A stretch of 64,000 nucleotides of DNA from contig NZ_CP091510.1 of assembly GCF_022870905.1 (NCBI RefSeq), positions 62,001 through 126,000 of the forward strand. The letters are read 5' to 3'. The position numbers and the translations under genes are program-made. Of this stretch, positions 1-64,000 are shown piece after piece. Each line of letters starts with the position of its first letter. Position 1 is the first letter of the stretch. A model generated the notes under the pieces. That model had not been told where the DNA came from, made no database searches, and worked only from the letters and a program-made list of their open reading frames with translations. The stretch comes from Neisseria arctica (GTDB lineage Bacteria > Pseudomonadota > Gammaproteobacteria > Burkholderiales > Neisseriaceae).

Positions 1-326
1 TTTACCCGCGACATGAGCCGATCATGAGTTTAGTACGTCCGGGTACTTTGCGTCTAACAGTACCCGGTTCAGCAGAGGAAGTATTAGTTGCAGTTTCCGG
101 GGGAGTTTTGGAAGTGCAACCGAATAGACTGACTGTGTTAGCCGACGTGGCTGTACGTACTGCAGAAATGGATCAAGCGCGCGCTGAAGAGGCGAAGAAA
201 GCGGCTGAAGCCAATATTGCTAAAGCCCAAGATGATGAGTCTTTGGCGAAAGCGCATGCGGCATTAGCAGCAGCAATTGCCCAGTTAAAAACGCTTGATT
301 ATATTCGCTCACAGAAAAACAAATAG
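1..326 (+). CDS. atpC: F1Fo ATP synthase epsilon subunit (3' part)
   Basis: The open frame enters from the left edge (first full codon at base 3) and ends at the TAG at 324-326. The visible residues match the epsilon subunit from the end of its N-terminal beta-barrel (an ISLV-RPG type segment, then VAVSGGVLEVQPN and TVLADVAVR) into the C-terminal helical hairpin (DQARAEEAKKAAEANI, then an Ala-rich helix ending AIAQLKTL). Epsilon is part of the F1 central stalk; it couples rotation to catalysis and inhibits ATP hydrolysis. The ATG at 24 is an internal Met, because homologous sequence continues upstream of it. It is the last gene of the atp operon, as shown by a strong terminator 15 bases downstream. 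The identification is firm; only the N-terminal third is missing. Confidence 0.93.
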   Translation, partial: YPRHEPIMSLVRPGTLRLTVPGSAEEVLVAVSGGVLEVQPNRLTVLADVAVRTAEMDQARAEEAKKAAEANIAKAQDDESLAKAHAALAAAIAQLKTLDYIRSQKNK

Positions 327-340
327 TTGTTTGTTGATAA

Positions 341-367
341 AAAGCACGGTTTTTACCGTGCTTTTTT
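341..367 (+). terminator. Rho-independent terminator of the atp operon
   Basis: Perfect 10-bp stem AAAGCACGGT / ACCGTGCTTT with a TTTT loop, running into T residues. It lies 15 bases after the atpC stop. Confidence 0.92.
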
Positions 368-370
368 ATT

Positions 371-1106
371 TGAGCACGATTGATCAACGATATTTCCGGT
401 TATGATGAACAATAGTTTTTGAGCTGATTCGGATAGGTCATAAATGAAAATTGTCAGCTTGTTATAAATTGGTCTAAGTAAGCTTAGGCATAGAATGTTT
501 TAGCTACCCTTATTGATTTATTAATTATCGTGTAAAAATTGGGTACGGAGCTCGCTTATTACTTGTAAGTCGTAGAACATCATAGGGCTTACTCGTATTA
601 TGTATATTTGTTTTTTGGTAGCTATGATTTATGTTGCGAATATATTTAATCATCTAATATCATGAATATAATTTTTATTAGTATTGATATAGGGGCAACC
701 AATTAGACAATGTAATTATTAAGATATTAGGCATAAAATATTAAATACATTTGGATTGTTATATATTGATTGCCGTGGCCGTCTGGAATTTCCAGACGGC
801 TTTTATTTTTAGAGGGAATTGCCTACAAAGATAAGGAGGGGTGCGGTGTACGATTTGTTGGTTGTATAGGTAATATCGATAATGTATAGCTTATATTTGC
901 AAGTGTTTAGGTAATTTCAATGGTTTTTCGGAGGTTTTATTAAATTTTATTTTAATAAATGAAAATAGCTGTATTTTATAAATTCAGATTGATAATAAAG
1001 AAATAAGATAAATTATTTAATAAATAAATTAATTATCAATAGGTTATTTATTATTGAGAGTTATTTTTGGTAAGTGAAATATTTTTGAATTTTTTTAAAT
1101 AATTAT
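371..1106. other. AT-rich intergenic spacer with no recognisable gene
   Basis: About 800 bases separate atpC from the LacI-type gene. No reading frame of useful length and no RNA gene that I recognise is present. The stretch is markedly AT-rich and holds only an uptake-sequence-like hairpin at 778-800 and, at its right end, a candidate operator. A decayed gene or a small RNA ending at the hairpin cannot be excluded. Confidence 0.6.
778..806 (+). terminator. Perfect hairpin of a variant uptake sequence
   Basis: An 11-1-11 perfect inverted repeat, GCCGTCTGGAA then T then its complement, followed by TTTTATTTTT. Each arm has an extra G compared with the uptake sequence GCCGTCTGAA, so it is a good terminator but not a canonical DUS. 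No gene lies just upstream of it. Confidence 0.7.
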
Positions 1107-1122
1107 ATGACACCGATGTCAT
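1107..1122. promoter_or_regulatory. Candidate operator for the LacI-family regulator
   Basis: ATGACACCGATGTCAT is a near-perfect dyad (six matched bases on each side, CG at the centre). A CG-centred 14-16 bp palindrome is the classic form of a LacI/GalR-family operator. It sits 54 bases before the start codon of the LacI-type gene, where binding could autoregulate the regulator and its permease. The link to this protein is inferred from form and position. Confidence 0.6.
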
Positions 1123-1175
1123 TTTTGTGATACGCTGCTGTTAATCTTATTCAATATAACTAATAGCTCATAAAA

Positions 1176-2243
1176 ATGGTTACGATTTATGATGTTGCGC
1201 GCTTGGCAGGTGTTTCTCCTAAAACTGTTAGCAGGGTATTAAATCAAGATGCTGCAGTGCGTGATAAGACGCAGGCGTCAGTACGCCGGGCCATGGTTGA
1301 GCTTGGCTATATTCCTTCTTCCGCCGCTCGAACAATGCGCTCTAAAAATTCAGGTTTGGTTGGTTTGATTACAGGTGCGATTTCAAGGCCGTCCGAGGAA
1401 ATTACCTCTGGTGGTTTGCCGGATATGTTTTTGATACAGGGTGCCCAAAAAGTAATGGCGGCTGCAGGTAAAATATTGATGATTGCCGATACGGGCGGGA
1501 AATCGGAGCAAGTCGAGCACTTAATCCGTACTTTTTTACAGTATCGGGCAGAAGGCATACTTTATGTAGCCGGTTCACACCAAAGGGTAGACTTGCCGAA
1601 AATTTCAGGCAAGTACCCAATTGTTCTATTGAACTGCTTCGATGATGAGGGAACTCCAGCGGTGATTCCCGATGACCGTTACGGTCAGTATCTGTTGACG
1701 CGCGAATTGTTAAACCAAGGGCACCGCCGCATTGCGTATTTGACTTTGCCGCCGGATGTTGTTGCAACCCGTTTGCGGGTGGCCGGCTACGGTGATGCTT
1801 TGCTTGAGGCTGGTATCGGGTCAGATGAGAGCCTGATTGTGGCAGGTTATCCTGATGCACAAAACCGTAGTGAGGATTTGCAGGCGGCAATTGAACGTGT
1901 TTTGTCGCTTGCGGAACCGCCTACGGTATTGTGCTGTGGTAATGATGAGATGGCTTTGCGGGCCTACGGTATTTTGCGTACACGTGGTTTGAAAGTTCCC
2001 GAAGATATCTCAATCACAGGTTATGACGATCAGAAGTCGATTACCGAAATGTTATTTCCGCCGTTAACTACGGCGGAGTTGCCTTATGTGCAAATGGGGG
2101 AGCAGGCAGCTGCTTTATTGCTGCAGCAAATACAAACCGAGACACCGGGTGCAGTTGGGCCCGTAGCTGTAAGAGGATCGGTAGTATGGCGGTCTTCTGT
2201 ATTACCGAATGCGAAAGGCGGTAGCAGAACCGTAAAAGGTTAG
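1176..2243 (+). CDS. LacI/GalR-family transcriptional regulator
   Basis: 355 residues. The N-terminus (TIYDVARLAGVSPKTVSRVLN, residues 3-22) is the canonical LacI helix-turn-helix plus start of the hinge helix region, followed by the periplasmic-binding-protein-like sensor domain (about 60-340) with the typical segments VLCCGNDEMALRAYG and SITGYDD near the end. Such proteins repress sugar-uptake and catabolic genes until a sugar ligand binds. The next gene, 61 bases on, is a sugar MFS permease, so local control of sugar uptake is the obvious inference. A CG-centred dyad lies upstream. The start codon at 1176 has no clear Shine-Dalgarno sequence, but starting later would remove the DNA-binding domain. 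The sugar cannot be read from sequence; maltose or sucrose are plausible because the partner resembles such transporters. Confidence 0.88.
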   Translation: MVTIYDVARLAGVSPKTVSRVLNQDAAVRDKTQASVRRAMVELGYIPSSAARTMRSKNSGLVGLITGAISRPSEEITSGGLPDMFLIQGAQKVMAAAGKILMIADTGGKSEQVEHLIRTFLQYRAEGILYVAGSHQRVDLPKISGKYPIVLLNCFDDEGTPAVIPDDRYGQYLLTRELLNQGHRRIAYLTLPPDVVATRLRVAGYGDALLEAGIGSDESLIVAGYPDAQNRSEDLQAAIERVLSLAEPPTVLCCGNDEMALRAYGILRTRGLKVPEDISITGYDDQKSITEMLFPPLTTAELPYVQMGEQAAALLLQQIQTETPGAVGPVAVRGSVVWRSSVLPNAKGGSRTVKG

Positions 2244-2304
2244 GTCGGCCCGTATACTGTACAAGCCGAACCAATGCTTCAAGCAATTTGAGGAGAGTTA
2301 TAAA

Positions 2305-3618
2305 ATGAGAATCGATCAACGCCTAAGCATGACGCTGCGGCAGATTATGTTGATGAACTTTGGTTTTTTCGGTATTCAATATAGTTTCGGCTTGCAACAG
2401 ACGGCTATCACGCCGGTATTCAGTTTTTTAAATGCAGATCCGGGTTCTATTCCGCTACTTCATATGGCAGGGCCTGTAACGGGCTTGATTGTACAGCCGA
2501 TTATCGGCGCACTTAGCGACCGTACTTGGATTAACGGCCTGGGGCGGCGGCGGCCTTATTTTCTTATTGGCGCGATAGGTTGCAGTTTGTGTCTGTTTTT
2601 CTATCCGCATGTTACCGCGTTGTGGATGGCGGTTTTGCTGCTGTGGATGTTGGATATCAGTAACAACACTGCAATGGAGCCTTACCGCGCCTTTATCGCC
2701 GATAAGCTGCCTGCAAACCAACAGCCGACCGGTTTTTTGATGCAGAGTGTATTTACCGGGCTTGGTATCACTTTGGCCAATGTTTCCCTATATTTTTTCC
2801 AACAATTTATCGGGGGAACGACGGAATCCGGTATTCCTTATTGGGTATTCGGTTCATTCTATGTCGGCGCGGTTTGCTCGATTGGTTCTATTTTGATTTC
2901 CGTATTCACAACACCGGAAAACAAGCCTAGTGAAGAAGAATTAGCAGCTATGCGAGCCAAACCGAAGGGATTATTACCCGCTGTCAAAGAGATTGGAACC
3001 GCTATCAAAGAAATGCCCAAACCTTTGTGGCAGTTGGCTTCTGTATATTTGTTCCAGTGGTATGCGATGTTTATTTACTGGCAATATGTAACCCACAGTA
3101 TTGCCAAATCGGTGTGGGGCGCTTTGCCTTCTGATAAGGTACTGTACGAACAGGCTGTGGGGTGGACCGGGTTAGTAAACGGTTTTTACAACATTGTTAC
3201 TTTTATTTCTGCATTCGGTTTGATGTGGCTGGCGCGCAAATATCCGGCTAAAGTCGTACATGCTTTTGCGATTTCTCTGGCTGGTGCCGCACTGCTTATC
3301 TTCCCGCACATTACCAACAAATATCTGTTGTTTATTCCGATGATAGGTTTTGGTATAGCGTGGGCAAGTATTATGGCCGTGCCTTTCCTGATCGCCGTGG
3401 CAGAAGTGCCGAAAGAGCGTTATGGCGTATATATGGGCATCATCAATATGATGATTGTAATTCCTATGCTGATTGAAACCGTTACCTTTGGGTGGATTTA
3501 CCGTCATCTCCTTGGTACCAACCCCACAAATGCGTTGATGTTCGCCGGTGTGCTGATGCTGATTGCGGCTATGGTAACCATGACGATACAAACACGTCAG
3601 AAAGCTGCCGCTGCATAA
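2305..3618 (+). CDS. MFS sugar:cation symporter (SLC45/GPH-like)
   Basis: 437 residues with about twelve hydrophobic membrane spans. The loop after the second span reads GALSDRTW then GRRRPYFLIGA, the signature seen in sucrose/maltose-type MFS carriers, and MEPYRAFIADKLP after span four is also typical. It probably brings a di- or oligosaccharide through the inner membrane with protons. A good ribosome site (GAGGAGAG) precedes the ATG. It is cotranscribed with the LacI-type regulator upstream and ends in an uptake-sequence terminator. In meningococci a similar permease lies in the maltose phosphorylase locus; no phosphorylase, mutarotase or mutase is present here, so any catabolic enzyme must be encoded elsewhere or be absent. 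Confidence 0.85.
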   Translation: MRIDQRLSMTLRQIMLMNFGFFGIQYSFGLQQTAITPVFSFLNADPGSIPLLHMAGPVTGLIVQPIIGALSDRTWINGLGRRRPYFLIGAIGCSLCLFFYPHVTALWMAVLLLWMLDISNNTAMEPYRAFIADKLPANQQPTGFLMQSVFTGLGITLANVSLYFFQQFIGGTTESGIPYWVFGSFYVGAVCSIGSILISVFTTPENKPSEEELAAMRAKPKGLLPAVKEIGTAIKEMPKPLWQLASVYLFQWYAMFIYWQYVTHSIAKSVWGALPSDKVLYEQAVGWTGLVNGFYNIVTFISAFGLMWLARKYPAKVVHAFAISLAGAALLIFPHITNKYLLFIPMIGFGIAWASIMAVPFLIAVAEVPKERYGVYMGIINMMIVIPMLIETVTFGWIYRHLLGTNPTNALMFAGVLMLIAAMVTMTIQTRQKAAAA

Positions 3619-3641
3619 TATTTTTGTAGATAGATATAAAC

Positions 3642-3675
3642 AGGCCGTCTGAAAATTAATTTTCAGACGGCCTTT
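3642..3675 (+). terminator. DUS hairpin terminator after the sugar permease
   Basis: Perfect 32-bp palindrome made of two inverted AG-type uptake sequences, followed by TTT. Confidence 0.9.
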
Positions 3676-3727
3676 ATCTAAGGGTAAGTTAAATTATGTT
3701 ATAAATAGATTTTTTGTCGGTCTGCTT

Positions 3728-4897
3728 ATGAAACCGCCAGTATCTATTTTCTCTCCTTCTTATTTTGCCGCTGCAATTGCCGCCGTGTTGGTTTCATACG
3801 GTAGTAGTGCGGTGATCATTTTTCAGGCGGCACAGGCATTGGGTGCCAGTGGTAGCCAAATTATTTCTTGGTTTACGGCCATTGCCTTGGCTTGCGGTGT
3901 GCTGACTTTAACACTAAGCCTGCGTTACCGTGTGCCGGTAATGATTGCATGGTGTACGCCCGGAGCAGCTGTGATGGCAGGTTTATCGGGTATCTCGCTG
4001 CCGCATGCGGTAACGGGCTTTATATTTGCCGGAGCTTTGATGTGGCTGGTATCGGCCAGTGGCTGGTTTGATCGTTTGGTACGGCTGGTACCACCGACCT
4101 TAGCTTCTGCAATGTTGGCCGGTATTCTGATGAATTTCGGCAGTCGTGTTTTTACTGCCATGCAGGGGCAAACTATTTTAGTGTTGTTGATGTTGGCGGT
4201 ATATCTGTTGGCGAAAATCCGTATGCCGCGCTACAGTATTTTGCTTATGCTGCTGGTAGGGTTCGGTTATGCCGCTTGGCAGGGAATGATCAATACCCGG
4301 ATGTTACAGTGGCAGCCGCCCGTGTTGGAGTGGGTAACGCCTGAGTTCCACTTCGGGCATATGATCAGTATCGGTTTGCCGCTTTTTATTGCCGCATTGG
4401 CGACGCAAAATTTGCCGGGAATGGCGATTTTACGCAGCTATGGTTATGACACACCAGCCAAACCCCTAATCAGCAGCAGTGCGGCGGCAACGACATTGTT
4501 GGCACCTTTGGGCGTATTTATGGTGAATTTGGCAGCCATCAGCTCGGCTATATGCATGGGTAGCGATGTGGATAAAGATCCTGCCAAACGTTATTTGGCT
4601 AATGTGTGGTTGGGAGTGCTATATTTGATTTTGGGCGCGGCAGGCGGTATGGTGGTGGCTTTGTTTAGTGCCTTGCCTCCTGAATTATTGGCTGCTTTGG
4701 CAGGTATTTCCATTTTCGGTACATTGTTGGCCAATTTGGTCGGTGCCTGGCAGGATGAAACTACGCGTGAGGCCTCTTTGATTACCATGCTTGCTTCTGC
4801 TTCGGGGATGACGCTTTTCGGTATCGGCAGCGCATTTTGGGGGCTGGTGTTGGGTGCGGCGGTTTACCATCTAAACCGCAAAACGGCGGTGCGTTAA
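3728..4897 (+). CDS. benE: BenE-type benzoate:proton symporter
   Basis: 389 residues, almost wholly hydrophobic, with about twelve spans. The N-terminal half holds segments typical of the BenE family: SYGSSAVIIFQAAQALGAS, then the helix-breaking WCTPGAAVMAG motif and a central GLPLFIAALATQNLPGMAIL element. BenE proteins import benzoate or related aromatic acids with protons. No benzoate-degrading genes are nearby, and the gene stands alone between two uptake-sequence terminators. The substrate is therefore uncertain; the family assignment is firm. The ATG at 3728 is the first usable start and gives a normal family length. Confidence 0.85.
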   Translation: MKPPVSIFSPSYFAAAIAAVLVSYGSSAVIIFQAAQALGASGSQIISWFTAIALACGVLTLTLSLRYRVPVMIAWCTPGAAVMAGLSGISLPHAVTGFIFAGALMWLVSASGWFDRLVRLVPPTLASAMLAGILMNFGSRVFTAMQGQTILVLLMLAVYLLAKIRMPRYSILLMLLVGFGYAAWQGMINTRMLQWQPPVLEWVTPEFHFGHMISIGLPLFIAALATQNLPGMAILRSYGYDTPAKPLISSSAAATTLLAPLGVFMVNLAAISSAICMGSDVDKDPAKRYLANVWLGVLYLILGAAGGMVVALFSALPPELLAALAGISIFGTLLANLVGAWQDETTREASLITMLASASGMTLFGIGSAFWGLVLGAAVYHLNRKTAVR

Positions 4898-5216
4898 GTT
4901 GGCTTTAAAATACGCGCGGGGCATGATCATTGAGGTTGGTTATGATTATGCAGGTTCTCGCCCGATAGCCTGGATAGGGTAAAAAAATATTACTTATAGT
5001 TATCCGAGGCCGTCTGAAACAGATTCAGACGGCCTCGGTTTTATACATGCACTATTAATAAAATTAGACCAATGGTTGTGGTTGAATAACTTTGATCATT
5101 ATCACCTCAGGCTGGCCGGTGTTGTTTGCATAACATTCTTTTACCCATTTTGGCGAACATCTCCGGTATTTTATTGCCTGATAATTTTCATATAATTAAA
5201 TGTTGCAGCAGGATTT
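4898..5216. other. Intergenic region with one terminator
   Basis: 319 bases with the benE terminator near the left and a TATAAT at 5191-5196, about 20 bases before the next start codon, that could be a -10 box. No well-spaced -35 box is visible. Nothing else is recognised. Confidence 0.5.
5004..5040 (+). terminator. DUS hairpin terminator after benE
   Basis: 15-bp stem CCGAGGCCGTCTGAA with its complement and a five-base loop, followed by a short T run. Confidence 0.87.
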
Positions 5217-5831
5217 ATGCTCTTGAAACGATTTTCTTTGAAAAAAATCTTATTGTGTTTACTGGCCGTACCTTTATCGGCGGGGTTGCTCTTGTTTGCA
5301 TGGGTGGTTTATACCGATGTCCGCCAAGCGCGCAAACCGGTAGAAGTATTGCACCATGCTGATTCGGCAGTGGTACTCAGTACGCTGGCTTATCCGGGCG
5401 GAAAACTCAATCCGTGTTTGGTTTCCCGCGTAGAGGCAGGCGTGGAGTTGTTGAAGGCGGGTAAAGTAGAGCGTCTGGTTATGTCGGGCGGCATGAGCCG
5501 GGATCATGTGGTCGGAGCCGAAGTGATGCGTGATTTGGCTGTGCGTATGGGAGTTTCTGCCGAAAAAATCAAAATGGAAACCCGCTCTTCTACCACTTAT
5601 GAAAACATCCTATACAGTACGCCGCTGATTTGGGAGGATCACAGCGTAATACTGGTGAGTAACGGCTTTCATCTCAAACGTTCGCAGTGGTTGGCACGCG
5701 CGCAATGGCCCGGGAAGGATATCCAACTGTATTCCGGCAGTTATTGTTATCCCGATTTTCAAACCTATCTTTTTGACCTGACGCGAGAAGCTGCGGCAAT
5801 TGTGAAAAACGGTTTATTGGGGCGTTATTGA
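5217..5831 (+). CDS. YdcF/ElyC/SanA-like DUF218 membrane protein
   Basis: 204 residues. A basic N-terminus is followed by one membrane span (about 9-31), then a soluble DUF218 domain with the family marks VVLSTLAYPGGK, RVEAGVELLKAGKVERLVMSGG, ETRSSTTYENI and VSNGFHLKRS. Members of this fold (YdcF, ElyC, SanA) are linked to envelope integrity and lipid-carrier metabolism, but no reaction is established for most of them. The domain probably faces the periplasm. A weak CAGGAT ribosome site lies before the ATG. It precedes purB by 76 bases; a single uptake sequence but no hairpin lies between them, so readthrough is possible. Confidence 0.8.
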   Translation: MLLKRFSLKKILLCLLAVPLSAGLLLFAWVVYTDVRQARKPVEVLHHADSAVVLSTLAYPGGKLNPCLVSRVEAGVELLKAGKVERLVMSGGMSRDHVVGAEVMRDLAVRMGVSAEKIKMETRSSTTYENILYSTPLIWEDHSVILVSNGFHLKRSQWLARAQWPGKDIQLYSGSYCYPDFQTYLFDLTREAAAIVKNGLLGRY

Positions 5832-5857
5832 ACATGCCGTCTGAAAGCAGCTTGATG

Positions 5858-7278
<1,421 letters not shown>

Positions 7279-7302
7279 TGTTTGGTCATTAAAACAAGTG
7301 AA

Positions 7303-7340
7303 AATATGCCGTCTGAAAAATAATTTTCAGACGGCATATT
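7303..7340. terminator. Bidirectional DUS terminator between purB and priA
   Basis: 17-bp stem AATATGCCGTCTGAAAA with a TAA loop. It lies 24 bases after purB and 16 bases after the leftward priA stop. This copy is the AT type of uptake sequence. Confidence 0.9.
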
Positions 7341-7356
7341 TGTATGATAGCGCATA

Positions 7357-9525
7357 CTACATTTCTACCGGATCAATATCCACCGACCACCGTATCTGAG
7401 AGCCTTTGTATTGTTGCAGCATTTGTACCCACAGGCTGACTGCTTGGTGAAGGGCTTTGCGGGAAGGGCTTTCCAAAAACAATTGGGCACGCTCCCGCTC
7501 GGCCAAGCGCGCCATACTCATCGGGACGGCGCCGAGTTGGGAAACCTCGGCAGGAAGCAGCGGGGCAAGGGTGTTTTTAATATCGTTCAGAAAGTCGGCG
7601 GCTTCTTGCATCTGCACGGCATCTGCACGAATAGCGGCTTGAAACCCGTGGGGCGGCATAGCGAACAGGCTGCGTTCGGCAAGCTCCTTGTCGGCGAAGT
7701 CGCGGTAGTTTTGCGAGCAAACGGCTTTGAAAACAGCGTGTTCGGGCAGTTGGGTTTGAATCAGCACTTTGCCTGCGGCTTCAGCTCTGCCTGCCCGTCC
7801 GGAAACTTGCATCAGTTCGGCAAACAGCCGCTCCGGTGCGCGAAAGTCCGCACTATACAGGCTGCCGTCCGCGTTTAATACGATTACCAAATTCAGTCGT
7901 GCGAAATCGTGGCCTTTGGCCAGCATTTGCGTACCGACCAGAATGTCGATTTCATTACCGGCAATACGCTGATAGAGAGACTGCCAATCGTTTTTATTGG
8001 CGGTACTGTCTCTATCCACCCGCTCAATAGCTGCCGAAGGCAGGGCGCGGCGCAAGGTTTCTTCGACACGTTGGGTGCCGTGGCCGACAGCAGTCAGGTC
8101 TTGGTTGCCGCATTCGGGACAGTGATGCGGTACGGCTTGGCGGTAATCACAATGATGGCAGCGTAATTGGCGTGCGCGCTGGTGTAAGACCATTTTTGCC
8201 GAACAGTGCGGACAGCCGAATGTATGGCCGCAGTCGCCGCAAAACAAAGCAGGGGCAAAGCCGCGACGGTTGAGGTAAACCAGTGACATCCCGCCTTGGC
8301 GGAAATTGTTTTGCAGCAACTTCAAAGCCGGCTCCGAAAAGCCGTTATCGAGTTTCAGACGGCGTACATCCAAAATCTGTACTTGCGGCGGTTGTGCCGC
8401 GTTGTGGGCGCGTTCGGCCAACTCAAGCAGACGGTAGTTGCCGTTTTGCGCCTTATGCCAACTCTCGAGAGAGGGGGTGGCACTGCCCAATACAATCGGG
8501 CAGCCTGCTTGTTGCGCCCGCCAAACCGCCAAATCACGGGCATGATAGCGCAATTCGTTATCTTGCTTGAACGAACCATCGTGTTCTTCGTCTACCACAA
8601 TCAGGCCTAATTCTAGCAGCGGCGTGAATACTGCCAAGCGGGTACCGATAATCAGTTTGGCTTCGCCCGTGAGGGCGCGCAGATAGTCTTGCGTGCGCTT
8701 GCCTGCTGCGGTTTGGCTGTGCAGTACGGCTGTGGGTACTTCGCCGAAGCGTTGGGCCACCCGCTTGAGCAGTTGGGGGGTAAGGTTGATTTCGGGTAGC
8801 AGAAATAGAACTTGTTTGCCCAATGCCAGAATTTTTGCCATGGCATCGAAGTAAACTTCGGTTTTACCACTGCCTGTGATGCCGTAAAGTAAAAACGGCT
8901 GAAAACCGCCAAAAGCCGATTCAATGGCGTGGGCGGCTTGCTGTTGCGCCGGATTTAAGATGTGTGCAGACGGCTTGAGTGACGGTGTCTCCAGCGGTAC
9001 CGATGTTATCCAGCCTTCCTTCTGCCATTGTGCCAGCAGTTTGCCCGCTTCCGAATGGATTTTTTTTAAGGCGGCGGTATCGGCGCTACCGTTTTGCAGG
9101 GCTTGCCATAGCGCGCGCTTTTTATGGTATCGGCCGGGCGGCGCTTCTTGGCGCCGGCCTGCTTCGTTAAGTGTGTAAAATACGGGCGGTTCAGGTTGGA
9201 CTACGGCTTTGGTTTCTTTCAAACCTTGCGGTAGTGCGGCAAAAACGGCTTGCCCTGGCGGATAATGATAATAACGGGCAGTAAAGGCCAGCAGCTGTCG
9301 CCAGCTCTCAGGCAGTAAGGCTTCGTTTTCGAAGACTTCTTCTACCGCCAATATTTTTTCAGGCGGCAAATCACATTCGATACCGCTTGCCCAAACAATG
9401 CCAACCTGCCGCTTGTGGTTGAACCTGACGGCAACGCGCGTACCCGCCGCAAGGGTAACGGGGTGGCGGTAGGTGATAAGACCGCCGCCAAACGGGGTGT
9501 TGACGGCAATATGATGATAAATCAT
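7357..9525 (-). CDS. priA: Primosomal protein N' (replication restart helicase)
   Basis: 722 residues. PriA recognises stalled forks and D-loops and reloads the replisome. The N-terminal 3'-DNA-binding domain covers about 1-180. The helicase core has Walker A GITGSGKT at 215-222 and the DEEH box at 312-315. The zinc module shows all eight cysteines (429, 432, 438, 441, 456, 459, 469, 472). Length is normal. The ATG (complement of 9523-9525) begins MIYHHIAVNTPF, as expected for the family. No primosomal partner gene is adjacent. Confidence 0.96.
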   Translation of the reverse strand: MIYHHIAVNTPFGGGLITYRHPVTLAAGTRVAVRFNHKRQVGIVWASGIECDLPPEKILAVEEVFENEALLPESWRQLLAFTARYYHYPPGQAVFAALPQGLKETKAVVQPEPPVFYTLNEAGRRQEAPPGRYHKKRALWQALQNGSADTAALKKIHSEAGKLLAQWQKEGWITSVPLETPSLKPSAHILNPAQQQAAHAIESAFGGFQPFLLYGITGSGKTEVYFDAMAKILALGKQVLFLLPEINLTPQLLKRVAQRFGEVPTAVLHSQTAAGKRTQDYLRALTGEAKLIIGTRLAVFTPLLELGLIVVDEEHDGSFKQDNELRYHARDLAVWRAQQAGCPIVLGSATPSLESWHKAQNGNYRLLELAERAHNAAQPPQVQILDVRRLKLDNGFSEPALKLLQNNFRQGGMSLVYLNRRGFAPALFCGDCGHTFGCPHCSAKMVLHQRARQLRCHHCDYRQAVPHHCPECGNQDLTAVGHGTQRVEETLRRALPSAAIERVDRDSTANKNDWQSLYQRIAGNEIDILVGTQMLAKGHDFARLNLVIVLNADGSLYSADFRAPERLFAELMQVSGRAGRAEAAGKVLIQTQLPEHAVFKAVCSQNYRDFADKELAERSLFAMPPHGFQAAIRADAVQMQEAADFLNDIKNTLAPLLPAEVSQLGAVPMSMARLAERERAQLFLESPSRKALHQAVSLWVQMLQQYKGSQIRWSVDIDPVEM

Positions 9526-9854
9526 GTGGTTATACTTTATAGCGGCAGAAGCGTTTTATAGTTTCTTGAAATACGGATGGGGAAACGGGCAAATTTTATA
9601 CGTTAAGGCTTGGTTGGCATGTATGGTTTTGAAGGCCGTCTGAAAGAATATGTTCGAATTATCTAAGTTACCGTATTTATCTGTAACGTTATTTCAGACG
9701 GTTTTTTATCTTGTGCTTATGTGTAGAGGCCGTCTGAACGTTTTCTGCAATTTTTTCGGGGTTGGCTATAGATATTATGATGCGTAATCATCCACACCAT
9801 TGGTTTGGTAAGTTATCGATAATGCGGATATTTTTCAGACGGCCCCGATGTTTG
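9526..9854. other. Intergenic region rich in uptake sequences
   Basis: 329 bases between the priA start and the murU end. It holds uptake sequences at 9636-9645, 9729-9738 and (inverted) 9834-9843, and a long-loop hairpin at 9635-9708. No gene is seen. Confidence 0.6.
9635..9708 (+). terminator. Long-loop DUS inverted repeat, rightward
   Basis: An uptake sequence at 9636-9645 faces an imperfect inverted copy ending CAGACGG at about 9701, followed by TTTTTTA. The loop contains a small inner stem GTTAC / GTAAC. T residues lie only on the right, so it would stop rightward transcripts, yet no rightward gene precedes it. Confidence 0.5.
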
Positions 9855-11109
<1,255 letters not shown>

Positions 11110-11349
11110 GGCTTTTCCTGTTTCGATAGGGTTGTGCGGGTATGTGCCGGCATTAGTTGCCGGTGCCCGTATCATAACATTTTTGCTTTTTAATGGGGTA
11201 TGGGTGGTTTGCCCGTTATGCCGCAGGAGTGTTTGGAAGATACGCTTGCGGCAAAAGCGGAGCAAAGCTTGGGCGCTGGTATATAATGGCGGTTTTGCCG
11301 CAGTTTTAGCTGTGCGGCGGTTTTATTTGTTTATTTTCAAAGTGAACGT

Positions 11350-12891
11350 ATGAATCTACTTGGTGCGCTGGCGAGAGTCGGCAGTTTGACTATGGTGTCG
11401 CGGATTTTGGGTTTTGTACGCGATACGATTATTGCCCGGGCGTTTGGTGCGGGCATGGCGACGGATGCTTTTTTTGTGGCGTTCAAATTGCCTAATCTGT
11501 TGCGTCGTGTATTTGCCGAAGGGGCGTTTTCACAGGCTTTTGTGCCGATTTTGGCCGAATATAAGCAAACCCGTTCCGAAGAGGCGACAAGGGCGTTCAT
11601 ACAGCATGTGGCGGGTATGCTGTCGTTTATTTTGGTGATTGTGACGGCTATCGGTATTCTGGCGGCACCTTGGGTAATTTATGCGTCTGCACCGGGTTTC
11701 CGTACAAACCCCGATAAGTTTGCTTTGTCGGTTGATCTGTTGCGCGTTACTTTCCCTTATATTTTCTTGATTTCTCTGTCGTCTTTTGTAGGGTCGGTAT
11801 TGAATACTTATCATAAGTTCAGTATTCCTGCCTTTACGCCTACTTTTTTAAATATCTCTTTTATCGTATTTGCCCTGTGGTTTGCGCCGTATTTCGACCC
11901 GCCCGTGATGGCTCTGGCGTGGGCGGTATTTGTCGGCGGCGTGTTGCAGCTGGTGTTTCAACTGCCGTGGCTGTTCAAACTCGGTTTTTTGAAAATGCCC
12001 AAGCTGGATTTTAAAGATGCGGCGGTAAACCGCGTGATGAAACAGATGGCGCCGGCAATGCTGGGTGTGAGTGTGGCACAGATTTCTTTGGTGATTAACA
12101 CTATTTTCGCTTCGTTTTTACAGTCGGGCAGCGTGTCATGGATGTATTATGCCGACCGTCTGATGGAGTTGCCGACCGGCGTGTTGGGCGTGGCTTTGGG
12201 TACGATTCTGCTGCCGACTTTATCCAAACACGTAGCCAGTGATAATACGAAAGAATTTTCGGCATTGCTCGATTGGGGTTTGCGGTTGTGTATGCTGTTG
12301 GCGATGCCGGCGGCTGTGGCCTTGGCGGTATTGGCGTTTCCGTTGGTGGCGACTTTGTTTATGTATCGTGAATTTACGCTCAATGATGCGGTGATGACGC
12401 AAAATGCGCTGATTGCTTATTCTTTCGGCTTGCTGGGTATGATTGTCGTGAAAGTATTGGCTCCGGGTTTCTATGCGCGCCAAAACATTAAAACCCCGGT
12501 AAAAGTAGCCATTTTTACTTTGGTGGTTACGCAGCTGATGAACTTGGCTTTTATCGGCCCTTTAAAACATGTCGGCCTGGCCTTGGCTATCGGTTTGGGT
12601 GCATGCTTGAATGCGGCATTATTATACGTATTGTTGCGTAAGCAAGGGTTATACCAGCCGGGAGCCGGTTGGGCAGTATTTTTGGTGAAACTACTTACTG
12701 CGCTTGCGATTATGGGTAGCGGCTTGTGGGCGGCACAAACCTACTTGCCGTTCCAGTGGGTGGGCGCACACGGTATGCAGAAGATGATACAACTTGGTGC
12801 TTTGGTTGTGTTGGGGATGGCGCTGTATTTCGGAGCCCTGTTTGCTTTCGGTTTTAGACCGCGCCATTTCAAACGCTCGGAAATGCAGTAA
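11350..12891 (+). CDS. murJ: Lipid II flippase MurJ
   Basis: 513 residues with about fourteen membrane spans. The N-terminal block [19 protein letters not shown], then [15 protein letters not shown] and [13 protein letters not shown], is the diagnostic MurJ/MviN sequence. It flips lipid II across the inner membrane for peptidoglycan assembly as a member of the MOP exporter superfamily. The start at 11350 is the conserved [14 protein letters not shown]. It stands alone and ends in an uptake-sequence terminator. A TATAAT at 11282-11287 may be its -10 box. Confidence 0.96.
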
Positions 12892-12907
12892 TACTATCGG
12901 TATGAAA

Positions 12908-12942
12908 AAGGCCGTCTGAAAACAGTTTTCAGACGGCCTTGT
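12908..12942 (+). terminator. DUS hairpin terminator after murJ
   Basis: 15-bp stem AAGGCCGTCTGAAAA with a CAG loop and its complement. Confidence 0.88.
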
Positions 12943-13177
12943 TAGATTATCAGGGTTTTATAACACCATCTATAAGCAGTAGCCAAGTAATTGAATATTA
13001 AATAAACTGTATTTGTAACCATTCGGGCAGGATGCCGAAATCATTTTTATTGAAAAGGGCGATATATTGCCGGGCATATTTACCGGAATCGCTTCTAACG
13101 CATATTAAGCCTGCTATCGTTTATGGTTGCTGTTTGTAATTTTACGCTATTTCAAGATTCATCATTTTGAGGTCTTT

Positions 13178-14716
13178 ATGACACTTCCCCGATTGTCGGC
13201 TACTTTTTTGATCGCATTACTGCCCGTCGGTTTTTTGATACTGATGGTGGTCGCGCCTTTGTTGGCATTGGCCGGTTACGGGCAGAGTGTGCCGGCTTGG
13301 CAAATGTTGGAAGACGATTATTTCCGTTGGCGGATCGGTTGGACGGTATTTCAGGCAGCCTTAACTTGTGGACTGACGGCAGTTTTGGGAATACCTGTGG
13401 CGTGGGTGTTGGCGCGCTTTCAATTTCGCGGGCGCAGCCTGGTTCTACGCTTATTGATGCTGCCTTTTGTGATGCCTACATTAGTGGCGGGTATGGGTGT
13501 ATTGGCTTTGTTTGGCGCGCATGGTCTTTTATGGGCCGGCTGGCAGGATACGCCTTATTTATTGTTGTATGGCAATGTATTTTTTAATTTGCCGGTATTG
13601 GTGCGGGCTGCTTATCAGGGTTTTTTGCAAGTACCGGCAGAAAGGCTGCAAGCCGCGCGCGTACTTGGCGCAGGAACCTGGCAGCGTTTCGTATCGGTGG
13701 AGTGGCCGGTGTTGCAACCATGGTTGGCCGGCGGTACCTGCTTGGTTTTCCTCTATTGTTTTTCAGGCTTCGGGCTGGCTTTGTTGTTGGGCGGGAGTCG
13801 TTATACCACTGTAGAAGTGGAAATTTACCAGTTGATTGCTTATGAGTTGAATATTGCCGAAGCTTCGGTATTGGTATGGCTGGTGTTGGGGGTGACAGCT
13901 TTGGCCGGCGGGTTGTATGCGTGGATTAGCAGGCGTACGGCGTCCGGGAAAAGCATCCGTATATTGCAACCCGTTTCACCTCAAGGTTGGCGCCAGTGGT
14001 TGTTATTGGCAGCCGCATTAGGCATTTTGGCGGCTTGCTGCGTATTACCTTTGGCTGCCGTTGCTTTACAAGTATTCGGTGCTGGAGAATCGTGGGCGGT
14101 TTTATTGGAGGCTGAAACCTTACGTGCAGCATGGAATACCTTCCGCTTTACCCTTTCAGCCATGATATTGGCTGTAATATTGGGAGTGTTTCATGCTTGG
14201 TTGGCTAAAAGAGTCGTATGGGTGCGTGGCCTGACGTTTTTGCCTTTTATGGTATCGCCTGTTTGTGTGGCGTTCGGTATTTTGCTGCTGTATCCGCAGT
14301 GGACCGCTTCCTTACCGTTGTTGATCGCTACTTATGCTTTATTGGCTTATCCCTTTATCACTAAAGACGTTTTAGCCGCTTGGGACGGATTGCCGCTTCA
14401 TTATGCCGCAGCCGCGCGAAGCATGGGGGCGAATCCGTTTCAGACGGCCTGGTTTGTTACTATTCCGCTACTGTTACCTGCTTTGCGCCGGGGACTGACT
14501 TTGGCGGCGGCTACCTGCATCGGAGAATTTGCCGCCACCTTGTTTCTCTCTCGCCCGGAATGGCAAACCCTTACAACGCTTATCTACTATTACTTAGGTA
14601 CGGCAGGGGCGGATAATCATGACCGTGCGATGGTATTAACCTTATTCTTAATGCTTTTGGCATTGTTGGCATTTTTAGGCTTGGATGCGGCAGAAAAAAA
14701 GAATGGGGCCGTCTGA
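13178..14716 (+). CDS. thiP: Thiamine ABC transporter permease (ThiP-like)
   Basis: 512 residues from the ATG at 13178, which has GAGG five bases upstream; an ATG 51 bases earlier lacks such a site. About twelve spans form two fused permease halves, each with the ABC coupling loop (EAA-type: LQAARVLGAGTW about 160-175, and AAARSMGANPF in the second half). The order and wording (NVFFNLPVLVRAAYQGF, VEIYQLIAYELNI) follow ThiP, the double-length permease of the ThiBPQ thiamine/TPP importer. Neither the binding protein thiB nor the ATPase thiQ is adjacent, and no TPP riboswitch consensus is visible upstream. The last codons GCC GTC TGA are themselves an uptake sequence. A related ferric-iron type permease is the alternative. 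Confidence 0.82.
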   Translation: MTLPRLSATFLIALLPVGFLILMVVAPLLALAGYGQSVPAWQMLEDDYFRWRIGWTVFQAALTCGLTAVLGIPVAWVLARFQFRGRSLVLRLLMLPFVMPTLVAGMGVLALFGAHGLLWAGWQDTPYLLLYGNVFFNLPVLVRAAYQGFLQVPAERLQAARVLGAGTWQRFVSVEWPVLQPWLAGGTCLVFLYCFSGFGLALLLGGSRYTTVEVEIYQLIAYELNIAEASVLVWLVLGVTALAGGLYAWISRRTASGKSIRILQPVSPQGWRQWLLLAAALGILAACCVLPLAAVALQVFGAGESWAVLLEAETLRAAWNTFRFTLSAMILAVILGVFHAWLAKRVVWVRGLTFLPFMVSPVCVAFGILLLYPQWTASLPLLIATYALLAYPFITKDVLAAWDGLPLHYAAAARSMGANPFQTAWFVTIPLLLPALRRGLTLAAATCIGEFAATLFLSRPEWQTLTTLIYYYLGTAGADNHDRAMVLTLFLMLLALLAFLGLDAAEKKNGAV

Positions 14717-14735
14717 AAAAATAATAAAATTATGC

Positions 14736-14764
14736 TTGACTTTATACAATGTTTATTGTATATT
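14736..14764 (+). promoter_or_regulatory. Promoter of tRNA-fMet
   Basis: TTGACT at 14736-14741 and TATATT at 14759-14764, with exactly 17 bases between. Transcription would start just before the tRNA at 14778. Confidence 0.8.
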
Positions 14765-14777
14765 TTCATTCTTCAGA

Positions 14778-14854
<77 letters not shown>

Positions 14855-14861
14855 AATTTTT

Positions 14862-14892
14862 AAAACCCCAGAAGAAATTCTGGGGTTTTTTC
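14862..14892 (+). terminator. Terminator of tRNA-fMet
   Basis: 12-bp perfect stem AAAACCCCAGAA with a GAAA loop, ending in T residues. Confidence 0.92.
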
Positions 14893-15199
14893 TTTATTTG
14901 CTCTTCTGAGCAAACAATTTGATCATATGAGTGAGTCTGTATTAATGATGAGTTGTGTGCAGATTTTTTATCCGTGTCGGTATTTGCCGCTATTTTCAAA
15001 GTTTTTGCCACACTCTTTTGGATAAAGTCAGTATGATAGTTAATATTTTAATTTGCAAAACAAATTGATTTTTAACTTTTAATATTTTATTGCTAAATTT
15101 CGGTAGTTTATTGATAAACGGGTGAAATTTTCCATTGATAAGCAAAAGTATTCATCATATTATATGCCTGATGATAACCATAAAAATTGATAACATATT
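14893..15199. other. Intergenic region before the response regulator
   Basis: 307 AT-rich bases. No gene, clear promoter or structured RNA is recognised. Confidence 0.5.
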
Positions 15200-15934
15200 A
15201 TGCCGAGTGCGATAATTGTCGAAGATGAAGTGCTGGCTTCCGAACGGTTACGGGTATTACTGGAAGAATGTAATGTTGTGTTGCTGAAGACTTTCTCACA
15301 TGCGCGTCCGGCATTGGACTGGCTGAGCATGCATGAAGTTGATATCGTATTTGCCGATATCGGCTTACCCGAAATCGACGGCTTGGAGTTTATCGAAAGA
15401 ATTAAACGACTGGCCAAAAAGCAGCCCGAAATTATTTTTACCACCGCCTATGAAGAACATGCGTTGAGGGCTTTTGAATTGGCTGCGGCAGATTATCTGT
15501 TGAAGCCTATCAAGCTCGCACGCCTGCAAACTGCATTATCACGTGTAAGCGAGCGGATACAAGAGCAGGTGGATGATTTTACCCATTTCAAAGTATTTAG
15601 CCGTGAGCGGATGGTGGAGATTCCTTGGCAACAGGCACGATATCTGTTGGCCGAGCAGAAAACTGTATTCCTTTTTACCGGTGACGGCCAATGCTATGAA
15701 TTACCTAAAACACTGGTGTATTGGGAAGAACTCTTGGGTGAGAAAATTATCCGTATCCACCGTAACGCTTTAGTGTTCCGCCATACGCTTGACTGCTTGA
15801 TCAGACTGGATGGTGGTGATGAAGAGGATACCAATGCCAGTTGGGCTGCCAAAGTATTGGATGTGCCGGAGCCTTTGGCCGTTAGCCGCAGACAGCTTTC
15901 GGCAATTCGTAGAATTCTGCGTCATGGCATGTAG
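15200..15934 (+). CDS. LytTR-family response regulator (AlgR-like)
   Basis: 244 residues. The receiver domain (1-120) has the acidic pocket Glu8/Asp9, the phosphoacceptor Asp53 in FADIGLPEIDG, Thr81 or Thr82, and Lys102 in LLKPI. The C-terminal half (about 140-240) is a LytTR DNA-binding domain, with the KTVFLFTGDGQCYELPKTL and IRIHRNALVFR segments typical of that fold. It resembles AlgR, which works with the atypical kinase AlgZ in pseudomonads. No histidine kinase gene is adjacent. The start at 15200 gives a complete receiver domain. The target genes are unknown. Confidence 0.87.
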   Translation: MPSAIIVEDEVLASERLRVLLEECNVVLLKTFSHARPALDWLSMHEVDIVFADIGLPEIDGLEFIERIKRLAKKQPEIIFTTAYEEHALRAFELAAADYLLKPIKLARLQTALSRVSERIQEQVDDFTHFKVFSRERMVEIPWQQARYLLAEQKTVFLFTGDGQCYELPKTLVYWEELLGEKIIRIHRNALVFRHTLDCLIRLDGGDEEDTNASWAAKVLDVPEPLAVSRRQLSAIRRILRHGM

Positions 15935-16049
15935 GTTTGTTAAAGCCAAACCGATTGGGAAAAATTGTTTTAATACAACCTGATGAGACTGTTTGGGTAC
16001 AGACCAAGAGGCCGTCTGAAAAATATCAGGTTAAGATTTAAATTGATTG

Positions 16050-16085
16050 AAATGCCGTTTGGAAAAATTTCAGACGGCATTTTTA
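16050..16085 (+). terminator. Imperfect DUS hairpin after the response regulator
   Basis: An AT-type uptake sequence on the right arm pairs with a drifted copy (GCCGTTTGGAA) on the left arm through G:U pairs, followed by TTTTTATT. Confidence 0.7.
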
Positions 16086-16200
16086 TTGGCTGCTGCAAGC
16101 GTAGGGTTAGAAAGCTCAGTGTGGCTCGTATGGTTGGGATTTGGTTACTTGGAGTTTAACTTCGAAAAATGTGTTGATGCTTGCTAAGAATAAAACCAAT

Positions 16201-16233
16201 AAAAAAACGCCCGTAAGCTGCGGGCGTTTTTTT
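16201..16233. terminator. Bidirectional terminator before agcS end
   Basis: CGCCCG / CGGGCG stem with a seven-base loop, flanked by seven A on the left and seven T on the right, so it works on both strands. It mainly serves the leftward agcS, which stops 15 bases away. It is not an uptake-sequence hairpin. Confidence 0.88.
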
Positions 16234-16247
16234 ATTGGGCCAATAAT

Positions 16248-17663
16248 TTACCAAATATCCGATTTGATTTTGCGTTTCAAACCGGGGTGTTCGGATAATT
16301 TGAATTCCGGCTCTTTACCCATTTTCAGCTTAGCCGTGTAGTCTTTCAACAAGAGGAATACCAAGGGTGAAAGTGCCAAAATGGCAACCAAGTTAATAAC
16401 GGCCATGATACCCATGCTGAGGTCGGCCATATCCCATACCAAAGGTACGCTGTTTACCGAGCCGAAATATACCATTGTCAATACAATCATGCGGAAGACG
16501 GCCAAAGTCATTTTGCCGTTTTTAATGAATTGCATATTGGATTCGGCATAAGCATAGTTGCCGATAATAGAAGAAAAGGCGAATAAGAACAGTAAAACCG
16601 CCAAGAAGTCTGCTCCCCATGCCCCTACATGGCTGACGATAGCGGCTTGGGTTAGCTGTACGCCGCTCAGTTCGCTGGTGCCGTGTACATCGGAAAGCAG
16701 CAGGATAAACGCAGTACATGAGCATACGATCATGGTATCCACAAACACGCCCAGCATTTGGATCATACCTTGGGATACCGGATGTTTGACATCTGCCGCC
16801 GCTGCCGCATTCGGTGCCGAGCCCATACCGGCTTCGTTTGAAAACAGGCCGCGTTTAATCCCCAACATCATGGCTTGCGCCGCCGCCGCCCCTAAAAAGC
16901 CGCCTGCTGCCGCTTGGAAATCAAATGCTTTTGAGAAAATCAGGCTGATTACAGCAGGTACGGCCGATATGTTGGTAATAATCACATAAACCGCCATAAT
17001 CAAATATAGCAGAGCCATGACAGGTACCACGGTTTCCGCGACTTTGGAAACACGACGGATACCGCCGAAAATAATCGGAGCGGTCAAAATCACTAAGCCA
17101 ACACCGACCAAATGTTTGTTCCAGCCCCATGCAGCTTCGGTGGCGGCGACGATAGAGTTGGCCTGTACGGCATTGAAAACAAAGCCGAACGCCAAGATCA
17201 GGCTGAATGCGAAAACGATGCCCAACCAGTGCTGCTTCATACCTTGGGTAATATAATATGCCGGGCCGCCGCGGAACTGGCCGGTTTGCGGATCACGTAT
17301 TTTAAACAGCTGGGCCAACGAAGATTCTGCGAATGCGGAACTCATACCGATAAGTGCGGTAATCCACATCCAGAAAACGGCACCCGGACCGCCGACTGAA
17401 ACGGCAATCGCAACACCGGCGATATTGCCGACGCCTACGCGGCTGGCCAAGCCTGTTACGAAGGCTTGAAACGGGGTGATACCGCCTTTGTCTCCCCCCG
17501 CCGAACGACCGCCGAGCATTTCTTTAATACTGCGGCCGAACAGGCGGATTTGGACGATACCTGTTGCAAAGGTAAAAAATAGGCCGACACCGATCAGCAG
17601 ATATACCAGACCGTTCCACAGCGGGCCGTTCAGGTCATTGATAAGTTCGTGAAATTGTTCCAT
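16248..17663 (-). CDS. agcS: Alanine/glycine:cation symporter
   Basis: 471 residues with about ten or eleven spans. The AGCS signature block is clear: FQAFVTGLASRVGVGNIAG, GPGAVFWMWITALIGM, FRGGPAYYI and the KRGLFSNEAGMGSAPNAAA loop. It imports alanine or glycine with sodium. The ATG (complement of 17661-17663) begins MEQFHELINDLNGPLWN; GGAG lies about 12 bases upstream. It follows waaA on the same strand after 174 AT-rich bases that hold no glycine riboswitch I can recognise, so it probably has its own promoter. Confidence 0.92.
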   Translation of the reverse strand: MEQFHELINDLNGPLWNGLVYLLIGVGLFFTFATGIVQIRLFGRSIKEMLGGRSAGGDKGGITPFQAFVTGLASRVGVGNIAGVAIAVSVGGPGAVFWMWITALIGMSSAFAESSLAQLFKIRDPQTGQFRGGPAYYITQGMKQHWLGIVFAFSLILAFGFVFNAVQANSIVAATEAAWGWNKHLVGVGLVILTAPIIFGGIRRVSKVAETVVPVMALLYLIMAVYVIITNISAVPAVISLIFSKAFDFQAAAGGFLGAAAAQAMMLGIKRGLFSNEAGMGSAPNAAAAADVKHPVSQGMIQMLGVFVDTMIVCSCTAFILLLSDVHGTSELSGVQLTQAAIVSHVGAWGADFLAVLLFLFAFSSIIGNYAYAESNMQFIKNGKMTLAVFRMIVLTMVYFGSVNSVPLVWDMADLSMGIMAVINLVAILALSPLVFLLLKDYTAKLKMGKEPEFKLSEHPGLKRKIKSDIW

Positions 17664-17837
17664 GTTTGAGATAACTCCGATTCGGTTTTTGTCATTATGT
17701 AAAAAGAAAGGCGCTATTTTAATTCATAGGTAACAAAAAATATAATTTTTTTACAATTAAAATTACATAAGAATCATTTGCTTAATATTTTTCCAGGCGC
17801 GAATGTAAAGTAAGGAGAGAGGGTTTGGACTTAAAAA

Positions 17838-19103
17838 TCAAACCGCTTCCAAAGCTTCGGCAATCCTTTCCGCCATTCGTTTGCTGGCACCGCGGTGCTT
17901 ATTGATAAAGCTTTCGGCTTGTTCTTGATATGGGCGCATTTTTTCGGGATGGGCAAGCCAGTCGGATACGGTTTGCCGCCATTCTTCCGCATTAGGGATT
18001 TGTACGGCCGCACCGGCTGCTAATGCGCCCGAAGCCGCTTCGGTGAAATTGTAGGTTGAAGGGCCGAACAAGGTAGGTAATTTGCAGGCAATCGGTTCGA
18101 TTATGTTCTGGCTGCCGGTGTTGACAAGGCTGCCGCCCACAAAAGCAATATCCGCCGCTAAATAATAAGCAAACATCTCCCCCATGCTGTCGCCGATCCA
18201 TACTTGAGTATCTGCTGCAACCTTTTGCTCCTCACTACGTTTTTGGGTTCGGAAGCCATATCGTATTGCCGAATCATAGGCCGTCTGAAAACGCTCGGGG
18301 TGGCGGGGCACGATAACCAATAATGCATCGCCTTTATAGGAACGCCAGGCATTGAGAAGCAGCTCGGCCTCGTCTACGCCTTGATGGTCGCGGGTGCTGG
18401 CACATACCACTACAGGTCGCTCGCCGATGTGTTGGCGGAAAGTTTCGGCCAAATGAGACATTTCCAAGGGCGGGGTAATATCGTATTTGCTGTTGCCGCA
18501 TACATGGACGTGGGAGGCGCCGATAAAGTGTAAGCGTTCGGCATCTGCGGCGGTTTGTGCATAGCAGCCGCTCAATCCTTTGAGAGCCGAGGCAACTAAA
18601 GGACGTATTTTCAAATAGCCTTGTTGGGATTTTTCCGACAAACGCGCATTGGCGAGAAATAGCGGAATATTCTCTTTACGGCAAGTATTCATCAGATTCG
18701 GCCAAATTTCTGTTTCCATCAGTATCCCGAAGCGCGGGCGGTGCTCATTAAGAAATTGGCGTACATAGGCAGGTTTGTCGTAAGGCAGGTAGCGGCATTG
18801 TGCATCCGGAAACAGATTTTGTGCGGTAGCTCTGCCTGTGGGAGTCATTTGAGTGAGCAAAAGGGGCGCATCGGGGAAATATTGCCGCAGTTCGGTGATT
18901 AAAGGTTGGGCAGCCCGCGTTTCACCAACGGATACGGCGTGAATCCAAATCGGATGAAGAACGGGATTGGCTAGAGGCTCTCCGAAGCGTTCGCCCCAAT
19001 GTTCCAGATAAGCCGGGGCTTTTTTTGCGCGGCGGCGGAGATAGCGGCGGATCAGCGCAGGTGCGAAATACCATAGGGTACGGTAGAGGGTATGTAACAT
19101 CAT
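17838..19103 (-). CDS. waaA: 3-deoxy-D-manno-octulosonic acid (Kdo) transferase
   Basis: 421 residues from the ATG at 19103 (a GTG at 19109 and an ATG at 19100 are alternatives; none has a clear ribosome site). It is a GT30 glycosyltransferase that adds Kdo to lipid IVA on the inner-membrane face. The N-terminal segment HAVSVGETRAAQPLI holds the catalytic Glu. The C-terminal domain shows VVCASTRDHQGVDEAELLL, VIVPRHPERF and FVGGSLVNTGSQNIIEP, typical of WaaA. An in-frame uptake sequence lies inside the gene at 18280-18289, and another sits just upstream of the start. Neisseria makes lipooligosaccharide with two Kdo residues, so a bifunctional enzyme is expected. Confidence 0.94.
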   Translation of the reverse strand: MMLHTLYRTLWYFAPALIRRYLRRRAKKAPAYLEHWGERFGEPLANPVLHPIWIHAVSVGETRAAQPLITELRQYFPDAPLLLTQMTPTGRATAQNLFPDAQCRYLPYDKPAYVRQFLNEHRPRFGILMETEIWPNLMNTCRKENIPLFLANARLSEKSQQGYLKIRPLVASALKGLSGCYAQTAADAERLHFIGASHVHVCGNSKYDITPPLEMSHLAETFRQHIGERPVVVCASTRDHQGVDEAELLLNAWRSYKGDALLVIVPRHPERFQTAYDSAIRYGFRTQKRSEEQKVAADTQVWIGDSMGEMFAYYLAADIAFVGGSLVNTGSQNIIEPIACKLPTLFGPSTYNFTEAASGALAAGAAVQIPNAEEWRQTVSDWLAHPEKMRPYQEQAESFINKHRGASKRMAERIAEALEAV

Positions 19104-19404
19104 AGACACATAGGCCGTCTGAAAAAGATTTGGGTTATTGTAGCCGAATATGCCGGTTGCACATAACGTATCGGGAGAAACAGTGGTTAAAAGGTTGTTG
19201 TTGAGGTTGTGTAAAGCTTTTGCCCTTACTTTAACTTAATCCCGCTATGGTCTCAGGAATAGGCGCGGATAAGCGGTTTTATTTAACACCACTGCGGACA
19301 TGATTTACGCCATGAAAACAGGGATTAACATATTTAATAGTTATTATCCGGTTATTGCGAATTACGCTTGTTTTTCCATATTTTTAATTTTAAGGAACAA
19401 ATTT

Positions 19405-19917
19405 ATGAAAAAAGTAACCGTTGTTTCAGGTGCCGTATTAATGGGCTTGGCTTTGGCTGCCTGCTCTTCCGACAAACCGCAACGAGAAGGTTTCAAACAC
19501 GAGCAAGGCATGCACCATTTCGGTAAAGAAGCGAAGCGTGGTGATATGATGCGTGGCTTGCGTGATTTGAATCTGACTGATGAGCAAAAAGCCCAAATCA
19601 AAAAGATCATCGAGCAAAATCGCCCGCAGCATACACAGCCTGATCAAGCCCAACGCTCAGAGTTCCAAAATCAAATGGCCCAACGCCGGGCTGCCGAAAA
19701 CAGCTTGATTACCAGCCCTACTTTCGATGAGGCGGCCGCCCGCGAATTGATTAGCCGGCACAGCCAACAGCATACCGAGCGTATGCAGCGCCAAAGCGAG
19801 ATAGAATTGCAAAAACTCAAAACCCGTCACGCGATCATGCAAGTGTTAACTCCCGAGCAACGTCAACAATGGCTGGAAAAGCAAGAAAAAATGCGAGAAG
19901 GCCGTAAGCCGCGCTAA
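19405..19917 (+). CDS. Spy/CpxP-like (LTxxQ) lipoprotein
   Basis: 170 residues from the ATG at 19405, with AAGGAA eight bases upstream. The longer open frame adds 35 residues with no ribosome site. A signal peptide ends in the lipobox LAAC (Cys at about residue 19). The mature part is highly charged and helical, rich in Gln, Arg and Glu, with two LTxxQ motifs: LTDEQKAQIKKI and LTPEQRQQW. This is the Spy/CpxP fold of small periplasmic chaperones and Cpx regulators. Those are usually soluble; here a lipid anchor is predicted. No cpxRA genes are nearby. The function is inferred from the fold. Confidence 0.8.
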   Translation: MKKVTVVSGAVLMGLALAACSSDKPQREGFKHEQGMHHFGKEAKRGDMMRGLRDLNLTDEQKAQIKKIIEQNRPQHTQPDQAQRSEFQNQMAQRRAAENSLITSPTFDEAAARELISRHSQQHTERMQRQSEIELQKLKTRHAIMQVLTPEQRQQWLEKQEKMREGRKPR

Positions 19918-19943
19918 AATCCGTCATATATTCATATATAAAT

Positions 19944-19976
19944 AAAAAGCCCGAAAAATATCAACTTCGGGCTTTA
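19944..19976 (+). terminator. Hairpin after the LTxxQ lipoprotein
   Basis: 10-bp stem AAAGCCCGAA / TTCGGGCTTT with a ten-base loop. Its T run is short, and it is backed by a second hairpin. Confidence 0.7.
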
Positions 19977-20015
19977 AGGCCGTCTGAAAGGTTATTTTCC
20001 GTTTTCAGACGGCCT
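19977..20015 (+). terminator. DUS hairpin, second terminator
   Basis: Inverted AG-type uptake sequences with a 12-base loop, immediately after the first hairpin. Confidence 0.75.
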
Positions 20016-20075
20016 GTCTGCTATCTGGCAACCGAATCTGCTACAATCATGCCTACTTAAAGGCATTAAAATTTT

Positions 20076-21938
20076 ATGAATATTTTCTATGAAGAATCCG
20101 GCCAATTCAAAGTGGCCGCCATCGTACAAAAAAACGACTCAACCTATCAAGTAGATACACAGCACGGCAAACGTACCAAAGTTAAGGCAAACAACGTATT
20201 TGTCGAATTTGATACGCCTATGGCCGATTTTTTGGATAAAGCCCAAGCCGAAGCGGTCGAAATCGATACGGATTTACTCTGGGAAGTATGCGGCGAAGAA
20301 GAGTTTTCCGCCGAAGAGATCGCTACCGAATATTTTGGCCGCCGGCCTGGTAAAATCGAATTGGCCGCTACGCTTATCGCCCTTTATGCGGCGCCCATGT
20401 ATTTCTACAAAAAGGCCAAAGGTGTTTTCAAAGCCGCACCGGAAGAAACCCTCAAGCAGGCATTGGCCGCCATCGAACGCAAAAAGCAGCAGGAAGCACA
20501 GGTAGAAGCTTGGGTAGAAACATTGCAGCAAGGCGGTTTGCCCGATGAAATAGCTGCCGACTTACGCACGATTCTCCATGCGCCCGACAAGCAGGCACTT
20601 ACTTACAAAGCCTTTGCCAAGGCAGCTGATAATCTCAAACTTTCTCCGCTGGCATTGGCACGCCGTAACGGCGGAGTTGCCTCAATACCGCAATATTTGC
20701 GCGACGGCTTTGAAATGAAATATTTTCTACGTGGTACAGGCTTTGCCGATATTCCTGTTCCGCCGCTTGCAGAACTTCCGCAAGCAGACGTTGCCGCCTT
20801 TTCCATTGATGATGAGAGCACGACTGAAATAGACGACGCAATCAGCCTGACCGATTTAGGCAACGGCGGAAAAAGGGTAGGCATACATATTGCCGCTCCC
20901 GGTTTGGCAGTAGCGCGCGGCAGTGAAATGGAAAAAACCATTTTAAACCGTTTGAGTACGGTTTATTTCCCGGGCGACAAAATCACGATGTTGCCCGAAA
21001 ACTGGATTACCGCCTTCAGCTTGGATGCCGGCGCGCACCGCCCGGCCGTCAGCATTTATTTTGATGTGGATGCCGAATTTAATCTGAGCGAACCCGAATG
21101 TAGAATCGAAGCCGTTTATATTGCCGAAAACTTGCGTATCCAAGCCATCGAGCCTCATTTCAACGCTCAAAACGGCTTAGAGGCCGGCAGTTCTCCTGCG
21201 TTTGCCCACCACAACGATTTGATCTGGTTGTATCAATTTGCCGTCGCCCTTCAAAAAGCACGCGGAAAATACGACCCCAACCGTGCTCCGCAATACGATT
21301 ACAGCATTGATTTGGCAGACGACGGCACGGTATCAGTAAGCCGCCGCGAGCGCGGTTCGCCGATTGATACTTTGGTGAGCGAAATGATGATTTTGGCCAA
21401 CAGTACGTGGGCGCAGATGCTGGATAGTGCCGGATTGCCCGGCTTATTCCGCGTACAGCCTGCGGGCAAAGTACGCATGAGTACCCAATCTGAACCGCAT
21501 ATCGGAATGGGCGTACAGCATTACGGCTGGTTTACCTCTCCCTTGCGCCGTGCCGCCGACTATATCAATCAAAAGCAGCTGACCAGCTTGATTCTGCCTG
21601 AAACCGAACCGCTTTTCCGTAATAATGATGCAGAGCTTTTTGCCGCTTTGCGCGACTTCGATACCGCCTATGCTGCTTATGCTGATTTCCAACGTCAGAT
21701 GGAAAGCTACTGGAGTTTGGTGTATTTGGAACAGCAGAATCTTAAAGAGCTAACGGCAACTTTGTTGAAAGATGACTTGGTGCGTATCGAGGGATTGCCG
21801 ATGGTAGCCCGTGCCACAGGTATTCCTTTTGACGCGCTGCCTAAATCGCAAATGAAGCTGGCGGTTGCCGAAGTGGATTCAGACAAACAGTTTGTCGCTT
21901 TAAACTATCTGAAAGCTGTTGCGCCGGTTGTGGTTTAA
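20076..21938 (+). CDS. RNase II-family (RNB) exoribonuclease
   Basis: 620 residues. An N-terminal small domain (about 1-230) precedes the RNB catalytic domain (about 240-540) and a short C-terminal S1-like end. The active-site run IDDESTTEIDDAIS at 244-257 supplies the metal-binding acids; compared with E. coli RNase II, one of the four aspartates is a glutamate (residue 251). The RNA clamp segments GAHRPAVSI and WFTSPLRRAADYINQ are present. It should degrade RNA processively 3' to 5' in the cytoplasm. It is shorter than RNase R and lacks the cold-shock pairs typical of that enzyme. It stands alone between terminators. Confidence 0.87.
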   Translation: MNIFYEESGQFKVAAIVQKNDSTYQVDTQHGKRTKVKANNVFVEFDTPMADFLDKAQAEAVEIDTDLLWEVCGEEEFSAEEIATEYFGRRPGKIELAATLIALYAAPMYFYKKAKGVFKAAPEETLKQALAAIERKKQQEAQVEAWVETLQQGGLPDEIAADLRTILHAPDKQALTYKAFAKAADNLKLSPLALARRNGGVASIPQYLRDGFEMKYFLRGTGFADIPVPPLAELPQADVAAFSIDDESTTEIDDAISLTDLGNGGKRVGIHIAAPGLAVARGSEMEKTILNRLSTVYFPGDKITMLPENWITAFSLDAGAHRPAVSIYFDVDAEFNLSEPECRIEAVYIAENLRIQAIEPHFNAQNGLEAGSSPAFAHHNDLIWLYQFAVALQKARGKYDPNRAPQYDYSIDLADDGTVSVSRRERGSPIDTLVSEMMILANSTWAQMLDSAGLPGLFRVQPAGKVRMSTQSEPHIGMGVQHYGWFTSPLRRAADYINQKQLTSLILPETEPLFRNNDAELFAALRDFDTAYAAYADFQRQMESYWSLVYLEQQNLKELTATLLKDDLVRIEGLPMVARATGIPFDALPKSQMKLAVAEVDSDKQFVALNYLKAVAPVVV

Positions 21939-21952
21939 ATCCTCGTCCAAGT

Positions 21953-21992
21953 AAAACATGCCGTCTGAAATTTTTCAGACGGCATGTTTTTT
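21953..21992 (+). terminator. DUS hairpin terminator after the RNB gene
   Basis: 18-bp perfect stem AAAACATGCCGTCTGAAA with a TT loop, then further T residues. AT-type uptake sequence. Confidence 0.92.
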
Positions 21993-22065
21993 AGGTGTGG
22001 GAACACAATCAACAGTATCACGACTACATTCGGTTACAGATTCCGCTGCCGCTTTGACGACGCTT

Positions 22066-22074
22066 TGGTATAAT
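22066..22074 (+). promoter_or_regulatory. Extended -10 promoter for pdxA
   Basis: TGGTATAAT combines a TGn extension with a perfect -10 hexamer, 31 bases before the ATG. The -35 region is weak, as is usual for extended -10 promoters. Confidence 0.6.
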
Positions 22075-22105
22075 GACCGCACACATATAGAGCGAGATCA
22101 TATTC

Positions 22106-23095
22106 ATGAGCGCATTTCCCGTTTTGGCCGTTACCAGCGGAGAACCGGCCGGTATTGGCCCGGATATCTGCTTGGATTTACCTGCTGCCGAGTTACCCTG
22201 CCGTTGCGTGGTATTGGGCGATATCCAATTGCTGAAAGCCCGGGCGCAAGCACTGGGCAAGGCTGTACAGATTATCGAATACCGTCCGGACTACACACCT
22301 GCACAAGATGAGCTGGAAGTATTGCATGTTCCCTTGGCCGCGCCTTGCGAAGCTGGGCAGCTCAATACCGCCAATGCCGCTTATGTGCTGCAATTGCTTG
22401 ACCGTGCTTATGAAGGCATCGAAGCCGGCGAATTTGCCGCTATGGTTACCGCGCCGCTGCACAAAGGGATTATCAATGATGCAGGCGTGCCGTTTAGCGG
22501 TCATACCGAATACTTGGCCGAAAAAAGCGGAACAGGCCAAGTCGCCATGATGCTTGCGGGCGGCGGTTTGCGGGTGGCTTTGGTAACGACTCATCTGCCT
22601 CTGAAAGATGTTTCCGCCGCAATCGACCGCCCCTTGGTAGAATCGGTTGCACGTATTCTCGCTCAAGAATTACGCCGTAAATTCGGTATTGCCCGACCAA
22701 ATATTTTGGTAACCGGTCTTAATCCCCATGCGGGAGAAGGCGGACATTTGGGCATGGAGGAAATCGAAGTCATTACGCCGGCGATTGAAAATCTGCGTGC
22801 AGAGGGTATGGATATCCATGGGCCGTATCCCGCCGATACCTTGTTCCAACCGTTTATGCTGAAAGGTGCCGATGCCGTGTTGGCGATGTATCACGATCAA
22901 GGCTTGCCGGTGTTGAAATATGCCAGCTTCGGCAAAGGTGTCAACATTACCTTAGGCTTGCCTTTTGTGAGAACCTCTGTCGACCACGGAACCGCTCTCA
23001 CTTTGGCTGGTAGCGGTAAAGCTGATTCGGGCAGTCTGATTGTTGCGGTTGATACGGCTTTGGCAATGGCGCAACATTCGCAAAACGCCGTTTGA
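22106..23095 (+). CDS. pdxA: 4-hydroxythreonine-4-phosphate dehydrogenase
   Basis: 329 residues, the normal length. PdxA oxidises 4-phosphohydroxy-L-threonine in the DXP-dependent pyridoxal phosphate pathway. The start VLAVTSGEPAGIGPDI is typical. Metal-binding His residues are seen in FSGHTEYLAE (about 132), MYHDQGLPVLKY (about 259) and VDHGTALTLAG. The stop lies in GCCGTTTGAA, a one-base variant of the uptake sequence. No ksgA partner is adjacent, unlike in E. coli. Confidence 0.95.
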   Translation: MSAFPVLAVTSGEPAGIGPDICLDLPAAELPCRCVVLGDIQLLKARAQALGKAVQIIEYRPDYTPAQDELEVLHVPLAAPCEAGQLNTANAAYVLQLLDRAYEGIEAGEFAAMVTAPLHKGIINDAGVPFSGHTEYLAEKSGTGQVAMMLAGGGLRVALVTTHLPLKDVSAAIDRPLVESVARILAQELRRKFGIARPNILVTGLNPHAGEGGHLGMEEIEVITPAIENLRAEGMDIHGPYPADTLFQPFMLKGADAVLAMYHDQGLPVLKYASFGKGVNITLGLPFVRTSVDHGTALTLAGSGKADSGSLIVAVDTALAMAQHSQNAV

Positions 23096-23110
23096 AAATG
23101 CCCGATTGTT

Positions 23111-23140
23111 AAAAAGCAGCCGTTAAACGGCTGCTTTTTA
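23111..23140 (+). terminator. Terminator after pdxA
   Basis: 12-bp stem AAAAAGCAGCCG / CGGCTGCTTTTT with a short loop. It is not made of uptake sequences. Confidence 0.9.
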
Positions 23141-23299
23141 GTTTATGAATATGATTTCAGACGGCCTATCAAACAATTCACACCCGTACAGGCGTGTTTT
23201 CCGTTAACATAATATCCAAATGTAAATATAGCTGATTTTAAAGTAGAGGCGGAGTACATGATTTTACCCGCCCATCAGGAATAAGAATAAGGATAAACC

Positions 23300-23926
23300 A
23301 TGGACAATAAACAAAAATTACAACAAGGCTTGCAGGAAATGGGGTTGAACCTCACGACTGCCCAGCAATTGTTGCTGCTTGAATATGTCGCACTTTTGAA
23401 AAAATGGAATAAAACCTACAACCTCACCGCACTGCGTGATGAAAACACCATGATCAGCCACCACATTCTCGACAGCCTCACGCTGCTGCGGTATGTGGAA
23501 AAAGCCGAAACTTTGATGGATGTCGGCTCAGGCGGCGGTATGCCCGGTATCCCGACGGCCATTTGCCGCCCTGATTTGCAGATTACCCTGTTGGATTCCA
23601 ACACTAAAAAAACCACTTTTCTGCAACAAGCCGTGATTGAATTGGGTTTGAACAATGTAACCGTAGCCAGCGGCCGCGTAGAGGCCATGCATGATAAAAA
23701 AGTCGATGTGGTAACCAGCCGTGCTTTTGCAGAGTTGGCCGATTTCATTTCATTGACCAAGCATCTTTTGAACGAGAAGGGGTATTGGGCGGCCATGAAA
23801 GGCGTTTACCCTTATGAAGAGTTGGCGCATGTACCCGAAAGCGTCGAAGTGGTGAAAGTAGAGAAATTGAATGTTCCCCTGCTCAAAGCCGACCGCCATA
23901 TGGTCGTTATGCAGCCCGTACGTTAA
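23300..23926 (+). CDS. rsmG: 16S rRNA (guanine527-N7)-methyltransferase
   Basis: 208 residues. The SAM-binding loop DVGSGGGMPGIP (about 74-85) is the GidB/RsmG signature, preceded by NLTALRDENTMISHHILDSL. The enzyme modifies G527 of 16S rRNA; its loss gives low-level streptomycin resistance in many bacteria. AAGGAT lies before the ATG. In many genomes it neighbours parAB; here it stands alone before dnaE. Confidence 0.95.
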   Translation: MDNKQKLQQGLQEMGLNLTTAQQLLLLEYVALLKKWNKTYNLTALRDENTMISHHILDSLTLLRYVEKAETLMDVGSGGGMPGIPTAICRPDLQITLLDSNTKKTTFLQQAVIELGLNNVTVASGRVEAMHDKKVDVVTSRAFAELADFISLTKHLLNEKGYWAAMKGVYPYEELAHVPESVEVVKVEKLNVPLLKADRHMVVMQPVR

Positions 23927-23998
23927 CCGGCGATCTTTTTAAGAACAATTGAACATATTTTGTTTGCCGTATTTGTTTTTGCGGTTATAAACATACCG

Positions 23999-24031
23999 AA
24001 TATGCCGTCTGAAAACTTCAGACGGCATATT
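23999..24031 (+). terminator. DUS hairpin terminator after rsmG
   Basis: 15-bp stem AATATGCCGTCTGAA with an AAC loop, AT type. Confidence 0.88.
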
Positions 24032-24182
24032 ATTTTGTACGGTGTGCTTTTTTAGTGGCAGTAACTTGTTTTTTAACCGGTCGTTAAGTAGCCGGCTGCG
24101 CTTATCTTTGCTTATGCCGCTCAGGGATAGATAAAACGCGTTACAATACGCTTTTGAGAAAGACACAACCCGATTTACCGTT

Positions 24183-27100
24183 ATGACTGATCCTGTTTAC
24201 ATTCCCCTGCGCCTGCATACCGAGTTTTCTATTACCGACGGTACGGTACGTATCAAACAAGCCGTCAAAAAAGCGGCAGAATACGGCTTGCCCGCATTGG
24301 GTATCAGTGATCTGATGAATTTTTTCGGGTTGGTGAAATTCTATAAAGCCTGCCGCGGAGCGGGCATTAAGCCGATTGCGGCGGCTGATGTTTGGATTGA
24401 AAACCCAGATGCGCCGGATAAGCCTTTCCGAGCCATGTTGGTGGTGAAAAACGATGCGGGTTATCTGCGCTTGAGCGAGCTGTTGACGGCCGCCTATGTG
24501 GGTAAAGACCGCAATGTCGATCATACGGAGCTGCGCCAGCAGTGGTTGGCTGAGGGAGACAACAGCGGCTTGATTTGTTTGTCGGGCGCGCACTATGGCG
24601 AAGTAGGCATCAATCTGATGAACGGTCATGAAGCCAATGCCAAAGCGGCCGCCAAAAAGTATGCCGCGTGGTTTCCGGATGCTTTTTACCTTGAGCTTCA
24701 GCGTCTGCCCGAACGTCCGCAATGGGAAACATCGGTAGCGGGCAGCTTGGAAATTGCCGCCGAACTTGATTTGCCGGTAGTCGCCACTCACCCCACCCAA
24801 TTTCTCGAGGCAGATGATTTTGAAGCTCATGAGGCACGGGTATGTATTGCTGGCGGTTGGGTGCTGGCCGATAAAAAACGCCCGAAAGAGTTCGTACCCG
24901 GGCAATATTTTGTTTCTCCGGAAACGATGGCCGAGCGTTTTGCCGATTTACCTGAAGCCTTGCAAAATTCGGTTGAGATTGCCAAACGCTGCAACATCCA
25001 CATTACATTAGGTAAAAACTTTTTGCCGCAATTTCCCACGCCAGACGGTATGTCGTTGGATGACTATCTGACGCTGCTTTCCAATGAAGGTTTGCGCGAG
25101 CGGATGGAGGTGTTGTATCCCGATGAGGCCGAGCGTGCCGCCAAAATGCCCGAGTATCAGGAGCGTTTGGATTTTGAATTGCAAATCATCATCCAGATGG
25201 GTTTTCCGGGCTATTTCCTAATCGTACAAGACTTCATCAACTGGGCGAAAGAAAACGGCTGTCCGGTAGGGCCGGGGCGCGGTTCGGGAGCAGGTTCGCT
25301 AGTGGCGTACGCCCTGAAAATTACCGATCTTGATCCGTTGAAATACGCATTGCTGTTCGAGCGTTTTCTTAATCCGGAACGGGTTTCCATGCCCGACTTC
25401 GACGTCGATTTCTGCCAAAGCAACCGCGGGCGTGTTATCGAATATGTGCGTGAAAAATACGGAGCTGACGCGGTCAGCCAAATTGTTACTTTCGGTACGA
25501 TGTCGTCTAAAGCCGTAATACGAGACGTCGGCCGTGTGTTGGAGCTGCCTTTCGGCCTGTGCGATAAACTTTCCAAACTGATTCCGCTTGAGGCCAACCG
25601 TCCCGTTAGTTTGGAAAAGGCGATGGAACTTGAGCCGGAAATCGGCCAGCTGATTGAAAACGAAGATGCCGGGCAGCTGATCGATTTGGCCAAACGCTTG
25701 GAAGATTTGACCCGCGGTTTGGGTATGCATGCCGGCGGTGTGTTGATCGCACCGGGTAAGATCTCTGATTTCAGCCCTGTTTATCAGGCAGACGAATCGG
25801 CTTCGCCCGTATCTATGTACGATAAGGGCGACGTGGAAGACGTCGGCCTGGTGAAGTTCGACTTTTTGGGTTTGCGCAACCTGACCATCATCGAAATGGC
25901 GCAAAACTTTATTGCCGAAACCTGCGGGCAAAAGGTTGATGTCAGCCATATTCCGCTGGATGATCCGGCCACATATAAAATCTTTTCCACGGCAAATACC
26001 ACGGCGGTTTTCCAGTTTGAATCGACCGGTATGAAAAAAATGCTGCAAAAGGCCAAGCCGACCAAGTTTGAAGAGATTATTGCCTTTGTATCGCTTTACC
26101 GCCCGGGACCGATGGATCTGATTCCCGACTTTATCGACCGGATGCACGGTGCGAAATTCGAATACCTGCACCCCTTGCTGAGCGAAGTGCTGGAACCGAC
26201 TTACGGCATTATGGTTTATCAAGAGCAGGTAATGCAGGCAGCCCAGGTATGCGGTGGGTATACTTTGGGTGGTGCTGATTTGCTGCGCCGCGCGATGGGT
26301 AAGAAAAAAGTCGAAGAAATGGTGAAACAGCGCGCTACTTTTGTAGCCGGTGCTGCGGAAAAAGGTATCAGCCAAGCCAAAGCCGATGAAATTTTCGACT
26401 ATATGGAAAAATTCGCAGGCTACGGCTTTAACAAATCACACGCGGCGGCTTATTCTTTGGTGGCGTATCAGACGGCTTGGCTTAAAGCCCATTATCCCGC
26501 CGAATTTATGGCGGCTACCATGTCGAGCGAGTTGGACAATACCGACCAGCTCAAGCTGTTTTACGATGATGCCCGCGCCAACGGCATAGAGTTTCTACCG
26601 CCTGATATCAATGAATCGTTTTACCGTTTTACGCCCAACAACCAACGCCAAATCCGTTATGCACTCGGTGCGGTCAAAGGTACGGGCGAAGGAGCGGTGG
26701 AGGCGATTGTTGCAGCGCGCGAGAGCGGCGGACGCTTTACCGGATTATTGGACTTTTGCGAACGTGTAGGCAAAACACATATCAACAAACGCACCATCGA
26801 ATCACTTATCCGCGCGGGTGCCTTCGACAGCATTGATCCTAACCGCGCCAAATTAATCGCCAATATCGATTTGGCTATCCACAATGCCGAACAACAGGCC
26901 GCCAATGCCAATCAGGGCGGACTATTCGACATGATGGACGATGTCATCGAACCATTGCAGCTTGAGGATGCGCCCGAGTGGAGCGAATCGGAAAAACTGG
27001 CCGAAGAAAAACAAGTGTTGGGCTTTTATTTTTCCGGCCATCCGTTCGGCCCGTTTGCCCAAGAGGTACGGCAGTTTGCTCCGGTTCGACTGAATAAGCT

Positions 27101-27617
27101 GAAACCGCAAGATCATGTGCGTGTGGCCGGTTTTGTTACTGCTGTGCGTACCATGATGGGCAAGCGAGGCAAAATTGCCTTTGCCACTTTGGAAGATCAA
27201 AGCGGACAAGTGGAGGTATTGGTAAGCGGGCAGGTGTTGGAAGAATATTCAGGCCGTCTGAAAGCCGACCAAGTATTGATTATGGAATGCAAAGTAAGCC
27301 GTGATGATTACAGCGGAGGCGATGCGTTGCGGATCATGGCCAATAATGTGATGACTTTGCAGGCTGCCCGTGAAAAATACGCCCGCAGCCTCAGTTTGAG
27401 CTTGCGGCCTGAACATGATATTCCCAAATTGGCAGATTTGCTCGGCGGCTATCGGGCTAGCGGTTCAGGCTCGATACCGTTGTATTTCAGTTATAGTAAT
27501 GATGCCGCCAGCGGTGAGTTACATACTTCTCCGCAATGGCTGGTTAAGCCTGATATCGCTTTGTTTGATGCTTTGCAGCAGCTTTTGGGTGAACGGGCGA
27601 TTCGTGTTAACTGGTAG
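24183..27617 (+). CDS. dnaE: DNA polymerase III alpha subunit
   Basis: 1144 residues, close to the 1160 of E. coli. It is the replicative polymerase. The N-terminal PHP domain begins YIPLRLHTEFSITDGT. The palm holds the catalytic aspartates in MPDFDVDFC (about 401-409); VGPGRGSGAGSLVAYAL lies just before it. A tandem helix-hairpin-helix region and an OB-fold (VRVAGFVTAVRTMMGKRGK, about 977-995) follow, then the tau-binding C-terminus. An in-frame uptake sequence at 27253-27262 encodes GRLK. The ATG at 24183 matches the family start. It is monocistronic, with a terminator at each side. Confidence 0.97.
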   Translation: MTDPVYIPLRLHTEFSITDGTVRIKQAVKKAAEYGLPALGISDLMNFFGLVKFYKACRGAGIKPIAAADVWIENPDAPDKPFRAMLVVKNDAGYLRLSELLTAAYVGKDRNVDHTELRQQWLAEGDNSGLICLSGAHYGEVGINLMNGHEANAKAAAKKYAAWFPDAFYLELQRLPERPQWETSVAGSLEIAAELDLPVVATHPTQFLEADDFEAHEARVCIAGGWVLADKKRPKEFVPGQYFVSPETMAERFADLPEALQNSVEIAKRCNIHITLGKNFLPQFPTPDGMSLDDYLTLLSNEGLRERMEVLYPDEAERAAKMPEYQERLDFELQIIIQMGFPGYFLIVQDFINWAKENGCPVGPGRGSGAGSLVAYALKITDLDPLKYALLFERFLNPERVSMPDFDVDFCQSNRGRVIEYVREKYGADAVSQIVTFGTMSSKAVIRDVGRVLELPFGLCDKLSKLIPLEANRPVSLEKAMELEPEIGQLIENEDAGQLIDLAKRLEDLTRGLGMHAGGVLIAPGKISDFSPVYQADESASPVSMYDKGDVEDVGLVKFDFLGLRNLTIIEMAQNFIAETCGQKVDVSHIPLDDPATYKIFSTANTTAVFQFESTGMKKMLQKAKPTKFEEIIAFVSLYRPGPMDLIPDFIDRMHGAKFEYLHPLLSEVLEPTYGIMVYQEQVMQAAQVCGGYTLGGADLLRRAMGKKKVEEMVKQRATFVAGAAEKGISQAKADEIFDYMEKFAGYGFNKSHAAAYSLVAYQTAWLKAHYPAEFMAATMSSELDNTDQLKLFYDDARANGIEFLPPDINESFYRFTPNNQRQIRYALGAVKGTGEGAVEAIVAARESGGRFTGLLDFCERVGKTHINKRTIESLIRAGAFDSIDPNRAKLIANIDLAIHNAEQQAANANQGGLFDMMDDVIEPLQLEDAPEWSESEKLAEEKQVLGFYFSGHPFGPFAQEVRQFAPVRLNKLKPQDHVRVAGFVTAVRTMMGKRGKIAFATLEDQSGQVEVLVSGQVLEEYSGRLKADQVLIMECKVSRDDYSGGDALRIMANNVMTLQAAREKYARSLSLSLRPEHDIPKLADLLGGYRASGSGSIPLYFSYSNDAASGELHTSPQWLVKPDIALFDALQQLLGERAIRVNW

Positions 27618-27665
27618 TTTGCTCCATATGATTTGCAGATGATTTGATATTGGTAAATTAGACTA

Positions 27666-27700
27666 AAAAAGGCCGTCTGAAATTTTCAGACGGCCTTTTT
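27666..27700 (+). terminator. DUS hairpin terminator after dnaE
   Basis: Inverted AG-type uptake sequences with A5 and T5 flanks, making a stem of about 16 bp. Confidence 0.9.
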
Positions 27701-27807
27701 AGACAAAAATGTTACAAAATATGTATAAAATGTCTAATTTTGTAGAAAATTAAAAAATAATCCGATATTATCAGACACTCTGTCAAAATAAGAATGGAAG
27801 GCGGTTT

Positions 27808-29070
27808 ATGTCTGTTATCAACTCTTCTGAATCCGTGTCTACATGGCACTCTAAAATGCGGGCTATCGGCCCCGGTATTCTGATGGCCTCTGCTGCCGTC
27901 GGTGGTTCACATATTATTGCCTCTACCCAAGCGGGTGCGATATACGGTTGGCAGTTGGCGGTGATTATTATTTTGGTCAACTTGTTTAAATACCCGTTTT
28001 TCCACTTCGGCGCGCACTATACGCTAGACACGGGGAAAAGTCTTTTGGAAGGCTATAAAGAGAAAAACCCCCTTTATTTGTGGCTGTTTCTGATACTCAA
28101 TTTATTTGCTACCGTGGTGAATATCGCCGGAGTGGGTTTGATTACGGCGGTTATTCTCAGTCTTGCCGTTCCCGGTATCTCTATGAATTTGCTTGCCGGC
28201 ATTGTATTGGGTGTAACTTTACTGTTACTGCTGACAGGAAAATATGGAGCTTTGGACGGTTTGTCTAAGATTGTGATGGTTTCGTTGACGGCAGCCACGG
28301 TAACGGCTGTGATTGTAGCGGCAGTGAAAAGCGGCAACGTGCCTGCTGCCCCCGATTTTGTCGCCCCTTCGCCGTGGAATCTTGCCTCATTAGGTTTTAT
28401 GATTGCTTTGATGGGTTGGATGCCCGCGCCGATCGAATTTTCTGCCATTAACTCACTGTGGGTAGTGGTTAAACGCAAGCTTGACCATGTATCTTACCGC
28501 GACGGCTTGTTTGACTTTAATGTAGGCTATATTGGTTCGGCAATTTTGGCGGTGATTTTTCTGGCATTGGGCGCGCTGGTACAGTTTGGTTCGGGCCAAG
28601 AAGTCAAAATGGCAGGGCCTGCTTATATCAGCCAACTGGTGGATATGTATGCCGCTACTATCGGTGAATGGTCGCGTTGGCTGGTGGTGTTTATCGCTTT
28701 TGCTTGCATGTTCGGCACAACGATTACTGCGGTAGACGGCTATTCGCGCGCAAATACCGAAGCAGTGCGCCTGCTGGCGGGAAGCAAGCAGTTTAGCACC
28801 CGTTCGCTGAAAATTTGGACGATACTCGGTTGTGTGGCGGGTATGGTGGTCATCCTGTTCTTCAAAGGCGCGTTGGCTCCCATGCTTAAGTTTGCCATGA
28901 TCACCGCATTTTTGACGACCCCTGTTTTCGCTTGGTTGAATTTGATGTTGGCCCGAGATTCGGCACATAAAATCAGCTTTTCCCTGATGACGCTATCTTG
29001 GTTGGGTTTGTTTTACCTGGTGGGTTTTGCCGTATTGTTTTTATTACAGTTGGTAGGTTTGTTCGGTTGA
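27808..29070 (+). CDS. NRAMP-related transporter, non-canonical (paralogue 1)
   Basis: 420 residues with about eleven spans in an NRAMP (LeuT-fold) pattern. Span one reads GPGILMASAAVGGSH then STQAGAIYG. When aligned on QAGAxYG, the canonical metal motif DPGN is GGSH here (residues 32-35). In span six, GWMPAPIE (203-210) keeps the Met-Pro of NRAMP but lacks the usual His. Canonical Mn/Fe transport is therefore doubtful; other divalent ions, or a non-metal substrate, are possible. A GGAAGGCGG ribosome site precedes the ATG. It stands alone between terminators. A close paralogue of the same length lies at 61418-62680. Confidence 0.82.
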   Translation: MSVINSSESVSTWHSKMRAIGPGILMASAAVGGSHIIASTQAGAIYGWQLAVIIILVNLFKYPFFHFGAHYTLDTGKSLLEGYKEKNPLYLWLFLILNLFATVVNIAGVGLITAVILSLAVPGISMNLLAGIVLGVTLLLLLTGKYGALDGLSKIVMVSLTAATVTAVIVAAVKSGNVPAAPDFVAPSPWNLASLGFMIALMGWMPAPIEFSAINSLWVVVKRKLDHVSYRDGLFDFNVGYIGSAILAVIFLALGALVQFGSGQEVKMAGPAYISQLVDMYAATIGEWSRWLVVFIAFACMFGTTITAVDGYSRANTEAVRLLAGSKQFSTRSLKIWTILGCVAGMVVILFFKGALAPMLKFAMITAFLTTPVFAWLNLMLARDSAHKISFSLMTLSWLGLFYLVGFAVLFLLQLVGLFG

Positions 29071-29098
29071 AATCCCTGAAACCGGAATTAATATTTTG

Positions 29099-29132
29099 AG
29101 AATGCCGTCTGAAGCTTTTCAGACGGCATTCT
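29099..29132 (+). terminator. DUS hairpin terminator after NRAMP paralogue 1
   Basis: 15-bp stem AGAATGCCGTCTGAA with a four-base loop, AT type. Confidence 0.85.
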
Positions 29133-29422
29133 TTGTTTGACAGTTGGAAAGTTAATAAATAGAGACAGTGATTGGTGAAGGTATCAGTTTGCTTCAGGAT
29201 TTGTCGTATTCTCGGTACAAAAGCACGCCTATTTACATACATGATCGTATTTTTAAGTTAAAACGCCGTCTGAAAATTGGCCTGTTTTGCAGAATATTAT
29301 TAAAATACAATCTTTACGCAGTGAAAGCCATTCCAACGTGGCGGCAATGGTTGTTTCGCCGGCCTGGTTGTATTACCTGGGCTTGATTGCAATTTCTTTA
29401 ATATCTTGTTGATGATTTGAAG
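29133..29422. other. Intergenic region upstream of the mla operon
   Basis: 290 bases with a lone uptake sequence at 29265-29274. An AT-rich stretch at about 29297-29312 may hold the operon promoter, but I cannot place the boxes with confidence. Confidence 0.5.
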
Positions 29423-30226
29423 ATGAGTACACCTTTCATCGAAATGTCTGATGTTGCCTTCGGCTACGGCAGCCGAACTATCCTAAACAATGTCAATTTC
29501 AGCATTGAACAGGGTAATTTTGCCGCTATTATGGGCGGATCGGGCAGCGGTAAAACCACTCTGATGCGGCTGATTACCGGCCAACTGCATCCGCAGCGCG
29601 GCAGGGTGTTGGTGGAAGGTAAAGATTTGGCGCGTCTGAACCCGGCAGAATTGTACGAGCACCGCCGCCGTATGGGCGTGTTGTTTCAGCATGGCGCTTT
29701 ATTTACCGATTTATCAGTGTTTGATAACGTGGCATTTCCGATGCGCGAGCTTACTAAGCTGCCGGAACCCGTTATCCGTGATTTGGTTGTGTTGAAGCTC
29801 AATGCCGTCGGTTTGCGCGGGGTGGAAAAATTAATGCCCTCGGAGCTTTCGGGCGGTATGGCGCGCCGTGTGGCATTGGCGCGCACGATTGCCCTTGATC
29901 CCGAAATTATGCTGTATGACGAACCGTTTACCGGTTTGGATCCGATTTCTCTAGGCGTTATCGCCCATTTGATCAGCCGAATCAACAAAGCTTTGCGCTC
30001 TACCAGCGTTATGGTTACGCATGATATCGAGCAATCGCTGAAAATCGTGAACCAAGTGATTTTTCTGGCACACGGAGAAGTGGTGTTTTCCGGCAGCCCT
30101 GAAGAAATGCGCGAGTTGGATTCGCCATGGGTTAACCAGTTTGTCGGAGGTTTACCCAACGGGCCAGTGGCTTTCCGCTACCCTGCAGAAACCACGCTGC
30201 AGCAAGACTTGTTCGGAACACAATAA
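29423..30226 (+). CDS. mlaF: Phospholipid transport ATPase MlaF
   Basis: 267 residues from the ATG at 29423 (a TTG two codons earlier is possible). It is the ABC ATPase of the inner-membrane MlaFEDB complex that moves phospholipids between the membranes. Walker A GGSGSGKT is at 38-45; the ABC signature LSGGMARRVALART and Walker B IMLYDEPFTGLDP follow, then the switch His in VMVTHDIEQS. The C-terminal tail after PWVNQFVGGLPNGPV is the MlaF extension that contacts MlaB. It is the first gene of a six-gene operon in the order F-E-D-C-B-A. Confidence 0.95.
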   Translation: MSTPFIEMSDVAFGYGSRTILNNVNFSIEQGNFAAIMGGSGSGKTTLMRLITGQLHPQRGRVLVEGKDLARLNPAELYEHRRRMGVLFQHGALFTDLSVFDNVAFPMRELTKLPEPVIRDLVVLKLNAVGLRGVEKLMPSELSGGMARRVALARTIALDPEIMLYDEPFTGLDPISLGVIAHLISRINKALRSTSVMVTHDIEQSLKIVNQVIFLAHGEVVFSGSPEEMRELDSPWVNQFVGGLPNGPVAFRYPAETTLQQDLFGTQ

Positions 30227-30308
30227 AACTTCAGGCGGCCTCATTTTTGAATGTGCATAAATTTTTAGAAGGCCGTTTGAACAGCAACAATCCTAATTTA
30301 AGCAAAAT

Positions 30309-31085
30309 ATGAATTTTATCCAAACCATCGGACAACGCAGCCTCGGTTTTATTCAGGAATTAGGCAGTGTTTGTTTGTTTCTTCTGCAGATTTTGGCGAA
30401 ATCCGGCACCGTATTGACCCGGTTCCGCCTCTCGGTTCGCCAAATGTATTTTGCCGGCGTTTTGTCCGTATTGATTATCGCCGTATCGGGCTTGTTTGTC
30501 GGCATGGTATTGGGTTTGCAGGGCTATACCCAGCTGGCCAAGTTCAAATCCGCCGATATTTTAGGCTATATGGTAGCCGCCAGCTTATTGCGTGAACTGG
30601 GGCCGGTATTGGCGGCGATTTTATTTGCCAGTAGCGCGGGTGGGGCGATGACGAGTGAAATCGGCTTGATGAAAACCACCGAACAACTCGAGGCTATGAA
30701 TGTGATGGCTGTAAATCCGGTTTCACGGGTGGTTGTACCGCGCTTTTGGGCAGGTGTGGTTTCCATGCCTTTGTTAGCCTCGGTATTTAATGTGGCCGGC
30801 ATTTACGGTGCTTATTTGGTCGGAGTGCAGTGGTTAGGCTTGGACAGCGGTATTTTCTGGACACAAATGCAGAACAATATCAGCTTCGGCTATGATGTAC
30901 TCAACGGCCTGATCAAATCGGTGTGTTTCGGTATTGCGGTTACTTTAATTGCCGTTTATCAGGGTTTTCACTGTGTACCGACTTCCGAAGGTATCCTACG
31001 GGCCAGCACCCGTACCGTGGTTTCTTCCGCGCTGACTGTGTTGGCAATCGATTTTATTTTAACGGCATTGATGTTTACCGAGTAA
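30309..31085 (+). CDS. mlaE: Phospholipid transport permease MlaE
   Basis: 258 residues of the MlaE/YrbE permease family with five or six membrane segments. Typical blocks are RQMYFAGVLSVLIIAVSGLFVGMVLGLQ, split by the interfacial helix, then LLRELGPVLAAILFASSAGGAMTSEIG, which holds the coupling helix to MlaF. MlaE forms the membrane dimer under the MlaD ring. It lies 82 bases after mlaF, with a diverged uptake sequence between, and 4 bases before mlaD. Confidence 0.95.
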   Translation: MNFIQTIGQRSLGFIQELGSVCLFLLQILAKSGTVLTRFRLSVRQMYFAGVLSVLIIAVSGLFVGMVLGLQGYTQLAKFKSADILGYMVAASLLRELGPVLAAILFASSAGGAMTSEIGLMKTTEQLEAMNVMAVNPVSRVVVPRFWAGVVSMPLLASVFNVAGIYGAYLVGVQWLGLDSGIFWTQMQNNISFGYDVLNGLIKSVCFGIAVTLIAVYQGFHCVPTSEGILRASTRTVVSSALTVLAIDFILTALMFTE

Positions 31086-31089
31086 AACC

Positions 31090-31593
31090 ATGAAGAAAAG
31101 TGTTTTGGAATTTTGGGTGGGTTTGTTTGTATTGCTGGGCGTAGCCGCGGTCGGCTTTTTATCGTTTCGCGTAGCCGGCGGTAGTGCGGTTGCCGGTTCG
31201 GGGCAGACTTATACGGTTTATGCCGAATTTACCGATATCGGCGGTTTGAAAGTAAAAGCGCCGGTAAAAGCAGCGGGTGTATTGGTCGGCCGGGTCGGCA
31301 GTATTGAGCTGGATCCTCAAACTTATCAAGCCAAAGTTAGCCTGAATTTAGACAAGAAATATCCGTTCAGTACCGATGTGTCGGCCCAAATTCTGACTTC
31401 CGGACTTTTGGGCGAACAATATATCGGTTTGCTGCAGGGTGGTGATCCCGAAAACTTGGCCGATGGAGATACCATCAGCATGACCAGTTCGGCAATGGTG
31501 TTGGAAAATCTGATCGGTAAATTCATGACCAGCTTTACCGAAAAAAATGCCAAGCCGTCTGAAACCGATACAACAAACGGTGCGGCTGAATAA
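31090..31593 (+). CDS. mlaD: MCE-domain lipid-binding protein MlaD
   Basis: 167 residues. One N-terminal span (about 7-27) anchors a periplasmic MCE domain (about 39-117: YTVYAEFTDIGGLKVKAPVKAAGVLVG). MlaD forms a hexameric ring that passes lipids between MlaE and MlaC. The C-terminal tail contains an in-frame uptake sequence (31554-31563) encoding KPSET, so part of the tail sequence appears shaped by DUS content. Confidence 0.94.
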   Translation: MKKSVLEFWVGLFVLLGVAAVGFLSFRVAGGSAVAGSGQTYTVYAEFTDIGGLKVKAPVKAAGVLVGRVGSIELDPQTYQAKVSLNLDKKYPFSTDVSAQILTSGLLGEQYIGLLQGGDPENLADGDTISMTSSAMVLENLIGKFMTSFTEKNAKPSETDTTNGAAE

Positions 31594-31625
31594 GCCGTTC
31601 ACACACTAAACGAGAAGGAATAAAA

Positions 31626-32228
31626 ATGAAAAAATCTGCAATTATGAGCGCCTTGGGTATCGGCGTATTGAGTATCAGCATGGCGTTTGCGACACCTCAG
31701 CAGGCTGTCAGCCAAGTGCGTAATAACGCTACCGAAGTATTGAGCATTTTGAAAAATGCCAATGGCAGTAACGATGCCAGTATCCGCAAACAGGCCGAAA
31801 ACTATGCAATGCCTTACTTTGATTTCCAACGTATGACTGCGTTGGCAGTCGGTAATCCTTGGCGTCAGGCCAGCAATGCCCAAAAACAGGCGTTGACCCG
31901 CGAGTTTCAAACTTTGCTGATCCGTACCTATTCAGGCACTATGCTGAAGTTCAAAAACTCAAAAGTTACCATCAAAGATAATCCGGTTGTTAACCGCGGC
32001 GGTAAAGAAGTTATCGTCCGCGCCGAAATCGTTGCAGCAGGTGGCGGTAAACCTGTAAATATGGATTTCACCACTTATCAAAGCGGCAACCGTTACCGCG
32101 TATATAATGTGGCGGTAGAAGGTGCCAGTTTGGTAACCGTATACCGCAACCAATTCGGTGAAACAATTAAAAATAAAGGTATCGACGGCTTGATTGCAGA
32201 GTTGCGTGCCAAAAACGGCAGCCGCTAA
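31626..32228 (+). CDS. mlaC: Periplasmic phospholipid shuttle MlaC
   Basis: 200 residues. A cleavable signal peptide ends AFA (about residue 21). The mature MlaC/Ttg2D fold shows YFDFQRMTALAVGNPWRQAS, then FQTLLIRTYSGTML and a final VTVYRNQFGETIKNKGIDGLI. It ferries phospholipids between the outer-membrane MlaA complex and MlaD. A strong GAGAAGGA ribosome site precedes it, 32 bases after mlaD. Confidence 0.94.
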   Translation: MKKSAIMSALGIGVLSISMAFATPQQAVSQVRNNATEVLSILKNANGSNDASIRKQAENYAMPYFDFQRMTALAVGNPWRQASNAQKQALTREFQTLLIRTYSGTMLKFKNSKVTIKDNPVVNRGGKEVIVRAEIVAAGGGKPVNMDFTTYQSGNRYRVYNVAVEGASLVTVYRNQFGETIKNKGIDGLIAELRAKNGSR

Positions 32229-32230
32229 GC

Positions 32231-32506
32231 ATGAAAAGCGAATTGCACGACAACATTATCCGGTTAAGCGGTGATATCACGGTGAAAACTGTTGATCAAG
32301 CCGCATTCGGCCGCTTTGAGCAGCAATGCCGCCAAAGCGGCCTTGCCGGCATCGACTTGGGCAAAGTGGAAAAGGCCGATTCTGCCTGTCTGTCGCTTTT
32401 GGTTGCAGCTTTGCGCCAAAACCGTAACCTTGTTTTCCATAACCTTCCTGCTTCGGTACAAGCATTGTCCGAACTTTACGAAATCCAAGAGCAGGTTCAC
32501 GCATGA
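32231..32506 (+). CDS. mlaB: STAS-domain protein MlaB
   Basis: 91 residues. A small STAS domain with the typical IDLGKVEKADSACLSLLVAAL stretch; Ser (about 52) lies in the loop matching the regulatory Thr/Ser of E. coli MlaB. It binds MlaF and stabilises the inner-membrane complex. It starts 2 bases after mlaC stops and overlaps mlaA by four bases. Confidence 0.9.
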   Translation: MKSELHDNIIRLSGDITVKTVDQAAFGRFEQQCRQSGLAGIDLGKVEKADSACLSLLVAALRQNRNLVFHNLPASVQALSELYEIQEQVHA

Positions 32507-33417
32507 AAAAATCCACCTCAACCGCTTTGGCCGTGTTGGCTCTAGCCGCAGCTCAGCCCGCGCTGGCCCAAAGCAATCCTAATGATCCGTATGAAAGCTA
32601 CAACCGTTTCATGTTTAAAGTTAATGATACGGCCGATCATTACGTACTCGCTCCTGTAGCCCGCGGTTACCGCACCGTTACGCCGAAGCCTGTCCGGATG
32701 GGCGTAACCAATTTTTTTGATAATTTGCGAGATGTCGTCAGCTTTGGCAGCAATGTGTTGAGGCTTGATATCAAGCGGGCAAGTGAAGATTTGGTGCGTG
32801 TGGGTATTAATACGACTTTTGGTTTGGGCGGTTTGATTAATATTGCCGATGCGGGAGAAATACCCAACAATAAAAATACCTTGGGCGACACATTTGCCTC
32901 TTGGGGGTGGAAAAAAAGCAATTACTTCGTTTATCCGTTGATGGGGCCTTCAACTGTACGCGACAGCCTTGGTTCCACCGTGGCCGGTGTTTATTCTCCT
33001 CAAACCGCTGTATTCGATACCAATGCAGCTCGTTGGGGTGCCGTCGCACTTAATGCCGTGAATACCCGTGAGCGGATTTTGGACTTAACCGATAGTTTGG
33101 ATGAAGCCGCCATTGATAAGTACAGCTATACACGCGATCTGTATATGCGGATGCGTGCCCAACAGCTAGGTGTGCCGTTACCTCAAAACGAAGAGGACAA
33201 TATCGATATAGATGAGTTGGTAGACAATCCCGAATCAGCCGCATCTTCCGAATCGGATGTGCCCGTTGGTGAGCAGGTGCCGACAACTGAAAAGACCGCC
33301 GAATCCGAAGTACAATCGTGGCATGAAAGCAGTCTGATTAATGATCAACATCTGTATGGCGCGGAACAAAACGGCATCATGACCGTTTGGCAAACTGATG
33401 AGCGGTTGGCTTTTTAA
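32503..33417 (+). CDS. mlaA: Outer-membrane phospholipid channel MlaA (VacJ)
   Basis: 304 residues. The core (about 28-230) is clear MlaA: NDPYESYNRFMFKVND, FFDNLRDV, then GWKKSNYFVYPLMGPSTVRDS. MlaA removes phospholipids from the outer leaflet and hands them to MlaC. The signal peptide ends in ALAQSNP, a signal-peptidase-I site; there is no cysteine to make a lipobox, whereas E. coli MlaA is a lipoprotein. The C-terminus (about 225-304) is a long acidic, Ser/Glu-rich extension, likely disordered. The start overlaps the mlaB stop (ATGA), so the genes are translationally coupled. From memory, gonococcal MlaA was also described as lacking a lipobox; this is not verified here. Confidence 0.93.
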   Translation: MKKSTSTALAVLALAAAQPALAQSNPNDPYESYNRFMFKVNDTADHYVLAPVARGYRTVTPKPVRMGVTNFFDNLRDVVSFGSNVLRLDIKRASEDLVRVGINTTFGLGGLINIADAGEIPNNKNTLGDTFASWGWKKSNYFVYPLMGPSTVRDSLGSTVAGVYSPQTAVFDTNAARWGAVALNAVNTRERILDLTDSLDEAAIDKYSYTRDLYMRMRAQQLGVPLPQNEEDNIDIDELVDNPESAASSESDVPVGEQVPTTEKTAESEVQSWHESSLINDQHLYGAEQNGIMTVWQTDERLAF

Positions 33418-33476
33418 AACAGCTTGTAAAATAAAGAGTATGTATAGCTAAATTACCTTATTACCAGTTGTGCAGG

Positions 33477-33512
33477 ATGCCGTCTGAACATTTTTCAGAC
33501 GGCATATTTTCA
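33477..33512 (+). terminator. DUS hairpin terminator after the mla operon
   Basis: AT-type inverted uptake sequences; the stem is about 12 bp and is followed by ATTTTC. Confidence 0.82.
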
Positions 33513-33631
33513 TTGTAGAAATAGACGACAGATATTTATTTGACAGCCAACCGCGCAAACAGATGACGCGCCGCTGTTTTCGCATTATTATCTTATCCGT
33601 GAACAACCCGTTCTGCCTGAAGGAGACGATT

Positions 33632-33994
33632 ATGTATGAAGTTAACCGCAGCATGTTTTTGCTGATGCCGCTGGAACCGTTCTGGAACTGGCTGCAATCT
33701 TTGCCGGATATCGACCTTTCAGATATGTCGTTGGAAACATTGCAGGCAGATGCCAATGCTTATTTGGTGAATCCCTGTGATACGGCAGAAGAAGTATGGG
33801 CGGAAATCGAAGGCCGGTTCGAGGAAATTTTTGCTGCCGAATTGGCAGATTGGTGCGAAGATGAAAGCGAGTGGCCGGATTTGCATCCCGATATTTTCAA
33901 TGAATGGTTTGATATCCAGCTCTCGACTATTATTACCGATTTGTCGACCGAGCCTTTGGAGCGTGAAACCTTCCAAGCCTTTACCCTGAATTGA
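33632..33994 (+). CDS. Small acidic conserved protein of unknown function
   Basis: 120 residues from the ATG at 33632, which follows AAGGAG by a good distance; the longer open frame has no such site. It is very acidic and Trp-rich (FWNWL, WCEDESEWPDL, NEWFD). It has no signal peptide or membrane span, so it should be cytoplasmic. It starts MYEVNRSMFLLMPLEPFWNWL, and I recall similar short proteins in other proteobacteria, without a known function. Only seven bases separate it from the thioesterase gene, so the two are probably cotranscribed. Confidence 0.75.
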   Translation: MYEVNRSMFLLMPLEPFWNWLQSLPDIDLSDMSLETLQADANAYLVNPCDTAEEVWAEIEGRFEEIFAAELADWCEDESEWPDLHPDIFNEWFDIQLSTIITDLSTEPLERETFQAFTLN

Positions 33995-34001
33995 TAATTT
34001 T

Positions 34002-34415
34002 ATGAGCAAAGAAACCATTATCCGAGTGCGCGGCTATCATATGGACGGTTACGGCCATGTAAATAATGCCCGCTATCTGGAATTTCTAGAAGAAGCCCGT
34101 TGGGCATATTTCGAGCAACACAACCTGCTGCCGCTTTTACAGGGTGAAATGATGGTGGTGGCGCGCGTGGATATCCGTTACCGCCGCCCGTCAACGGCAG
34201 GTGATGAGTTGCGGGTAGAAAGCCGCATTATCGGATTGGAACCGCGTCAGGTATTGTTGCAGCAAAATATTGTACTGACAGACAGCGGCAAAAACGTAGT
34301 CGAAGCAGAGCTGACTTTGGTTCCGGTGAGTAGCGAAACCGGCCGGGCAACCGATATGAACGAAAATTTATTCCAAGCATTGCAAAAACTAACTGATAAC
34401 CAACCACCTGTATGA
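34002..34415 (+). CDS. Hotdog-fold acyl-CoA thioesterase (4HBT/YbgC type)
   Basis: 137 residues, a single hotdog domain. The active-site motif HMDGYGHVNNARYLEFLEEARW (about 13-34) fits 4-hydroxybenzoyl-CoA-thioesterase-like enzymes, with Asp15 as the likely catalytic acid, although the loop is somewhat longer than in YbgC. It should hydrolyse acyl-CoA; the chain length cannot be told. Its stop overlaps the start of the next gene (ATGA), and it follows the small acidic protein by seven bases, making a three-gene unit. Confidence 0.82.
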   Translation: MSKETIIRVRGYHMDGYGHVNNARYLEFLEEARWAYFEQHNLLPLLQGEMMVVARVDIRYRRPSTAGDELRVESRIIGLEPRQVLLQQNIVLTDSGKNVVEAELTLVPVSSETGRATDMNENLFQALQKLTDNQPPV

Positions 34416-34900
34416 AAAAAGTATTGTTTCCCCTTGTGGCGCTCATCGTAGCCGCTTTATTAGCCGTTGTATTATGGCCGAAAAACCATCCGGCCCCCAC
34501 TTTTTCATTGCAAAGTTTAGAAGGAAAAACGATAAGCAATGCCGATTTGCAGGGTAAGGTAACATTAATCAATTTTTGGTATCCTTCCTGCCCGGGCTGT
34601 GTCAGCGAAATGCCCAAACTGGTGAAAACCGCGCAGGATTATGCGGGTAAAGATTTTCAGATTTTGGCTATTTCCCAACCGTTTGACCCTTTAGATAGCG
34701 TTAAAAATTATGCTGCAAGCCGCGCATTACCATTTCAAGTGATGTACGATGAGGACGGTAGCGTAGGTAAAGCTTTCGGTACTCAGGTTTATCCTACTTC
34801 TGTGTTTGTCAACAAGCGGGGCGAGGTTTTGAAGACTTTTGTCGGCGAGCCTGATTTTGCCAAGTTGTATGAGGAAATCGATCGGGAATTGGCGAAGTAG
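34412..34900 (+). CDS. TlpA/ResA-like thioredoxin-fold protein
   Basis: 162 residues. An N-terminal membrane span (about 4-22) anchors a periplasmic thioredoxin domain. The redox motif CPGC (Cys60, Cys63) lies in FWYPSCPGCVSEMPKL, with the cis-Pro loop YPTSVFVN near residue 130. Such proteins reduce or exchange disulfides in apocytochromes or other periplasmic targets. The CPGC spacer differs from the CxPC of ResA and from the CGHC type of DsbA, so the partner is unknown. It is translationally coupled to the thioesterase. Confidence 0.83.
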   Translation: MKKVLFPLVALIVAALLAVVLWPKNHPAPTFSLQSLEGKTISNADLQGKVTLINFWYPSCPGCVSEMPKLVKTAQDYAGKDFQILAISQPFDPLDSVKNYAASRALPFQVMYDEDGSVGKAFGTQVYPTSVFVNKRGEVLKTFVGEPDFAKLYEEIDRELAK

Positions 34901-34917
34901 TTTTGGTGGAACTTTGC

Positions 34918-34953
34918 AAAATCAGGTCGGGTATATGCCCGGCCTGATTTTTT
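34918..34953 (+). terminator. Terminator after the TlpA-like gene
   Basis: AAATCAGG plus a GC-rich inner stem, mirrored by CCTGATTT and a T run. Not an uptake-sequence hairpin. Confidence 0.88.
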
Positions 34954-35042
34954 ATTGTGTATGGTTTACTACTAAATATAGGCTATGAGGTTTGTTTTTC
35001 TAGGACAAGCATAGCGGAGGTAGATGATAGTTTCATCTAAAT

Positions 35043-35076
35043 AAATGCCGTTTGAAATTTTCAGACGGCATTTTAT
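35043..35076 (+). terminator. DUS hairpin with one drifted arm
   Basis: The left arm is GCCGTTTGAA (one base off) and the right arm is a canonical inverted uptake sequence; a G:U pair keeps the stem. It is followed by TTTT. Confidence 0.65.
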
Positions 35077-35168
35077 GATGGTAAGAGGGAAATTGGTTGT
35101 GGCTTAAAACACCAAATGTTTTAAATAATAAATTGCTATTAAGGGGGAATGGGTATATTTATCAAATC

Positions 35169-35216
35169 AAAAAGTTTCAGACGGCTATTTATATAAATAG
35201 CCGTCTGAAACTTTTT
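35169..35216. terminator. 48-bp perfect palindrome with outward-order DUS
   Basis: Every base from 35169 to 35216 pairs with its mirror, from A5 at the left end to T5 at the right, with a TATA centre. The order is TTCAGACGGC then GCCGTCTGAA, the reverse of the usual Neisseria terminator hairpin. It lies 21 bases after the leftward M23 peptidase stop and can terminate both strands. Confidence 0.88.
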
Positions 35217-35237
35217 AGGCATACCGATACAAAGGTA

Positions 35238-36554
35238 TTAATCTACTTGGGCAACGGTTACCGGAAGGTTGCGTACGGCTGCCAAGGTATTGCTGGCTTG
35301 CTGTTGTTGTTTGCGGAAGGCTGCCATATTGATTTGATCGAGCTTCGGTGTCGGTAGGGCAACAGTGGTTGGGTTGACCGGTTGGCCGTTGATTCGGGCT
35401 TCATAGTGTAGATGAGGGCCGGTGGAACGACCGGTGCTGCCGACATAACCGATGATTTCGCCGGCGCGTACTTTGCCGCTGGCAGTAGAAAATGCGCTCA
35501 TGTGGGCATAGAGGGTTTCTACGCCGTTGCTATGGCGCAAAACAACAGTATTTCCGTAACCGCCCTGCCAGCCTTTGAAGGTTAATGTGCCGTCTGCCGG
35601 AGCCTTAATGGGTGTTCCGATTGGAGCGGCATAATCAATACCGGTATGCATTCTGACGGTGCGTAATACGGGATGGAAGCGAACGCCGTAAGGTGAGGAG
35701 ATGCGGCTGTAGGCTACGGGCTGTACACTGAAGTTTTCTTTTTGCTGCAGCGCCTTACCATTTTGGTCGTAGTAACTGCCGCCTTGGTCATCTTCTTGAC
35801 CGAAATAATAAGCCTGATAGGTTTTACCGTCTTTCACGATTTCGGCAGCCAAAATATCGCCGGTAGCCATCTCTTGGCCGCGGAAATAAAGGCTGTTGTA
35901 AAGCAAGCGGATGGTATCGCCGCTTTTGAGCGTGTTCAGATCAAAAAGATCAGCGAAAATCTCGCTTAAAGATTCGCGCACCTCCACCGGTATGCCGACT
36001 TGTGCCATCGCTCCGCGTGCAGAAGTACGGACAATCACCGAACGCAGTGAGGGCATGCTTTCCATCGGTAGTTCCGAAGCGGATGCCTGCCATTTGCCGT
36101 TTACTTTTTCGATGGCGACGAGGTTGCGCTCGCCGTTATCGTCGTCATTGAAAAACTGGATATCGGTAACGTCGCCGGTAGAGTCCAAACGCACACTAAT
36201 GGTTTGGCCTGCACGCAGCTGCTTGAGTTTGGTGTCGACAGGGCTTTTGGCCAATACTTGTTTGATGCTGGCGGCGGGTACGTTGAGGCGGTTCAATACT
36301 TCGGTGAGCGTATCTCCGGGGCGGACGGCTTCTTCCGTCCAATAACTGCCCTGATAGGTTCCGGCGTCGACGAAAACAGCCGGAAGTTCTTCCACTACAC
36401 GTTCAGCTTGGTAAAGGTTGGGTCGGGGCAACGGCTCGGTTACAGCGTAGGCTGTCATGATGCCGGATACGGGTAGCAAGATGCCTAGCAGCGACCAGCG
36501 TGTTGGTTTGTTATGCCAAAAGCGGCCTAAAAGATTAATCGTTTGTTTGGTCAC
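35238..36554 (-). CDS. M23 zinc metallopeptidase (MepM-like endopeptidase)
   Basis: 438 residues. An N-terminal signal anchor (about 19-38) is followed by a LysM-like/OapA-type region (about 74-125: EEAVRPGDTLTEVLNRLNV), a linker domain and a C-terminal LytM domain (about 285-395). Zinc ligands are His303 and Asp307 in MHTGIDYA and His383 in GPHLHYE, with the helper His351 in YAHM, so the enzyme looks active. It should cut peptide cross-links in the periplasm, allowing wall growth. It closely resembles the meningococcal protein NMB0315, as far as I recall. No activator gene is adjacent. Confidence 0.9.
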   Translation of the reverse strand: MTKQTINLLGRFWHNKPTRWSLLGILLPVSGIMTAYAVTEPLPRPNLYQAERVVEELPAVFVDAGTYQGSYWTEEAVRPGDTLTEVLNRLNVPAASIKQVLAKSPVDTKLKQLRAGQTISVRLDSTGDVTDIQFFNDDDNGERNLVAIEKVNGKWQASASELPMESMPSLRSVIVRTSARGAMAQVGIPVEVRESLSEIFADLFDLNTLKSGDTIRLLYNSLYFRGQEMATGDILAAEIVKDGKTYQAYYFGQEDDQGGSYYDQNGKALQQKENFSVQPVAYSRISSPYGVRFHPVLRTVRMHTGIDYAAPIGTPIKAPADGTLTFKGWQGGYGNTVVLRHSNGVETLYAHMSAFSTASGKVRAGEIIGYVGSTGRSTGPHLHYEARINGQPVNPTTVALPTPKLDQINMAAFRKQQQQASNTLAAVRNLPVTVAQVD

Positions 36555-36942
36555 TAAACTCTACTTCCATATTGGGCCGACGCGCAGGCAGCAGCAATAC
36601 GGGCGGCGGGTGCGGGTCGGTTGGTTATGCGGCAGCACGATTTGAGAGGTGCTGCCAAGCGGAATCGGTGCCGTATGTTTCAAACGGCAAAAGCAGCCCG
36701 ATAAATGGGCGGAGACTGCTATTATGGTGGCTATTGCCTTGATTTACACAGCAGTTTTCTGTTTTTTACATGAGTAAACAGTTTACCATAAAAGCTTAAG
36801 GCTGTATCGGAACAGCTCCTCAATGAAGCCTGATCCGTTAAATTCGACCTTCAAAACCGCAAGCGGTTCAGCGGTTTTTGCATAGGTGGTTTGCGGGAAT
36901 GCGCGTAAAATAACTGCTTTGTTTACCAACGGTGGATATGTG
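36555..36942. other. Divergent intergenic region with dyad, micro-ORF and hairpin
   Basis: 388 bases between the leftward M23 gene and the rightward RpfE-like gene. It holds a perfect dyad GTAAACAGTTTAC (36774-36786), a nine-codon open frame starting at 36770 (MSKQFTIKA) that overlaps the dyad, and a terminator-like hairpin at 36853-36879. No promoter boxes could be placed with confidence. Confidence 0.5.
36853..36879. terminator. Terminator-like hairpin upstream of the RpfE-like gene
   Basis: AAAACCGC / GCGGTTTT stem with a ten-base loop and a fifth T on the right. It would stop a rightward transcript begun within the intergenic region, so it may be an attenuator or the end of a small RNA. 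Confidence 0.5.
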
Positions 36943-37932
36943 ATGCATCTGACGCTTGCTCTGCCTGCTTTGTGCCGGGATGGTTTGGAAAATGCGGGTG
37001 GTTTGGATTTGCCTGCTTTAAACAGTTTGTTGCGTTTTGGCAAATTTACCGCACATTCGGCTTTGCCGTCTGAATTTTATGCGAAATATTTGTGGCGGGG
37101 CAGTTTGCTGACTGCCGCCAAACAGTCGCTCGGATTGGATGTCGGGCAAGCTGCGGTGTTTGCCTCGCCGGTATGGCAGCAGATGGGTATGCATCACATG
37201 GATATGTTGGGAGGCGGGGCTGTCGGCATTAGTGAGGCGGAATCGGCAGAATTGATTGCGGATTTGAATGCGTTTTATCAGGCAGACGGCTGGTGTTTTT
37301 ACGCATTGAGGCCGGATTGGTGGTTGTTAACTTTACCGCAAGAGCCGGATTGGTGTGTGGCTCCGCTTCCGGATGCTTTGGGGCAGAATGACGGCACGGT
37401 ACGGGCAGAGGGCAAGGATGCGGCCCAATGGTTGCAAATGCAAACGGAAATGCAAATGTTGTTGCATAACCATGCACTCAATAATGTGCGTGCCAGAGAA
37501 GGATTACCGGCGATAAACGGAGTGTGGCTGTGGCAGGATCTTGCAGGTGCGCTGCCGCCTGAGTATCCGCTGTTGGGAAGTGACAGTATGTGGGCGCAAT
37601 TTTATCCGGGGCAGCGTTTGGATGCGCCGTATGATTTGCAGGCGTGGTTTGCATATTTAGATGAGCAACCGGTTGCTGCTTCTCATAGCGTATTGTTTTT
37701 GGACGACTTGTCTGCCATGCGGGATACGGGTGATATTTGGTCCTATCAAAACTTATTGCTTGAGTGGGAACAACGTTTTTTTGCTCCGGCTTATGCGGCT
37801 TTGCAAACAGGCCGTCTGAAAAGTTTGCAGATTGCTACTGATGGTGTGTATGGCGGTGTGTTGTCGGTCGCGGCCAAACCCGGTTGGGCGTTTTGGAAGC
37901 GTAAAAAGATATTTTCGGGGCGTTTGGATTAA
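36943..37932 (+). CDS. RpfE-like conserved protein next to recJ
   Basis: 329 residues from the ATG at 36943, which follows GGTGGA and starts MHLTLALPALCRDG; 19 upstream codons in the open frame lack a ribosome site. I recognise it as the COG4255/RpfE type of protein, known from the Xanthomonas rpf region, where it also lies next to recJ; this synteny supports the call. The N-terminal half is Leu/Ala-rich; conserved-looking blocks are GAAVGIS-like and NGVWLWGxG-like (here NGVWLWQDLAG). It has no signal peptide. Two in-frame uptake sequences (37065-37074 and 37811-37820) encode LPSE and GRLK. Its reaction is unknown; some annotations liken it to phosphoglycerate mutase, which I cannot support from motifs. 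Confidence 0.75.
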   Translation: MHLTLALPALCRDGLENAGGLDLPALNSLLRFGKFTAHSALPSEFYAKYLWRGSLLTAAKQSLGLDVGQAAVFASPVWQQMGMHHMDMLGGGAVGISEAESAELIADLNAFYQADGWCFYALRPDWWLLTLPQEPDWCVAPLPDALGQNDGTVRAEGKDAAQWLQMQTEMQMLLHNHALNNVRAREGLPAINGVWLWQDLAGALPPEYPLLGSDSMWAQFYPGQRLDAPYDLQAWFAYLDEQPVAASHSVLFLDDLSAMRDTGDIWSYQNLLLEWEQRFFAPAYAALQTGRLKSLQIATDGVYGGVLSVAAKPGWAFWKRKKIFSGRLD

Positions 37933-37934
37933 TT

Positions 37935-37970
37935 GGAGGTATGGAAGTAAGTGGAGGTATGGAAGTAAGT
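37935..37970 (+). repeat. Two tandem 18-bp repeats
   Basis: GGAGGTATGGAAGTAAGT occurs twice in direct succession, three bases after the RpfE-like stop codon. The unit is a multiple of three but lies outside any gene. Probably a recent slippage duplication. Confidence 0.9.
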
Positions 37971-38046
37971 GGCCTTGAATGTTGGAAACTAAGGCATCAA
38001 GGTTTATTTGAAAAATATCACCGTTAATTAATTTGTAAGAATATTG

Positions 38047-38079
38047 TGCCGTCTGAAATCGTTTTCAGACGGCATTTTA
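38047..38079 (+). terminator. DUS hairpin terminator between the RpfE-like gene and recJ
   Basis: 12-bp stem TGCCGTCTGAAA with a four-base loop, followed by TTTTAT. It separates recJ from the upstream gene. Confidence 0.82.
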
Positions 38080-38157
38080 TCGTTGAGGCATTTGATGCGG
38101 TTTCGCGCTACAATAGCGGATTGCTTAAATCCGCAGTTTCAAAGTTATTTTTATTTC

Positions 38158-39849
38158 ATGTCTGTAAAAATCCAAACCCGTTCTTATAACCCTTCAGTGT
38201 GCCAAACATTAATTGATGCCGGTGCCGATCCGTTGATGGCGCGTTTGTGCGCAGCGCGTGATGTGGTGCATCCCGATGAGTTGCACGATAAACTCAGCGG
38301 CCTACTGCCTTATCAGAGTTTGAGCCAATGCACGGCTGCCGCAGAGCGTTTGGCCGATGCTATATTGAGGCGCGAAAAAATACTGATCGTGGCCGATTAT
38401 GATGCCGACGGTGCAACGGCTTGCGCTGTCGGTATCAAGGGCTTGCAAAGCATGGGGGCGGTGGTGGACTTTTTGGTGCCTAACCGTTTCGAACACGGTT
38501 ACGGTTTAACACCTGAAATTGCCGAACTGGCAGCCCGGCAAGGCGCGCAATTATTATTGACGGTGGATAACGGTATTGCCAGCTGTGCCGGTGTTGCCCG
38601 CGCGCAGGCTTTGGGAATGACGGTGATTGTTACCGACCACCATCTGCCGGCCGAGGCAGTACCCGATTGCATTACCGTGAACCCCAACCAGAGAGGCTGT
38701 ACGTTTGCCAGCAAGAGTTTGGCAGGGGTAGGGGTGATTTTTTATGTATTGATGGCGCTTCGTGCCGAATTACGCAGCCGCGGTGTATTTGCGGTGGGTA
38801 AAGAGCCTAATTTGGGCGAATTGCTGGACTTGGTGGCATTGGGTACGGTGGCCGATGTGGTGCCGCTCGATCACAATAACCGTATTTTGGTATCGCAAGG
38901 GCTAAAGCGGATGCGCGCCGGAAAAATGTGCCCGGGTGTGCGGGCTTTGTTTGAGGTTGCCAAGCGTGACTGGTGCAAAGCCCAGCCGTTTGATATGGGC
39001 TTTGCTTTAGGGCCGCGTATCAATGCCGCCGGAAGATTGGATGATATGTCGGTAGGTATTGCCTGTTTGTTGGCGGAAGATAGCGAAACAGCGGCGGCGT
39101 TGGCGGCACAATTAAATGATTTGAATATGGAACGCCGTGAAATAGAGCAATCGATGCTGCAAGATGCGTTAAACGGTTTTCCTGAAATTCTACCTTCCGG
39201 GCAGAGCACGTTGGTAGCCTATCGTGATGACTTTCACCAAGGTGTAGTCGGGATTGTGGCAAGCCGTTTGAAAGACCGTTTTTACCGTCCGACAATTGTG
39301 TTCGCCCCAGCAGATAACGGAGAGGTGAGAGGATCGGGACGTTCGATTCCGAAACTGCATCTGCGCGACGCTTTGGATATCGTCAGCAAGCGTTACCCTG
39401 ATTTGATTTTAAAGTTCGGCGGACACGCCATGGCGGCAGGATTGAGCATCCGTTATGAAAACGTAGCTCAGTTTCAGACGGCATTCGAAAAAGTGGTGGG
39501 CGAGCTGCTCAGCGAGGATGATTTGTCGCAAACCTTTATTACCGACGGCAGTTTGCCTGCTTCGGAAATTACGTTGGCGCAGGCACAGCATCTATCGATG
39601 CAGGTATGGGGACAGGGTTTTGCGCCTCCGAGTTTTACCGATGAATTTGCCGTTGTACGCCAGCAGGCGATGGGCGTGAATCATAAAAAAGTGTGGTTAC
39701 AAAAAGAAGGTTATGAATTTGAAGCCATGTTTTGGCGTTGTACCGAAGAGATTCCCGAGCGTATCCGTACCGTGTACCGTCCGGTAGCGAATGAATGGCG
39801 TAACCAAATCGAATTGCAACTTTATATTGATTATTGGGAAGCCGCATAA
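38158..39849 (+). CDS. recJ: Single-stranded-DNA-specific 5'-3' exonuclease RecJ
   Basis: 563 residues from the ATG at 38158; the longer frame runs back through the terminator hairpin and is unlikely. RecJ resects single strands in recombination and mismatch repair. DHH-family motifs are intact: VADYDADGATA (about 78-88), VDNGIAS and TDHHLPAEAVPD, then the DHHA1 domain with FGGHAMAAGLSI. An OB-like C-terminal domain follows. An inverted uptake sequence is in frame near 39470, encoding FQTA. Confidence 0.95.
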   Translation: MSVKIQTRSYNPSVCQTLIDAGADPLMARLCAARDVVHPDELHDKLSGLLPYQSLSQCTAAAERLADAILRREKILIVADYDADGATACAVGIKGLQSMGAVVDFLVPNRFEHGYGLTPEIAELAARQGAQLLLTVDNGIASCAGVARAQALGMTVIVTDHHLPAEAVPDCITVNPNQRGCTFASKSLAGVGVIFYVLMALRAELRSRGVFAVGKEPNLGELLDLVALGTVADVVPLDHNNRILVSQGLKRMRAGKMCPGVRALFEVAKRDWCKAQPFDMGFALGPRINAAGRLDDMSVGIACLLAEDSETAAALAAQLNDLNMERREIEQSMLQDALNGFPEILPSGQSTLVAYRDDFHQGVVGIVASRLKDRFYRPTIVFAPADNGEVRGSGRSIPKLHLRDALDIVSKRYPDLILKFGGHAMAAGLSIRYENVAQFQTAFEKVVGELLSEDDLSQTFITDGSLPASEITLAQAQHLSMQVWGQGFAPPSFTDEFAVVRQQAMGVNHKKVWLQKEGYEFEAMFWRCTEEIPERIRTVYRPVANEWRNQIELQLYIDYWEAA

Positions 39850-39875
39850 TTTGCTGTTTATACCGCATTCAATAT

Positions 39876-39913
39876 AAAAAACGCCGTCTGAATATTTTCA
39901 GACGGCGTTTTTT
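39876..39913. terminator. Bidirectional DUS terminator between recJ and nhaA
   Basis: 17-bp stem AAAAAACGCCGTCTGAA with a TATT loop and T6; A6 on the left makes it work for leftward nhaA too. Confidence 0.92.
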
Positions 39914-39930
39914 ATATGAGGCTTGAATCT

Positions 39931-41079
39931 TTATGATTTGGCCGGTTTGTTGCCGCAGCACATCAGCACGATGTAGCCGAGCAAACCGGAAACGGCAGAA
40001 CCCAAGAACACACCGACCTTGCTGAAGTCTTGCAATTGTTGGCTTTCAAAGGCCAACAAGCCGATAAATAGACTCATGGTAAAACCGATACCGCACAGCA
40101 ATGCCACGCCGTAAACCTGCATCCAAGTCGCACCTTCGGGTAATTTGGCCCAGCCGAGTTTGTTCAACAGCCAAACCGTACCGAAAATACCCAACTGTTT
40201 ACCGATGAGCAAACCTAAAGCGATACCCAGTACTACGGGCTCGATTAGTACTGAAGCACTGAAACCTGCAAACGATACGCCTGCATTGGCAAAGCCAAAC
40301 AGCGGCACAACCAAGAAAGATACCCAATTTTGCAAGCCGTGTTCCCACTTCAATAGTGGGGCTTCTTCGATACTGTCGTATATGCGTAGTGGAATGGTAA
40401 AGGCCAGCAATACTCCGGCTAAGGTCGCATGGATACCTGATTTTAGGATAAAGAACCACAGCAAAATACCCAGTAGCAGGTAGGGAGTGGTTTTTAAAAC
40501 ACCTTTCAAATTCAAGGCTGTCAATATTGCCAGTGTTACTGCGCCCAGTACCAAATACATCAGCGACAAATCGGCGGTATAAAACAGAGCGATGATCACA
40601 ATGGCTGCCAAATCATCCATGATGGCCAATGCTGTTAGGAATATTTTCAACGATACAGGTACGCGCTTGCCTAAAAGTGCCAAAACACCTAAGGCAAAAG
40701 CAATATCCGTAGCTGCGGGAATCGCCCAACCGTTTGCCGCTTCTCCGCTGCCTGCATTGAATGCCAAATAAATCAGTGCAGGTACTGCCAAACCACCCAT
40801 TGCCGCCAAGCCGGGCAACAGTCGTTTGCTGTTATTGTCCAGCTCGCCTTGTAAAAGCTCACGCTTTACTTCTAAACCGACATACAAAAAGAATACAGCC
40901 ATTACGGCATCATTAATCCAATGTAAAACGCTTAAGCCTGCCACATAGCTTTCCAATACACCGAAATATACTGCTGCAGCCGGAGAGTTGGCAGCAATAA
41001 TGCCCAGTAATGCCGCTACCATCAGCGTAATACCGGCAGCAGGCTCAGATTGGAAGAAGTGGACGAGTTTCTGCTTCAT
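39931..41079 (-). CDS. nhaA: Na+/H+ antiporter NhaA
   Basis: 382 residues with about twelve spans, matching the E. coli NhaA length. The ion-binding aspartate pair is visible in [20 protein letters not shown] (Asp153 and Asp154 region). [21 protein letters not shown] with Asp (about 126) and the pH-sensor side [12 protein letters not shown] are also typical. It expels sodium in exchange for protons. No nhaR regulator is adjacent. A second sodium antiporter, nhaC, lies 4 kb to the right. Confidence 0.95.
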
Positions 41080-41737
41080 CTATTTTTATCTCTTTCTTGG
41101 TTGTTTGATTTTTAAAGATAATAACAGAAGATACTGAATTTTAAAAACGATTGGTATGAAAATATGGATTTTTGTCGGATTTTCTATTAAAGATGATAGC
41201 GGTAATATAGATCTTTAATATACCAAATTAATAATATACATTATATTAAATTCAATAATTAATTGCTTATATGATACATATTTTCATGGCATAAGTTTTC
41301 CGTTTATGTTTTAATGATGTCGGAATAAATATATTATTCTGGTTATTATTTAAATTTAAATTCCAATTAAAATGGTTTATTTGGAATTTAAATTTATTTT
41401 TTAGATATTAATCAGATAGTAAATAAATAAAATATTATCTTAGATACTTTAATTACTAGAATAATTACTTTATTGTTTTGATGCTCTTTGCTAATTTGAG
41501 CAGAAATAAAAACCATCACTTAATCACTGAATCACAGGGAAGAATGCGGCTACTGTTTTTTTAATTCAATTTAAAAATAGTAGCTGCTTTTATCGTGATC
41601 GGATGATACCGCCTGACGGCAGTCAGTAAGTTGAATGAGCTTACAAGACTTAAATACTTAAATAATGAAGTGGTTTTATTATCGTTACGAGGTTGGCATC
41701 TGAAATTGCATTATTTATCAACAATAAGGAAAGTATT
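41080..41737. other. Long AT-rich leader region upstream of the adhesin
   Basis: 658 bases between the divergent nhaA and adhesin genes, very AT-rich in the left two thirds. It holds a terminator-like hairpin at 41546-41591 and a small CTGAC-GGCA-GTCAG stem at about 41616. No open frame of note. The promoter region of the adhesin cassette must be here. No homopolymer or short tandem tract that would suggest phase variation is visible. Confidence 0.6.
41546..41591 (+). terminator. Terminator-like leader hairpin before the adhesin
   Basis: GCGGCTACTGTTTTT on the left pairs with AAAAATAGTAGCTGC on the right (15 pairs, two of them G:U), followed by TTTTAT. It lies about 150 bases before the adhesin ATG and would stop rightward transcripts that start upstream of it. 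Confidence 0.65.
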
Positions 41738-43069
41738 ATGTATTCAAAGCATATTTCTTCTACTTCATTGCGGGCTATCCATCGTAAAGAATTAGCAGTA
41801 ATCTTGGCTGCCCTTTTTGCCGTTCCTTCGGCAGCAATGGCGGCCGGGGCAGAACAATATTTCAGCGTGTATAGCACCAACAGTAACGTTGAGTCACATG
41901 CCAACGCTACGGGCAATTATTCAGTGGCGGCCGGTACATGGTCAACTGCTTCTGGTCTTGCCGGTGTTGCGGTAGGCTCCCAGTCTTCTGCTACTAAAGA
42001 ATCTACTATTGCTATCGGCGCACAAGCAAAGGCAACCGCTGTTTCGGCAACAGCAGTAGGCGAGCAGGCTAATGCATCTGGGGCAACTGCTACTGCCGTT
42101 GGCCGTCAAAGCACTGCAAGCGGTGGACAAAGCCTTGCAGCCGGTTCCGAATCTAAAGCTACAGGTCAACTCTCCACAGCCTTGGGAACTAATTCCCAGG
42201 CTTCTGGTAATCAATCAATTGCAGTTGGTGTGGCCACTCAAGCTGATTCGGATAATGCAACAGCCGTCGGGAATCAATCTAAAGCTACCGGTAAATCTGC
42301 ATTGAGCCTGGGTTCTGCTTCTTCTGCTACCGGTGCTGTTTCAACTGCTGTGGGCTCTGAAGCCACGGCGTTAAACGGAGCTGATACTGCATTAGGTCGT
42401 AAAGCGACTGCCAGAGGTGGGCAAAGTACTGCTGTAGGTTCTGCTGCAGAGGCGAGCGGTGTTATGTCACTCAGCGCTGGCGCCGGTTCGAAAGCAACCG
42501 CTTCCCAAGCTGTTGCTTTGGGCCGTGGAGCAGTAGCAGACCAAGCAAGCTCCATTGCTTTGGGTTCGGCTTCTGAAACTGCGCCGGTAGTGCGTACTAC
42601 CAGTGCTACGGTGAATGGTATTACATACAGTGGTTTTGCAGCTACAGCACCTAACTCTACCGTAAGCGTAGGCAAGGTAGGTGCCGAGCGTACCGTAACC
42701 AATGTGGCGGCAGGTCGCATCACGGCTGACAGCACTGATGCTATTAACGGCAGCCAGTTGTATTTGGTCGCGAACCAAGTGGGCAATAATGCAGCAAATA
42801 TTAATCAAATCAACAACCGCATCGACGATATGGATGACGATTTGCGTGCCGGTATTGCCGGAGCAACTGCAATTGCATTCCTGCAACGCCCGAACGAAGC
42901 TGGCAAAAGCATGGTATCTGTAGGTGTCGGCGGTTATCGCGGTGAGCAGGCATTGGCTGTCGGTTACGCGCGTAATTCAGACAACAATAAATGGTCTACC
43001 AAAGCGGGTGTAGGCATCAACACCCAGCGCCACCTAAACTGGGGTGGCAGCGTTGGTTACCAGTGGTAA
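41738..43069 (+). CDS. Trimeric autotransporter adhesin (YadA-like)
   Basis: 443 residues from the ATG at 41738, preceded by AAGGAAAG. A long signal peptide (about 1-35, ending AMA) has a 20-residue basic N-region. The passenger (about 75-280) is about fifteen tandem YadA-head repeats of the form xAxG followed by AxAxG, one per about 14 residues. A neck/stalk block (VGKVGAERTVTNVAAGRIT, about 311-330) leads to INGSQLYLVANQV, then a very short coiled coil (about 347-370) and the four-strand YadA anchor ending in YQW. It should form a surface trimer that binds host or other cells. Compared with NadA or YadA it has almost no stalk. It is followed by a lipoprotein and an L,D-transpeptidase gene, probably one operon. 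Confidence 0.92.
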   Translation: MYSKHISSTSLRAIHRKELAVILAALFAVPSAAMAAGAEQYFSVYSTNSNVESHANATGNYSVAAGTWSTASGLAGVAVGSQSSATKESTIAIGAQAKATAVSATAVGEQANASGATATAVGRQSTASGGQSLAAGSESKATGQLSTALGTNSQASGNQSIAVGVATQADSDNATAVGNQSKATGKSALSLGSASSATGAVSTAVGSEATALNGADTALGRKATARGGQSTAVGSAAEASGVMSLSAGAGSKATASQAVALGRGAVADQASSIALGSASETAPVVRTTSATVNGITYSGFAATAPNSTVSVGKVGAERTVTNVAAGRITADSTDAINGSQLYLVANQVGNNAANINQINNRIDDMDDDLRAGIAGATAIAFLQRPNEAGKSMVSVGVGGYRGEQALAVGYARNSDNNKWSTKAGVGINTQRHLNWGGSVGYQW

Positions 43070-43150
43070 AACCGTAAAAGGCAGGCCATTTGATGCTGGT
43101 ATTTTCAGACGGCCTGACGACACCGAATAAAGAAATTTAAGGATAAAATA

Positions 43151-43612
43151 ATGAAACTGATTAAATTGATGCTACCTTTGGTTGCTGCTGCTACTTTGGC
43201 AGCCTGCGGAAATTTGAGCCATGTAAGCCGTGAAGGTACCACCGATAATCCCGTATGGCCTAGCCCTGAGAAAACCACTTTCCGTCATAACGGTACTCAA
43301 AATGGTTCTTGGCCGAATTGGGATAATGTGCGGATGATTGAATCGGGTATGAATAAAGACCAAATTTACGAATTGATCGGCCGTCCGCACTTCAAGGAGG
43401 GTTTGTACGGTGTGCACGAATGGGACTACCTATTCAACTATCGTGAAAACGGTGAGCATAAAACCTGCCAATACAAAATTTTGTTCGATAAAGACATGAA
43501 TGCCCGTTCGTTCTTCTGGCTGCCTGAAGGTTGCGGTCCGAAACCTAAAGAAACGGTGCGTGAAGTTATCGTTCGTGAAATAGAAACTTCATCAAAACCG
43601 ATCCGTCAATAA
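43151..43612 (+). CDS. SmpA/OmlA (BamE-like) lipoprotein linked to the adhesin
   Basis: 153 residues. The signal peptide ends in the lipobox LAAC, with Cys19 followed by Gly, so an outer-membrane lipoprotein is likely. The mature part contains a BamE/OmlA-like domain (about 55-125): NVRMIESGMNKDQIYELIG then RPHF, WDYLF and FDKDMN follow the BamE pattern of a GM-Q-V-LG-P turn and beta strands. It has no OmpA-type peptidoglycan-binding domain, unlike TpgA, the helper lipoprotein of the Acinetobacter adhesin Ata. Its place directly after an adhesin gene suggests a similar helper role in trimer assembly or anchoring. It is 81 bases after the adhesin and 12 before the next gene. Confidence 0.78.
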   Translation: MKLIKLMLPLVAAATLAACGNLSHVSREGTTDNPVWPSPEKTTFRHNGTQNGSWPNWDNVRMIESGMNKDQIYELIGRPHFKEGLYGVHEWDYLFNYRENGEHKTCQYKILFDKDMNARSFFWLPEGCGPKPKETVREVIVREIETSSKPIRQ

Positions 43613-43624
43613 ATAGGAAGGTTA

Positions 43625-44038
43625 ATGTTGAAAAAAGCATTGTGGTTGATGCTATTAAGCCTGGGCGTTAGTGCCCGGGCTTTTGGTATTGAACAGCCGG
43701 CTTCAGGCGTGGTGGTAGATACCGGCCGGGCCGAGCTGTGTATGAAAGGGCAGTGCTATCCCGTGTTGGTCGGTGCAGCTACTCCCAAAGGTGATTTTCC
43801 TCTGCAATTAATACGAACCACCCGTAAAGGTTACGGGGGAGATGTATTGAAGTTTAAAGAAACAGAGAAATTTATTTTTGCGATACATCGTGTTTGGACG
43901 GGTAAACCGTCTGAGCGCAGGATGGAGCGGATTGTTTCTCCGAATGCTGAGGATCGTAAAATGACGAACGGCTGTATCAACGTAACAAGTGATGTATATG
44001 AGCTGCTAAAGGCTTATAAAAAAGTTACCATACGATAG
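43625..44038 (+). CDS. Minimal L,D-transpeptidase (YkuD-like)
   Basis: 137 residues, far shorter than typical enzymes. A signal peptide covers about 1-20. The rest matches the YkuD core: VVVDTGRAELCMKGQCYPV (first strands), TPKGDF (matching TPxGxF), FIFAIH with His88, and the catalytic TNGCINV at 114-120 with Cys117, a variant of the usual SHGCxR/N. A C-terminal KVTIR strand closes the fold. Such enzymes make 3-3 cross-links or attach proteins to meso-DAP of peptidoglycan. Strong AGGAAGG ribosome site; 12 bases after the lipoprotein gene, so cotranscribed. Two further cysteines (39 and 44) could form a disulfide. Whether it is an enzyme or a binding relative is not shown. Confidence 0.78.
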   Translation: MLKKALWLMLLSLGVSARAFGIEQPASGVVVDTGRAELCMKGQCYPVLVGAATPKGDFPLQLIRTTRKGYGGDVLKFKETEKFIFAIHRVWTGKPSERRMERIVSPNAEDRKMTNGCINVTSDVYELLKAYKKVTIR

Positions 44039-44051
44039 TTCAGTACATAAA

Positions 44052-44080
44052 AAACAGGGCTTTGGGCCCTGTTTCTGTTT
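44052..44080 (+). terminator. Terminator after the adhesin cassette
   Basis: AAACAGGGC / GCCCTGTTT stem with a five-base loop, then CTGTTTT. It lies 13 bases after the transpeptidase stop and marks the operon end. Confidence 0.85.
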
Positions 44081-44150
44081 TGGTACGGTAGGCATCATCA
44101 ATATACTAGTAGTGTATTGTTTTTGAAGTTTTTTAATTGGTTTAACAAGA

Positions 44151-44179
44151 AAAGCACAATACCGATAGTACTGTGCTTT
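44151..44179 (-). terminator. Terminator after the ACBP gene
   Basis: AAAGCACA / TGTGCTTT stem with an inner TAC/GTA pair. On the minus strand it runs into TCTT. It lies 33 bases after the ACBP stop. Confidence 0.72.
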
Positions 44180-44212
44180 GTGGGTAGAGTATAAGCAGAG
44201 ATACGCTTGATT

Positions 44213-44476
44213 TTATTCTTCGTTGAGCAAACGTTCCACTTCTGCAATATAGCCTTTCATAGCATCTTCGGAAGACATTCCTTGCAGATTGCTCCAAGCT
44301 TCGTATTTCTTTTTAGCCACCAGATCGAACATGCCGGGTTTGTCGCCCTTCACATCACCTTCGGTAGCTTGTTTATAAAGCGAATAGAGTTTAAGCAGGG
44401 TAGCATTGTCGGGGCGTTCGGCCAAGCTGACGACATCGGCTTGGGCTTGTTCGAATTGTTGTTTCAAATCGCTCAT
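44213..44476 (-). CDS. Acyl-CoA-binding protein (ACBP)
   Basis: 87 residues, exactly one ACBP domain. The family signature YSLYKQATEGDVKGDKPG is present at about 31-48, followed by KKKYEAWSNLQGMSSEDAMKGYI. Key residues for CoA binding (Tyr31, Lys35 and Lys57-like positions, and Tyr76-like) are kept. It should hold long-chain acyl-CoA in the cytoplasm. The family is common in eukaryotes and patchy in bacteria, so horizontal acquisition in the lineage is possible. It stands alone on the minus strand. Confidence 0.93.
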   Translation of the reverse strand: MSDLKQQFEQAQADVVSLAERPDNATLLKLYSLYKQATEGDVKGDKPGMFDLVAKKKYEAWSNLQGMSSEDAMKGYIAEVERLLNEE

Positions 44477-44588
44477 GGCGTGGCTCCTGTTGTTGGTTGC
44501 TGCATGTTAAACATTGATACTTTTAGGCTTTGTATCATGTTTTCAGACGGCTCGGAAGTATTTTGATGGAGTGATTATTCGACTGTTG

Positions 44589-45056
44589 TCAAAGTTGCAG
44601 ATACATGCGGTAGTTGATCAGTACCTCATTTTCCCGGGCAATATGGTTTTCACGGAGATTGACAAAACCGTGGCGTTGGAAAAATGGTAAGGCGGCTTTG
44701 GAAACATCCGCATACAGCTTGCCGCAACCTTCTTGTAGGGCCATTGTCGCAGCATGTTTGAGCATTACCGAAGCAATACCTTGTTGCTGGTGGTGAGGGT
44801 GGACATATAAGCAGTTGAGATAGCCGCCGGGCAGATATTCGAGCAAACCGACAGCCATACCGTCGCGTTCCGCCAATACGGGACGGGTGCGCGGTATACG
44901 TATTTTCCAAAACGGAGAAGTGCCGGCATCCCTTGTCCATGCGGCCTTTTCAGCTTCGGTATAGAGGCGCGGATCCACGGCATGGACGGCACAGTTGTAA
45001 ATATCGGCTAATACGGCGGCATCGTTGAGGGTGGCGGTACGGAGTTTGACATTCAT
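44589..45056 (-). CDS. GNAT-family N-acetyltransferase
   Basis: 155 residues, one GNAT domain. LRTATLNDAAVLADIYN is a typical start; the acetyl-CoA loop is LYVHPHHQQQGIASVML (Q-x-x-G-I-A) at about 93-109, and LPFFQRHGF near 128-136 is the usual C-terminal motif. The substrate is unknown. It is a single gene between uptake sequences. Confidence 0.87.
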   Translation of the reverse strand: MNVKLRTATLNDAAVLADIYNCAVHAVDPRLYTEAEKAAWTRDAGTSPFWKIRIPRTRPVLAERDGMAVGLLEYLPGGYLNCLYVHPHHQQQGIASVMLKHAATMALQEGCGKLYADVSKAALPFFQRHGFVNLRENHIARENEVLINYRMYLQL

Positions 45057-45302
45057 GGGTATTCCCTTAAGCGGATTTTCTCTGTGTGTGGTACGCCGAG
45101 TGTATTTTCAATTATCTTAAAAACAAACGGTATCTGGATTCAATCAGGGTTGCCGGGCAATAGGGCGGTGACCAGACGGTATATAGCCGGCTGAAGTACC
45201 GAAATGCAGAGAAACAGTGTAATCGTGTACAATAATAATGTTAAGTTTCTGCAAAGTGAAAATTTTAAAATAAAAACTGTTGTAAGGCAGTATAGGAAGA
45301 TC

Positions 45303-46676
45303 ATGAAACAATCTTTACAAAATTTGAAGCCGCTTGAAGCACTTTGGGTCGCGGTGTTGGTGATCTCGGTAGTCGGCGTAACCATGATAGGATTTGGTTG
45401 GATGCCGCATCTATCGATTATTTTGGTGTTGTGCGGCTTGATGGTTTATGGCCGTATCCGCGGTATCCGCTTCCAAGACATGCAACAGCAGATGGCTGCG
45501 GGCGTGATGTCGGGCATCGGTGCGATTTACCTGTTTTTCTTTATCGGGCTGTTGGTGTCCGCATTGATGATGGCGGGTACGATTCCGACTATTATGTATT
45601 ACGGTTTCGACTTGATTTCTCCCCGTTATTATTATCTTTCGGCATTTCTGCTGACTTCGATAGTAGGCATTGCTATCGGCAGCAGTTTAACGACCTGCGC
45701 CACCTTGGGCGTGGCGTTTATCGGTATGAGCCAGGCATTCCAAGCTGATCCGGCGATTGCGGCGGGAGCGATTGTATCGGGTGCGTTTTTCGGCGATAAA
45801 ATGTCGCCGCTTTCCGATACCACCGGTATTGCCGCATCGATTGTCGGTATTGACTTGTTTGAACATATCCGCAATATGATGTATACCACCGTGCCGGCAT
45901 TTGCATTAACCGCTCTGTTTTTATGGCTGCTGGCCGGCAATACGGGCGGCAGTATTGACAGTATTACCTCCATTCAAAACCAATTGCAGCAAAGTGGTTT
46001 GGTACATTGGTATTCGTTGCTGCCTTTGGCGGTATTGTTGGTTTTGGCACTGCGTAAAGTAGGCGCGATTTATACGATTATGACCACCATTGCCGTCGCA
46101 CTACCTTTAACTTATCTGCATAGCAAGCCGGGAGTAGGAGAGTTGGGCAACTGGTTTTTCAACGGTTATACACCTGCGGTAGATTTGGGCGACGTGGGCC
46201 GTTTGATTTCCCGCGGCGGTATCAGCAGTATGTTTTTCACTCAAACCATCGTAGTATTGGCTTTGAGTATGGGGGGTTTGCTGGCGGCATTGGGCGTATT
46301 ACCCGCTTTGCTTGATGGTATCCGCCATTTGCTCCATAGTGCGGGCCGTGTAACTTTTGCCGCCGCTTCTACCGCTTTGGGCGTGAATATTTTGGTAGGC
46401 GAACAATATCTCAGCCTGCTGCTGGCCGGTGAAACCTTCAAGTCTGTTTACGACAAGCTCAATTTACATCCGCGCAATTTGTCGCGTACTTTGGAGGACG
46501 CGGGTACGGTGATTAACCCGCTGGTACCCTGGAGTGTGTGCGGTGTGTTTATCAGCCATGCTTTGGGCGTGCCGGTATTGGATTATTTGCCGTATGCGTT
46601 TTTCTGCTACTTATGCTTGTTATTGACTTTATTATTCGGTTTCAGCGGCATTACGCTTAGCCGTAAAGAAAATTGA
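45303..46676 (+). CDS. nhaC: Na+/H+ antiporter NhaC
   Basis: 457 residues from the ATG at 45303, with AGGAAGA directly upstream; the 33 extra upstream codons are not needed. About eleven spans. NhaC-family blocks are SSLTTCATLGVAFIGM, GAFFGDKMSPLSDTTGIAAS and LEDAGTVINPLVPWSVCG. It exchanges sodium for protons and is distinct from NhaA, which is also present in this window. An uptake-sequence terminator follows. Confidence 0.92.
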   Translation: MKQSLQNLKPLEALWVAVLVISVVGVTMIGFGWMPHLSIILVLCGLMVYGRIRGIRFQDMQQQMAAGVMSGIGAIYLFFFIGLLVSALMMAGTIPTIMYYGFDLISPRYYYLSAFLLTSIVGIAIGSSLTTCATLGVAFIGMSQAFQADPAIAAGAIVSGAFFGDKMSPLSDTTGIAASIVGIDLFEHIRNMMYTTVPAFALTALFLWLLAGNTGGSIDSITSIQNQLQQSGLVHWYSLLPLAVLLVLALRKVGAIYTIMTTIAVALPLTYLHSKPGVGELGNWFFNGYTPAVDLGDVGRLISRGGISSMFFTQTIVVLALSMGGLLAALGVLPALLDGIRHLLHSAGRVTFAAASTALGVNILVGEQYLSLLLAGETFKSVYDKLNLHPRNLSRTLEDAGTVINPLVPWSVCGVFISHALGVPVLDYLPYAFFCYLCLLLTLLFGFSGITLSRKEN

Positions 46677-46680
46677 TGCA

Positions 46681-46713
46681 AGGCCGTCTGAAAAAACAAG
46701 TTTCAGACGGCCT
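46681..46713 (+). terminator. DUS hairpin terminator after nhaC
   Basis: AGGCCGTCTGAAA and its complement around a seven-base loop. Confidence 0.82.
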
Positions 46714-46801
46714 CTTTAAACAGATTTGTTCACAATACGCCAAAATTTGGAAGAGAATTTTCCGGCAGATATACCTGGATTTTTATGTAAGGGAGACGCG
46801 T

Positions 46802-47851
46802 ATGACTTACCAATACCGCCAACGCTTGCCCGATACACCGTTAGATATTATCGGTGATGTGCACGGCGAGGCTGATGCTTTGTTTGCCTTGCTGGATCAT
46901 CTCGGCTATCGGGCAGACGGCAGCCATCCCGAAGGGCGGCGCTTGGTTTTTGTGGGCGACTTGTGCGACCGCGGCCCCGACAGCCCGCGTGTATTGGCTT
47001 GGTTCAAACAGGCACATGATGCAGGGTTTGCCTATATGGTGTTGGGTAATCATGAGCTCAATGCTTTGGTGGGCGACCCTAAAGACGGTTCGGGTTGGTA
47101 TTTTGATGCCCGCCGTGAAAAAGATGATGTCCTATACGCACCGTGGCGAGTATTGCCCGAAGCCGAAAAGCCGGAATTGGCGGCATGGCTGGCACAGCAG
47201 CCGCTGGTGTTGGAACGGGAAGACTTGCGTATCGTACATGCGGCATGGCTGCCTGAAAGTATGGAAAGGCTGGAGGCCGCCGGAGGTGAGGATTTACGCA
47301 CCCAGTACCGCCGCTATGATACCGAGTTGAATAATATCTTGGCTCAAGCTCCTTGGTACGGCGACTATTTGGCAGAACAGCAATGCTATGCCGAAGCCTG
47401 CGAAAATCCCGAAAAGCTACCGCCGCCGATGCCTGCAACGGCAGCTTACGAATTACAACGCAGCCGTCTTCACCCGATACGCGCGCTTACCAGTGGTGTA
47501 GAAGAACCGGCGAAGGCGCCGTTTTATGCCAGCGGACGTTGGCGTTTTACCGCGCGTTGTGCTTGGTGGCAAAACTATCACGAAGAAACACCGGTGGTAA
47601 TTGGTCATTATTGGCGGCATTGGTATCCGAAAGCTCCCGATCCGCACCGTGAAAATCTGATGCCGTCTGAAAACAATGCTTGGCACGGTGTCCGCGGTAA
47701 TGTGTACTGTATCGATTATTCAGTCGGTGCGCGCTGGCGAGACCGTAAAAACGGCACTGCGGCGGCAGACTCTGTATTCCGGCTTGCCGCACTGAGGTGG
47801 CCCGAGAAAACTTTGGTGTTTGATAACGGTGAAACCGCTCCCACACGTTAG
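46802..47851 (+). CDS. Calcineurin-like metallophosphoesterase
   Basis: 349 residues from the ATG at 46802, which has AGGGAG upstream; the frame reaching back into the nhaC terminator is not used. The metal motifs are complete: GDVHG (18-22), GDLCDRG (52-58), GNHE (82-85), a His in the IVHAAW stretch and GHYWRH near the end. It belongs to the PrpA/ApaH-like serine/threonine phosphatase or nucleotide hydrolase group; the substrate is not clear. The C-terminal portion carries an in-frame uptake sequence (47662-47671) encoding PSE. Confidence 0.85.
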   Translation: MTYQYRQRLPDTPLDIIGDVHGEADALFALLDHLGYRADGSHPEGRRLVFVGDLCDRGPDSPRVLAWFKQAHDAGFAYMVLGNHELNALVGDPKDGSGWYFDARREKDDVLYAPWRVLPEAEKPELAAWLAQQPLVLEREDLRIVHAAWLPESMERLEAAGGEDLRTQYRRYDTELNNILAQAPWYGDYLAEQQCYAEACENPEKLPPPMPATAAYELQRSRLHPIRALTSGVEEPAKAPFYASGRWRFTARCAWWQNYHEETPVVIGHYWRHWYPKAPDPHRENLMPSENNAWHGVRGNVYCIDYSVGARWRDRKNGTAAADSVFRLAALRWPEKTLVFDNGETAPTR

Positions 47852-47886
47852 CCACTAATGCCCATGCGGAAAACCGCTATATTTGA

Positions 47887-47930
47887 AATAAAAGGCCGTC
47901 TGAAAACCTTATTTCAGACGGCCTTTTATT
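47887..47930. terminator. Bidirectional DUS terminator before udk end
   Basis: 19-bp stem AATAAAAGGCCGTCTGAAA with a six-base loop, between the convergent phosphoesterase and udk genes. Confidence 0.9.
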
Positions 47931-47944
47931 TATTTTGCTTGGCT

Positions 47945-48601
47945 TTAGGGCAGCGAACCGTTGGTTTCGGTGCCTGTCATACGTTGTTGCAGAATAACGG
48001 CGATTTTTGCCATCAACACATCAATGGCGACATTATTTTGTTCGTCGCACGGAATAATAATATTGGCGTAACGTTTGGTCGGCTCAACGAATTGGTTGTG
48101 CATGGGGCGTACTTGGTTGATGTATTGGCCGACAACCGAGTCGATGGAACGCCCCCGCTCGACACAGTCGCGCTGCATACGGCGGATAAAGCGCAAATCG
48201 GCGTCGGTATCCACATAGATTTTAATATCCATCAGGCTGCGGATTTTTTCATCATAAAGAGACAAAATGCCCTCTAAAATAATCACATCTACCGGCGGTT
48301 GATGCTTGGTGTGGGCGGCACGGTTGTCGGCGGCGTAGTCGTATTGAGGCAACTCTACCGCTTTACGCTCGAGAAGTTGCATCAGTTGGCTGTAAAGTAA
48401 ATCGTTGTCGAACGCGCAAGGATGGTCGTAATTCTGACGGCGGCGCACTTCGGGCGAGAGGTGCGATTGGTCGTTGTAGTAATAATCTTGTTCGATAATG
48501 GTGATCGGGTGGCCGCTGAAACGTTGGTAAAGTGCGCGGGAGACCGTGGTTTTGCCCGAGCCTGAACCGCCGGCGATGCCGATAATAATAGGTTTGTTCA
48601 T
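47945..48601 (-). CDS. udk: Uridine/cytidine kinase
   Basis: 218 residues from the ATG at 48601, giving the typical start MNKPIIIGIAGGSGSGKT with Walker A at 11-18. A longer frame adds 29 residues without support. Udk phosphorylates uridine and cytidine in pyrimidine salvage. EQDYYYNDQSHL, YDHPCAFD and VIILEGILSLYDEKIRSLMD are standard family blocks. No clear ribosome site is seen. Only this salvage gene is present locally. Confidence 0.94.
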   Translation of the reverse strand: MNKPIIIGIAGGSGSGKTTVSRALYQRFSGHPITIIEQDYYYNDQSHLSPEVRRRQNYDHPCAFDNDLLYSQLMQLLERKAVELPQYDYAADNRAAHTKHQPPVDVIILEGILSLYDEKIRSLMDIKIYVDTDADLRFIRRMQRDCVERGRSIDSVVGQYINQVRPMHNQFVEPTKRYANIIIPCDEQNNVAIDVLMAKIAVILQQRMTGTETNGSLP

Positions 48602-48755
48602 AATAACAATACAGGGATAGGTGAAACGGAAATCCGCAGCGACTGCATAGGCCGTCTGAAAACGGGAGCGGTTTATCTGCCGCGGCAAATACGTTAGTAT
48701 AACGGCTTTACAGGCAGATAGTCAGCCTGTTCTCGGGCTGTTTACGGGGGAATTT

Positions 48756-49625
48756 ATGATAACGTGGGAAAAAACAGGCCGCTTGCTTTCCGATTTACTT
48801 ATGCACAGCGAACTGATGCAGTCGCTGTTGTTAATCGTGGGTGTGTTGCTGGTACGCGCGGTAGTGGTGCATACCCATTTCCGCCGCCATCCCGAAATGG
48901 GTATCGAAGACAAACGCCGCTGGGTAGTGGTGAGCCGTAATTTGACGCTGATTTTATGTATTATCGGCCTGATAGGCGTGTGGGCGGCACAGATACAAAC
49001 CTTGGCACTTTCTATGTTGGCGGTGGCCGCCGCCATCGTGTTGGCGACCAAAGAGCTGATTATGTGTTTGTTGGGCAGCTTGTTACGGGCCTTTACCAAA
49101 CAATATTCGGTGGGTGATTATATCGAAGTGGGCGGCTTGCGCGGGCGGGTGGTTGATATTAACTTGCTTAATACTCTAATGATGCAAATCGGGCCGCATC
49201 CCTTGGTGGGGCAGCTTTCCGGTAAAACCGTATCGTTTCCCAACAGTTTACTGCTGTCACAACCGGTACAGCGCGATAATGTGTTGGGTGCATATGTGAT
49301 TCATACGTTTGAGCTGCCTGTGCCGCTGAATCTGGATCCAGAGGCCGTTTCCCAGCCGATAACCGTTTCATTACAAAAAATGTGCGCGCCGTTTATTGAA
49401 AATGTCGAGCGGCATTTGGAGCAGGTGCAAACCCAAAAACTTTTCATCACGCCGGCCGCCCATCCGCGCATTACCTATGTTCCGCACGATGATAAAGTCT
49501 ATCATCTGGTGGTACGCTTTGCCTGCCCGTTGCATAAGCGGCTGGAGATCCAACAAAATATTATTGACGAGTTTATGCGCGTACAACACGGTTTGATCAA
49601 TTCGGATCACAACCGACCACTTTAG
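48756..49625 (+). CDS. MscS-family mechanosensitive channel
   Basis: 289 residues. Three spans (about 20-38, 60-78, 82-110); the third (LSMLAVAAAIVLATKELIMCLLGSLLRAF) fits the pore helix of small MscS proteins. The beta domain follows with YSVGDYIEVGGLRGRVVDI and TVSFPNSLLLSQPV, then a mixed alpha/beta C-terminal domain. It should open on membrane tension and release solutes in osmotic downshock. Gly/Ala packing in the pore helix is less regular than in E. coli MscS. GGGG precedes the ATG. A lone gene. Confidence 0.87.
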   Translation: MITWEKTGRLLSDLLMHSELMQSLLLIVGVLLVRAVVVHTHFRRHPEMGIEDKRRWVVVSRNLTLILCIIGLIGVWAAQIQTLALSMLAVAAAIVLATKELIMCLLGSLLRAFTKQYSVGDYIEVGGLRGRVVDINLLNTLMMQIGPHPLVGQLSGKTVSFPNSLLLSQPVQRDNVLGAYVIHTFELPVPLNLDPEAVSQPITVSLQKMCAPFIENVERHLEQVQTQKLFITPAAHPRITYVPHDDKVYHLVVRFACPLHKRLEIQQNIIDEFMRVQHGLINSDHNRPL

Positions 49626-49646
49626 TATGACCATAAATCCGCTCTT

Positions 49647-49688
49647 AAAAACATGCCGTCTGAACAATTTTCAGACGGCATGTTTTTA
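49647..49688 (+). terminator. DUS hairpin terminator after the MscS gene
   Basis: 18-bp stem AAAAACATGCCGTCTGAA with a five-base loop, AT type. Confidence 0.92.
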
Positions 49689-49791
49689 ATTGATTTAGTA
49701 CAAAAAGCGGTATGGTTGGTAAAGAAAGTGGCAAAATCAACGTTATAATCATTCGATAATATTCAATAAGCCTGAACTTAAGGAGAAACTC

Positions 49792-51468
49792 ATGGCGTTT
49801 AAAACAGATGCCGAGATTGCCCGTTCCGCCCAAATGCGCCCGATTGGCGAAATTGCCGCCGCTCTGGGTTTGCAGGCCGAACAATTCGAACCCTATGGCC
49901 GTTACAAGGCCAAAATAGATCCGCAGCATATTTTTTCACTGCCGCCTAAAAAAGGCCGTTTGATTTTGGTAACTGCCATCAATCCTACGCCAGCAGGAGA
50001 GGGTAAAACCACCGTTACCATTGGCTTGGCAGATGCGCTCAACCGTTTGGGCAAACAAGCTGTTGTCGCCATGCGCGAACCTTCGCTCGGACCGGTATTC
50101 GGTATCAAAGGAGGCGCGGCAGGCGGTGGTTATGCCCAAGTATTGCCAATGGAAGACATCAACCTGCATTTCACGGGTGATTTCCACGCTATTGGTGCTG
50201 CCAACAACTTGTTGGCAGCTATGCTCGACAACCATATCTATCAGGGCAATGCTCTGGATATCGACCCCAAGCGTGTATTGTGGCGGCGTGCTGTCGACAT
50301 GAACGACCGCCAGTTACGGAATATTATCGGCGGTATGGGTAAGCCGACTGATGGGGTGATCCGCCCGGACGGATTCGATATTACGGTTGCTTCCGAAGTG
50401 ATGGCGGTATTCTGCTTGGCCCGTGATTTGGCGGATTTGAAAAACCGTTTGGGTAATATTTTGGTAGCTTATACCAAAAGCGGCGAGGCGGTTTATGCCC
50501 GTGATTTGAAAGCTCACGGTGCGATGGCTGCTCTGTTGAAAGACGCATTAAAGCCGAATTTGGTACAAACCATCGAAGGTACGCCTGCTTTGGTACACGG
50601 CGGCCCGTTTGCCAATATTGCTCACGGCTGTAATTCGGTTATCGCTACCCGTGCGGCGTGCCATTTGGGTGATTATGTGGTAACCGAAGCGGGTTTCGGT
50701 GCCGATTTGGGTGCGGAAAAATTCTGCGATATCAAGTGCCGATTGGCAGGGCTGGTTCCTGATGCCACAGTCATTGTGGCAACCGTACGCGCTTTGAAAT
50801 ACAACGGCGGCGTTGAGCGTGCCAAGCTGGGCGAGGAAAATTTAGAGGCATTGGGACAAGGTATGCCCAACCTGCTGAAACACATCCGCAACCTGAAAGA
50901 AGTTTTCGGCCTGCCTGTCGTCGTGGCTTTAAACCGTTTTGTTTCCGATACCGAAGCAGAATTGGATTTGATTCGGCAGGCATGTGCCGAACATGGCGTA
51001 TCGGTGGCTTTAACCGAAGTGTGGGAAAAAGGCGGTGCAGGTGGTGCTGATTTGGCTGAGGCGGTGTTGGCTGCTATTGCTTCGCAGCCCAAAGATTTCC
51101 GCTTTGCCTATGATGTTGAAGAACCGATTACCGATAAGATTCGTGCTATTGCACAAAAAATATATGGTGCGGCAGATGTTGATTTCAGCAGCGAAGCTTT
51201 GGCGGAAATAGAGAATCTGAAAAAGCTTGGTTTGGACAAGTTGCCTGTTTGCATGGCGAAAACGCAATATTCCCTCAGCGATGATCCCAAACGCTTGGGT
51301 GCGCCCGAGGGTTTCCGTATCCATGTCCGCAGTATCGGCGTGTCGGCAGGTGCGGGTTTTATCGTTGCCTTATGCGGCAATATGATGAAAATGCCTGGTT
51401 TGCCCAAAGTGCCTGCCGCCGAAAATATCGATGTGGATGCCGAAGGTAACATTCAGGGCTTGTTTTAA
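49792..51468 (+). CDS. fhs: Formate--tetrahydrofolate ligase
   Basis: 558 residues, the usual size. Fhs makes 10-formyl-THF from formate, ATP and THF, feeding purine and formyl-Met synthesis. The P-loop [10 protein letters not shown] is at 65-74, and [32 protein letters not shown] and [14 protein letters not shown] are family hallmarks. AAGGAGA lies before the ATG. The next gene is a small membrane protein that starts shortly after it. Confidence 0.96.
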
Positions 51469-51494
51469 ACGGCGGATGATTGGGTAGAAAAGCG

Positions 51495-51761
51495 ATGAAT
51501 GCCGCATTAATCAATGTCGAAGGGTTTGCTTTTATCCGTGCTGTGGTCGGATGGCTGCTGTTGGCGGCAATCAGCAGGCAAACTTGTAGGCAGGGTAGCT
51601 TTTTTCATGCTTATCCGCACATATTGGCTTTGTTTTCTACATTGGTTTGTATCAGTTTGATCAGAAATCCGCCGGTTTCCGAGATTGGGTTGTTCGGCGT
51701 ATTTTTACTGTGTGCCGCTGCTTTGGTAGTAGGTTTTGTGCTTTCGTTGTTGCGGAAATAG
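51495..51761 (+). CDS. Small hydrophobic membrane protein, unknown
   Basis: 88 residues from the ATG at 51495 (a TTG at 51480 would add five). Three likely membrane segments (about 13-28, 40-53, 64-83) and a Lys/Arg end. I do not recognise the family. It begins 26 bases after fhs and is followed by a terminator, so it may be cotranscribed with fhs. No strong ribosome site is present; coding status is moderate. Confidence 0.5.
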   Translation: MNAALINVEGFAFIRAVVGWLLLAAISRQTCRQGSFFHAYPHILALFSTLVCISLIRNPPVSEIGLFGVFLLCAAALVVGFVLSLLRK

Positions 51762-51787
51762 TCTGATGATTTGTGAGAGGCCGTCTG

Positions 51788-51815
51788 AAACAGCACCGTA
51801 AAGGTGCTGTTTTTA
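51788..51815 (+). terminator. Terminator after the small membrane protein
   Basis: AAACAGCACC / GGTGCTGTTT stem with a GTAAA loop and T run. A single uptake sequence (51780-51789) abuts its left arm. Confidence 0.88.
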
Positions 51816-51904
51816 TTACGAGCAAGGTTTGAAAAAAGGTTTATAATATCAAGCAAAGCTGATTTCAGTGCTGCCTCGGGCAGCTTTTATATTTTAGGAA
51901 CATT

Positions 51905-52804
51905 ATGTCTGCCGCACTTGCTATCGATCATGCCGTCAAAACCTACCGTAATGGTTTTACTGCGCTTAAAGGTGTCAGTTTCGAGGTGGAAGAGGGTGAG
52001 TTTTTTGCCTTGTTGGGGCCTAACGGTGCCGGAAAAACCACTTTGATTTCCGCGATGGCGGGGTTGAACCGTCTGACTTCCGGAAGTATCCGAGTGATGG
52101 GGCATGACGTGGTGAAAGACGCGTATGCCGCCCGTATGAATTTGGGCGTAGTGCCGCAAGAGCTGGTGTTTGATCCTTTTTTCAGCGTGCGTGAAGCCTT
52201 GAAGTTCCAATCGGGTTACTTTGGATTGAAAAACAATGCTGCGTGGATAGACGAAGTGATTGAAAGCCTTGGCTTGGCAGATAAAGCCAATACCAATACT
52301 CGCAATCTTTCAGGCGGCATGAAGCGGCGGGTGATGGTCGCACAGGCTTTGGTACACCGTCCGCCCGTTATCGTATTGGACGAACCGACGGCCGGTGTAG
52401 ATGTGGAGCTGCGACAAAGCCTGTGGGCGTTTATCCAAAGCCTGAATCGTCAAGGTCATACCATCATCCTGACTACCCATTACCTTGAAGAGGCGCAAAG
52501 CCTGTGTAGCCGTATCGCAATGATGAAACAGGGCGAATTGGTTGCTTTAGACGCTACGGAAAATTTATTGCATGCCGAAAAAGGCATACGCGTCGAGTTG
52601 TTGTTAAACGGCAGCCTGCCGGAGAATCTGCACCAATGGTTGGCCGGTACGGGGAAAGATGGCGTAGTGCCGCTTAAGCTGGATGATTACGAGCAGCTCG
52701 CTTTCGTGTTGCAAACTTTGAAATATGCCGGTATCGAAGTGAAACATATGGCATTGCCCGAAACCGATTTGGAAGACATTTTCGTGCAAATGATGCACAA
52801 ATAA
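51905..52804 (+). CDS. ABC-2 type exporter ATPase (YadG-like)
   Basis: 299 residues. Walker A GPNGAGKT is at 38-45; the signature LSGGMKRRVMVAQAL, Walker B VIVLDEPTAGVDVEL and the switch TTHYLEEAQSL are intact. The C-terminal part (about 215-299) is the extension seen in YadG/CcmA-type ATPases. It pairs with the permease that starts 36 bases on. The cargo is unknown; the family covers drug, lipid or polysaccharide export. AGGAAC lies before the ATG. Confidence 0.87.
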   Translation: MSAALAIDHAVKTYRNGFTALKGVSFEVEEGEFFALLGPNGAGKTTLISAMAGLNRLTSGSIRVMGHDVVKDAYAARMNLGVVPQELVFDPFFSVREALKFQSGYFGLKNNAAWIDEVIESLGLADKANTNTRNLSGGMKRRVMVAQALVHRPPVIVLDEPTAGVDVELRQSLWAFIQSLNRQGHTIILTTHYLEEAQSLCSRIAMMKQGELVALDATENLLHAEKGIRVELLLNGSLPENLHQWLAGTGKDGVVPLKLDDYEQLAFVLQTLKYAGIEVKHMALPETDLEDIFVQMMHK

Positions 52805-52840
52805 AGCCATATTACTCAAAAGTAAAAGGATTGCTCGGCC

Positions 52841-53596
52841 ATGATAGGCTTTTATACCCTGTTTAAAAAAGAAGTTTTGCGTTTTTGGAAAGTAGGTTTC
52901 CAAACCTTGGCTGCACCGATGATTACCGCGCTACTGTATCAGCTGATTTTTTCCCATGCCGTCGGCAAATCGGTTGAGGTGCTGCCGGATGTATCATACA
53001 ACGCCTTTCTGATTCCGGGTTTGGCGATGATGAGTATGACGCAAAACGCATTTGCCAACTCATCCAGTAGTCTGATCCAATCGCGTATTACAGGCAATTT
53101 GGTATTTATCCTGCTTCCTCCGCTTTCAGTGAGCGCATTCTTTTCGGCTTATGTGGGCGCAGCAGTGGTGCGCGGCGTGCTGGTCGGTTTGGGAGTGTTG
53201 GCCGCTACCGCCTGGTTCGGATTGCCATTGCCGCATAATATTTTATGGATTATCGCTTTTGCCTTACTCGGTTGTGCATTGATGGGAACGCTCGGTTTGT
53301 TGGCTGGCATCATAGCCGAAAAATTCGACCAGCTTGCCGCATTCCAAAATTTCCTGATTATGCCGCTTACATTCTTATCGGGTGTGTTTTATTCGATTAA
53401 CAGTCTGCCGCCTTTTTGGCGGAGCCTTAGCCATTTAAATCCCGTGTTTTATATGATAGATGGCTTCCGTTACGGATTTTTCGGCGTAAGCGACACTTCG
53501 CCGTGGCTTTCTTTGGCCGTGGTCGGCGGCTTTACCGTGGCAGTGGCTGCGGGCGTATTGATGGTATTGAAATCAGGGTGGAAATTGCGCAACTAA
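52841..53596 (+). CDS. ABC-2 type exporter permease (YadH-like)
   Basis: 251 residues with six spans in an ABC2_membrane domain. FYTLFKKEVLRFWK is the usual N-terminal amphipathic helix; NLVFILLPPLSVSAFF and PLTFLSGVFYSINSLPPFWR are typical of the YadH/NodJ group. It forms the membrane half of the exporter with the preceding ATPase. A terminator of inverted uptake sequences follows. Confidence 0.87.
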   Translation: MIGFYTLFKKEVLRFWKVGFQTLAAPMITALLYQLIFSHAVGKSVEVLPDVSYNAFLIPGLAMMSMTQNAFANSSSSLIQSRITGNLVFILLPPLSVSAFFSAYVGAAVVRGVLVGLGVLAATAWFGLPLPHNILWIIAFALLGCALMGTLGLLAGIIAEKFDQLAAFQNFLIMPLTFLSGVFYSINSLPPFWRSLSHLNPVFYMIDGFRYGFFGVSDTSPWLSLAVVGGFTVAVAAGVLMVLKSGWKLRN

Positions 53597-53609
53597 ACCA
53601 ATTTTTTTG

Positions 53610-53640
53610 AAGGCCGTCTGAATTTTTCAGACGGCCTTTT
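53610..53640 (+). terminator. DUS hairpin terminator after the ABC pair
   Basis: 13-bp stem AAGGCCGTCTGAA with a TTT loop and T run. Confidence 0.88.
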
Positions 53641-53770
53641 CAGTAAGCGGCAGGCTGCCGTAGAAAATGTTTCATACCGCTGCCGCTTTATATTCCGATA
53701 TTTGCCCTTATAATTTGAGAATCATTCTTTCAGACGTCAAGGCCGTCTGAACATATCTAGAGGAAACCGC

Positions 53771-55816
53771 ATGAGCAACGTATTACTGAATCTGGCCGAC
53801 GAGCCGCGTTACGATCAAATCCAAACCGCTGATATTCGCCCTGCAATGGAAACCGCGATGGCCGAGGCCAGAAGCGAAATCGCCGCCGTAAAAGCACAAA
53901 CCGACATCACATGGAACAATACCGTTGAACGCTTGACCGATATTACCGAGCGGGTAGGCCGCATTTGGGGCGTGGTCGCTCATTTGAATTCGGTTGTCGA
54001 TACGCCCGAGTTGCGTCAGGTGTACAACGAGCTTATGCCCGAAGTGACTGTGTTTTTTACCGAAATCAGCCAAGATATAGAGCTTTACGAGCGCTTCAAA
54101 ACCATCAAAAACAGCCCTGAATTTGTATGCTTGGATGCAGCGCAACAAACCAAGCTCAATCACGATTTGCGCGATTTTATTTTGAGCGGTGCAGAGCTGC
54201 CTCCCGCCGAGCAGGCAGAGTTTGCCGCCTTGCAAACAGAGGGTGCGCAATTGGCTGCTAAATTTTCACAAAACGTACTTGATGCCACCGATGCCTTCGC
54301 CCTGTATTTCGAAGACGACAGCGAGCTGGGCGGTTTGACTGAAGAAGCTTTAGCCATGTTTGCCGCCGCCGCTCAAGCCGAGGGTAAAACCGGCTATAAG
54401 ATCGGCCTGCAAATGCCGCATTACATTGCCGTGATGCAGTATGCCGATAACCGCAGTTTGCGCGAACAGATCTACCGTGCTTATGTAACCCGTGCCAGCG
54501 AATTGGGTGATGCGGTATACGACAATACCGAAAATATCAACCGACGCTTGGCACTGGCTTTGAAAGAGGCGCAATTATTGGGCTACCGTAATTATGCCGA
54601 GCTTTCATTAGCCACCAAAATGGCCGATACCCCAGAGCAAGTATTAGCCTTTTTGCGCGACTTGGCTGCCCGTGCCAAACCGTTTGCACAAAAAGACTTG
54701 GCTGAGCTAACCGAGTTCGCCCGAGAAAAATTGGGTATTGCCGATCCGCAGGCTTGGGACCTGACTTACGCCAGTGAGAAACTACGTCAGGCTAAATATG
54801 CTTTTAGTGAAACTGAGGTGAAAAAATACTTTCCCGTCGGCAAAGTATTGGCCGGACTTTTTGCCCGTATCAACCACCTCTACGGCGTTAATCTGATTGA
54901 AAAAACCGTTCCGGTATGGCATCCCGATGTGCGCTATTTTGAATTGGAAAAAGGCGGTTCGATTATCGGCGGCGTTTATATGGACTTGTACGCCCGCGAA
55001 GGTAAGCGTGGCGGTGCATGGATGAATGATTATCGGGGCCGACGCCGTTTTCCGGCAGGTGATAAGGCCGGACAAACCCAAACGCCGATTGCTTATTTGG
55101 TATGCAACTTCACGCCGCCCGTAGGCGGTAAAGAAGCCCGCCTGTCGCATGACGAAATCATCACCCTGTTCCATGAAACCGGCCACGGTTTGCATCATCT
55201 GCTTACCCAGGTTGATGAATTGGGCGTGAGCGGCATCAACGGCGTTGAATGGGATGCAGTGGAGTTGCCGAGCCAATTTATGGAAAACTTCGTGTGGGAA
55301 TATGAAGTGTTGGCCGATATGTCGGCTCACGAAAGCAGCGGTGAGGTATTGCCGCGCAGCTTGTTCGACAAAATGGTTGCGGCTAAAAATTTCCAACGCG
55401 GAATGTTTATGGTTCGTCAGATGGAGTTTGCCTTGTTTGATATGCTGATTTACAGCGAAACCGAGGCAGGCCGTCTGAAACAATGGCAGCAAGTATTACA
55501 AAACGTGCGTAAAGAAGTTGCCGTGGTGCAACCGCCTGAATACAACCGCTTTGCCCACAGCTTCGGCCATATTTTTGCAGGTGGTTATGCTGCTGGTTAT
55601 TACAGTTATTCATGGGCCGAAGTATTGAGTGCGGATGCTTATGCGGCTTTTGAAGAAAGCGATGATATTAAAGCTACCGGCAAACGTTTCTGGATGGAAA
55701 TTCTTGCCGTGGGCGGTTCGCGCAGTGCGATGGAATCCTTTAAAGCATTCCGTGGCCGCGAACCTCGAATCGATGCACTATTGCGCCACAGCGGATTTGA
55801 TAGCGAAGCCGCCTAA
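53771..55816 (+). CDS. prlC: Oligopeptidase A
   Basis: 681 residues, as in E. coli. It is an M3-family zinc peptidase that degrades signal peptides and other oligopeptides in the cytoplasm. The zinc motif HETGH is at 468-472, within LFHETGHGLHHLL, and the third ligand Glu lies about 25 residues later (VEWDAVELPSQF). GAGGAAA precedes the ATG. An in-frame uptake sequence at 55470-55479 encodes GRLK, and a second lies just before the ribosome site. Confidence 0.95.
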   Translation: MSNVLLNLADEPRYDQIQTADIRPAMETAMAEARSEIAAVKAQTDITWNNTVERLTDITERVGRIWGVVAHLNSVVDTPELRQVYNELMPEVTVFFTEISQDIELYERFKTIKNSPEFVCLDAAQQTKLNHDLRDFILSGAELPPAEQAEFAALQTEGAQLAAKFSQNVLDATDAFALYFEDDSELGGLTEEALAMFAAAAQAEGKTGYKIGLQMPHYIAVMQYADNRSLREQIYRAYVTRASELGDAVYDNTENINRRLALALKEAQLLGYRNYAELSLATKMADTPEQVLAFLRDLAARAKPFAQKDLAELTEFAREKLGIADPQAWDLTYASEKLRQAKYAFSETEVKKYFPVGKVLAGLFARINHLYGVNLIEKTVPVWHPDVRYFELEKGGSIIGGVYMDLYAREGKRGGAWMNDYRGRRRFPAGDKAGQTQTPIAYLVCNFTPPVGGKEARLSHDEIITLFHETGHGLHHLLTQVDELGVSGINGVEWDAVELPSQFMENFVWEYEVLADMSAHESSGEVLPRSLFDKMVAAKNFQRGMFMVRQMEFALFDMLIYSETEAGRLKQWQQVLQNVRKEVAVVQPPEYNRFAHSFGHIFAGGYAAGYYSYSWAEVLSADAYAAFEESDDIKATGKRFWMEILAVGGSRSAMESFKAFRGREPRIDALLRHSGFDSEAA

Positions 55817-55830
55817 GTAGCTTGATGAAT

Positions 55831-55877
55831 CAGGCCGTCTGAAAAGTATTCATTCCTTTCAGACGGTCTGTATTTTA
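55831..55877 (+). terminator. DUS hairpin after prlC
   Basis: 14-bp stem with one G:T position (right arm CAGACGGTCTG) and a 12-base loop, followed by TATTTTATTT. Confidence 0.72.
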
Positions 55878-55929
55878 TTTGCGGCGGGTTTACGTTTAAA
55901 AATACAGAAAATAAAATACAGAAAAAGTG

Positions 55930-55958
55930 TTGACAGCTAAAAAAGGTTTCTGTATTAT
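55930..55958 (+). promoter_or_regulatory. Promoter of tRNA-Lys
   Basis: Perfect TTGACA (55930-55935) and TATTAT (55953-55958) with a 17-base spacer. The start site would lie just before the tRNA at 55969. Confidence 0.85.
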
Positions 55959-55968
55959 ACGCGTCTTC

Positions 55969-56044
55969 GGGTCGTTAGCTCAGCTGGCAGAGCAGCGGAC
56001 TTTTAATCCGTTGGTCGAAGGTTCGAATCCTTCACGACCCACCA
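55969..56044 (+). tRNA. tRNA-Lys (TTT)
   Basis: 76 bases, complete cloverleaf with encoded CCA. The acceptor stem GGGTCGT pairs with ACGACCC, the anticodon loop is CTTTTAA (anticodon TTT) and the T arm carries GTTCGAATC. Confidence 0.97.
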
Positions 56045-56050
56045 GTTTTC

Positions 56051-56084
56051 AAAAAACCTAAACAGAGATGTTTAGGTTTTTTAT
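56051..56084 (+). terminator. Terminator of tRNA-Lys
   Basis: 14-bp perfect stem AAAAAACCTAAACA with a GAGA loop, ending in six T. Confidence 0.93.
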
Positions 56085-56126
56085 TTTTAGATAAATTCAT
56101 ATTTTTATTTATGGGTTTTAGAATGT

Positions 56127-56156
56127 AAAAAAGCCAAGCATTTGCTTGGCTTTTTT
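56127..56156. terminator. Terminator after the DASS transporter (minus strand)
   Basis: AAAAAAGCCAAGCA / TGCTTGGCTTTTTT stem with a two-base gap at the tip, symmetric on both strands, 11 bases from the leftward stop. Confidence 0.88.
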
Positions 56157-56167
56157 GATATGGACTA

Positions 56168-57637
56168 TTACCAATAGCCTAAGATTTTCCACCAAATACC
56201 GCCAATCACCACGAAAACCAGTAGATTGACAACACTCATGATAAAGCCTGCTTTCCACCATTCGGCCAAGGTAGTATAGCCCGATCCGAAAATCACAGGA
56301 GAGGTCCCCGTAGCGTAGTGGGTGAGTGTCATCATAATGCTGGAAGCGGCAGCCATCATCAGTGCAAAAAGCATGGGCGGGGCACCGAGGGAGATGCCCG
56401 CTACATAAAACGCACCGAGCATGGCCGTAATGTGGGCGGTCGTGCTGGCGAACATATAGTGGGCATACATATAGGCCAAGAGCAGTAATGCTGATGCGCC
56501 CATCCATCCCAAACCTAAGTGGCCGATACCGTTTTCAAGTAGGCCTGAGAACCAGCTGATCAGGCCGAGTTTGTTTAGGAAAGTGGCCATCATAACAAGG
56601 GCGGCAAACCATGTGATGGTATCCCATGCGCTTTTTTCTTTGAGGATATCGTCCCAAGTGAGTACACCGGAGAGCAGCAGTAGGGAAAGACCGATAAAGG
56701 CGGTAGTAGTGGCATCTACTTTCCACGCATCGCCTAAAATCAAGGCCGGAATGCCTGCCCATAGCAGCAGTAATACTACAAAAATGGCCAACATGATGAT
56801 TTCGCCGCGGTTCATGGGGCCTTGTTCGGCCAGTTTTTCTCTAGCGAATTGGGCGGCATTGGGTGTCGCTTTGATTTCGGGCGGATAGACAAAATAGAGT
56901 ACCAGCGGCATCAGCAGCATAGCGGCCAAGCCGGGTAGAAGCATGGCTAACGCCCATGTGCCCCAGCTGAGGTGGATATCGCTGTTGGTGGCTTTGGCGA
57001 TGATATCGACTACTAGGGGGTTGGGTGCTGTGGCGGTGATGAACATGGCCGAAGTGATGGGGTTGCTGTGGTAGTTCACCAAAGCCAGATATTTACCGAT
57101 ACGGCCTTGCGTGCCTTTTTCCGGGTCGGAATCGTAGCTGGAGGCAATGGCTTTCATCACGGGGTGTATGATGCCGCCGCCGCGCGCGGTATTACTAGGG
57201 GTTACGGGAGCCAAAATCAACTCGGAAAGCGCTAGGCTGTAACCGATGCCCAAGGTGCGCTTGCCCCACATAGCGATAAAGTAATAGCCGATTCGTGCAC
57301 CCAAGCCGGTTTTTAAAATACCGCGGGAAATCATAATGGCAATACCGATAAGCCAAATCAGCGGGCTGGAGAAGCTGGAAAGCGCGTCTTTCATTGCGTC
57401 GGCCGGCTTTTCACTGGTCACGCCGGTGAGTGCGACCAACATGATGGCGATAATTGAAATCGCTCCGATGGGCATGGCCTTGCCGATAATGGCCGCAATC
57501 ACACCTACAAACATAGCCAATAAGTGCCATGCTTGAGGGCTTACGCCTTCGGGAACGGGTATAACAAACCATATCAGCAGCGCCAAGCCTACTGCGATGG
57601 CTGCGGGTATGGGTTTGAACCCCAGTTTGTTTTCCAT
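56168..57637 (-). CDS. DASS-family anion:sodium symporter
   Basis: 489 residues with about twelve spans. DASS signature loops are SNTARGGGIIHPVMKA (about 147-162) and SNPITSAMFITATAPNPL in the first half, plus the second-half re-entrant loop near HYATGTSPVIFGSGYTTLAEWWK. It best matches the CitT/TtdT/2-oxoglutarate-malate translocator group, which moves C4 or C5/C6 dicarboxylates. The exact acid cannot be assigned. It is transcribed alone on the minus strand. Confidence 0.87.
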   Translation of the reverse strand: MENKLGFKPIPAAIAVGLALLIWFVIPVPEGVSPQAWHLLAMFVGVIAAIIGKAMPIGAISIIAIMLVALTGVTSEKPADAMKDALSSFSSPLIWLIGIAIMISRGILKTGLGARIGYYFIAMWGKRTLGIGYSLALSELILAPVTPSNTARGGGIIHPVMKAIASSYDSDPEKGTQGRIGKYLALVNYHSNPITSAMFITATAPNPLVVDIIAKATNSDIHLSWGTWALAMLLPGLAAMLLMPLVLYFVYPPEIKATPNAAQFAREKLAEQGPMNRGEIIMLAIFVVLLLLWAGIPALILGDAWKVDATTTAFIGLSLLLLSGVLTWDDILKEKSAWDTITWFAALVMMATFLNKLGLISWFSGLLENGIGHLGLGWMGASALLLLAYMYAHYMFASTTAHITAMLGAFYVAGISLGAPPMLFALMMAAASSIMMTLTHYATGTSPVIFGSGYTTLAEWWKAGFIMSVVNLLVFVVIGGIWWKILGYW

Positions 57638-57882
57638 TTTGCTGCTCCTTTTATTTGTGAAAACGGTTGATTATAAAATTGCCGCATCAGGTTTTATCTT
57701 AGCATTGACTACCTTTAATTTTATCTGACGCATCGCAAAAAATTCAGATTTAAGTACGTTGGAATGAGGTTGGCAAAAGAGTTTCAGACGGCCTACCGAT
57801 TACTCCCCCCAACCTGCATTGCTGGATTCTAGAGCCGTCTGAAAAATACTCGGTAGAGATGAAAAACGTTACAATACGTATC

Positions 57883-60069
57883 ATGAATACCAATCTTCTT
57901 TCCGGGTTAAATCCCGAACAACTTTCCGCCGTTACCTGGCCGCCGCAATCTGCACTGGTGCTGGCCGGAGCAGGTAGCGGCAAAACACGCGTGCTGACAA
58001 CGCGTATTGCTTGGTTGTTGCAAAGTGGGCAGGCGAGCGTGCACAGTATTATGGCGGTTACCTTTACCAATAAGGCCGCCAAGGAAATGCAAATGCGTTT
58101 GGCCGCGATGACGCCGGTAAACGTACGCGCGATGTGGTTGGGGACGTTTCACGGTTTGTGCCATCGTTTTTTGCGTTTGCATCATAAAGATGCCGGGTTA
58201 CCTTCGACCTTCCAGATTCTTGACAGCGGCGACCAGCTTTCTTTGATCAAACGCTTGCTGAAATCTTTGAATATTGCCGAGGAAATCATTGCACCGCGTT
58301 CGCTACAGGGTTTTATTAATGCGCAAAAGGAAAACGGTTTGCGCGCCGACGTCTTGCATGCCCCTGATCCGCATACCCAACGTATGATTGAGTGTTACGC
58401 CGAATACGACAAAATCTGCCGTCGCGAAGGTGTGGTTGATTTTGCCGAATTAATGTTGTGCAGTTATGAATTACTCCAGCGTAATGAGGTTTTACGTAAC
58501 CATTACAGCCAGCGGTTTAATCATATCTTGGTGGATGAGTTTCAAGACACCAATAAGCTGCAATATGCTTGGTTAAAATTAATTGCAGGCGAACATGCCG
58601 CTGTGTTTGCCGTGGGAGACGACGACCAATCGATTTACCGCTTTCGTGGTGCCCATGTCGGTAATATGACTGCATTGATGCGTGAATTTTCAATTGATGA
58701 GCCGATTAAGCTTGAACAGAATTACCGTTCGGACGGCAACATCTTAACCGCTGCCAATGCCGTTATAGGTAATAATGCCGAGCGGTTGGGAAAAAATCTG
58801 CGTACCGATGCGGAAGACGGCGAAAAGCTGCGTTTTCATGCGGCACCTACCGATTTTGACGAAGCACAGTTTATTATCGATGAGGCAAAAGCCTTGCAGA
58901 GGGAAGGCTGGCCTTTGGATCAAATGGCGGTACTCTACCGCAGTAACGCCCAGTCGCGCGTGATTGAGCAGGCGCTTTTCCGTTCGGGTATGCCATATAA
59001 AATATACGGCGGTTTGCGCTTTTACGAGCGGCAGGAAATCAAACATGCTTTGGCTTATCTGCGCTTGGCAGTCAATCCCGATGACGACAATGCACTTCTG
59101 CGTGTGATCAATTTCCCGCCGCGCGGTATCGGCAGCCGTACGGTTGAAAACATTCAGGCAGCAGCCCGGGAACAGGGCGTGTCGTTATGGCAGGCGGCTT
59201 GTTCAATGGGGAGCAAAGCGGCCAAAGTAGCGGCATTCGTGCGCTTGATCGAAACATTACAGGCGCAAGCACCTACGGTACCTTTGCAGGAAATGTTGTT
59301 GGGAACGATTCACGAAAGCGGTTTGGCCGATTATTACAAAAACCAAAAAGGAGACCAGCAAGAACGGCTGGATAACCTAGAGGAATTGGTCAATGCGGCC
59401 GTGGCTTTCAAACCGCACGAAAGCAATTTTGAAATTTTGCCCGAAGGTGCGGAAGAAAATCCGCTGTTCCCTATATTGGCTTTCTTAAGTAATGCAGCTT
59501 TGGAATCAGGCGAAAATCAGGCCTCAGAAGGAGAGGAAGCTTTACAGCTGATGACTGTGCATGCGGCTAAGGGATTGGAATTTCAGGCAGTATTCCTAAC
59601 CGGCTTGGAAGAAGGCTTATTTCCCAGTGAGTACAGCTTGGCTGAAAAAGGTGGTTTGGAAGAAGAACGCCGTTTAATGTATGTGGCCATTACGCGCGCG
59701 CGCAAACGCTTATATTTGAGTATGGCTCAACAGCGGCTACTACACGGGCAAACGCATTTCGGGGTACGTTCGCGCTTTGTTGATGAAATTCCGTCAAAAG
59801 TGCTGCATTATCTCACGGCATCGCCCAAGCAGTCTTATTATATAGGCGGCTCTGCCAAAGCCAACAAAGCATCAGAAACCAGATCTTATCAGACCGCTCA
59901 GGATTATGACGGTTTCCGTATCGGTCAAAATGTACGCCATGCCAAATTTGGTACGGGTGTTATCATCGAAGCATTAAATAAAGGTGAATCGGCACGCTTA
60001 ACCATTAATTTCGGCAAAAACGGCATTAAAGAGCTGGATACGGCTTTTGCGAAATTAGAGGCCGTCTGA
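57883..60069 (+). CDS. uvrD: DNA helicase II (UvrD)
   Basis: 728 residues from the ATG at 57883, which gives the usual MNTNLLSGLNPEQ start; an ATG 24 bases earlier is possible. A superfamily-1 3'-5' helicase for nucleotide-excision and mismatch repair. Walker A AGAGSGKT is at 28-35, DEFQD at about 215, the GDDDQSIYRFRGA and QNYRSDGNIL motifs follow, with motif V/VI in TVHAAKGLEF and YVAITRARKRLYLS. A C-terminal Tudor-like end (FRIGQNVRHAKFGTGVI) is typical of UvrD/PcrA. The last codons GAG GCC GTC TGA form an uptake sequence. Confidence 0.95.
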   Translation: MNTNLLSGLNPEQLSAVTWPPQSALVLAGAGSGKTRVLTTRIAWLLQSGQASVHSIMAVTFTNKAAKEMQMRLAAMTPVNVRAMWLGTFHGLCHRFLRLHHKDAGLPSTFQILDSGDQLSLIKRLLKSLNIAEEIIAPRSLQGFINAQKENGLRADVLHAPDPHTQRMIECYAEYDKICRREGVVDFAELMLCSYELLQRNEVLRNHYSQRFNHILVDEFQDTNKLQYAWLKLIAGEHAAVFAVGDDDQSIYRFRGAHVGNMTALMREFSIDEPIKLEQNYRSDGNILTAANAVIGNNAERLGKNLRTDAEDGEKLRFHAAPTDFDEAQFIIDEAKALQREGWPLDQMAVLYRSNAQSRVIEQALFRSGMPYKIYGGLRFYERQEIKHALAYLRLAVNPDDDNALLRVINFPPRGIGSRTVENIQAAAREQGVSLWQAACSMGSKAAKVAAFVRLIETLQAQAPTVPLQEMLLGTIHESGLADYYKNQKGDQQERLDNLEELVNAAVAFKPHESNFEILPEGAEENPLFPILAFLSNAALESGENQASEGEEALQLMTVHAAKGLEFQAVFLTGLEEGLFPSEYSLAEKGGLEEERRLMYVAITRARKRLYLSMAQQRLLHGQTHFGVRSRFVDEIPSKVLHYLTASPKQSYYIGGSAKANKASETRSYQTAQDYDGFRIGQNVRHAKFGTGVIIEALNKGESARLTINFGKNGIKELDTAFAKLEAV

Positions 60070-60125
60070 AAACCTGAACCAGATGGTTATTTGCCGGGTA
60101 TAAAGAATTTTCAGACGGCCTTTTT
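60059..60125 (+). terminator. DUS hairpin overlapping the uvrD stop codon
   Basis: The first arm AGGCCGTCTGAAAA contains the uvrD stop (TGA at 60067-60069); the complement at about 60108-60122 is followed by TTTTT. The loop is about 35 bases. Confidence 0.75.
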
Positions 60126-60138
60126 CAACAGCTGCGGC

Positions 60139-60167
60139 TTGCCCTTTGGATTAAATAAATTTAAAAT
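60139..60167 (+). promoter_or_regulatory. Possible promoter for the Mn riboswitch transcript
   Basis: TTGCCC (60139-60144) and TAAAAT (60162-60167) are 17 bases apart, about 13 bases before the aptamer begins. The -35 box is weak. Confidence 0.4.
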
Positions 60168-60180
60168 ACCGATAGTTTGC

Positions 60181-60332
60181 TCTTAAGGGAGTAGCCATCC
60201 GCATATTTCAGATGTGCGGAGCCGTTATCAACATAATTGCCATAGGGCATGGTAACGGCATCTTGATACCGAGACAGGCAAGACTTAAGACACGCAGAGC
60301 CGCCGGTGGGCAGCGCCTGTTGTGTCTTTTTT
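60181..60332 (+). promoter_or_regulatory. yybP-ykoY manganese riboswitch with terminator
   Basis: The aptamer runs 60181-60290. P1 is TCTTAAG paired with CTTAAGA. The conserved loops are present: GGGAGTAGCC next to P1, TATCAACATA in the middle, and ACCGAGACAGGCAAGAC before the P1 end, the sequence of the Mn2+-sensing yybP-ykoY class. An expression platform follows: AAGACAC (60287-60293), which overlaps the 3' strand of P1, can pair instead with GTGTCTT (60322-60328) and a T run, making a terminator. Mn2+ binding should favour P1 and so allow transcription of the exporter gene 28 bases further on (an ON switch). The class call is strong by consensus; the switching order is inferred. Confidence 0.88.
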
Positions 60333-60360
60333 GTTTGCCCACAGTTTTGAGTATTCGATT

Positions 60361-60930
60361 ATGGAAGCTTTTTTTTCTTCAACGCTGGCGGTTGCCATTG
60401 CCGAAATCGGTGATAAAACCCAGCTTCTCGCATTATTTCTCGCCGCACGTTTTGCCCAAAAAAATGCCATTATCGCCGGTATTTTTATTGCTACTTTGCT
60501 CAATCATTTTGTTTCGGCGCTGTTAGGCACATGGCTGGCGCAGTTTCTATCACCCGATATGATGAAATGGATAGTCGGCATCAGTTTTATCGCCGTCGGC
60601 CTGTGGCTGCTGATACCCGATAAAGAAGATGAAACCGACAGTCGCTGGCTGAAATACGGTGCATTCTCAGCTACGCTGGTGTTGTTTTTCTTGGCTGAGA
60701 TAGGCGATAAAACCCAAATCGCTACGGTATTGTTGGCCGCCAAATATCAAGATACCGTTGGTGTGGTTGCCGGTAGTGTGCTGGGTTTGATGTTGGTCAC
60801 CGTACCGGTCGTATATGTAGGTGAAATGTTGATGAAGCGTATTCCGGCCAAAACTATCCGTTGGGCTGCTTGTGTATTGTTTTGTATATTGGGTGTGCTG
60901 ACTTTGTCCGGAGGCGGAATCAGTTTGTGA
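60361..60930 (+). CDS. TMEM165/GDT1-family (UPF0016) Mn2+ exporter
   Basis: 189 residues from the ATG at 60361; the earlier frame runs through the riboswitch terminator. Six spans in two repeats, each with the family motif EIGDKTQ (15-21 and 113-119), whose acids bind the cation. Bacterial members (MneA-like) export manganese; eukaryotic ones transport Mn2+/Ca2+. Control by a manganese riboswitch directly upstream supports Mn2+ as the cargo here. It is transcribed alone and ends in an uptake-sequence hairpin. It differs from MntX, the DUF204-type Mn exporter known from meningococci. Confidence 0.92.
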   Translation: MEAFFSSTLAVAIAEIGDKTQLLALFLAARFAQKNAIIAGIFIATLLNHFVSALLGTWLAQFLSPDMMKWIVGISFIAVGLWLLIPDKEDETDSRWLKYGAFSATLVLFFLAEIGDKTQIATVLLAAKYQDTVGVVAGSVLGLMLVTVPVVYVGEMLMKRIPAKTIRWAACVLFCILGVLTLSGGGISL

Positions 60931-61417
60931 GTATATGGAAGTGTCGTTCCGTTAATTTATTTTTCAAGCCGTCTGAAAAGTTTTCAGACGGCTTGTTTAC
61001 TGATAAATAATAAAAAAGTAGAAAAATGGGGTTAATCGGTAAGCTTGGGCATAAAAATATCAGCTTGTTTAAAAAGCGACAGCTCTGCTGATTATAAATT
61101 ATTACGGAAATAATATTTCAAAAAATATAAAATTTTAAAAATAAATTTTATATTTTTTATATTTTAAATATAATTAGCTAATTGGGTAAATGGCCTATTT
61201 AATCGAATAAGGCTAATATGCAAACTTTTCTCTGGGTGTTTACAGTTGGCCGTATGTTTGTGGAAAAATAAATTTTAGTAGAAATATTGCGCTTGATCAC
61301 ATATTGAAATCATATCTCCAACGGACTGTATTCCAGTTGTATATCCTATGGTTTTGCTTGATATTTCAGGCCATCTGAAAAGGGAATATTATTAAAAAGT
61401 TACTCAAAGAGGGAAAT
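60931..61417. other. AT-rich intergenic region before NRAMP paralogue 2
   Basis: 487 bases. Apart from a DUS hairpin (60965-60996) and a one-base variant of the uptake sequence (GCCATCTGAA at about 61370) it has long A/T tracts. No second riboswitch consensus is seen. Confidence 0.55.
60965..60999 (+). terminator. DUS hairpin terminator after the Mn exporter
   Basis: 15-bp perfect stem CAAGCCGTCTGAAAA around one unpaired G, followed by TTTAC. Confidence 0.85.
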
Positions 61418-62680
61418 ATGCAAACAAATGTTGCAAATCAGAAATCTACTTGGAGCAGCCGCTTGCGCGCGATGGGGCCGGGTATTTTGTTAGCCTCTGC
61501 TGCGGTTGGCGGTTCTCATCTGATCGCTTCTACACAGGCAGGCGCGCTTTACGGTTGGCAGCTGGCTATCGTTATTTTGTTGGTTAATGTATTGAAATAT
61601 CCGTTTTTTTATTTCAGTACCCATTATACGTTAGATACCGGTAAAAGTTTGGTTGAAGGTTATGCCGAAAAAAGCCGTGTTTATATATGGATTTTTTTAT
61701 TTTTGACGGTAGCTTCATCTACTATTAGCAGCGGTGCGGTAGCGTTAATTACGGCGGTTATCGTGAAAACGGCCATACCGGCTTTGCCTTTATCGGTCAA
61801 TATGCTTGCGGTCGGCGTGATGCTGGCAACTTTGCTTGTACTCTTGCTGGGACATTACCGTGTCTTAGATGGTATTACCAAGCTGATCATGATCAGCTTA
61901 ACTGTGGCTACCATTGCTGCGGCAATGATTGCTGCGAGCCGCGGCATGCAGATGGTGCCGGATTTTGTCGAACCTTCACCATGGAATATGGCTTCCCTAG
62001 CATTTATTATCGCATTAATGGGTTGGATGCCGGCGCCGCTTGAGGCGACCTCTATTAACTCGATGTGGGTAACGGCAAAACAAAAGTTAGATCCGACTAA
62101 TTATAAAGATGCTATGTTCGACTTTAATATCGGATACGCGGTTTCAACTATTTTGGCTTTGATATTCTTGGCTCTTGGCGCACTGGTTCAATATGGTAAT
62201 GGTGAAGCTGTCGAGATGGTTGGCGGTAAGTATATCGGGCAATTGATTGATATGTATGCGGCCACGATTGGAGAGTGGTCTCGGCTGTTGGTGGCTTTTA
62301 TTGCTTTTGCCTGCATGTTTGGTACTACGCTCACTTTGTTAGACGGTTATGGCCGGGTGAATGCGGAAACCGTGCGCTTGCTATCGAAAAGTAAGCAGTA
62401 TAGCAATTGTTCTGTCGTATTTTGGACCTGCTGGTCAGCTTTTTCCGGATTGGCGGTTATTTTATGGTTTAACAGTGCATTAGCAGAAATGCTGCGCTTT
62501 GCCATGATTTCAGCTTTCCTTAGTGCTCCCGTAATTGCGTGGTTAAATTATTCGCTGGTAAGAAGCACACACCGCCATGCCATTTCCGTACCGATGAATT
62601 TGCTGGCCGTTGCTGGTTTGGTTTATTTAATCGGTTTTACTGTGATTTTTGTTTTGAATATGGCCGGTATTTGGGTATAA
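61418..62680 (+). CDS. NRAMP-related transporter, non-canonical (paralogue 2)
   Basis: 420 residues, the same length as the protein at 27808-29070 and highly similar along its length (for example GPGILLASAAVGGSH, GWMPAPLE and MYAATIGEWSR shared or nearly shared). GGSH (31-34) again takes the place of DPGN, and GWMPAPLE (202-209) again lacks the His of span six. A ribosome site GAGGGAAA precedes the ATG. It sits next to the Mn2+ exporter but is separated from it by a terminator and 490 bases. The substrate is unknown. Confidence 0.82.
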   Translation: MQTNVANQKSTWSSRLRAMGPGILLASAAVGGSHLIASTQAGALYGWQLAIVILLVNVLKYPFFYFSTHYTLDTGKSLVEGYAEKSRVYIWIFLFLTVASSTISSGAVALITAVIVKTAIPALPLSVNMLAVGVMLATLLVLLLGHYRVLDGITKLIMISLTVATIAAAMIAASRGMQMVPDFVEPSPWNMASLAFIIALMGWMPAPLEATSINSMWVTAKQKLDPTNYKDAMFDFNIGYAVSTILALIFLALGALVQYGNGEAVEMVGGKYIGQLIDMYAATIGEWSRLLVAFIAFACMFGTTLTLLDGYGRVNAETVRLLSKSKQYSNCSVVFWTCWSAFSGLAVILWFNSALAEMLRFAMISAFLSAPVIAWLNYSLVRSTHRHAISVPMNLLAVAGLVYLIGFTVIFVLNMAGIWV

Positions 62681-63048
62681 ATACCAGCCGGTTTTGAATT
62701 TATTTATTCCGCTCCGCATATCCATATTTTATTGAATATGCGGAGCGGAATTTTATGTCTATCTAAGTATTTGAATATTATTAAAAATTAATAAATTGTT
62801 AAGTTTACCTATACGCTTGTGAGATAGGCAAAAATATTTTTGATAGCGTTAAATCAAATGGCATAATAAGTGGCTGAAAGGTATTTTATTGTATTGAAAA
62901 ATAAATTATTTTTATTTTTTCACTTGAGATTGGAATGCAATTTATAGTTAATATTGTTATTGTAGACAAAAAATAGCATACCGTTTATCATGAAATTCTA
63001 CCGATTATTCTTAAGTCAATCTAAATATCTACCTAAGGGAAATGTCTT
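62681..63048. other. Intergenic region before degV
   Basis: 368 AT-rich bases with the hairpin at 62706-62755 on the left. No uptake sequence, gene or clear promoter is seen. Confidence 0.5.
62706..62755 (+). terminator. Terminator after NRAMP paralogue 2
   Basis: 16-bp perfect stem ATTCCGCTCCGCATAT around a 14-base loop, then TTTT. Not an uptake-sequence hairpin. Confidence 0.9.
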
Positions 63049-63942
63049 ATGGCAGGATCGTATCAGATGTACCGCTGTGCGGTATTATCTACTTCTACCA
63101 GCTCGTTGGACAGTGTATTAGATCGCGACAGCCTGATTCAAATTTTGCGCTTAACCATCCGTACGGATACTGAATATGAGTATACCGACGGACTGGATTT
63201 GAAGCCCGATGAATTTTATCAATGGCAGTACCGTTATCCGAACCACATGCCCAATACATTCCCTCCTTCATACGAGTTGTTACGCCAAACTTTCCAGCAT
63301 CTTAAAGCATTGGGCTATCATAGCGCGATTGTCACCACTTTGAGTAGCAAACTCAGCGAAACCTACCGCCGGGTTTGTCAAGTGGCAGCAGAGATGGCGG
63401 ATGAGCTAGATATTTATGTATTTGATACAGGTATTACAGGTATGCCAGAAGGTTTTTTTGCACTTGAGGCGATGCGATTATTAAAAGAAGGTTATACGCC
63501 GCAAGAAGTTATTGCAAAATTGGAGCAGATGCGGCCTTGCGGAGAGATTATATTTAGTGTTCATTCGGTGAATCAGTTAGTCAACAGCGGCATTTTGGGT
63601 AAGATAGGCGCTGTGGTTGTCGGCTTGCTGAATTTAATGCCTGTTTTGCGTTTTCACAATAATACGCTTACCAAGGTTAAAACTGCTAACAACAGCGAAG
63701 ATGTTTTAAATGCTACTGTAGAGGCGGTGGCTGCCCGTTTGCAAGGTGAGGATTTGAATAATTTGGTATTGTGCGGCATGTATGGTGGTAATCTTGATCT
63801 TTATAACCGCTTTGCAGCCAAACTACACCAAAAAACAGGCGTACATTTAACAGGTATTCCGATTTCACCGGTAGTGGGTGCTTATATCGGGCCTGATGCA
63901 GTAGGAGTGGGAATTGTGAAACGCAATGGCTGCACCGGTTAA
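63049..63942 (+). CDS. DegV-family fatty-acid-binding protein
   Basis: 297 residues. The DegV layout is visible: a Ser/Thr cluster near the N-terminus (STSTSSLD), an N-terminal alpha/beta domain with a TTLSSKLSETYRRV stretch, VFDTGITGMPEGF, and a C-terminal domain starting LRFHNNTLTKVKTA with a closing ISPVVGAYIGPDAVGVGIV (the usual PVIGxHxGPGAxG-like end). DegV proteins bind fatty acids; in Gram-positives they act with fatty-acid kinase FakA. They are rare in Proteobacteria. No fakA gene is in this window. TAAGGGA precedes the ATG. Confidence 0.82.
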   Translation: MAGSYQMYRCAVLSTSTSSLDSVLDRDSLIQILRLTIRTDTEYEYTDGLDLKPDEFYQWQYRYPNHMPNTFPPSYELLRQTFQHLKALGYHSAIVTTLSSKLSETYRRVCQVAAEMADELDIYVFDTGITGMPEGFFALEAMRLLKEGYTPQEVIAKLEQMRPCGEIIFSVHSVNQLVNSGILGKIGAVVVGLLNLMPVLRFHNNTLTKVKTANNSEDVLNATVEAVAARLQGEDLNNLVLCGMYGGNLDLYNRFAAKLHQKTGVHLTGIPISPVVGAYIGPDAVGVGIVKRNGCTG

Positions 63943-63975
63943 ACTGGTTTGGCTGAATTTAGGAGTCAAAATTAG

Positions 63976-64000
63976 AACACGCGGTTATAGCGTGTTTGGA
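63976..64000 (+). terminator. Likely terminator after degV, cut by window end
   Basis: AACACGC / GCGTGTT stem with a seven-base loop followed by T residues near the window edge. Confidence 0.65.

Follow-up and report, generated by a model that had tools for sequence, protein, structure and literature searches.

A short BamE-domain lipoprotein with a conserved C-terminal tail pairs with a tiny YkuD-like protein beside trimeric adhesins of Neisseriaceae: a candidate module for anchoring to peptidoglycan

Overview

In Neisseria arctica, a gene for a trimeric adhesin is followed by one for a short lipoprotein and one for a tiny YkuD-like protein. The same gene order recurs in other genomes, the conserved C-terminal tail of the lipoprotein co-occurs one to one with the ykuD gene, tail and OmpA domain have been exchanged repeatedly, and unrelated neighbours of related YkuD proteins share with the tail an end in which arginine is the penultimate residue. 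We see an even chance that the trio would act as an adhesin-anchoring module, in which the tail is recognised and fastened to peptidoglycan by a dedicated YkuD enzyme.

Organisation of the locus

The locus lies within a 64,000-nucleotide stretch of the N. arctica genome (the window), and all three genes are on the + strand. Both the ORF list and Pfam identify the first gene (41738..43069) as encoding a trimeric autotransporter adhesin of 443 aa, built from a signal peptide (judged by eye), YadA head repeats, a stalk and a C-terminal YadA anchor; YadA_head (10 stretches, 97.7 bits), YadA_stalk (38.1 bits) and YadA_anchor (64.9 bits) all scored above their curated cut-offs. The protein is short, related genes at such loci having frames of about 370-530 aa, and short adhesin frames in the same gene order occurred in 11 genomes, the window's genome included. 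Within the spacer that follows lies AGGCCGTCTGAA (43104..43115, - strand), which we take from its letters to be a Neisseriaceae DNA-uptake sequence. The second gene (43151..43612, +; ORF list and Pfam) encodes a lipoprotein of 153 aa with the lipobox LAAC and Cys19. Its BamE domain (residues 52-120; 43304..43510, +), placed by Pfam and alignment, contains K69-D70 and scored above cut-off (PF04355, 60.4 bits, E 1.5e-16), and its conserved C-terminal tail, REVIVREIETSSKPIRQ (43559..43609, +), was delimited by aligning 38 short forms. The third gene (43625..44038, +; ORF list, Pfam and homologue alignment) encodes the YkuD-like protein of 137 aa, with a putative catalytic histidine, His88, in HRVW (codon 43886..43888, +) and a putative nucleophile, Cys117, in TNGCIN (codon 43973..43975, +).

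The original prediction agrees with both the ORFs and Pfam: a YadA-like adhesin, a BamE lipoprotein and a YkuD-like protein are encoded on one strand, their genes separated by 81 and 12 bases. It had also placed one terminator at the end of the trio, and this part is less secure: a terminator-like hairpin does lie 3' of the third gene (44052..44074, +; terminator scan) and the scan of the locus found no terminator-like sites between the three genes, but further sites fell inside the first gene, inside the third gene and, in one case, on the opposite strand. Since the total of 4 sites is near the 3.1 given by chance (sd 2.0), the single-terminator statement is weak evidence.

A divergent YkuD-like protein

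By itself the window protein scored 18.3 bits against the YkuD model (PF03734; E 0.0036), short of its cut-off of 23.4. The assignment is strengthened by its homologues, 36 of 38 of which matched the model at E<=1 (best 1.9e-6), and by the invariance of His88 and Cys117 in 38/38. Canonical YkuD proteins carry [S/T]HGC with a second histidine and a His-to-motif spacing of 14-17 residues; the window family departs from this in both respects, reading TNGC at Cys117 in 37/38 homologues and THGC in 1/38, with a spacing of about 25 residues. Its profile match to the canonical Neisseria YkuD enzyme was weak (49.8%, in the N-terminal part only), and a search by sequence turned up no relative of the YkuD protein with a solved structure. 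The protein is apparently exported, its signal peptide being judged by eye. A match on an E. coli plasmid (CP061838.1) was discarded as a piece of a very large hypothetical protein.

The protein is easy to overlook: when 36 genus members, 29 of them with the protein, were scanned for YkuD with Pfam, it was reported only in two (G012 and G002), whose relatives reach the cut-off. A canonical-type PF03734 match was present in all 36 (in two pieces in G014, and accompanied by another in several), which rules out the window protein as the sole L,D-transpeptidase of the genus. A single YkuD enzyme was counted in N. gonorrhoeae in a 2025 paper (PMC12274547); the N. gonorrhoeae record in our set (G019) contained both the small protein and the canonical one. 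The word 'Neisseria' does not occur in the available text of PMC10864386, which concerns a 1,3-cross-linking family.

The lipoprotein and ykuD form the conserved unit

The YkuD-like protein was found in 37 of 60 genomes of the family, and the same 37 encode a tail-bearing short BamE lipoprotein. No tail-bearing short lipoprotein was found in any of the 23 genomes lacking the YkuD-like protein, 18 of which hold the TpgA-type form with BamE and OmpA domains (five were tested with Pfam and all five were positive; the others were assigned by their C-termini). The association of tail and ykuD gave a Fisher p of 4e-17, with the relatedness of the genomes ignored. In 37/37 genomes with ykuD, a copy of it immediately follows the gene for a short BamE lipoprotein, the lipoprotein frame at the pair being broken in two of them (G019, in its N-terminal part, and G041).

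Of these 37 Neisseriaceae-type genomes, 16 have the order adhesin-lipoprotein-ykuD, which also occurs in Nicoletella semolina and is thus conserved beyond one strain. As an obligatory cassette, however, the trio was not supported. In 21/37 genomes, the stretch read around the lipoprotein-ykuD pair held no adhesin match, and 12 tail-bearing lipoproteins stood beside an adhesin with no adjacent ykuD, which excludes an obligatory operon; in 12/12 of the latter cases ykuD was present elsewhere in the genome. The unit is the lipoprotein-ykuD pair, not the trio. The earlier idea that an OmpA domain has been replaced by a separate YkuD gene survives in this narrower form, since the tail form tracks ykuD (37/37 vs 0/23). 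Among 140 genomes from the family of N. semolina, that species has the sole full-length YkuD of the kind, and its ykuD adjoins the only tail-reaching lipoprotein among the matches listed.

In a tree of 78 BamE domains, we counted six changes between tail and OmpA forms, four of them forced by well-supported branches, and a single clade of tail forms was rejected (AU p 1.8e-4). A smaller tree of 59 rows gave four such changes, with p 3.6e-6 for a single tail clade. Independent contrasts on supported branches amounted to two pairs only and were not significant.

The lipoprotein and its C-terminal tail

The lipoprotein is related to TpgA, matching PDB 9vnj at E 1.8e-14 (4.1e-15 by profile); the TpgA model NF047726 gave 60.2 bits, short of its cut-off of 350, and Pfam found no OmpA domain in the window lipoprotein at E<=1. 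K69 is kept in 38/38 and D70 in 37/38 of the aligned short BamE forms, and from the alignment the pair is presumably the counterpart of K64-D65 of TpgA, for which salt bridges with the adhesin are described (PMC13082670). The same paper already mentions TpgA-like pairs in Neisseria. K109 is invariant in the short forms as well; K69 is not specific to them, because 27/30 OmpA forms keep it.

A proline-containing linker leads into the tail, which follows the consensus ..IIREV..RIRQ and has a penultimate arginine and a free C-terminus. I140, R142, E143 and the penultimate R152 were invariant in 38/38 aligned short forms, and arginine stood at -2 in 48/48 tail forms, of which 42 end in Q and the others in R, E or K. 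Arginine at -2 without the rest of the tail is not specific, being found in 6/30 OmpA forms and 4/6 unrelated BamE paralogues; the tail was present in none of these six paralogues. Lysine is the last residue in 1/38 tails, occurs within the last eight residues in 24/38 (14/38 have none there) and is absent from the last 22 residues in 6/38. This conservation rules out, as a general rule, attachment of the Braun type through a C-terminal lysine, one form that the predicted covalent anchoring might have taken: as no tail lysine is conserved, a covalent link, if there is any, is unlikely to be of that type.

Penultimate arginines beside related YkuD proteins

Of 79 genomes of another family (f54), 35 encode an Lpp-like lipoprotein; these are exactly the 35 with a close YkuD relative, and the coordinates place the two genes side by side. 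In 30/30 loci read, the lipoprotein lay directly 5' of that relative and ended RxPRG. At other loci, where in several high-GC cases the exported upstream frame was chosen by eye among overlapping frames, 19/20 neighbours read end in Arg-N, Arg-H or Arg-G (6 Lpp-like, 7 of two-partner-secretion type and 6 small secreted proteins). The misfit is the 5' neighbour of a Herminiimonas relative, which ends PLG. The background frequency of arginine at -2, counted with true partners excluded, was 19/353 ORFs near Neisseriaceae loci and 12/88 in high-GC loci (5-14%). No partner was seen at a further two relatives (L279 and L280), one place (L265/L281) had no readable frame, and two more distant relatives (L262 and L263) gave no Pfam match at E<=0.01. 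An orphan ykuD (L094) lies 3' of a canonical L,D-transpeptidase gene, and in two Comamonas records one gene intervenes between partner and ykuD.

These exceptions aside, arginine at -2 is common to four unrelated partner types of one enzyme family. The occurrence of the same kind of C-terminal tag on unrelated secreted neighbours suggests a so far undescribed mechanism of wall attachment. We found no account of the lipoprotein-ykuD pair or of the motif in the literature available to us; according to PMC13082670, adhesin helpers are discussed in Yoshimoto 2025 and Dorison 2026 (bioRxiv), so an earlier description of the trio is possible. Both the conserved tail and its parallel at related YkuD loci became visible only through other genomes.

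Proposed mechanism and alternatives

We propose that the BamE domain of the lipoprotein would cap the adhesin barrel from its periplasmic side, by homology with the role of TpgA for AtaA, and that the tail would stand in for the OmpA domain, the grip of TpgA on peptidoglycan. The tail would be recognised by the tiny YkuD enzyme, encoded adjacent or elsewhere in the genome, which would fasten it to a peptidoglycan stem and so link adhesin, helper and wall. As a candidate chemistry, Arg-X-COOH may imitate mDAP-D-Ala-COOH, with the C-terminus of the protein as acyl donor. The adhesin binding, the enzymatic activity and the role of the tail as substrate rather than docking site are inferred. More tentatively, the loci together could represent a Gram-negative C-terminal wall-sorting system, in which unrelated exported proteins with a penultimate arginine (Arg-Gln/Asn/His/Gly) are served by a dedicated YkuD protein, encoded 3' (in Neisseria, 3' or elsewhere), that would use their end as acyl donor or acylation site in imitation of mDAP-D-Ala; within the window family, this signal would have been exchanged with OmpA several times.

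Without any covalent bond, the tail might simply dock the YkuD protein, which would hold or edit stems by 3-3 cross-linking or cleft binding, so that enzyme and tail together make a non-covalent wall contact in place of the OmpA domain. We regard this as somewhat unlikely, although it would account for the co-occurrence, the trans pairs and the absence of a conserved lysine, and simulation suggests that a helper strengthens the adhesin barrel even when uncoupled from the wall (PMC13082670). In each of the four partner types, however, the arginine is exactly at -2, a position easier to reconcile with a free C-terminus recognised as substrate than with a loose docking motif. Attachment of the Braun type, with YkuD linking a lysine side chain of the lipoprotein to mDAP, has precedents in Lpp, OutB and LimB (PMC12274547), and many tails do hold a lysine near their end; it is very improbable here given the tails that lack one, the presence of lysine at -4 in just 9/31 ends counted, and the fact that of the lysines invariant in the short forms, K69 and K109, the former is also kept in most OmpA forms.

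Alternatively, the YkuD protein might take bonds apart, as a carboxypeptidase or as a detaching amidase like DpaA, trimming the tail or releasing a bound helper. Within the YkuD family, ElsL is an L,D-carboxypeptidase (PMC8649774) and DpaA detaches Lpp. An enzyme that only detaches needs another for the attachment, and the canonical-type YkuD of all genus members scanned could supply it; the strict pairing, however, makes the pair look self-sufficient, and we think this role improbable. Least probable to us is linkage by descent, with lipoprotein and ykuD travelling together and the tail serving export, stability or protease resistance. The independent contrasts are few and Neisseria species recombine DNA readily, both of which count in its favour, but tail and ykuD co-occur also in trans and across the six tail/OmpA changes, and the same kind of ending recurs at related enzymes beside unrelated partners.

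If a dedicated YkuD enzyme does fasten the tail, it would take the place of an OmpA domain in helping to hold many Neisseria adhesins to the wall. Members of its subfamily would do likewise for further exported proteins across several families of proteobacteria, giving a peptidoglycan-anchoring route in which neither lysine nor the N-terminus is used. For a poorly recognised branch of YkuD proteins, a few C-terminal residues would then suffice to predict the partners, and the resistance of trimeric adhesins to pull-out could be addressed through a single enzyme.

Comparison with known systems

Brucella and Coxiella have outer-membrane proteins that are joined to the wall. For proteins of this kind, a link to peptidoglycan through an N-terminal alanine or glycine is described (PMC12274547). 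They resemble the proposed module in being surface proteins anchored to the wall, and differ from it in that the acceptor is their N-terminus, whereas the candidate signal here is C-terminal. Lpp with ErfK/YbiS/YcfS, and OutB of Dickeya with Ldt03/Ldt84, are likewise small envelope proteins on whose C-terminus a YkuD-type enzyme acts (PMC12274547), but their end is an acceptor lysine, while the window family mostly ends in Q and has an invariant penultimate arginine. SadB of Salmonella, too, is a lipoprotein that helps a linked trimeric adhesin (PMC6604945, PMC8151025); unlike the window protein, it is an inner-membrane trimeric lipoprotein, and TpgA has no similarity to it (PMC8151025). With TpgA itself, the AtaA helper of Acinetobacter sp. 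Tol 5, the window lipoprotein shares a gene adjoining that of a trimeric adhesin, a BamE-like N-domain and the Lys-Asp pair for which contact with the adhesin is reported; it differs in having the conserved tail and a separate YkuD gene where TpgA has its OmpA peptidoglycan-binding domain.

Sortase and exosortase systems sort proteins by C-terminal signals. The arrangement described here is similar to them in that a dedicated, transpeptidase-like enzyme goes with a short signal common to the C-termini of unrelated exported proteins. It differs in that the signal itself forms the extreme C-terminus, followed by neither a membrane helix nor a basic end, and in that the enzyme is YkuD-like, apparently periplasmic and found in Gram-negative bacteria.

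The trio in the window and its distribution

The three genes of the original prediction were confirmed together with their spacing: an adhesin gene (41738-43069), with YadA head, stalk and anchor above the Pfam cut-off, was followed after 81 bases by a lipoprotein gene (43151-43612) with a BamE domain above the cut-off and, after a further 12 bases, by ykuD (43625-44038), whose YkuD match was below it. Of the predicted transcriptional arrangement, terminator-like sites gave weak support, with none between the genes and one behind the third in a scan whose total was near chance level. Two anchoring designs coexist in this genome (2.38 Mb, single contig), which held the trio and, separately, a giant adhesin paired with a helper of the BamE+OmpA kind (L098, contig 1, 2049000-2061000). 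Just past the trio, a gene for an acyl-CoA-binding protein (ACBP; Pfam 1.4e-29; 44213-44476, minus strand) adjoined a GNAT acetyltransferase gene.

Among 100 genomes drawn from the window's own, genus, family and order levels, 60 of them from its family, the YkuD protein was found in 37, every one within the family. Lipoprotein search and frame reading showed that a short BamE lipoprotein terminating in the conserved tail (..IIREV..RIRQ) was present in these same 37; no tail form was found in the remaining 23 family genomes, of which 18 had a BamE+OmpA form and five, including one that was 85% complete (G022), had neither. Pfam recognised the OmpA domain in all seven long forms tested, five of them from these 18 genomes, the other forms of the 18 being assigned by their C-termini. 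In 37/37 genomes the gene for a short lipoprotein was followed by a co-directional ykuD, at a distance of -1 to 48 bases by our start choices, with one exception of 273 bases (G052); in this genome a second, orphan ykuD (L094) immediately followed a gene for a canonical L,D-transpeptidase. In N. gonorrhoeae DSM 9188 (G019; L091/L132) the lipoprotein frame was broken N-terminally and the ykuD frame open, and in G041 the copy adjoining ykuD was broken and a second copy elsewhere intact. The full trio order extended beyond one strain in part: the pair lay 3' of an adhesin in 16 of the 37 genomes, and for the other 21 the surrounding span of about 6 kb per side, shorter at contig ends (1.6 kb 5' at L074), contained no match to an adhesin anchor. 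At locus L096 the pair sat between leuS and ppk, and by synteny we take it to be NMB1898-NMB1899 of N. meningitidis. Two studies reported NMB1898 as up-regulated, one in blood (PMC3088726), the other in a modA11 mutant (PMC2667262).

Nicoletella semolina, a member of a different family, encoded a long-frame adhesin, a 153-aa lipoprotein with the tail IIREI..LIRQ, and ykuD. Its YkuD protein was the sole full-length one of the window type among 140 genomes of its own family, two weak partial matches being disregarded, and among the lipoprotein matches listed for those genomes its lipoprotein alone reached the tail.

The YkuD-like protein and the conserved tail

Across 38 aligned YkuD homologues, His88 and Cys117 were invariant in the context HRVW...TNGCIN, and the YkuD model of Pfam matched 36/38 of them (E<=1; the best 1.9e-6), from which we assign the third protein a putative YkuD fold. 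The second His of the motif was Asn in 37/38, unlike canonical enzymes; canonical YkuD enzymes also have a shorter spacing. YkuD chains in the Protein Data Bank gave no sequence match to the protein.

In 38 aligned short lipoproteins, I140, R142, E143 and the penultimate R152 were invariant. Arg occupied position -2 in 48/48 tail forms, including that of Nicoletella, and the last residue was Gln in 42; Lys was last in 1/38 tails, and 14/38 had no Lys within the last eight residues. Arg at -2 by itself is not sufficient, since it also occurred in 6/30 OmpA forms and 4/6 unrelated BamE paralogues. A separate Neisseria family of BamE-lipoprotein paralogues (L286-L291) ended in CRH or CKH and had neither OmpA domain nor tail. 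Twelve adhesin-adjoining tail forms had no neighbouring ykuD; because all 12 were in genomes with ykuD elsewhere, the YkuD enzyme could act on tail forms in trans.

Switches between tail and OmpA domain

A BamE-domain tree (78 rows, 122 columns, C-terminal part omitted) needed six changes between tail and OmpA, four of them forced by supported branches; a 59-row tree needed four. A single clade of tail forms was rejected with both (p 1.8e-4 and p 3.6e-6, respectively). An OmpA form from a genome without ykuD (L106) grouped beside 23 tail forms, another on a long branch (L206) was nested in the window's own BamE group, and three tail forms (L203-L205) were placed among OmpA forms. The statistical weight of this exchange is moderate, as only two independent contrasts fell on supported branches.

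Related YkuD proteins and their presumed partners

Related YkuD proteins (hhalign 98.8%) were present in 38/79 genomes of another family, probably Xanthomonadaceae, the named relatives being Stenotrophomonas. Directly 5' of the ykuD relative, 30/30 loci examined encoded an Lpp-like lipoprotein ending RxPRG, picked by lipobox and coiled-coil pattern independently of its end (the automatic count contains one spurious 31st frame); its Pfam LPP match was below cut-off. This lipoprotein occurred in the same 35 genomes as the close YkuD relative, adjacent every time by coordinates, with one additional weak partial match elsewhere. Three divergent relatives in this family were preceded by proteins ending KQDRN or KPYRN. 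Further contexts came from a phylum sample (16/398 genomes), another family (4/35 genomes with a match) and 6/7 plasmid records. Together with the three divergent cases, the presumed partners were six Lpp-like, six small secreted and seven of two-partner-secretion type, the last assigned by Pfam in 3/3 tested and by long frames or similar C-termini in the other four, one of which was cut at 109 aa.

Position -2 was Arg in all 19, and the final residue was N in 14, H in four and G in one; counting the Herminiimonas neighbour at L137, which ends PLG, the figure is 19/20. Partners were encoded directly 5' in three of five annotated records and by the second gene 5' in two; where frames overlapped, as they did at several high-GC loci, the upstream one was chosen by eye. 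No partner was seen beside the YkuD relative at L279 and L280, and L265/L281 gave no readable frame. On plasmid pSTEC648_2 of E. coli (L218), a very large hypothetical protein encoded 3' of a glycoside hydrolase gene included a stretch related to the YkuD branch. Background Arg at -2, true partners excluded, was 19/353 ORFs at Neisseriaceae loci and 12/88 at high-GC loci. The chance of Arg at -2 in all four unrelated partner types was about 1e-4, a rough guide that ignores within-type conservation and concerns types noticed in the same data.

Proposed mechanism and relation to known systems

Our literature search, whose coverage of directly relevant work was incomplete, found no description of the lipoprotein-ykuD pair or the penultimate-Arg motif. 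A simulation study reported that binding of the TpgA N-domain to the AtaA barrel roughly doubles the pulling force and that K64 and D65 form salt bridges (PMC13082670). These residues appear to correspond to K69-D70 of the window lipoprotein, of which K69 was kept in 38/38 and D70 in 37/38 short forms. The retained residue pair, together with the binding of the TpgA N-domain to the AtaA barrel, makes it probable that the adhesin is capped by the BamE domain. The tail and the YkuD protein would then occupy the place of the absent OmpA domain. We favour recognition of the free C-terminal end as substrate, since what the partners have in common is Arg as the second-to-last residue of the very C-terminus. 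This Arg-X end may be a mimic of mDAP-D-Ala. The window lipoprotein resembles TpgA in its N-domain but lacks the OmpA domain and fell short of the TpgA score cut-off. With Lpp and its transpeptidases it would share a similar way of working, although it does not have the lysine.
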